From contig CADDYT010000075.1 in NCBI GenBank assembly GCA_902810755.1, forward strand, positions 1 through 28,736: 28,736 nt of DNA. The letters are read 5' to 3'. Source of the stretch: Chloroflexota bacterium (lineage in GTDB: Bacteria > Chloroflexota > Ktedonobacteria > Ktedonobacterales > Ktedonobacteraceae). The position numbers and the translations under genes were made by a program. This document shows, in pieces, positions 1 through 28,736 of this stretch; position 1 is the first letter of the stretch, and each line of letters starts with the position of its first letter. Under the pieces are notes generated by a model. It had not been told where the DNA came from, searched no databases, and worked only from the letters and a program-made list of their open reading frames with translations.

Positions 1-154
1 GTCTATAGTAGGGCCACCCCTGGCGGGTGGCCTGGGGGCGGGGGGCCTGCCGGGGTGGCCTGCTCCCGCTGGCCTGCTCCCACTGGCCTGCCGGGGTGGC
101 CTGCTCCCGCTGGTCTGGGGCAGGGCGGTAGCCGTGCCGCTCACCACAATCTAC
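1..154. repeat. GC-rich intergenic tandem repeat tract
   Basis: This non-coding tract follows acnA. A 29-bp unit occurs twice without mismatch, at 44-72 and 85-113 (period 41), and the shorter unit GGCCTGCTCCC recurs around 57-84 and again near 98. Positions 25-55 carry four G-runs (3, 5, 6 and 4 G) with loops of 6, 1 and 6 bases, so the plus strand fits a G-quadruplex pattern. No convincing ORF is seen in the tract. Confidence 0.75.
12..32 (-). terminator. GC-rich hairpin downstream of acnA (possible terminator)
   Basis: A perfect 8-bp inverted repeat (GGCCACCC at 12-19, GGGTGGCC at 25-32) has a 5-nt loop. It lies about 120 bases past the acnA stop. In the acnA reading direction no T-run follows it, so an intrinsic terminator is only possible, not shown. 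It could equally be part of the neighbouring repeat tract. Confidence 0.25.
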
Positions 155-3100
155 TTACTCCTTCATTAACCTCCGCAAAACGGTCTGCAGGATGCCGCCG
201 TTTTCGTAGTAGGTGACGTCGATGGGGCTGTCGAGGCGAGCGATGGTGGTGAAAGTGAAGGTTGAGCCGTCTTCGCGGGTCGCCTGCACCGTCACTTCCT
301 GGCGCGGCTTGAGGCCCTGTTCGATACCGAGGATGTTATAGGTCTCGCGACCTGTGAGGCCCAGAGATTCTTTGTTCTCGCCCGGCTTGAACTGGAGCGG
401 CAGGATGCCCATGCCGACGAGGTTGCTGCGATGAATGCGCTCAAAGCTTTCGGCGATGACGGCGCGCACGCCCAGCAGCAGGGGTCCCTTCGCCGCCCAG
501 TCGCGCGAACTGCCAGAGCCGTACTCTTTGCCCGCAATGACGAGCAGCGGCACGCCCTCCTGCTGGTAGCGCATGGAGGCATCGTAGATCGTCGTCTCCT
601 CCCCGTCGGGCAGGTGAACGGTGTAGTAGCCTTCCTTGCCGCCGACAAGACGGTTGCGCAGACGGATGTTGCCAAAGGTGCCGCGTACCATCACCTCGTG
701 GTTGCCGCGCCGCGCGCCATAGGTATTGAAGTCTCGGCGCTCCACACCATGCTCGATCAGGTACTTCCCGGCGGGGCTGCTAGGCCCGAAATTGCCGGCG
801 GGAGAGATGTGGTCGGTGGTGATCGAGTCATCCAGCATGGCTAAGACGCGCGCCCCACGAATGTCTTTGATCGGCTCCGGCTCAACGGGCATATTCTGGA
901 AGAAGGGCGGCTCCTGAATATAGGTTGAGTCGGGGTTCCAGTCGAAGAGCGTGCCGCTGGAATTGGAGAGGGAACGCCAGTGTTCGTCGCCCTCGAAGAC
1001 GTTGGCATAGTCCCGCTCGAAGAGTTCGGGCGAGATGGCCGAAGCCACCACGTCGCGTACCTCTTCCGGCGAGGGCCAGATGTCGCGCAGGTAGACCGGC
1101 TCGCCATTGATATCGGTGCCGACCGGTTCCGTCGTCAGGTCGATATCGACGGTACCGGCCAGGGCGTAGGCGACGACGAGCGGGGGCGAGGCCAGGAAGC
1201 TGGCGCGCACCTGCGGGTGAATGCGCCCCTCAAAGTTGCGGTTGCCGCTCAGCACCGCCGCGACTACCAGATCGTTCTCCTGCACAGCATCGGCCACCGG
1301 CTGCGGCAGGGGGCCGCTATTGCCGATGCAATTATGCACTGCTACCGTGCCAGCCACGAAGGCGTGCAGATCGTCTACTGCCAGATCGAATACCGCTCGT
1401 TTGCCAGCCGGACGCCGTTCCACCACCTGAAGCGCGAGCGTGGGCAACGTAAGTGATTCCTTCTCGATGCAGTATCGTTTCGCCGTCTCCCTATCCTCAC
1501 GCGAGGACAACAGCGCGAACCACTCGCGCGCGCCGATCTGATTGAACAGTTCGACAGGCGATGGAAAGTCGCAGGCATCTCTATGCAACGGCTGGAACTT
1601 GCGCGTTGTAGCCTGCGGGAGCCGCGAAAAGCGGTCGTGTCCTTCCAGCAGGGCGTAATGTGGGAAGACAACCGGCTCGCGTTCCAGTAGCTCTACCGCC
1701 GCTTTTTTGCGTGCATGGGAGAACGAGAGTGCGTAGTCTGCCTGATGGAGTTCTTCCAGGCGGGCCGACATCCAGAGGCGCTGGCGGTGAATCTGGTCCA
1801 CCAGCCGCCAGTAGACCGCCGCCGCGCTGGCTCGCAGGGCCTTGTCCATGCAATAGCGGAAGCCGACACGCTCCACGAACGAGAGGCCATCTGGAAGCTC
1901 CAGGCGCACCTCCACACGCGGCATGCCATCCTGTGCTGCCGGATACGTGGAAGCTGAGCGGCGCGTGGGGTATTCGTAGACGCTGGTTCCATCGGTCTTC
2001 ACGCCACAACGCGCCAGCAGGCGGGTCACATCGTACATAAGCTGCTTGAGAGCTTCCACATGCTCCGCTATGGTACTCTGGGAATAGGCTGGCGGTTCAA
2101 GCGTTGCATCACCATCACCTTTGCCCCGGCGATGCAGGGTAGGCGCGTGTCCGTTGGCTCCGAACAGGCCGCCCAGGAACTCGCGTACTACCGCAATGGG
2201 GCAATATTCATCCAGCACGAAAGCTGGAAGCATTGGCGCCTGCTGAATGCGCCGCCCGGTGCGCACGCCGGGCAACGTGCTGATGGCGTCTGTAAGCGAC
2301 TTCGGTAGCACAATCGTCCACTTGCGCTCATCGTAGCGCGTTGCCGCCGGGCGAACGCCGGTCAGCAGTTCAATGTCGTCGAGAACGGCTTCGCGGTCAA
2401 GGGCCTGTCCAATGTGCATGCGGCCCTGCCCGGAGAGGCTGATCGAGCCGTCGCTGAGCAGATGGCCAAGCAAGCGAGCAAAGGCCAATGTGCGCTGGCG
2501 CTTACGCGCTGTCTCCATTGTGAACGTCAGTTTGCCAGCTTGCAGCGTGTACCCGGCTTCGTCGTCCCCAGGCTCGTCCAGCGGGGCCTCAAGGCCAACC
2601 ACAACGCGATCCTGGCCGGGTACAAGCTGGTCGGCGCGCACCCAGCGACCATCGGTGCAGAGCAACTTATGGTCAGGGGTACAGACCAGCGCGCGCCCGT
2701 CTTGCAGGGTGAGCGAGACACATTCGCGCTCACCCTGAACCATCATTTCGGTCTGCCTTGCCCTGCCTAACTTGCCATCTGCGGTAGGGGCGAGTAGCGA
2801 GGCTCCGCCGAGGCCCGGCAGTTGCTCGATGGGCCGCGCGGTGCCGTTGGCAAGCAGTACCGGCGTGCCTTCCGAAATGCAGGTGGTACAACCATAACCC
2901 ACCAGATGGAAGCGCAGGGCATCGAGATAGGGCAGCAGGTCGGCGTTGCGCAGGTAGTCGATGACGGCGCGCGAGCCGGGGGCAAGGCTGGTTTTGACGG
3001 TTGGCTTGACGCTGAGGCCGCGTTCGACGGCGTGCTTTGCCAGCAGACCGGCGGCAACCATCACCGAGGGGTTGGAGGTGTTGGTGCAACTGGTGATGGC

Positions 3101-4543
3101 GGCGATGGCGACCGAGCCGTCGGAAATGTGCGTCTCCACGTCGCCCATCCTGACCACGACATCTTTGACATGCCCGTTATGCCCGTCGCGTTTGCCCTCG
3201 CTGGCAAGCGTCGCCAGGTCTTTCGCCTCGTTTTCGGCCTGAGCAACCGGATCGGGGTCAGGCCTGCCGCCCTCGGTGCCGAGCCGAATCAAGGGCTTCT
3301 CGGTGGTCAGGTTCTGCTCGTCTTCAAGGAAGCGGTCAGGATAGTTCTTGCGGAAGACGCGGCCAAGTTCCTGCATGGGAACGCGATCCTGCGGGCGGCG
3401 CGGCCCGGCGAGGCTGGGTTCAATCGTGCCGAGGTCGAGTTCGAGCAGGTCGTCAAATTGCGGTTCCGGGGCCTCATCGGTGCGGAAAAGGCCCTGAGCT
3501 TTTGTGTAGCGTTCGACGAGATCGACCCGCTTTTGATCTCGCCCGGTGCCGCGCAGGTAGCGCAGCGTCTCCTCGTCGACGGGGAAAAGGGTGGCGGTCG
3601 CGCCGAATTCGGGCGACATGTTGGCAATGGTGGCGCGGTCAGCCAGAGGAAGCTGGCTGAGGCCGGGGCCGGTGAACTCGACGAACTTGCCGACAACGCC
3701 GCGTTTGCGCAGCATCTGCGTCACCGTCAGCACGAGGTCGGTGGCCGTTGAGCCGCCGGGCAGCGAGCCGGTGAGGCGCACGCCGATGACTTCGGGGGTG
3801 AGCAGGTAGAGCGGTTGGCCGAGCAGGACGGCCTCGGCCTCAATGCCGCCGACGCCCCAGCCGAGGACGCCAAGACCGTTAATCATCGTGGTGTGCGAGT
3901 CGGTGCCGACGAGCGTGTCGGGGAAGGCGATAGTCTGCCCATCCTCTTCCTTTGTCATCACGACAGAAGCCAGATATTCCAGGTTCACCTGGTGAACGAT
4001 GCCGGTGCCGGGTGGGACAACGCGGAAGTTGCTGAACGCCTGCTGCGCCCAGCGCAACAGCGCGTAGCGTTCGGAGTTGCGCTCGTATTCGCGTTCCACA
4101 TTGCGCGCAAAGGCCAGTGACGAGCCGAACATATCCACCTGCACAGAGTGGTCGATCACCAGATCGGCAGGCACCAGCGGATTGACCTTTTCCGGGTTGC
4201 CGCCCGCGCGGGCCATCGCCGACCGCATGGCGGCGAGGTCGGCCACAGCAGGAACACCGGTGAAGTCTTGCAGCAGGACGCGGGCCGGAAAGAAGGGATA
4301 TTCAGCCTCGACCTGCCCGGCCTGTCCCGGTCGCCAGTTCGCCAGCGCCAGCACCTCATCTTCCGTTACCAGCGTACCATCGAGGTGGCGCAGAGCATTC
4401 TCTAAGATAATCTTGACCGTGTAGGGCAGGCGATCCAGTTGCACGCCGCGTTTCGCCAGCGCGGCTAAATGAAAGTAGGTGACGGAGCCATACGCGCTCT
4501 CCAGCGTCGCACGAGCGCCGAACACATCATTGTGAGTCGTCAT
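155..4543 (-). CDS. acnA: Aconitate hydratase (AcnA type) interrupted by an intein
   Basis: Aconitase isomerises citrate to isocitrate in the TCA cycle using a [4Fe-4S] cluster. The precursor is 1462 residues, and removing the intein (residues 555-1071) leaves 945, near normal for AcnA/IRP1. Hallmarks seen include DSHTTMINGLGVLGWGVGG, SCTNTSNPSVM with Cys486, GYGCTT with Cys552, then after splicing CIGNSGPLP with its Cys becoming residue 555, and the C-terminal swivel domain (DDSITTDHISPAGN, GKEYGSGSSRDWAAKGP). Cluster cysteines at 486/552/555 have the same 66- and 3-residue spacing I recall for IRP1 (437/503/506). The ATG at 4543 has GAGG just upstream. It is last in a minus-strand row after an HPr-kinase-like gene but has its own promoter candidate. 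Activity should depend on protein splicing. Confidence 0.97.
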   Translation of the reverse strand: MTTHNDVFGARATLESAYGSVTYFHLAALAKRGVQLDRLPYTVKIILENALRHLDGTLVTEDEVLALANWRPGQAGQVEAEYPFFPARVLLQDFTGVPAVADLAAMRSAMARAGGNPEKVNPLVPADLVIDHSVQVDMFGSSLAFARNVEREYERNSERYALLRWAQQAFSNFRVVPPGTGIVHQVNLEYLASVVMTKEEDGQTIAFPDTLVGTDSHTTMINGLGVLGWGVGGIEAEAVLLGQPLYLLTPEVIGVRLTGSLPGGSTATDLVLTVTQMLRKRGVVGKFVEFTGPGLSQLPLADRATIANMSPEFGATATLFPVDEETLRYLRGTGRDQKRVDLVERYTKAQGLFRTDEAPEPQFDDLLELDLGTIEPSLAGPRRPQDRVPMQELGRVFRKNYPDRFLEDEQNLTTEKPLIRLGTEGGRPDPDPVAQAENEAKDLATLASEGKRDGHNGHVKDVVVRMGDVETHISDGSVAIAAITSCTNTSNPSVMVAAGLLAKHAVERGLSVKPTVKTSLAPGSRAVIDYLRNADLLPYLDALRFHLVGYGCTTCISEGTPVLLANGTARPIEQLPGLGGASLLAPTADGKLGRARQTEMMVQGERECVSLTLQDGRALVCTPDHKLLCTDGRWVRADQLVPGQDRVVVGLEAPLDEPGDDEAGYTLQAGKLTFTMETARKRQRTLAFARLLGHLLSDGSISLSGQGRMHIGQALDREAVLDDIELLTGVRPAATRYDERKWTIVLPKSLTDAISTLPGVRTGRRIQQAPMLPAFVLDEYCPIAVVREFLGGLFGANGHAPTLHRRGKGDGDATLEPPAYSQSTIAEHVEALKQLMYDVTRLLARCGVKTDGTSVYEYPTRRSASTYPAAQDGMPRVEVRLELPDGLSFVERVGFRYCMDKALRASAAAVYWRLVDQIHRQRLWMSARLEELHQADYALSFSHARKKAAVELLEREPVVFPHYALLEGHDRFSRLPQATTRKFQPLHRDACDFPSPVELFNQIGAREWFALLSSREDRETAKRYCIEKESLTLPTLALQVVERRPAGKRAVFDLAVDDLHAFVAGTVAVHNCIGNSGPLPQPVADAVQENDLVVAAVLSGNRNFEGRIHPQVRASFLASPPLVVAYALAGTVDIDLTTEPVGTDINGEPVYLRDIWPSPEEVRDVVASAISPELFERDYANVFEGDEHWRSLSNSSGTLFDWNPDSTYIQEPPFFQNMPVEPEPIKDIRGARVLAMLDDSITTDHISPAGNFGPSSPAGKYLIEHGVERRDFNTYGARRGNHEVMVRGTFGNIRLRNRLVGGKEGYYTVHLPDGEETTIYDASMRYQQEGVPLLVIAGKEYGSGSSRDWAAKGPLLLGVRAVIAESFERIHRSNLVGMGILPLQFKPGENKESLGLTGRETYNILGIEQGLKPRQEVTVQATREDGSTFTFTTIARLDSPIDVTYYENGGILQTVLRRLMKE
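1331..2881 (-). other. In-frame intein (517 aa) with LAGLIDADG endonuclease domain
   Basis: The insert begins with Cys1 in the block-A motif CISEGTPVLLANGT. It has block B TPDH with His at intein position 71, two dodecapeptide endonuclease motifs (LLGHLLSDG, Asp144; LGGLFGANG, Asn243), block F VFDLAVDDLHAFVAGTV, and ends in His-Asn before a Cys+1 extein residue. The frame is open throughout. This is the standard class-1 splicing layout: Cys1 N-S shift, Cys+1 transesterification, Asn cyclisation. The insertion site is between the second Thr and the last Cys of the aconitase GCTTC motif. In the second endonuclease motif the usual acidic residue is Asn, so the homing activity may be lost while splicing is kept. 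The boundaries follow from the fit of the flanking aconitase sequence and should be exact. Confidence 0.95.
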
Positions 4544-4621
4544 ACTCTTACCTCAAATCGTCGTGTAATGTTCAGGAGCAGCAGAAGGGATGCATCGCGG
4601 AATCCAATGCTACCAGAAGTC

Positions 4622-4649
4622 CTTATACGACAACATTATATAACAGCAA
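4622..4649 (-). promoter_or_regulatory. Candidate acnA promoter
   Basis: Read on the minus strand, TTGCTG (4644-4649) and TATAAG (4622-4627) are separated by 16 bp, about 80 bases before the acnA ATG. A second TATAAT overlaps at 4635-4640 but lacks a good -35. The block lies in the 128-bp gap between the HPr-kinase-like stop and acnA, suggesting acnA can be transcribed separately. Confidence 0.4.
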
Positions 4650-4671
4650 CGCCTGTCTGTGCGTGAGAACA

Positions 4672-5841
4672 TTATGCGCCCCGGCGGTGGCGTTCCAGCA
4701 GAGTGCGCACCTGCAAGGCGTTGAGGCGGATATCGGGCGTGAGCCAGAGCTGGTAGGATGGAGCCTGAGCGGCCAGGTCGCCGAAGATGTTGAACATGTA
4801 ATCGGCTTCGCCCTCTTTCGCATTCTGCTGAGAAATAAACTCCTGCATCAGGGTGCTGACAGCCTGTACGGGCGTGATTGGCTCGGCGCGGAATTCGACG
4901 GCGCGCCGCTTCGCGCTGATGAAGAGCAGAACACGGGCCGGACACGAACTGACAAACTGCCCCTGGAAATAGCGTTGCACATCGACGAAAGCCTTCTGTC
5001 GGCTATCTTTCGCCACCGTCTCCATAAAATCATAATGCTTTAAGAGGTCGAAAGAACCTTCACGCACGCCGATATCTTCGGGGAAGGCATAAATTTTCAC
5101 CACGCCGTCATCCTTCGCCAGAAAGAGAACATCATCGGCCAGCAGGTGCATGCCTTCCTTCATGCAGGAAAGCACCAGCGTGCTTTTGCCGCTGCCCGGC
5201 GAGCCAATCAGTAAGGCCCCGGCCTGCCCATCAAGGGCCACTGCCCCCGCGTGGATGATTTCGTAGCCATCGATGCCAAACATGGCCCCCAGCACCATGT
5301 AGAAGACGAAACGCATGAGAAACCAGGAGGTCGTGATCTCCGGCCGCTCAACAAAAATGGTGGCATGCAGATCGACCTTATCCATGACCGAGCAGATGCG
5401 CCCGCACACGCCCGTGTAGGGCTGGTATTCGCGAAAGCGCAGCGAGCCGCGCTTCCAGCGGGCGCGCAGTGGGCCATCCACGCCGGTAATTTCTTCCCAT
5501 GCAATCTCCGTCGGCTTTGCCTCGGCAGGCGCGGGCGGGAAGGTTTCATCGGGCCGCGTGGCAAAGAGATAGCAGGTCAGGGCAACGGGGCGGTACAACC
5601 GCTCGCCTGCCTGCCAGAGCAAATCAACAGGAATATCAACCGGTAACTGATCTGGCTGATCGTAGGTATATTCGGCCAGCAATTCGGCGTAATAGAGGAA
5701 CTGGCGCACCTGTTGCGCGAATTCCTGGCGGTTGGTTACGATACGCACCATCCGATGGTGCAGCAGATACCACTGCTCAAAAAGTGGAGAAGTTACATGG
5801 TCAAGATACGGCTGGGCGCGCTGGCGTTCAGCTGTGTACAT
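4672..5841 (-). CDS. HPr-kinase-like P-loop protein
   Basis: This 389-aa cytosolic protein has a P-loop GSPGSGKST at residues 213-221 and, 15 residues on, LLADDVLFL with Asp236-Asp237. This is the arrangement of the HPr kinase/phosphorylase C-terminal domain and its many paralogues. The N-terminal 200 residues do not resemble the HprK N-domain in an obvious way. No HPr or PTS gene is present, so the substrate is unknown and a role in sugar repression should not be assumed. The start ATG has AGAGGA nine bases upstream. It follows the winged-helix gene by 58 bp on the same strand and precedes acnA by 128 bp, so the first two may be co-transcribed. Family-level assignment only. Confidence 0.7.
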   Translation of the reverse strand: MYTAERQRAQPYLDHVTSPLFEQWYLLHHRMVRIVTNRQEFAQQVRQFLYYAELLAEYTYDQPDQLPVDIPVDLLWQAGERLYRPVALTCYLFATRPDETFPPAPAEAKPTEIAWEEITGVDGPLRARWKRGSLRFREYQPYTGVCGRICSVMDKVDLHATIFVERPEITTSWFLMRFVFYMVLGAMFGIDGYEIIHAGAVALDGQAGALLIGSPGSGKSTLVLSCMKEGMHLLADDVLFLAKDDGVVKIYAFPEDIGVREGSFDLLKHYDFMETVAKDSRQKAFVDVQRYFQGQFVSSCPARVLLFISAKRRAVEFRAEPITPVQAVSTLMQEFISQQNAKEGEADYMFNIFGDLAAQAPSYQLWLTPDIRLNALQVRTLLERHRRGA

Positions 5842-5899
5842 ACTTTGTCGTCCTCTTCACATAGATTTACCCCTAGTATCTCCAGTGTAAAGGATATTG

Positions 5900-6283
5900 T
5901 CAAGTTCTTTGACCAATATACTCATCCAGTCGGTGGCCGCGCCCGTGAATAGTACGCAGGAAACGCGGGTGACGTGGGTTGTCTTCAATCTTCTTGCGCG
6001 TCCGTTCCACCAGCGCGTCCAGGCGGTCATCGTCCAGTTCCTTTGTATATGCCGTTCCATATACCTGCTCAACGGTGAATGTGCGCGAGCAAATCTGACC
6101 ACGGCAGGAAGCAAGCACCTGCAATAACTTGAATTCATGAGGCGTCAACGAGACGCGCCTCAAAATACCGTCAACCCATACTCGCTGTCGCACCGGGTCA
6201 AGCTGAAGCCCGCGCAACGAAGAAGCATTGCCCGGAAATTCGGTCTGTAGATGCTTTTGTTCATAGGGCAATATTGTACTCAT
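5900..6283 (-). CDS. Stand-alone OmpR-type winged-helix regulator
   Basis: This 127-aa protein is almost entirely one OmpR/PhoB-type DNA-binding domain (about residues 25-122). Visible marks are LQLDPVRQRVWVDG, the helix start LTPHEFKLLQVLAS, the recognition region DDRLDALVERTRKKIEDNPRHPRFLRTIHGRGHRL in part, and the terminal hairpin. There is no receiver domain or phospho-acceptor Asp and only about 24 residues ahead of the domain, so its activity cannot be set by a normal two-component phosphotransfer. AAGGA lies five bases before the ATG. It is probably co-transcribed with the HPr-kinase-like gene 58 bp downstream, which may be its signalling partner (inference). Confidence 0.85.
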   Translation of the reverse strand: MSTILPYEQKHLQTEFPGNASSLRGLQLDPVRQRVWVDGILRRVSLTPHEFKLLQVLASCRGQICSRTFTVEQVYGTAYTKELDDDRLDALVERTRKKIEDNPRHPRFLRTIHGRGHRLDEYIGQRT

Positions 6284-6325
6284 CTTTTTCCTTTCCTGCT
6301 ACGAGCAACCACTATTCTTCCCAGG

Positions 6326-6353
6326 ATTATACTTTTTCCAGCAACTATGTCAA
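6326..6353 (-). promoter_or_regulatory. Consensus sigma70 promoter of the winged-helix gene
   Basis: On the minus strand TTGACA (6348-6353) is followed after 16 bp by TATAAT (6326-6331), both perfect hexamers, ending about 43 bases before the ATG. Two direct copies of TCAACA (plus strand 6350-6355 and 6362-6367, 12 bp apart) overlap and flank the -35. Tandem sites of near this spacing are usual for OmpR-family regulators, so autoregulation is plausible but unproven. Confidence 0.75.
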
Positions 6354-6435
6354 CAGATTTATCAACAAAAAATTATCTCTACAATTGAATTGATATGTCT
6401 ACCAAAACGGAACTATTAAATTTACGGTTGAGCAG

Positions 6436-6452
6436 AGTCAGTGAGACTGACT
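6436..6452. promoter_or_regulatory. 17-bp palindrome in the divergent intergenic region
   Basis: AGTCAGT-GAG-ACTGACT is a perfect 7-bp inverted repeat with a 3-bp centre. It sits about 40 bp before a TATAAT (6493-6498) that may serve as the -10 of the aldehyde dehydrogenase gene. The position suits an operator for a dimeric regulator. The regulator is not identifiable from the window. Confidence 0.4.
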
Positions 6453-6550
6453 GTCGCGGAGATATCATGCTATGGGCAAGGTTTCCAGGTGATATAATGG
6501 GAAAGTACCTGTGCAGGTCATAGCCATTTTTTCAAAAGGGAGAGAGCAAA

Positions 6551-7960
6551 ATGAGCATTCAATCGATTAATCCGGCCAATGAAGAGGTGCTGGCAACGTT
6601 TGAGCCATATAGCGCAGCACAGATAGACGAGGCGCTTGGGCAGGCGCGCGCTGCCTTTAAGGACTGGCGCGAAACGACGTTCGCGGAACGCGGCGCGCTT
6701 TTCCATCGCATTGCCTCTTATTTGCGGGAACATAAAACAGAGCTGGCGCGCATCGCCACGCTGGAAATGGGCAAGCCGATTGTAGAGTCGGAGGCCGAGG
6801 TTGAAAAGTGCGCGTGGAACTGTGATTTCTATGCCGATAACGCGGAGAAATTTCTGGCGGACGAGCCGGTAGCGACGAACGCGAGCGAGAGCTATGTGGC
6901 ATTCCGGCCCCTGGGCGTGGTGCTGGCCCTGATGCCCTGGAACTTCCCCTACTGGCAGGTCTTCCGCTTTGCCGCTCCAGCCCTGATGGCGGGCAATACG
7001 ACCGTGCTGAAGCATGCCTCCAACGTCTCGCTGTGCGCGCTCGAAATCGAGAAGATTTTCCGCGCCTGCGGCGCGCCGGAGGGCGTTTTCAGAACTGTGC
7101 TGGTGCCGGGGGCCGAGACAGCAAAGCTGATCGAGGACCCGCGCATCGCGGCGGTTACCTTAACGGGCAGCGACGTGGCCGGGGCGTCGGTGGCGGCGAC
7201 GAGTGGGCATGTCCTCAAGAAAAATGTGCTGGAGTTGGGCGGCTCGGACGCCTTCATCGTGCTGGAAGATGCCGACCTGGACGGGGCGGCGCAGATGGCT
7301 GTGCGCGCGCGCTTCCAGAACACGGGGCAAAGCTGTATCGCCGCCAAACGCTTCATCGTGGTAGACGCGGTAGCCGATGCTTTTGAGCAGAAATTCGTGG
7401 AGGCGACATCGAAACTGCGCGTCGGCAACCCGCTTGAGCGCGAGACGCAGATCGGGCCGATGGCACGCAGCGACCTGCGTGACGCGCTGGAACAGCAGGT
7501 GCAGGCGTCAGTGCAGATGGGCGCGCGTGTCCTGCTGGGCGGCAAACCGGCGGCGGGCAAGGGCTACTTCTACGAGCCGACCATCATCACCGGCGTGACG
7601 CCGGAGATGCCCATGTTCCGCGAAGAGACCTTCGGCCCGGCGGCAGCCGTCATTCGCGCCCGCGACACCGACCATGCCATCGAACTGGCAAACGACTCAC
7701 AGTTCGGCCTCGGCGGCAACCTGTGGACGAGCGACATCGAACGCGGCCGCCAACTGGCGCGCCGCATCGAAAGCGGCGGCGTCTTCATCAACGGCATGAC
7801 GGCCTCCGACCCGCGCCTGCCCTTCGGCGGCATCAAACGCAGCGGCTATGGACGCGAACTCTCCTCGTTCGGCATTCGCGAATTCGTCAACATCCAGACG
7901 GTCTGGATCGGCCCGGCTGTCAGCGCGACACCGGTACCGCCAAAGGTGGCAAGTGAGTAG
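6551..7960 (+). CDS. Succinate-semialdehyde dehydrogenase-type aldehyde dehydrogenase
   Basis: This 469-aa cytosolic NAD(P)-dependent enzyme oxidises an aldehyde to the acid, most likely succinate semialdehyde to succinate in GABA or polyamine breakdown or a 2-oxoglutarate bypass. Seen: the cofactor-site segment LALMPWNFPYWQVFR, general base Glu228 in LELGGSDAF, catalytic Cys262 in NTGQSCIAAKRF, and the C-terminal FGGIKRSGYGRELSSFGI. Size and motifs match the short SSADH group with LELGGSDAF rather than betaine-aldehyde types. GGGAG lies nine bases before the ATG. The stop codon sits in the loop of a small GTGAG-TAG-CTCAC repeat (7953-7965). Substrate is inferred from family; another small aldehyde is possible. 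A nearby glutamine-synthetase-like gene fits a link with amine metabolism. Confidence 0.88.
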   Translation: MSIQSINPANEEVLATFEPYSAAQIDEALGQARAAFKDWRETTFAERGALFHRIASYLREHKTELARIATLEMGKPIVESEAEVEKCAWNCDFYADNAEKFLADEPVATNASESYVAFRPLGVVLALMPWNFPYWQVFRFAAPALMAGNTTVLKHASNVSLCALEIEKIFRACGAPEGVFRTVLVPGAETAKLIEDPRIAAVTLTGSDVAGASVAATSGHVLKKNVLELGGSDAFIVLEDADLDGAAQMAVRARFQNTGQSCIAAKRFIVVDAVADAFEQKFVEATSKLRVGNPLERETQIGPMARSDLRDALEQQVQASVQMGARVLLGGKPAAGKGYFYEPTIITGVTPEMPMFREETFGPAAAVIRARDTDHAIELANDSQFGLGGNLWTSDIERGRQLARRIESGGVFINGMTASDPRLPFGGIKRSGYGRELSSFGIREFVNIQTVWIGPAVSATPVPPKVASE

Positions 7961-8013
7961 CTCACCTGTGGTTGCCAGGCTGATGTATAGTATAGAGAAG
8001 AGAGAACATATCT

Positions 8014-8194
8014 AAGGAGGTGAGCAGGCGTGAGCGCCGACCCTGAACAACGATACGCAAATCCGCAACAGGCATTTCTGGCGTGCAGCAAGGGGGTAGT
8101 TTCTGCCTGCGCCTGCCCTCCCTCCTTTAGAGGCAGGTAGCGCGTTTAGCAGTAATAGTACCTCCATGCTGCTTGAAAATCGTATGGAGGTACT
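8014..8194 (+). promoter_or_regulatory. Structured leader of the ABC transporter genes
   Basis: The leader holds three pairable elements. SD1 (AAGGAGG, 8014-8020) serves a small ORF. A matching anti-SD, CCTCCTT, lies at 8121-8127 near the end of that ORF. A perfect 11-bp inverted repeat, AGTACCTCCAT (8157-8167) and ATGGAGGTACT (8184-8194), encloses the permease ribosome site GGAGG (8186-8190). The hairpin should block permease translation unless opened. I do not recognise a known riboswitch class. Translation of the small ORF or a ligand may set the switch (inference). Confidence 0.55.
8030..8140 (+). CDS. Putative 36-codon leader ORF (GTG start)
   Basis: A GTG at 8030 follows a full AAGGAGG with a 9-nt gap, the best ribosome site in this stretch. 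The 36-residue product is Met-SADPEQRYANPQQAFLACS and continues to a Cys-Ala-Cys-Pro-Pro patch and a basic end (FRGR), with no membrane segment. Its stop (8138-8140) lies 16 nt before the hairpin that masks the permease ribosome site, so a ribosome stopping there could affect that hairpin. It may be a regulatory leader peptide. It could also be chance, since no homologue can be checked here. Confidence 0.4.
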   Translation: MSADPEQRYANPQQAFLACSKGVVSACACPPSFRGR

Positions 8195-8196
8195 CG

Positions 8197-10011
8197 ATGG
8201 CTCAGATATTCCTTCCCGACACTCCCCGCGCGCGCAAGCAGCTTGAGCGGGGGAAAACGACGGCTGGCCTCATGGAAAAGGCCGGTCGTCGCTCACGGCG
8301 CCGCTATGGAGCAATTGATCTCATTGTCTTTCTCGGCGTGGTCGCGGCGATCACGCTGCTGGTGATTGCGGCGGCGCGCTGGACGGCGCCGCTTACGCCC
8401 GCCGTCACCATTGATCTCTCGCCCACCGTTCTGCCGGTCTATGCCGGGTACTCGCTGCTGCGCATGACCCTGGCCTACCTGCTTTCGCTGGTGTTTACCC
8501 TCATCTACGGGCATATCGCGGCCACGAACCGCCGGGCAGAGATGGTCATGGTGCCAATCCTTGATATCCTGCAAAGCATCCCCATTCTCTCATTCCTGCC
8601 CGTTGTCACCCTGGCGCTGGTGGCTGCGTTCCCGCACTCCAATATCGGCCTGGAACTATCCAGCGTCATCCTCATTTTCACCAGCCAGGTCTGGAATATG
8701 ACCTTCAGCTTTTATCACTCGGTGCGTACACAGCCCGCCGATCTGCGCGAGGTCGCGATCATCACGCGCCTGCGGCCCTGGCGGCGCTTTTTCACGCTGG
8801 AAGTCTCTTCCTCCATGATCGGCCTCATCTGGAACAGCATGATGAGCTGGGCCGGGGGCTGGTTCTTCCTGATGGCCTCGGAGCAATTTACTCTGGGGTC
8901 TCGTTCCTTCCAGTTGCCGGGGCTGGGTTCGTACTTACAGGCCGCCGCTAACGCAGGCAACACCGGAGATATCCTGCTCGGCCTGCTCACCCTCGTACTG
9001 CTCATCGTGCTGCTTGACCTGCTGTTCTGGCGTCCTCTGGTCGCGTGGGCCGACAAATTCAAAGTTGAGTTGAGCAGCGGCGACGAAGCGCCACACTCAC
9101 CCGTTCTCGAGGCCCTGCGCCGTTCCGCGCTGATCGCATTAATCAACCGGCGCGTGTTCCATCCCATCGGCAGATTGATTGCCGGAATACTGGATCGTCT
9201 TCAGCCTGTCCCCGGCAGCGCATCCTTAGAGCAGAGCGCGGGCAGTGCAACCCGCTTTCCTTCCGTGCGGCAAATCGTCACATGGCTCTTTCTGCTCCTG
9301 CTGGCGGCGCTGGCCCTTTTCGGCCTCTGGTCGATGGCGCGCCTGCTCATCCAGGTCCCTGTCCAGACCTGGGGAACGCTGCTGCTGGCCGCTTTCGCCA
9401 CCTGGCTGCGCACCCTGGCGGCCCTGCTCATCGGCGCTGCCTGGACGGTGCCGGTGGGCGTTGCCATCGGCCTGTCGCCGAAGTGGTCGCGCCGCTTGCA
9501 GCCGGTCGTCCAGGTCATCGCCTCTATTCCGGCGACCGCCCTGTTTCCCGTTTTGCTGCTGCTCCTGGTTGGCCTGCCCGGTGGCCTCTCCGGGGCCGCC
9601 ATCCTGCTGATGCTGCTGGGGACACAGTGGTATATTCTCTTCAACGTGATCGCAGGCGCGATGGCTATTCCCTCTGATCTGCGTGAGGCCACGACCATCT
9701 ACCATGCTACCGGCTGGCGGCGCTGGCGCACACTCATCCTGCCCGGCATCTTCCCCTACCTGATTACCGGCCTGCTCACCGCCAGCGGGGGAGCCTGGAA
9801 TGCCAGCATTGTTTCAGAGTATGTCCAGTTCAACAATCAAACACACACAACGTTTGGCCTGGGGGCGAGCATTGCTTCAGCAGCGGCGGCTGGCAACTTT
9901 CCCGATCTGCTGGCCGCAACTATCTTGATGGCCCTTTTCGTCGTCGCCATCAACCGCCTTGTCTGGAAACGCCTGTACGCGCTGGCCGAGCGCCGCTATA
10001 CTATAGCATAG
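8197..10011 (+). CDS. ABC transporter permease with two fused transmembrane domains
   Basis: This 604-aa inner-membrane protein is two BPD_transp_1 permease units in one chain, about residues 80-290 and 385-595. Each has the loop that docks on the ATPase: DLREVAIITRLRPWRRFF near residue 182 and DLREATTIYHATGWRRW near 494. It resembles the NitT/TauT (nitrate, sulfonate, bicarbonate) permease class, but the substrate cannot be read from the sequence and no binding protein is encoded nearby. The ATG at 8197 is chosen over an upstream TTG at 8173 because GGAGG lies six bases before it. That site is inside a hairpin. The ATPase gene starts 18 bp after the stop. Confidence 0.9.
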   Translation: MAQIFLPDTPRARKQLERGKTTAGLMEKAGRRSRRRYGAIDLIVFLGVVAAITLLVIAAARWTAPLTPAVTIDLSPTVLPVYAGYSLLRMTLAYLLSLVFTLIYGHIAATNRRAEMVMVPILDILQSIPILSFLPVVTLALVAAFPHSNIGLELSSVILIFTSQVWNMTFSFYHSVRTQPADLREVAIITRLRPWRRFFTLEVSSSMIGLIWNSMMSWAGGWFFLMASEQFTLGSRSFQLPGLGSYLQAAANAGNTGDILLGLLTLVLLIVLLDLLFWRPLVAWADKFKVELSSGDEAPHSPVLEALRRSALIALINRRVFHPIGRLIAGILDRLQPVPGSASLEQSAGSATRFPSVRQIVTWLFLLLLAALALFGLWSMARLLIQVPVQTWGTLLLAAFATWLRTLAALLIGAAWTVPVGVAIGLSPKWSRRLQPVVQVIASIPATALFPVLLLLLVGLPGGLSGAAILLMLLGTQWYILFNVIAGAMAIPSDLREATTIYHATGWRRWRTLILPGIFPYLITGLLTASGGAWNASIVSEYVQFNNQTHTTFGLGASIASAAAAGNFPDLLAATILMALFVVAINRLVWKRLYALAERRYTIA

Positions 10012-10029
10012 GAGAAAGGAGAGACAAAG

Positions 10030-11448
10030 ATGACCGAATTGGCTCAGGCAGAGAGCAAAAACGACACAAAAACAGGAGGCATCCTGCTGAGGGCGCTGCA
10101 TATCTCCAAACGGTACCAGCCGGAGGGCAGCGCGCCCGGAAAAGGGCAGGCGCCTCTCACGCTGGACGATGTTTCTCTGTACGTTGCCGATGGAGAGTTC
10201 GTGGCGCTGCTCGGCCCTTCCGGTTCCGGTAAATCGACGCTCCTGCGCATTCTGGCCGGTTTGCTACAACCCACCTCCGGGCAGGTGCTTTTCAAAGGCG
10301 TCCCGCAGCGGGGACCCAATCCGCAAGTAGCCATCGTCTTCCAGTCGTTTGCGCTCTTTCCCTGGCTCACCGTGCTGCAAAACGTGGAACTGGGCCTCAA
10401 GGCGCTCGATCTGACGCCCACGCAACGGATCAAAAAGGCGCTGGCCGCCATCGATGCCATCGGGCTGGACGGCTTTGAGGATGCCTACCCGAAAGAACTC
10501 TCCGGCGGCATGCGCCAGCGCGTTGGCTTTGCACGCGCGCTGGTCGTCGAGCCGACCTTACTTTTCATGGATGAACCGTTCAGCGCGCTGGATGTGCTGA
10601 CCGCAGCCAACCTGCGCAAAGAACTGCTCAGCTTATGGGAAACGCAGCGCATTCCGACCCGCGCCATCCTGATGGTGACGCACAATATCGACGAAGCGGT
10701 TAGCATGGCCGACCGCATCATCATTCTGGGGGCCAATCCGGGGCATATCCGCGTCACCCTGCCCGGCCTGCCCCGCAGCGAGCGCGGCTTCCAGAGCGAG
10801 GCGCATACCGCACTGGTCGATATGATCTATCGCATCATGACCAGCCCGCAGGAGGACATTGCCCGGCTGCTGGCCACGCAAGCTCCGCAGGCTCAGACCG
10901 GGCCGCTGCCAGCAGTACACCGGCGTCCCTACCAGGTCTTGCCCCACGTCTCTATTGGTGATATCACAGGACTCGTTGAACTGGTGCATATGCGAGGCGA
11001 CCGGGAAGACCTCTATCAACTGGGCCGCCACCTGCACCTGGAAATTGACGACCTGCTGCCCATCGTCGAGGCGGCCGATGTGCTTGACCTGGCCGACACC
11101 GAGGAGGGCGACCTCGTGCTGACAGAGGCCGGAAAACGCTTTGCCGAGGCAGGCGTGCTGGAAGAAAAGCAGGTCTTCCGCGAGCAGGCGCTGGCACATG
11201 TCAGTATTCTACGCAAGATTGTCGAGGAGTTGCAGAAGGCGCCAGGCCACAGCTTGCCCGAAGAATACTTCTTGAGTCTGCTTGAAAAGCACTTCAGCGA
11301 AGAGGAGGCACAGGAGCAGCTGGAAACAGCCATCAACTGGGGCCGCTACGCCGAACTTTTCACCTTCAACGAAAACCGGGGCCTCTTCCGTCTGGAAGAG
11401 GCTGAGGAGACAGGAAGAATTCAGACGGCTGAGCAGGCCAGGCGATAG
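10030..11448 (+). CDS. ABC transporter ATPase with C-terminal AAA-associated domain
   Basis: This 472-aa ATPase powers the preceding permease. Walker A GPSGSGKST is at residues 62-70, signature LSGGMRQRVGFARAL from 157, Walker B LLFMDEP at 177-183, followed by a VTHN switch. The first 270 residues match NitT/TauT-type ATPases. An extra domain of about 150 residues (300-455) looks like the AAA_assoc_C family, a winged-helix-like helical domain found on such ATPases, mostly without a known role. It may sense a ligand or the transport state (inference). GGAGA lies upstream of the ATG, 18 bp after the permease stop. The phospholipase-D-like gene follows after 18 bp. Confidence 0.92.
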   Translation: MTELAQAESKNDTKTGGILLRALHISKRYQPEGSAPGKGQAPLTLDDVSLYVADGEFVALLGPSGSGKSTLLRILAGLLQPTSGQVLFKGVPQRGPNPQVAIVFQSFALFPWLTVLQNVELGLKALDLTPTQRIKKALAAIDAIGLDGFEDAYPKELSGGMRQRVGFARALVVEPTLLFMDEPFSALDVLTAANLRKELLSLWETQRIPTRAILMVTHNIDEAVSMADRIIILGANPGHIRVTLPGLPRSERGFQSEAHTALVDMIYRIMTSPQEDIARLLATQAPQAQTGPLPAVHRRPYQVLPHVSIGDITGLVELVHMRGDREDLYQLGRHLHLEIDDLLPIVEAADVLDLADTEEGDLVLTEAGKRFAEAGVLEEKQVFREQALAHVSILRKIVEELQKAPGHSLPEEYFLSLLEKHFSEEEAQEQLETAINWGRYAELFTFNENRGLFRLEEAEETGRIQTAEQARR

Positions 11449-11466
11449 CTTTGAGGAGGAACATGT

Positions 11467-13167
11467 ATGACGACATCTCAGGGACAGGGAGCAGGCGCGC
11501 CCATCGTTGACTGGTGGGCCGACGGCGACTCGCCCGTGCATACCGATGCCCGTATCGCCTACTATGTCGATGGGCGCATGTTTTTGCAGGCGTTTTGCCG
11601 CCATCTGCTGCTGGCGCAGCAATATATCTATCTTGCCAACTGGGGCATGACGGCTACAATGACGCTGGTACGCGGCACCGACTGGCGCGCCGGGCCGGAC
11701 GGCAGCCCTGAACAGGAGGCGCTGATCGCGAAGCTGCGTGCCGAAGGCCTGGCGGAGCCAGAGATCGCCTTCTGGACAACGCAGCCGCTCACGCTACAGA
11801 ACGTGCTTGGCTACATGGTGCGCAAAGGCGTGGAGGTCAAGGTGTTGATCTGGGACGCGGTGGAAGAGTTCATGCCTCTGGACCCGGTGAAGGCGTGCGA
11901 GCTACTGCGCGAGGTCGGCGTCACCTGCCTGCTCGATGATAGCTCGCGCGGCCTCGTTCGCCACCCAACCGAGGCGCTGCACCAGAAAATGTCTGTTGTA
12001 GATGGGCTGCACGCCTTTGTCGGCGGCGTTGACCCTCTGATCGAGCATACCGGCGACTTCGATCGCTGGGACACGCAGGCGCACCTCTACGCCAACCCTC
12101 TGCGCGCCAACAGCCAGGGGCAAACGGGGCATCCCTGGCACGATGTGCATACCCACGTAATGGGACCGGCAGCGGGCGACGTGGAACTCAACTTCCGACA
12201 ACGCTGGAATGACGTGGTCAAACGCCATAACCTGAACGCGGAACTACTCGTGCCGGAGCATCCGCTCGCGCCGCCGATGGAGAGCGAGATGGTGACGCAG
12301 GTGGCGCGCACCATCCCGCCCGATACCTACAGCTTCGCGCCTCAAGGCATCCAGGGCATCGCGCAGTTGTACAATCACGCCTTCAGCAACGCGCAGAGCT
12401 TCATCTACCTGGAAAATCAATATTTCTGGTATCGCGCCTACACCGGACTTGATATCCCGTTCCTGGGGCCGGATAGTCCTGACATGGAGCGCAATATCCA
12501 CGACATCGCCGGGGCCTTGCAGCGTGGAGCCTCATTCGCCATCGTCCTGCCCGACCATCCCAACGTGGGTCGCGCCTTCACCGATGCCGGCCTCAAACTG
12601 CTGCGTTCGCTGGCCCCCCAGGCCGATTTGCAGGGGAAAATCCAGGCGTTCTGCCTCGGCACCTCGACGCAGGAGCCGGGAGAGGCGCATTATCGCCCGG
12701 TCTACGTCCACGCCAAAGTCGCCATTATCGACGACCTCTGGTCAACCAACGGCTCGGCCAATTTGAATAACCGGGGCATGCGCAACGACGCCGAGATCAA
12801 CGCCGCCGCCCTCGACACTCGTCTAGCGCACGGGCTGCGCCTGCTGCTCTGGGCGGAACACCTCGGCCTGCTGGATGAAGAGCGCCTCTTCGAACTGGGA
12901 CGCCTGCTGAGCCAGGAATATCTTTCCTCGCAGGAACAGACGCGAGCCATCCAGAGCTGGCAATACCTGCAGGAAACTATCGGCGACCCGCAGATAGGCA
13001 TGCGCCTGCTGGTGCAGCGAGCGTGGGAGAACCTGCAACGCTACAAAGCGAAGCAGCCCCTGATCGGCCACCTGCTTCCCTACCTGACAGCGGAGCAGGC
13101 AACGGAAGAGGCGCTGCCCCTCCACGAAGAACACGGCTGGATCGAAGAAGTTCCTTCGCCCTCGTAA
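11467..13167 (+). CDS. Phospholipase D superfamily protein
   Basis: This 566-aa protein carries two HKD motifs: H172-Q-K174 with D179, and H415-A-K417 with D422, each followed by the usual Gly/Ser-Asn segment (FVGGVD; STNGSANLNNRGM). Two motifs in one chain form one phosphodiesterase/transphosphatidylase site. Possible substrates are phospholipids or other phosphodiesters. No clear signal peptide is seen, so it may act in the cytosol. GAGGAGG lies just before the ATG, and the gene is 18 bp after the ABC ATPase stop, so it is in the same transcription unit. A PLD in a transporter operon is unusual. Its TAA abuts the stop of the converging gene with no base between. Confidence 0.9.
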   Translation: MTTSQGQGAGAPIVDWWADGDSPVHTDARIAYYVDGRMFLQAFCRHLLLAQQYIYLANWGMTATMTLVRGTDWRAGPDGSPEQEALIAKLRAEGLAEPEIAFWTTQPLTLQNVLGYMVRKGVEVKVLIWDAVEEFMPLDPVKACELLREVGVTCLLDDSSRGLVRHPTEALHQKMSVVDGLHAFVGGVDPLIEHTGDFDRWDTQAHLYANPLRANSQGQTGHPWHDVHTHVMGPAAGDVELNFRQRWNDVVKRHNLNAELLVPEHPLAPPMESEMVTQVARTIPPDTYSFAPQGIQGIAQLYNHAFSNAQSFIYLENQYFWYRAYTGLDIPFLGPDSPDMERNIHDIAGALQRGASFAIVLPDHPNVGRAFTDAGLKLLRSLAPQADLQGKIQAFCLGTSTQEPGEAHYRPVYVHAKVAIIDDLWSTNGSANLNNRGMRNDAEINAAALDTRLAHGLRLLLWAEHLGLLDEERLFELGRLLSQEYLSSQEQTRAIQSWQYLQETIGDPQIGMRLLVQRAWENLQRYKAKQPLIGHLLPYLTAEQATEEALPLHEEHGWIEEVPSPS

Positions 13168-14553
13168 TCAGATCAGTTCGAGGTAGCGGCGGCGCTCCCA
13201 GTTGGAGACCGACTTCTCGTACTCTTTGACCTCCCAGCGGCGCGTGGCCACGAAGTGATCGACGAAGGCATTGCCCAGGTATTCCCTGGCGAGTTCGCTC
13301 TGCTCCAGCCTGTCGGTGGCAACTGTCAGGTTGCGCGCCAGCGGGTGGATGTGTCCGGCCTCGATGGCGCGGTCAATGGTGGCCTGATCGTAGGCGTTGC
13401 CATCCAGGCGCGCGGGCAACTGGAGCTTGTGTTCGATGCCGTAGAGGCCGCTGGCCAGCATGGCGGCGAAGACCAGATAGAAGTTGGCGTCCGCGCCCGG
13501 CACGCGGTTCTCGACACGAATGGAACGCCGTCCGTTGTTGATGATGCGCACGGAGCAGGTGCGGTTATCCATGCCCCACGTCGTGTTCAACGGCGCCCAC
13601 GTCCCCTCGACGTAGCGTTTGTAGGAGTTGATGACGGGGGCGTAGAGGGCCATGAATTCGGGCATCTTCGCCAGCAAGCCGGCCAGGAAGTGGCGCATGA
13701 GCGGCGACATGTGGTCCTCGGCCTCTTCGTCCCAGAACAGGTTACGCTCGCGGTTGAGATCCCACAGGCTCATGTGCGAGTGGCCGCTGCTGCCGTCTTC
13801 CTGATCGTTCCACTTCGCCATGAAGGTCGCAGTCAGCCCAAGCTGGTGGCAGATTTCCTTGACGCCCGTCTTGAAAAGCATCGTGCGGTCGCCCGCCTCG
13901 ACGGCGCTGGCATAGCGGATGTTCATTTCGTACATGCCGGGGCCATGCTCGCGGTTGTAGCCCTCGATCTCCACGTTATGGTCGCGCATCATGCGGGCGA
14001 TACGACCGAGCAGGTGATCGTCGGCGCTGGACTGGCTGATGGCGTAGCAGTTCATGCCGGGGTTGAGCGGCGTCAGATTGGGGCCAAAATCCTTTTCGCG
14101 CACGGACATCTGATTTTCGCGGAAGAAGCGGAATTCCAGTTCGGCGGCGGCCATCGGCTCAAAGCCCATCGCCCGCGCCCGCTCGACCACCTTGCCCAGC
14201 ACGTAACGCGGCGCGATCACCACCGGCTCGCCATGCTCCGTCCACAGGTCGCAAATGCAGGAGTAGACGTTCTCTTCCCAGGGAACATGCCTGAAGGTAG
14301 AGAGGTCAGGTTTCATCACGATATCGGCGAAGCCGCGCTCCCAGTTGCTGAACTGCAAGTTGGGCAGCACATTCTCGGCGATATCCCAGCCAAAGAGGAC
14401 ATCGCACTGCGCAAAGCCATCTTCCAGCGAGTTCTGGAAGAATTTCGAGGCCACACGCTTGCCGCGCCAGACGCCCTCGATATCGGGCGCGCCAATCTTG
14501 ACAAACTCCATCTTCCCTTCGTCGGCCAACTTATTGATATCTGCGGTCTCCAT
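13168..14553 (-). CDS. Glutamine synthetase-family ligase (GlnA-like / gamma-glutamyl-amine type)
   Basis: This is an ATP-dependent ligase joining glutamate to ammonia or an amine. The 461-aa chain has N-terminal beta-grasp and catalytic domains: metal-site ELEF (138-141), EHGPGMYEMN (202-211), GSSGHSHMSLW with His258/260 (254-264), and RVENRVPGADANFY (346-359). The GPGMYE and SSGHSH variants are closer to PuuA/GlnA-like gamma-glutamylpolyamine synthetases than to the main GlnA. No adenylylation-loop tyrosine was recognised. The ATG at 14553 is preferred over one 57 bp upstream because AAAGGA lies ten bases ahead and the upstream part overlaps the promoter. A Nit1/Nit2-type amidase gene lies 87 bp upstream on the same strand. 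The amine substrate is unknown. Confidence 0.85.
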   Translation of the reverse strand: METADINKLADEGKMEFVKIGAPDIEGVWRGKRVASKFFQNSLEDGFAQCDVLFGWDIAENVLPNLQFSNWERGFADIVMKPDLSTFRHVPWEENVYSCICDLWTEHGEPVVIAPRYVLGKVVERARAMGFEPMAAAELEFRFFRENQMSVREKDFGPNLTPLNPGMNCYAISQSSADDHLLGRIARMMRDHNVEIEGYNREHGPGMYEMNIRYASAVEAGDRTMLFKTGVKEICHQLGLTATFMAKWNDQEDGSSGHSHMSLWDLNRERNLFWDEEAEDHMSPLMRHFLAGLLAKMPEFMALYAPVINSYKRYVEGTWAPLNTTWGMDNRTCSVRIINNGRRSIRVENRVPGADANFYLVFAAMLASGLYGIEHKLQLPARLDGNAYDQATIDRAIEAGHIHPLARNLTVATDRLEQSELAREYLGNAFVDHFVATRRWEVKEYEKSVSNWERRRYLELI

Positions 14554-14584
14554 AATCTGACGATCCTTTCTCGAAATAACAAAC

Positions 14585-14614
14585 CTGCACCCATAAAAAG
14601 GTGCAGACATTATA
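14585..14614 (-). promoter_or_regulatory. Promoter -10 and start-site hairpin of the GS-family gene
   Basis: A TATAAT reads leftward at 14609-14614. Just downstream, at the expected transcription start, lies a perfect 7-bp inverted repeat, CTGCACC (14585-14591) and GGTGCAG (14600-14606) with an 8-nt loop. It may be an operator or a 5'-UTR stem. The -35 is weak. The ligase can probably be expressed apart from the amidase gene. Confidence 0.45.
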
Positions 14615-14640
14615 ACACGGCAATAGAAGTCAGGGAAACC

Positions 14641-15462
14641 CTACAACTGATACGCCTGGGGACGCCGGTGTTCAAGGCAGGGAATCTGCGCCCGTGCATG
14701 CCCGATGCGTTCCAGATCGATCTCGGCCATGATGACGGTAGGCATATCCTGCGCCTGCGCCTGCACGATACCCCAGGGATCAACAATCATAGAGCGGCCA
14801 AAGCACTGCTTACCCGGCGGGTATGCGCCATAGTGGGCGGGAGCAACAACATAGCAGAGATTTTCGATGGCCCGCGCCCGCAGCAACACTTCCCAGTGGT
14901 CGCGCCCCGTGTGCAGCGTGAAAGCGGCAGGTACCATGAGGATCTGCGCGCCGCGCAGGACCAGCGAGCGGTAGAGTTCGGGGAAACGCAGGTCATAGCA
15001 GACGGAGAGACCAAAGGTAATGCCATTCACCTCAGCCGTCACTACCTCGTCGCCCGGCACGATACGCTCCGACTCGTAATGCTTTTCGCCGTTGGCAAGC
15101 TGCACATCGAACAGGTGCAGTTTGCGATAGCGCGCCACCATCTCCCCTTCGGCATTAATCAGCACAGAAGTGTTATAGAACTTGCCCGGCAGGTCAGGAT
15201 GGCGTTCGATGATGCTGCCGCCATGCACAATCATCTTATGCCTGCGCGCCTTCTCCTGCAACCGCTCAATGGCAGGGCCAGGCACCGTCTGCGCGGCGGC
15301 ATCGAAGCCCGCGTATGGCCCCAGATAAATCCAGTATTCGGGCAGCGCCACAAACTGCGCCCCCATCTCCGCCGCGCGATCCAGAAAACGCTCTACAGTA
15401 GCCAGATTCTCCGCCGGATTATCCCGCGAATTCAGTTGAATCACCGCAGTTCTCAATTGCAC
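14641..15462 (-). CDS. Carbon-nitrogen hydrolase, Nit1/Nit2-like amidase
   Basis: This 273-aa nitrilase-superfamily amidase has the full triad: Glu42 in LPEYW, Lys114 in YRKLHLFD and Cys155 in SVCYDLRFPELYR. The segments HWEVLLRARAIE, SMIVDPWG and the C-terminal HRRPQAY are typical of Nit1 (deaminated-glutathione amidase), with Nit2 (omega-amidase, acting on 2-oxoglutaramate) as the near alternative. It should hydrolyse a short acyl amide in the cytosol. The GTG at 15462 is chosen because AGAGGAG lies eight bases before it, whereas the ATG 66 bp upstream has no such site. It precedes the GS-family gene by 87 bp, so a ligase and an amidase sit side by side, which would fit glutamyl-amide turnover or metabolite repair. 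Confidence 0.88.
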   Translation of the reverse strand: MQLRTAVIQLNSRDNPAENLATVERFLDRAAEMGAQFVALPEYWIYLGPYAGFDAAAQTVPGPAIERLQEKARRHKMIVHGGSIIERHPDLPGKFYNTSVLINAEGEMVARYRKLHLFDVQLANGEKHYESERIVPGDEVVTAEVNGITFGLSVCYDLRFPELYRSLVLRGAQILMVPAAFTLHTGRDHWEVLLRARAIENLCYVVAPAHYGAYPPGKQCFGRSMIVDPWGIVQAQAQDMPTVIMAEIDLERIGHARAQIPCLEHRRPQAYQL

Positions 15463-15527
15463 AGCGCACACTCCTCTCTCATTGCTCCTCACAACACAGC
15501 CTGCTCTGAAAAAACCAACCTCGAACA

Positions 15528-15643
15528 TGTCATGCGGAGCGGCAGCGAAGCATCTGAACGTGCCATATTGATCAGCTGGTTGTCAGAGATGCTTCCCCTT
15601 CGCTCCACTCAGGGCTAATGGCTCTTTTCCGCTCAACATGACA
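15528..15643. repeat. REP-like imperfect inverted repeat
   Basis: The element opens with TGTCATGCGGAGCGGCAGCG and closes with its near reverse complement (GCTCAACATGACA). Inside, AGCGAAGCATCT on the left is mirrored by AGATGCTTCCCCTTCGCT on the right. Motifs of the form TGTCATG..GAGCG..GCGAAGCATCT recur as intergenic repeats in several bacterial phyla, as I recall. It lies upstream of the amidase gene at the edge of an AT-richer, mobile-looking region. No ORF fits it. Confidence 0.6.
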
Positions 15644-16028
15644 GGCTTGGCAGGTTAAGGTTACATATATTGCATGCAACGTAGCACGGGGAAGTCGTGG
15701 ACGTCAAGATAAAATGTGGCAAAGTTCCTGATATATAGATTTCTATACTTCGCCAGCTTGTTTTTAATCGCAATACTTGATATTCCTAGCAAACGGGACA
15801 ATTGCCTATCTTTCCAGAATTTTGCTGATTGCTTTTAACGCACCAAATAACTTATCTTATTCACGGGGAATAGACTTTATATGAAGCCTTTGTCAATCAA
15901 CAAGTAAGTTGAAAGATAAGTCATATTTAGCATATTTCCAACCACTTTCGTTCAGAAAGCTGCATATCAAGTGAGTTAGCAGATACAGCAGCTAAATTAC
16001 AGTTACGAGACTGAAAGGAGTTGTTCGC
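15644..16028. other. AT-rich intergenic region
   Basis: About 385 bases without a gene. The base composition is clearly more AT-rich than the flanking core genes. The only structure seen is a separated perfect inverted repeat, ACTTATCTT at 15850-15858 and AAGATAAGT at 15913-15921. It should hold the promoter of the small secreted-protein gene that follows, but no convincing hexamers were assigned. Confidence 0.5.
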
Positions 16029-16377
16029 ATGTTTGGAACAGATCAACAGAGAGCCAAGTATCCAAGTAAAGTAGATACAGATGCTCTTTCGAAGCGCCGT
16101 CTATCTCTGGTTGCCTTATTCGGTTTTTTGCTGCTTACAATTAGTCTTCTGCATCCAGCAACTTCTATGGCATCCACTGCTCAACCATTATCATATAATT
16201 GCGTAACATCACCGACGGGACACTGTTAATGAGTGGGTAGGAACTGATGGTAATCCACATTATCAAACGTTGAATGCTTCTACAGGAACACCGGGTTCCC
16301 CTGCACAAGACAAATGGTATGTGCTACCATCTAACTCAAGTAGCGGAGGGGACTTTGCTACATGGTGTACCTGTTAG
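16029..16377 (+). pseudogene. Small secreted protein, broken by a +1 frameshift
   Basis: The ATG at 16029 has AAGGAG eight bases upstream. The first frame codes 66 residues: a basic N-terminus, a hydrophobic segment (LSLVALFGFLLLTISLL) and a likely signal-peptide cut near ATSMASTAQ, then it stops at 16227-16229. The next frame is open from 16207 to a TAG at 16375-16377 and has protein-like content (DTVNEWVGTDGNPHYQ onward, ending WCTC). Skipping one G in the GGG at 16217-16219 joins them into a 115-aa secreted protein with a few cysteines. A G insertion is the simplest reading. A sequencing error or programmed shift is possible. No family was recognised. Confidence 0.55.
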
Positions 16378-16405
16378 GCTCAAAGAGTAGAAAGGAAGAG
16401 ATTTC

Positions 16406-16888
16406 ATGCGAAAGATGCCGCTATTCGTTTTGATCAGCGTCCTGGCCTTGCTCGTTCTCATTGTCGGGGTGTGGATGAATTTCTCCCACGGTGTCCCGGC
16501 CTCTGCAAAGGCCACTCATGGACGAACCGTCGTGCGCTACCCGCCTGGCGTTCCAGCAATTCGTCCACACATCGCTGGTATACCCTCGTTTACCGCTGCT
16601 GACGTAGCACAATATATCAAAACAGGCTCATCCATCCGCACCATTTCCAGAGCAGTTCCTGCGATTACGAAGACGGAATTCATCACGGCTCAGCAAGCCA
16701 GCAACCTGCTACAAGGTGAATCCATTGGGCGACCTGATAACGCGCTTGTCTGTTATGTAGAATTGCGAGGACCGTTCCATGTAGAAGGGCCACTACCGCA
16801 AGGAGCGAGCAATCCCACTCTCAGTACAGCATATGAATTGTTTGACGCCCAAACGGGGAATCTGCTGATGTGGGGCTTCGGGTCGTAA
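16406..16888 (+). CDS. Small membrane-anchored protein of unknown function
   Basis: This 160-aa product has one N-terminal membrane segment (about residues 5-25, PLFVLISVLALLVLIVGVW), which may be an anchor or an uncleaved signal. A soluble part of about 130 residues should lie outside the cell. The soluble part contains one Cys and ends in a strand-rich stretch (YELFDAQTGNLLMWGFGS), which recalls small PepSY-like folds but is not a firm match. AAGGAAG lies nine bases before the ATG. The gene follows the broken secreted-protein gene by 28 bp on the same strand, so the two may have formed an operon in extracytoplasmic function. Not recognised. Confidence 0.7.
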   Translation: MRKMPLFVLISVLALLVLIVGVWMNFSHGVPASAKATHGRTVVRYPPGVPAIRPHIAGIPSFTAADVAQYIKTGSSIRTISRAVPAITKTEFITAQQASNLLQGESIGRPDNALVCYVELRGPFHVEGPLPQGASNPTLSTAYELFDAQTGNLLMWGFGS

Positions 16889-17039
16889 AAATTATTGCTC
16901 TTATGTTTTCTGCCTCGGTGTCTTACCTTTCCGGGATTACAGACCCGTCGCGTTCATCAAACAGTTAACATCTTTGAGGCACCCACGCGATGCGCAACGA
17001 GGTGCTAAGCTGTAGCGGACAAGGATAAAAATGTGCCTT

Positions 17040-17077
17040 CTTGAGAGGGAAGAATCAAACACTTTCTCTCAAGGAGG
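17040..17077 (+). promoter_or_regulatory. Hairpin over the transposase ribosome site
   Basis: CTTGAGAG (17040-17047) pairs perfectly with CTCTCAAG (17066-17073), and in RNA three more pairs (two G-U, one A-U) extend the stem inward. The right arm covers the first three bases of the AAGGAGG ribosome site (17071-17077) before the ATG at 17083. Transcripts entering from outside would carry the stem, which could damp transposase translation, a known strategy of insertion sequences. Confidence 0.45.
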
Positions 17078-17082
17078 TACAT

Positions 17083-19008
17083 ATGACCAGTATCGCTGAC
17101 AGTTCGGTAAAAATCCAGACGACTTCCGAGTCCAATCCTTCACCCCCTTCGTGGTTTGGCGAAGTGGCGCTTCTCATCAGCTCTCTTCGCCAGCACGATG
17201 TTCTCAGCAAGATCAGTGAAAGGGTGCGCTTTGCCCGACGGCGCTTCGGACACTACGAGGTGATCGACTTTCTTGCCGTCCTTTTCGGCTATGCCATCAG
17301 CGGAGAACGCACCCTGGAGGAGTTCTACCAGCACCTCCAGCCCTTTGCGGGTCCGTTCATGGCCTTGTTTGAGCGCGATCAACTGCCTTCCCGCTCGGCG
17401 CTCTCCCGTTTTTTAACGGCGTTGACATCCGAACCGGTCGAAGCCCTGCGCACCCTCTTTCTTGATGATCTGCTCAGCCGCCCTCTCTCGTCTGCCTCCA
17501 ATGAGAAGCCAACGGGAGGTGTCGTGGATCGAGCAGAAACTACCTGGGTGGTCTTTGACATCGATGGCAGGCGTCAAGCCGCTCGCCAACGTGCCTGACC
17601 CCAGAGCGAAGAGCTGCCCCCGGCCTTTCGCCGATTGGATGAAGTCTGCGCTCCAGGCTATCGGGGGCGCAAGCGCGGACAAGTCGTGCGTACCCGCACG
17701 GTCATCAGCCAGGCTCACAATTTCCAGTGGCTCGGCTCCTTTGGCAACCGAGGCAACGGGCTCTACCGAGAGGAATTGTGCCAGGCTCTCGCCGCCATCG
17801 ACCGCTATCTTGCAGTGTACCAGCTCCCGAAAGAGCGTGCTCTGCTCCGGCTTGATGGACAATATGGCACTGGAGCTGTCCTCTCCGACCTGGCTGGCTT
17901 CGCCTTTGTAACAAGAGGCAGAGAGTACACGGTCCTTGATCACCCGCTCGTCCAGGCGCGTCTGCATCTTCCCCCCGATCACATCCAGCAGCGCCCGCAA
18001 AGCCGGGTCGCCCGCAGTCTCTATGACTGTCCAGAGGTGCCGGTGGGGCCAGAGGGGGTACGCTACCGCGTGGGGGTGGCGACTCATCCAGAGAGCCTCA
18101 AGAAGAGCCCGGTTGGTGTCACGCGTGGGGGTGTCGTCCATGAACTGTTTTTCACCGCGCTGCCGCAACAGGGCTTCACCGCTTGCGATGTGGTCGAACT
18201 GTATCTGCATCGTGGTGCCTTTGAACCTCTACTTTCTGACGAAGATCAGGAGATCGACCCGGATCGGTGGTGTAGTCTCAGCGCTTGCGGTCAAGAGGCA
18301 TGGTGTATCATCAGCCAATGGGTGTGCAACCTGCGTTTGGAGGTGGGACATGAGGTAGAGCCAACTCCTGTACGCACAACCGAGTTTGCGCCCGCCATCG
18401 CGGAGCCTGGCGAGCAGGCGACAGCCTCATCCGTTCCCGCAACGGGCTATGGTCCGCCTACCGCGGCTACCTCCTGGAAAACCGGGCGCTTTTCTGGCCA
18501 GGACTTTCCTCTCCAGCCTGACGGGACGCTACGCTGTCCAGCAGGGCAGTCGCTGTCTGCCCAGGAGCGGCGCAGAGAAGCCGATGGCAGCCTGCGTGTG
18601 GTGTATGCCGCCAGCATTCGCAGTTGCCGCCCCTGTCCGCTGCGTGAGCAGTGTCAATGGAATGGCAGCGCTACAGCGAAGCCGCGCCAGGTTAGTGTCC
18701 TGCTGCATCCGCTCCGCCTGGGTCCCGCACCGCTGCTCTGGCGAGATTGGAGTCGCAGAGAGCATCGGCGTGCCTGCATGCAGCTCGTGCGACATCAGCG
18801 CCTCGAGGTGGGCCTGTCGCCACCCGTCGCCGCGAGGCCTTGCACCGCTGATGGGATCCTCTCCCGTGCGCAGCGAGCGCACTCGCGTCTCTCGTGGGTG
18901 CAGCGGCTGGCTCGCAATGCGCGTCCTCCAACTGCTGGGCACGTCACGATCAAGCTCTTTGGCATCCCGGCATCCTTTGCTGCCTCGCTCGGGTTAGAGA
19001 CGGCTTAA
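17083..19008 (+). pseudogene. DDE-type transposase interrupted by an in-frame TGA
   Basis: The ATG at 17083 follows AAGGAGG. Reading runs 171 codons to a TGA at 17596-17598. The same frame then stays open to 19008, so one substitution splits a gene of about 641 codons. The N-terminal part has a helical domain (FGHYEVIDFLAVLFGYAISG). Candidate catalytic acids are Asp in WVVFDIDG, Asp in LLRLDGQYG, and a later Glu near QEAWCIISQW. The C-terminal CPAGQSL, CRPCPLREQC segment is a zinc-ribbon-like Cys cluster as in IS1182-type transposases. The IS family was not settled and no terminal inverted repeats were found. The neighbouring AT-rich DNA and broken gene fit a mobile-element landing zone. Confidence 0.8.
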
Positions 19009-19296
19009 CCTCTCGCTTCCCGAGCCCCGGCATCCTTCTTCTCGGACCCCTTCGCCGCTCCGAGTGGCCCCTCATGGCCTTTTTTCCTGGCTTTTCCTCA
19101 TCTTTTGCCTTTTTGGCTTTCCATGTCGTCGATTCTTCCATCTCTCACGGGCCAAGCGTCCAGTTCTGAATGGCTTTCGCTCCTCTGATTGAGATTAGCT
19201 CTTCAACGATCTCGTTGCGCAATTCGTGGGAGGCAAGAAGGGGATATTCTTCCTGCTTCCAAAGATATGCACGTACTCCTTGCATGTAATCTTATC
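19009..19296. other. Intergenic tract after the transposase
   Basis: About 290 bases with no supported gene. Positions 19075-19130 are strongly pyrimidine-rich (repeated CTTTTTC and GGCTTTTCC-like units). The tract probably includes the right end of the insertion sequence, but I could not match it to a left terminal repeat. Confidence 0.4.
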
Positions 19297-19530
19297 CTAA
19301 TCTTCCTCTTCCTTCCCTGTAAAAAATACCCGGTAATACACATTCCTGACCATCTCAAAAGCCTCGTCCTTGCTGCCCGTAATCTCAGCTAACTCCCTCC
19401 GCAAATCATAAATGCGCCACCATGCCGTCATAAATTGCTCATGCCTCCCTTTGTGCCAGTGGTCAAACATCTGCCGTAAGCTTCTGTACACTGCTTTCAC
19501 GTCTGCGGTCACTTCCTCAACGGTTCTCAT
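19297..19530 (-). CDS. Small acidic helical protein, unknown function
   Basis: This 77-aa protein (MRTVEEVTADVKAVYRSLRQ and on, ending in an acidic Glu-Glu-Glu-Asp tail) looks wholly helical with several Trp/Tyr residues. It has no membrane segment or known motif. AAGGAG lies 13 bases upstream of the ATG, slightly long. It is divergent from a 70-aa Xre-type regulator gene, with a palindrome in the 158-bp gap. That arrangement would suit a regulated small accessory pair, but the toxin-antitoxin idea has no motif support. Confidence 0.55.
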   Translation of the reverse strand: MRTVEEVTADVKAVYRSLRQMFDHWHKGRHEQFMTAWWRIYDLRRELAEITGSKDEAFEMVRNVYYRVFFTGKEEED

Positions 19531-19556
19531 GGTATCATTTCCGCTCCTTTCTTACG

Positions 19557-19577
19557 TTGCATAGGGGGTATATGCAA
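19557..19577. promoter_or_regulatory. Palindrome between two divergent small genes
   Basis: TTGCATA (19557-19563) and TATGCAA (19571-19577) form a perfect 7-bp inverted repeat around a 7-bp centre GGGGGTA. It is 27 bp upstream of the 77-aa gene and about 110 bp before the Xre-type gene, a natural place for an Xre operator (inference). Confidence 0.45.
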
Positions 19578-19688
19578 AATTATAGAGGCATAAAGCTACA
19601 TCAATAAAATTGTTACCAGAAATTTGGAAGCACTGTCAAGCGGATATATCTGTTACAATCAGCGCAAATAATCATAGGAGAGGCTTGA

Positions 19689-19901
19689 ATGCTGCGTCTA
19701 CGAGTTCGTGAAGTTGCTGAAAGCAAAGGGTATAATATGAGCAAGTTGTCACGAGCAAGCGATATTTCCTTTAACACCATCAGGCACATCTGGCAAAATC
19801 CCTATGCAGGAGTCAACACGATCACCCTGCATAAGATTGCACAGACGCTTGGTGTGCCTACTGCTGAATTGATTGAAGACGTAGCAGATGAGAAGCTATA
19901 A
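19689..19901 (+). CDS. Xre/Cro-CI-type HTH regulator
   Basis: This 70-aa protein is one HTH_XRE domain with almost no extra sequence. LRLRVREVAESKGYNMSKLS covers helices 1-2, ASDISFNTIRHIWQN is the recognition helix region, and TLHKIAQTLGVPTAELIED closes the fold. It should bind DNA as a dimer. AGGAG lies upstream of the ATG with a good gap. It is divergent from the 77-aa gene and may control both from the palindrome at 19557-19577. Targets are not known. Confidence 0.85.
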   Translation: MLRLRVREVAESKGYNMSKLSRASDISFNTIRHIWQNPYAGVNTITLHKIAQTLGVPTAELIEDVADEKL

Positions 19902-20019
19902 AACCACCTGCACCCCCAAAAGCCTGAAATTGTTGACGAAGTAGCATCCAGCGAGTACACTGGTAGAGGAAGATGATGCAGCGTAAGAGACAGGGCAAGC
20001 TAGAGGGAGGATCGGGGCG

Positions 20020-21927
20020 ATGCAGAGAACGCCGCCAGGTGACGACGAGCAGGACGAGTTAGCAGAAAACGAGCAAGAGACAGGGGCAATAGGAAGGGTA
20101 GGAGAGGAGTTAGAGGTAACTGAGGCGTATTTTGCTCGTAATTCGCGTACTCCACGTATCCCGCGCCGCCGGTCGGGTTCAGTAGCGACGCGCTCGCTGG
20201 AATATGGCGAGGATGCTTTCCCGCATCGTCCGAAGGTGCTACGCGCCTCCCGCTTGCTTGCTCCGCAGGAGAGGCAGGGGCAGGAAGAGCGGGCCGCAAC
20301 AGCCCCATCAGAGGAAGAGTTGGAGCGCACAACGGGGCGGCGAATGCGCGCTACTCCGGCTGGCAACGTCGGCGCACGGCAGGCAGAGCAGGGAAGGCAG
20401 AGAAGGCCGTATCGCGCTCCCCACGTAGAAGAAACTGAAGAAGACGTGGACACGGAGGAATCGTTTTATACGTTACCCCCACGTTCCACACGTCCCCATC
20501 CGCGTCCTGTTGGCCAGCCGCGCTCTACACAGAGGCTTATGGTCATTCCGCCTGCCCAGGCGCGAGTACGCCCGGCGGGTCGGGCTTCACCACCACCGCC
20601 GCTTGCCCATCCTCATAGAGAGAGAAGGCGCGGCGAGCTATCGCTGCTGGCGTATTTTCAGGAATGGCCGTACCGCAAACCGGCCCTTGTGATTGTCGGC
20701 ATAGTCGCTGTGCTGCTCATCCTTGTGCCTGTTCTCATCGGCGTGGTTTCCCTGTCCAATCGATCAAACGTTGTTCTCAATGGCGCGCAACCCGGCACGC
20801 AGCAGGGGCAGGGGCCAACCGCGCCGCCAGCCAACCCGCATGAGCTGGTGATTATCCCCTCGGATACTGACCACCCGCCGCCGCCGGTCTTCGCCACGTC
20901 GGCCTATTTGCTCGATGCCGATACGGGCGTGACGCTCTACGCGCACAATCCCTTCATGCACCTGCCTATGCTGAGTACGACAAAGCTGATGACGGCCATT
21001 ATCGCGGTGCAGAAGGGCAATCTCGATCAGCCGGTTAAGATTACTCCGGCCATCTGGCATGATATCCAGCAGTTGAGCGCGGATAGCTCGCTATCTGGCA
21101 TCAAGCAGGGGGAGACGTATAGCCTGCGCGACCTGCTGTACGGGCTGATCCTCGTCTCCGGCAACGACGCCGCCGTCGCCATTGCCGACGCTATCGATGG
21201 CAGCCAGGCGCGCTTCGTGGCCGAGATGAACCAGCGCGCTCAACAACTCGGCCTCTATGACACCCATTATGTGAATCCGCATGGCCTGCTCGACCCCGGA
21301 CAGTATTCGAGCGCGCACGATCTGGCTATACTGGCGCGCTACGCCTTCAATATCTCAATCATCCATCAGATCAGCGGCACCGAAGAGTATCATATCCCGA
21401 AAACGGCGACGCATCAGGAGCATTTTCTTTTCAACGGCGACCAGTTTCTCTGGTGGTACCCCGGCGTGGATGGCGGCAAACCCGGCTATGATGGCGCCTC
21501 TGACTTCGTGCAGGTGGTCTCTGTCACCCGCAACCACCACCACCTTATCGGCGTCACCATGCATACAAAGGACTGGTGGACGGATATGCGCGACCTGATG
21601 AACTGGGGCTTCGATAATTTCACCTGGGTCTCGCCCTACATCGTCGATTTCCAGCACCCCATCCCCTATGACACGCTGTGGGATTTCTTCGTCAAGGATA
21701 AACAGGATAACACCATCCCGACCGCCGATGGTGGGCGTTACTACATCTACACCGGCTACAGCATCTCCGGCCCGGTCATGAGCTACTTCGACGCATCCGG
21801 CGGCCTCAAGAAATTCGGCTATCCGACCGCCATGCCGAAGATACCGAACGCGCAAACGATCATCCAGCAGTTCCAGCATGGGACTATCCAGTGCAATCTC
21901 AGTACAGCACTGTGCCAGACGATCTGA
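20020..21927 (+). CDS. Membrane-anchored D-alanyl-D-alanine carboxypeptidase (S11 family)
   Basis: The enzyme trims the terminal D-Ala of peptidoglycan stem peptides outside the membrane. The 635-aa chain has a long charged, Arg/Pro-rich cytosolic N-terminus (1-220), one membrane segment (about 222-244, PALVIVGIVAVLLILVPVL), a linker rich in Gly, Gln and Pro, then the S11 domain (about 285-530). Active-site motifs are STTK (Ser319, Lys322), SGN (380-382) and a third box reading KPG (487-489) in GVDGGKPGYDGAS, where most members have KTG. The last 80 residues differ from the PBP5 C-terminal domain. GGGAGG lies nine bases before the ATG. The extended N-terminus is unusual and could recruit cytosolic partners (inference). 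Confidence 0.9.
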   Translation: MQRTPPGDDEQDELAENEQETGAIGRVGEELEVTEAYFARNSRTPRIPRRRSGSVATRSLEYGEDAFPHRPKVLRASRLLAPQERQGQEERAATAPSEEELERTTGRRMRATPAGNVGARQAEQGRQRRPYRAPHVEETEEDVDTEESFYTLPPRSTRPHPRPVGQPRSTQRLMVIPPAQARVRPAGRASPPPPLAHPHRERRRGELSLLAYFQEWPYRKPALVIVGIVAVLLILVPVLIGVVSLSNRSNVVLNGAQPGTQQGQGPTAPPANPHELVIIPSDTDHPPPPVFATSAYLLDADTGVTLYAHNPFMHLPMLSTTKLMTAIIAVQKGNLDQPVKITPAIWHDIQQLSADSSLSGIKQGETYSLRDLLYGLILVSGNDAAVAIADAIDGSQARFVAEMNQRAQQLGLYDTHYVNPHGLLDPGQYSSAHDLAILARYAFNISIIHQISGTEEYHIPKTATHQEHFLFNGDQFLWWYPGVDGGKPGYDGASDFVQVVSVTRNHHHLIGVTMHTKDWWTDMRDLMNWGFDNFTWVSPYIVDFQHPIPYDTLWDFFVKDKQDNTIPTADGGRYYIYTGYSISGPVMSYFDASGGLKKFGYPTAMPKIPNAQTIIQQFQHGTIQCNLSTALCQTI

Positions 21928-21963
21928 TAGCACATCGTCCCAAAAGATGGGAAGGGAAGCGGC

Positions 21964-22479
21964 ATGCAATCGCAGCAAATGTATCCCGAAGAGAACAGAT
22001 ATAGCGCCTTCGAGCCAGCGTTCAACATGCCGTCTTCCGCCGAATACGACTACCGCGATCCTCTCAGCAGTGCGATGGGAGAAAAACTCAGGCCACGCCG
22101 GGCGCGCAAGAGCAGGAGAGGCTGGTTCTGGCAGCGCGTCGTGCTGGCAATACTCTCGCTGCCCCTGTTCTTCGTACTTTCCGCCATGATGCTGGCAGGA
22201 GACAACGGGGCAATGGGCGTGCTGTTAATCGTGGCAATCCTGCTGAGCGTCAACATCCTGGTCTATCTCCTGAGCGGCCAGCCCTGGGGAGCCAGAAGAC
22301 AGGTGCGCCAGTTTGGCCTGCGTTTCGCTCTGGCTCTTATCTCCGGCGCGCTGCTCTTCCCCCTGTCTTTCCTGATGACTATAAGCGGCAACGGGCCTGT
22401 CGGCGTCGTGCTGGTCTGGGTCATCATCCTGACTATGAATGCCATCTCCTACCTGACGGCATTCAATAATTCTCAATGA
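21964..22479 (+). CDS. Small multi-pass membrane protein
   Basis: This 171-aa protein has a polar N-terminus (1-40), a basic stretch (PRRARKSRRGW), and four hydrophobic segments at about 55-77, 82-102, 116-136 and 142-163. The polar, basic N-terminus points to the cytosolic side. It follows the carboxypeptidase stop by 36 bp on the same strand with a GGGAAG ribosome site, so the two are probably co-transcribed and it may have a cell-envelope role. No family was recognised. Its stop lies 4 bp from the converging LuxR-type gene. Confidence 0.75.
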   Translation: MQSQQMYPEENRYSAFEPAFNMPSSAEYDYRDPLSSAMGEKLRPRRARKSRRGWFWQRVVLAILSLPLFFVLSAMMLAGDNGAMGVLLIVAILLSVNILVYLLSGQPWGARRQVRQFGLRFALALISGALLFPLSFLMTISGNGPVGVVLVWVIILTMNAISYLTAFNNSQ

Positions 22480-22483
22480 CATC

Positions 22484-23128
22484 TCACAGATCGGTCAGGG
22501 GTGAGAAAAGCCCTGAGAGGTAGGCAAGGACGGACACTTCCAGATTATGGGCAATCTCCAGTTCGTGTGGCACCTCCAGTTTATGGTCGATACGCCGTTT
22601 ATGCCTCCCAACAGTCTCTTGCTCGATATCGAGCCGCTGCGCTATCTGCCGGAGATTGCAGCCCTGGCAGAGCAGTTGCAGAACCTCTCGTTCCCTCTCA
22701 GTCAACTGAGGAACCGTGCGCACGCTGGACCTCTGCAAAGGAAGCAAAACTGAAGCCGTAAAACCAAACATCGAGAAGAGCAAACGACACACCCCGGCAA
22801 GCATCTTCATGTACTGAACAGCCAGCAGGCGCTCGGCAGGCTCCTGTGGAGGAGAGAGCAGGATCAGCATGTCGGAACCATTGCCCCTGCTCTGAACAGG
22901 AACCTTGAAACTTTCTTTGTTCGTAGAAAACGGCTCGTTCCTGAGATCAGCGCGCTCAGCCAGCATGAGCAGAATCCGTCCCTGCGAGCAAAAGGCCAGT
23001 TCGCGACAGAAGAGAGCAGAAAAATCTTTGCACGTTTCCAGGGTCATCTCGCTCACCGTCACCTCCATCATCTCAATGAGGTGCAACACGATCCTGGCAA
23101 AATCTAAGGGAGGAAAATCAGATGCCAT
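22484..23128 (-). CDS. LuxR-type HTH transcriptional regulator
   Basis: The C-terminal part of this 214-aa protein (about 138-200) is a LuxR/FixJ HTH: LTEREREVLQLLCQGCNLRQ, then IAQRLDIEQETVGRHKRRI as the recognition segment. The N-terminal 130 residues have no receiver Asp pattern. They contain alternating hydrophobic strands and may form a GAF/PAS-like sensor, but this is not certain. The ATG at 23128 has only a weak GAGAG ahead, so a start at the Met-Met near residue 19-20 remains possible. A 6-bp stem, CAGAGC/GCTCTG, at 23238-23254 lies upstream. Targets are not known. Confidence 0.8.
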   Translation of the reverse strand: MASDFPPLDFARIVLHLIEMMEVTVSEMTLETCKDFSALFCRELAFCSQGRILLMLAERADLRNEPFSTNKESFKVPVQSRGNGSDMLILLSPPQEPAERLLAVQYMKMLAGVCRLLFSMFGFTASVLLPLQRSSVRTVPQLTEREREVLQLLCQGCNLRQIAQRLDIEQETVGRHKRRIDHKLEVPHELEIAHNLEVSVLAYLSGLFSPLTDL

Positions 23129-23499
23129 TCGTACACATCTCTCTTTCTCTCAACAATAGTGCAAAAAGTGCTGGAAAACCGAGCAGCGACAGGGACGCGG
23201 GCTGAGACTGAAGCAGACCACCCGGAACAAACAACAACAGAGCAGGCAGCTCTGAGCTTCCAGGCAATTAATCGTTGCGCTTAAATATATACAAGAAACC
23301 GGTGAAAGATGCAAGAGGGAACAGGGAACGCTCGCTCAGCGATACACCATGATACAGTCTGATATAGCCAGAAAGTACCTGTATATAGAGGAGGTGAAGA
23401 ATAAGTAACATGTTCGACACATTCTCAGCACGGGGCAATCATTGTGCAGGCACATGGGGACAGAACATTCTCTATCAACTCCTTTTTTATTATTCATAG
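23129..23499. other. Intergenic region between LuxR-type gene and the five-gene operon
   Basis: About 370 bases with no well-supported gene. It holds the upstream region of the LuxR-type gene and the tail of the minus-strand operon. A purine-rich GAGGAGGTG (about 23390) precedes a possible 29-codon ORF at 23410-23499, but its spacing is poor and nothing else supports it. No terminator with a T-run was found for the operon. Confidence 0.4.
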
Positions 23500-23898
23500 T
23501 TAGAAAGGGATTTCCCCTTCTTGCCAGTCAGTTTCTCCTGCTTGTTTGCGCCCGGCCTCCCTTTCCTGCAAAAGTTGCTGAAACTGGCCTTCCCGCAAAC
23601 GCTGATAGAACTGGTCGAGAGTCCCTTGTGTGTACTCTCCAGCTTTTTTGATTCGCAATTGCCCTGTCGAAGTTAATCTGACCCCGGTCCAAAACTGATC
23701 AGTATTCTCACCCAGGAAGATTTCTTCTTCTGGTAATGGAAACTCCAGTAACACATGCCATCGACGCTCCTGATGATCAGGTCGCAGTTCCTTGACCTCA
23801 AGAGCCCAGATTTCTGGATAGGTATCTGACCAGCAAGCCAGCGCACATCGCTTGACCTGTTCGATCAGTAGCTTGTCCTCGTTCTTTTCTTGTTCCAT
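23500..23898 (-). CDS. 132-aa soluble protein of unknown function (operon gene 5)
   Basis: The product is hydrophilic and acidic with no membrane segment. A middle part (about 25-85) alternates strands, with Trp-rich WALEVKELRPDHQERRWHVL and FWTGVRLTSTGQLRI, and the end (90-120) is Gln/Arg-rich and helical (QFYQRLREGQFQQLLQERE). It may be a small alpha+beta adaptor, but no family was recognised. It is last in the five-gene minus-strand operon, 76 bp after the second paralogue, and its position suggests a role with that complex. The start ATG is set by the open frame. Confidence 0.65.
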   Translation of the reverse strand: MEQEKNEDKLLIEQVKRCALACWSDTYPEIWALEVKELRPDHQERRWHVLLEFPLPEEEIFLGENTDQFWTGVRLTSTGQLRIKKAGEYTQGTLDQFYQRLREGQFQQLLQEREAGRKQAGETDWQEGEIPF

Positions 23899-23974
23899 TG
23901 TGTCCTTCTTATCCCCTTTCCCATTTCCACAGCCTTTGTTCAGCAGGCTTGATGATTCTCTCCTTCAGAGAGAT

Positions 23975-25330
23975 TTATGCAATCTGGTATAATTCTACCT
24001 GTTGTTGGGCATTTACCGCCAGCAGCAACAACGTATCTTCATAGGGAAGCAGTCCTACTGGTAAGCTCCAGGTCAACACGCCACCGTACTCTTCTTGTGA
24101 AAAGAGGGTCGTTTCCTTGAGCATAATGGGTGGCGAGACTTCAGCAAGTGTAGCAGTGTTACGCTCAGAGAGACGGATAAAATCCTGGCATTGTTCAATC
24201 AACCAGAAGCTAGCTTCGCGCCCTGTTTTTCCCGACCTTGCTACGACATAGGCACGCTGGATATCTCCTTCAAGTGATTTCAGCGCATGAAATCTTGTCT
24301 CATGCTGCGGGACCCAATTCCAAAGTCTCCATTGTCCTTCTTTCACGTCCACCCCCACTATCGCGGTCTCAGAGACCGTCAGATGCAGCTGGGGATACAC
24401 TTGCTCACGACAGATCTGCAACAGCTCCCCTCCAGTACTCACCCATAATAAGTGACTTAGTTCTCCTGCTTTCTCCTGTTCCTCCTCACTCCCACCAATA
24501 CTGCCGATTTGTTGAGCAGCGATCTTTTTGGCTGCTACCCCAACAATACAGGTAGTTTGTCCGGGGAGCATCGGCCCATCGATCATGATCGCGGTCGCCC
24601 GTAATTCCATCAGTTCATTCACATCATAACTCGCTCTGGCAGGTAAGGCAGCAGGCAAATCCTCTTTCCATAACAAAGAGGCCAGATCTGGTGTATATCC
24701 AGCCAGAGAGAAGGCCAGTTGTCTGAGCCTCTCTGGCTTCTCTTGTAATACTCTCTCTTGTAAGGTCAGCAGCACGACCACCCTTCCATTCGCATGAGCC
24801 AGAATGCCATCGGTATAATCAAAAGCATCATTGAGAACCTGGACTCTGCGTTCTTTTGGAAACACTCGTTGCACAGTAAGCACCGGCACATCATTGTAAT
24901 AGGGACGCTTCATATACAGGATGATGTATGTCTGGCCATCACTGGCAAAATGATAAATGGGACCAAGAGAGTAAGCCACAGCAACTTTTTCAAGCAGGAA
25001 GGCATCAGTCAGGACTGGTAGACTATCATGGATGTTGACGGTGCGGAACAGTAATGCATCCGAAACAGTAATTTGGGCAAGACCCCAATTGGCCTCTGAA
25101 GTATCATACGTCAGGGCCAGTTCCTGAACAGGTTCAGTTGGAGTAAAGATCACTTCGTCAAGCATCTGTTTGAGAGAAAGATCGAAGAGGGCAAAAGAGA
25201 CCTTCTGCCATCCATCCTGAATGTATGCAATGGCTAACATACTACCTCGCTCCCCCCCTGGAGAGATGACGCACGGAGAAAAGGGTCCTGGTACAAAGCC
25301 TTGAAATGTTTGAAGCAGGCGAATATCCAT
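23975..25330 (-). CDS. Unknown protein B, paralogue of the first operon gene (operon gene 4)
   Basis: This 451-aa soluble protein has no signal peptide. It is strand-rich with recurrent short hydrophobic strands and Gly/Asp turns, which suggests a beta-propeller-like or beta-barrel fold (inference). It aligns along its length with the 469-aa gene at 27277-28686: LALTYDTSEANWGLAQI vs LRLTYDLSKQQWLLARI, VGVDVKEGQWRLWNW vs VGVDFFDARRRLWNW, and ASFWLIEQ with TLAEVSPPIML vs SSFWLLEE with TLAELAPAMIL. The ATG at 25330 has GGAG eight bases upstream and is preferred over one 60 bp further up, which overlaps the WD40 gene. It follows that gene by 31 bp. No family recognised. Confidence 0.75.
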   Translation of the reverse strand: MDIRLLQTFQGFVPGPFSPCVISPGGERGSMLAIAYIQDGWQKVSFALFDLSLKQMLDEVIFTPTEPVQELALTYDTSEANWGLAQITVSDALLFRTVNIHDSLPVLTDAFLLEKVAVAYSLGPIYHFASDGQTYIILYMKRPYYNDVPVLTVQRVFPKERRVQVLNDAFDYTDGILAHANGRVVVLLTLQERVLQEKPERLRQLAFSLAGYTPDLASLLWKEDLPAALPARASYDVNELMELRATAIMIDGPMLPGQTTCIVGVAAKKIAAQQIGSIGGSEEEQEKAGELSHLLWVSTGGELLQICREQVYPQLHLTVSETAIVGVDVKEGQWRLWNWVPQHETRFHALKSLEGDIQRAYVVARSGKTGREASFWLIEQCQDFIRLSERNTATLAEVSPPIMLKETTLFSQEEYGGVLTWSLPVGLLPYEDTLLLLAVNAQQQVELYQIA

Positions 25331-25361
25331 CAGTATTGCTCCAGGAGAGGAGAAACCTACG

Positions 25362-26270
25362 TTAAGATTTTGCCAGCAGTGGCTCGACATTCCACACGAC
25401 TACCGTTTTATTGTGACCCCCAAAAGCAATGCGGGTTCCGTCGGGCGACCAGGACATGGCATTGATCTTGTACATCTGAGAGGGTGAACGATAGACACAC
25501 TTATCGGAATGGGCGACCCAGATTTCTACCATACCATGTGTCTGGCAGAGAAAGTACTGCTCATCAGGTGACCAGACCAGACCCGTCTCGTCTGAATAAT
25601 AGTAGAGCGCCAGGGTTTTGCCCGTTGTCACCTCCCACAGGCAGGCATGACTGCGCGCCCCTCCTGAGAGAATGCGCTTGCCATCGGCCATCCACCTGAC
25701 ACTATGCACGCTGCTGAGATGCTCCCGATAGCTCAAAAGGCGCTCTCCTGCCTCTGCATGCCACACCTGCACGCTCTTATCCGGGATGCCTCCACCACTG
25801 GCCAGATACCTTCCATCTGGTGACCAGGCAACGGCACATACCACACCTTCATGTCCGCGATAGGTGAGCAAGTCTTCTCCTGAAAAAGCGTCCCAGACCT
25901 GCACTGTTCGATCCCAGGAACCAGAAGCTATGCGCCGCCCATGTGGCGACCAAGCCAGAGCGCGACGAATCCAGGCACTGTGTCCTCGGTAGGCGGTCTG
26001 AGTTTTCCCGCTCTGAGCATCCCAGACCTGTACAGTCGTGTCCAAACTTGCCGAAGCTATCGACGACCCATCTGGGGAGCAAGCCACCGCAGTGACTCCC
26101 AGGCTATGACCGTTATACATCAGCACGTTTTTACCGCTATCGCTCTCCCAGAGCTGCACCGTTCCATCGGCACTGCCTGAAACGATATGGCGACCGTCAG
26201 GCAGCCAGCTCAACGTACTGACCCACTCACGATGGCCGCGATAGATCGTGAGAACTTCCGGTTGTTGCAT
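25362..26270 (-). CDS. WD40-repeat protein, one seven-blade propeller (operon gene 3)
   Basis: This 302-aa soluble protein consists of seven WD40 repeats and nothing else. The blades can be followed by their ends: VQLWE, VQVWDA, VQVWDA, VQVWHA, ACLWEV, VEIWVA, VVVWNV. Most have GH or EH before the first strand and SPDG in the turn. Seven blades close one ring, so it is probably a scaffold for partner proteins rather than an enzyme. It has no signal peptide or attached kinase or protease domain, unlike many bacterial WD40 proteins. It lies 53 bp after the HEAT gene and 31 bp before unknown protein B, and those neighbours are its likely partners (inference). Confidence 0.92.
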   Translation of the reverse strand: MQQPEVLTIYRGHREWVSTLSWLPDGRHIVSGSADGTVQLWESDSGKNVLMYNGHSLGVTAVACSPDGSSIASASLDTTVQVWDAQSGKTQTAYRGHSAWIRRALAWSPHGRRIASGSWDRTVQVWDAFSGEDLLTYRGHEGVVCAVAWSPDGRYLASGGGIPDKSVQVWHAEAGERLLSYREHLSSVHSVRWMADGKRILSGGARSHACLWEVTTGKTLALYYYSDETGLVWSPDEQYFLCQTHGMVEIWVAHSDKCVYRSPSQMYKINAMSWSPDGTRIAFGGHNKTVVVWNVEPLLAKS

Positions 26271-26323
26271 ACGTCGATACTTCTCTCTTCATGCTCATAC
26301 AGTGATCTTCAAACAGCTTCTCT

Positions 26324-27247
26324 TCAACAAGAGGTGCTGTCTTGCTTTTCAGCAGGTTCTTGCTCATCTGCGAACAAATAGGCATACGCTTGCTCCATGC
26401 GCCAGAGGCGATCACTACTGTAGTCCTCGATGTAATTCAGACACTCTTGCGGGGAGAGGGCAAAGCGTTGCTCTAAAACTTGTGCGACTTCTTGTTTCAG
26501 CCCTCTGTTCACAATCATCTCGTGGGAAACATTCCCAAAACGCTCACGTGCCTGTAATGAGCCTAAAGCAAGCGCAATCATAGCAAGGCGCAGACGCGGT
26601 CCACACAGAACAAGACCACTCAAAGCCCCAAATGCACCTCGCTGGCCCAATGCATAACAGAGATAATCCTGATAATCATCCTCAATCCAGTCGCAATAGC
26701 CCTGTTTCTGCAAGCGCCAGATGTTCTCGAATGCCTGGCGCAATGTGGCCGCAATAGTAGGTGGTCCCCATGTACCAAAGAGGGCAGCGATTCTGTGCTG
26801 GTAGAGAGGAAACCAGGGGCCAAAGCCCGGCTGGCGCAGTCGCTGTTCCTGGGGAGAGCCAATCACCACCAGCATCTGCTCGAGGGCCGGGATCGCTCGT
26901 TCGTCCTTCAGGAGTCCCAGGCAGCAAGCGCTGGCCCAGCGTTCGGCATCGAGCGGACTTTGCAGCAAAGGAGCTAAGCAAGCTTGTATCTCGCTGGCTC
27001 CGCTCAAACCAATGGCAAAGATGGCAATGACTTTCTCATCGCCTTGCCCCATCTCCAGTACTCGCCGGAAGGTCTGTATATCCAACCCACCCCAACGACT
27101 GGCATAGGCTTCCGCCATCTCTTCTGTCGAGTATTCCATTCCATCCGGCCCCTCCAGCACGATAGCATTGAGAGCCTGGGCGATATGATCGGGAATCTCA
27201 TATTCCACAGAACTCCCATAATTGTAGCGGTAGGCGAAGGTCTCCAT
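26324..27247 (-). CDS. HEAT-like repeat protein (operon gene 2)
   Basis: The 307-aa chain is nearly all helical. Residues about 70-130 show two or more HEAT-type helix pairs (GDEKVIAIFAIGLSG, then LDAERWASACCLGLLKDERA and IPALEQML), and later helices (about 165-285) continue the pattern less clearly. Such solenoids bind other proteins. No PBS-lyase chromophore neighbours are present. The start METFAYRYNYG has only a weak purine-rich site upstream. The gene lies 29 bp after the first unknown gene and 53 bp before the WD40 gene. Function is not known, and a role as scaffold beside the WD40 ring is inferred from context. Confidence 0.75.
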   Translation of the reverse strand: METFAYRYNYGSSVEYEIPDHIAQALNAIVLEGPDGMEYSTEEMAEAYASRWGGLDIQTFRRVLEMGQGDEKVIAIFAIGLSGASEIQACLAPLLQSPLDAERWASACCLGLLKDERAIPALEQMLVVIGSPQEQRLRQPGFGPWFPLYQHRIAALFGTWGPPTIAATLRQAFENIWRLQKQGYCDWIEDDYQDYLCYALGQRGAFGALSGLVLCGPRLRLAMIALALGSLQARERFGNVSHEMIVNRGLKQEVAQVLEQRFALSPQECLNYIEDYSSDRLWRMEQAYAYLFADEQEPAEKQDSTSC

Positions 27248-27276
27248 CTTGCGAGAAAACTTCTTTCTGCTAAAAG

Positions 27277-28686
27277 CTATTCTATTTGATAAAGCACTAA
27301 TTGCTCATCTTTGTCCACTCCAAGGGTCAACAACGTGTTGCGATACGCTACGGTTAATGATGGCATATCCCGTTTGAGGTCTCTCCAACCCGTTTGCTTT
27401 GAGAGCAGTTTGGTATCGTTCAGTATCATCGCTGGAGCAAGTTCAGCCAGTGTGATGGCATCGCGTTTGGAAACCTTTACGGAATCAGGATATTCCTCAA
27501 GCAGCCAGAAGGAGCTTTCCTGATGCTCCCCCTCGGGCTGCCCTGCCACTACTGAGACACGAATGATCTCTGGGTCTAGCTCGACAACGGTATGAAGGAC
27601 TGTTTCTTTCATCAGAGGAAACCAGTTCCAGAGTCTCCTGCGTGCATCGAAGAAATCGACGCCCACAACTGTCCCGGCGATTTGACACAGACGCACGTGG
27701 AGTCCTATCTGACTCTGGCAAACCTGTACTATTTCTCCTCTCGTGTCAATACAGCAAAAGAGCTGCACGTTTTTACGAATACGCTCTTCATCTTCTAACG
27801 TGTAGCCGTGCGCCTGGTAATCGAACGTATCTAAGAGAACCATTGCAACGACAAATGTTTGTCGTCCACTCTCTGAAAGGGTAGGGCCTGCAACAGCATC
27901 AGCCGCCACTCGCAGCCACTCAAAATCAGTTTCCGGGTTTGCCCTGTCCCCGACAGGCAGGCCAATAGGGGGGGAATAGCTCCATAGGGCTTTTGCTTCG
28001 TCTCTTTTCCATCCCATCATGAGCATGCGCCACTGGGCTGTCGCTCCAACAAATCCTTCTTCCTGTTCTGCCAATTCCCCATATTCTGGACGACATGCCA
28101 GCAAGAGGCTATGCTCGTTTGAAAGGCAACCCAGGGCTTTATCAGCGTCGGCGATTGCTTCACAAACAAGCTGTTCTTCAACTCCCTGTTCCCTCACTCG
28201 TGTCAGATAGACAGTCGGACTCTGAAGATCATCCCTTTCTGGTTTGAGATAAAGCATACTGGCCACAGTATTAGCGCCATCTACTAGAAGCAATGGTCCA
28301 ATATCCGTCATATTATCGGCTGCTTCGTCAATAAGGAGCGAAGAACCGGAAAGAAAACGATTGGTGGCTGGAATGAAAGAGAGAACGAGACGAGAAGGGA
28401 CTCTGTTCTGGAAGCCTTCAATCCGGGCAAGCAGCCACTGCTGTTTCGACAGATCATACGTCAGTCGAAGAGCTTCTAGTGCTGAACAGGGGCATGGAAA
28501 AGAGGTACGATTGAGCATTGTGTCATGATCCACGTCCATTTCTAACAGAGAAAACGAAGCTGCCTGATCGCCGTTTTCACGATTATTTGCCCAGCAAATG
28601 CCGAGTCGGCTCGATTGTAGATAACCAGATAATGGCAATGACCAATCCCCTCGTGGGATTTGCAAGAGTTTTCGTTTTTGCATCAT
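27277..28686 (-). CDS. Unknown protein A, paralogue of operon gene 4 (operon gene 1)
   Basis: This 469-aa soluble, strand-rich protein has no signal peptide. It shares with the gene at 23975-25330 the conserved points LTYD, VGVD followed by RLWNW, SSFWL, TLAE and a C-terminal Leu-Tyr-Gln-Ile end, so the two arose by duplication, yet they differ over much of the length. No catalytic motif stands out. AAGGAG lies seven bases before the first of two start ATGs, the strongest ribosome site in the operon, and the gene opens the transcription unit. The promoter would lie in the last 50 bases of the window, where no hexamers could be assigned. Family not recognised. Confidence 0.75.
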   Translation of the reverse strand: MMQKRKLLQIPRGDWSLPLSGYLQSSRLGICWANNRENGDQAASFSLLEMDVDHDTMLNRTSFPCPCSALEALRLTYDLSKQQWLLARIEGFQNRVPSRLVLSFIPATNRFLSGSSLLIDEAADNMTDIGPLLLVDGANTVASMLYLKPERDDLQSPTVYLTRVREQGVEEQLVCEAIADADKALGCLSNEHSLLLACRPEYGELAEQEEGFVGATAQWRMLMMGWKRDEAKALWSYSPPIGLPVGDRANPETDFEWLRVAADAVAGPTLSESGRQTFVVAMVLLDTFDYQAHGYTLEDEERIRKNVQLFCCIDTRGEIVQVCQSQIGLHVRLCQIAGTVVGVDFFDARRRLWNWFPLMKETVLHTVVELDPEIIRVSVVAGQPEGEHQESSFWLLEEYPDSVKVSKRDAITLAELAPAMILNDTKLLSKQTGWRDLKRDMPSLTVAYRNTLLTLGVDKDEQLVLYQIE

Positions 28687-28736
28687 TGTTTTGCTCCTTA
28701 AATATTATTTCAAGACCTGGAGTACCTTAGCAGAGA

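Follow-up and report, generated by a model that had tools for sequence, protein, structure and literature searches.

The acnA gene in the window, by which we mean the whole 28,736-nucleotide stretch of Chloroflexota DNA that was analysed, carries an in-frame insert which, judged by its catalytic residues and its predicted fold, is a class 1-type intein within the aconitase AcnA. We are highly confident of the account as a whole, namely that this is a cis-splicing intein with a LAGLIDADG domain, that it belongs to a family which appears to spread by homing, and that the endonuclease of the window copy is probably decaying. The host, the insertion site and the spread over both prokaryotic domains appear to be new; the kind of element is already known.

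The AcnA precursor and its intein

The host gene was recognized as a 1462-aa open reading frame on the minus strand (window 155-4543; all positions within acnA given below are on this strand), which is open throughout and was identified as an intein-bearing aconitase precursor from the frame itself, its junctions and its Pfam and NCBIfam matches. Aconitase domains lie on either side of the insert (PF00330, E 3.4e-159; PF00694, E 5.8e-44), and the NCBIfam AcnA model NF006757 scored 1372 bits on the precursor. The N-extein (2882-4543, 554 aa, ending in VGYGCTT) matches the cytosolic aconitase/IRP1 chains 3sn2 and 2b3x, and the C-extein (155-1330, 391 aa plus the stop codon, starting with CIGNSGPL) was delimited by the junction and by codon positions. 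Between them, the insert occupies precursor residues 555-1071 (1331-2881, 517 aa), with junctions that read VGYGCTT/CISEGTPV on the N-terminal side and AGTVAVHN/CIGNSGPL on the C-terminal side. Without it AcnA is 945 aa long and contains three cysteines in total, C486, C552 and C555, which we take to be the [4Fe-4S] cluster-ligand positions, so that the spliced form combines the aconitase domains with all three ligand cysteines. The limits of the insert and the lengths of insert and spliced product given in the preliminary description were reproduced exactly when the codon positions were rechecked.

The first of these cysteines (codon 3086-3088) stands in an SCTNTSN motif and was aligned to the same motif of 3sn2, and the second (codon 2888-2890), at position -3 to the intein, is a cysteine in 28/28 genome loci (see below). 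Both C486 and C552 align with motifs of this cytosolic aconitase chain at places where it has Ser; 3sn2 is a ligand mutant. The intein had been described as lying directly before a cluster-ligand cysteine, with the Cys+1 nucleophile becoming the third ligand. The junction GCTT/C and the position of Cys+1 as residue 555 of the spliced form agree with both statements, the ligand roles being those of aconitases in general. The further statement that no normal cluster can form before splicing is not fully accurate, since intein Cys1 stands in for the ligand: the C486/C552/C555 pattern is formally kept, as the precursor still reads GCTTC with Cys1 filling the third-ligand place prior to splicing.

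Class 1 inteins have Cys or Ser at position 1, a TxxH motif in block B, a terminal His-Asn pair and Cys, Ser or Thr at position +1. The window insert has Cys1 (codon 2879-2881; Cys in 28/28 loci), T68 and H71 in the block B motif TPDH (intein 68-71; 2669-2680; T and H in 28/28 loci), H516-N517 and Cys+1 (codon 1328-1330; Cys in all 23 loci, of 28, whose sequence extends this far), and, as is typical of an intein, it splits a single host protein in frame and is missing from relatives. The Pfam intein model scored 31.8 bits on the whole precursor, below its cut-off of 35.8, and 35.9 bits on the insert alone, barely above it. The nearest solved sequence is the Mycobacterium tuberculosis RecA intein (E 3e-8; 34-35% identity over the aligned part), which shares the HINT core with the insert. 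By this match and the predicted strands, the N-terminal HINT part covers about intein residues 1-121 (2519-2881); the C-terminal part, ending in VAVHN (1331-1438), was placed by the same two means together with the junction. The predicted fold of the insert matches solved inteins, the best Foldseek matches being TliVMA, PI-SceI and PI-PfuI, which likewise have a splicing core with an inserted endonuclease and whose hosts are presumably other than aconitase. Since the whole-chain fits are loose, the match is firm for the splicing domain only (12-15% identity over whole chains, TM 0.26-0.29 to the query, rmsd 17-21 Å). The motifs, the narrow pass of the Pfam model and the predicted fold together bear out the initial reading of the 517-aa insert as an intein.

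Given what is known of intein splicing, and with the catalytic residues intact, Cys1 would attack the Thr554-Cys1 bond once the precursor is translated, the N-extein would pass to Cys+1 and Asn517 would then cyclise, leaving the exteins ligated as GCTT-CIGNSGP, whereupon Cys+1 would act as the third [4Fe-4S] ligand.

Other parts of the window gave several observations. Upstream of acnA, a 389-aa frame (4672-5841, minus strand) contains a P-loop-like GSPGSGKSTL and is reminiscent of HPr-kinase-like proteins; no Pfam match was found for it at 1e-5. Two adjacent plus-strand frames (17041-17598 and 17635-19008, within 17041-19008) resemble a broken transposase gene by eye, and neither matched Pfam at 1e-5. 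Within 23975-28686 on the minus strand, a gene for a WD40-repeat protein (25362-26270) is flanked by frames of 471 and 469 aa (23975-25390 and 27277-28686) that are similar to each other by eye.

A possible redox trap at the cluster motif

The N-extein Cys at position -3 and Cys1 have the arrangement of a redox-trap intein. According to two reviews (PMC3922620, PMC10663303), Cys1 can be trapped through a disulfide bond to a Cys at this position, as engineered in Ssp DnaE, and the MoaA intein of Pyrococcus abyssi is described there, citing Callahan (2011), as a natural trap of this kind in an oxygen-labile enzyme. The aconitase intein is like the latter in having an oxygen-labile host enzyme and a -3 Cys able to pair with Cys1, and differs from it in that the host is a TCA enzyme instead of an archaeal MoaA and that geometry alone points to the trap.

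It is possible, if on the unlikely side, that maturation is gated by redox state or metal, with a Cys552-Cys1 disulfide, a shared metal or a cluster fragment holding the precursor unspliced under oxidising conditions. The oxygen-labile aconitase would then mature only in a reducing, iron-replete cell, and the intein would be kept partly for that purpose; such gating would add to the account given above and not exclude it. Consistent with it, Cys(-3)-Thr-x-Cys1 is found in 28/28 loci, and once 12 N-extein residues were added to the query, 3nzm, the structure of a redox-trapped DnaE intein, scored 22.1 bits instead of 18.6. Query residue 10 (the -3 Cys) then aligned to residue 7 of 3nzm, whose own Cys1 is residue 10, three positions further on. 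The predicted model also aligns with 3nzm from chain residue -5 onward. However, Cys552 shows no selection for a switch, because as a presumed cluster ligand it occupies the same place in 30 intein-free AcnA proteins (L029-L058), and intein-free close relatives show that related lineages can do without the intein.

Distribution and mobility of the intein

A protein search with precursor residues 545-1085 scored 7,995 candidates, of which 850 had E <= 1e-10, and the relatives examined were the 120 matches listed of these 850, the window's own protein among them. Among the matches listed, 98 of the 105 full-length relatives with an insert of 500-560 aa have one of exactly 517 aa. When genome contigs were scanned with a six-intein profile and two peptide patterns, 28 loci emerged, a number that may miss others. 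The insert starts at the identical acnA codon in all 28, and the 23 that are readable to the intein end all rejoin at CIGNSG (L010, L023, L026 and L028 run off their contigs, and L013 shifts frame). Because of this agreement among loci of other genomes, the AcnA insert is neither a chance product nor an artefact of a single-contig assembly. The preliminary description had suggested a search of Chloroflexota genomes for inteins at this acnA site; such carriers were indeed found, with the same insertion site. In viral contigs, 239 stretches matched one of two peptide patterns, and none of them encodes a relative.

By record title, carriers belong to Ktedonobacteria, other Chloroflexi, Eisenbacteria, Proteobacteria, a Polyangiaceae MAG and Nitrososphaerota, but such titles are not always reliable: L007 and L022 bear the title Proteobacteria, yet the genomes they come from, G006 and G017, belong to the phylum of G003 (titled Ktedonobacterales), G017 also to its class. 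The archaeal origin of the L012 copy is secure, as acnA is followed there by an aminotransferase gene and an archaeal rpoB (TIGR03670, 907.6 bits; cut-off 811). The neighbours of L014 resemble those of L012 by eye; this check covered L012 and L014, and L008, L016 and L023 are archaeal by title. Individual copies deviate. In L013 (711-2600) the frame breaks near the intein C-terminal end and the C-extein resumes in another frame, which marks either a decayed copy or a mixed assembly; in L015 (6001-7539) the penultimate intein residue is Ser and not His (VSN/C); and, among short matches examined as possible split genes or pseudogenes, P0111 and P0091 have seemingly frame-shifted tails, close to the end of the intein and beyond it.

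The distribution is patchy. In the class of G003, AcnA was detected at E <= 1e-100 in 45/47 genomes and the intein in 11 of these 45 (carriers G026, G027 and G030 lie on incomplete contigs, and the G033 fragment, among the 45, stops before the site), and 30/30 intein-free AcnA sequences from this class (L029-L058) have an unbroken GCT[TS]CIGNSGP. The intein was present in 16/400 genomes of a sample of the phylum of G003 and in 7/47 genomes of the phylum of G010 (G958 partial, G967 broken), the host in the genomes added with these two samples being judged from frame length, and in 1/274 genomes of the class of G012. In the class of G008, 46/250 genomes have AcnA at E <= 1e-100, and two show a broken pattern in a frame longer than 1400 aa, the second of them, G156, being counted by pattern and frame length alone.

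Comparison of intein and extein trees gave conflicting histories at this single fixed site. The extein tree had 84 rows, was built by a quick method and left out the incomplete L010, L023, L026 and L028 and the frame-broken L013; on it, intein presence requires 11 changes. By extein, the archaeal carriers L012 and L014 are placed among aconitases from the class of G008 that lack the intein. In a more careful 34-row analysis, the inteins of L008, L012, L014 and L016, all archaeal by title, form one clade with support 100/99, and forcing these four together on the extein tree was 572 log units worse (AU p 3e-5). Divergence of the two parts is also uncoupled between near relatives, P0001 and P0002 differing by 0.7% in the extein and 5.6% in the intein, and P0003 and P0004 by 7.2% and 1.9%, respectively. 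The intein changes faster within lineages, as in the pair L017/L019 with 88% extein and 68% intein identity. Patchiness and tree conflict together characterize the family as mobile, and homing combined with fast intein change would be the simplest reading of both. An acnA allele lacking the intein would be cut within the cluster motif by the family endonuclease and repair would copy the intein in, a cycle that would fix the insertion site and spread the intein among lineages including archaea. Most transfers seem confined to broad groups, since the proteobacterial, Eisenbacterial and archaeal inteins form one clade each on the intein tree.

This tracking of several broad groups, and the correlation between extein and intein identity (Spearman 0.53, computed on pairs drawn from 22 sequences), speak against continual shuffling and are also what would be expected of a purely vertical, ancestral intein with many losses and no horizontal homing. 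We consider that very improbable, given that the single archaeal intein clade sits on two distant aconitase lineages, that the pairs P0003/P0004 and P0001/P0002 diverge in opposite ways, and that the endonuclease Asp residues are mostly retained (see below).

Two further signals were examined and dropped. The codons TGC and ATC are commoner just after the site in intein-bearing genes (Fisher p 0.003 and 0.0008), but at other positions these genes use them at 0.72 and 0.76, compared with 0.59 and 0.45 for empty genes, and since base composition explains much of the preference it was not taken as a homing-target signal. Mean identity to the window was 0.827 for the intein and 0.821 for the extein in the 105 full-length relatives other than the query, among the matches listed; the idea that the intein is unusually conserved and hence domesticated was rejected, as similarity to the intein set the order of these matches and inteins diverge faster than exteins within lineages of the genome set.

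The endonuclease region and the place of the element among known inteins

The predicted fold and structural matches delimit the endonuclease region together with a largely helical part that follows it (about intein 122-481; 1439-2518). The Pfam model LAGLIDADG_3 scored 21.5 bits on the insert alone, just short of its cut-off of 22.5. By motif alignment, motif 1 (LLGHLLSDGS, 2444-2473) keeps its Asp (codon 2450-2452), while motif 2 (FLGGLFGANG, 2150-2179) has Asn at the catalytic-Asp position (AAC, 2153-2155). Asn in place of the catalytic Asp is generally known to inactivate LAGLIDADG enzymes. With D in motif 1 and N in motif 2, the window copy counts as an intein whose inserted domain is LAGLIDADG-related, and not as one with an active endonuclease; because of the D to N change its endonuclease is probably impaired, provided that the AAC codon is not a single-base assembly error, which is possible. 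Both Asp are retained in 111/120 of the database relatives (among the matches listed) and in 25/28 genome loci (L028 stops before motif 2), and the near relatives P0003, P0004, P0006, P0007 and P0008 also keep both. P0002 and P0005, with an extein only 0.7% from that of the window, have Asn in motif 1, so that active homing in the window's lineage is doubtful from the two motifs, and the motif 1 and motif 2 changes among near relatives look like independent decay. Endonuclease decay is described as the late part of the homing cycle in PMC3403396. In the 443-aa Polyangiaceae copy (L025, 6001-7329) both motifs are degenerate (LHGGGV, GAYGEG) and the end is an ordinary VHN/C; this copy is perhaps a step towards a mini-intein. 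In the window lineage, then, the endonuclease would probably be losing activity, while the splicing residues, on which aconitase depends, would be preserved for that reason.

The intein-bearing gene is the sole Aconitase-family (PF00330) match in 4/19 carrier genomes (G004, G008, G009 and G017), a count weakened as a measure of dependence by most of these records being MAGs that may be incomplete, and the other 15 have further PF00330 matches. In at least some carriers, therefore, the aconitase supply probably rests on intein splicing. That the insertion is splicing-dead or decaying, leaving a pseudogene or two fragments, is scarcely credible, for against the altered motif 2 in the window and the broken frame of L013 near its intein end stand the intactness of every splicing residue looked for, a frame open across 1462 codons with strong AcnA matches in both aconitase parts, and these carriers without a second PF00330 match.

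Among known systems, the mycobacterial RecA and SufB inteins have other host proteins, and sequence similarity to them is confined to the splicing core; SufB (Rv1461) functions in Fe-S cluster assembly, and its intein is described as stress-sensitive (PMC6034842). The intein-containing NCBIfam models for RtcB (NF038162) and the Rv2578c radical SAM protein (NF038136) matched the intein part weakly, with 39.9 and 36.5 bits far under their cut-offs of 1150 and 700, and no intein-containing aconitase is named among the NCBIfam matches listed (25 of 33). A search of the open-licence literature found no report of an aconitase intein, which may be in print elsewhere, in agreement with the earlier remark that aconitase is not among the well-known hosts.

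A central-carbon enzyme thus joins the intein hosts, with a single insertion site common to distant phyla and to both prokaryotic domains. Near-identical family members with either catalytic Asp changed provide a natural series for the study of homing endonuclease decay. That a mobile intein spread over bacteria and archaea has made aconitase maturation responsive to redox state or iron, through a Cys552/Cys1 disulfide or metal, is a speculation that we think rather unlikely to be correct; if true, the two cysteines would imitate the ligand pair of GCTTC, and the TCA enzyme would stay a precursor as long as the cell is too oxidising for its [4Fe-4S] cluster to be assembled and maintained. One residue here serves both as second splicing nucleophile and as iron-sulfur ligand, and an N-extein Cys is placed as a redox trap requires, and therefore the old question of whether inteins regulate their hosts or are purely selfish becomes testable in an Fe-S-dependent enzyme.
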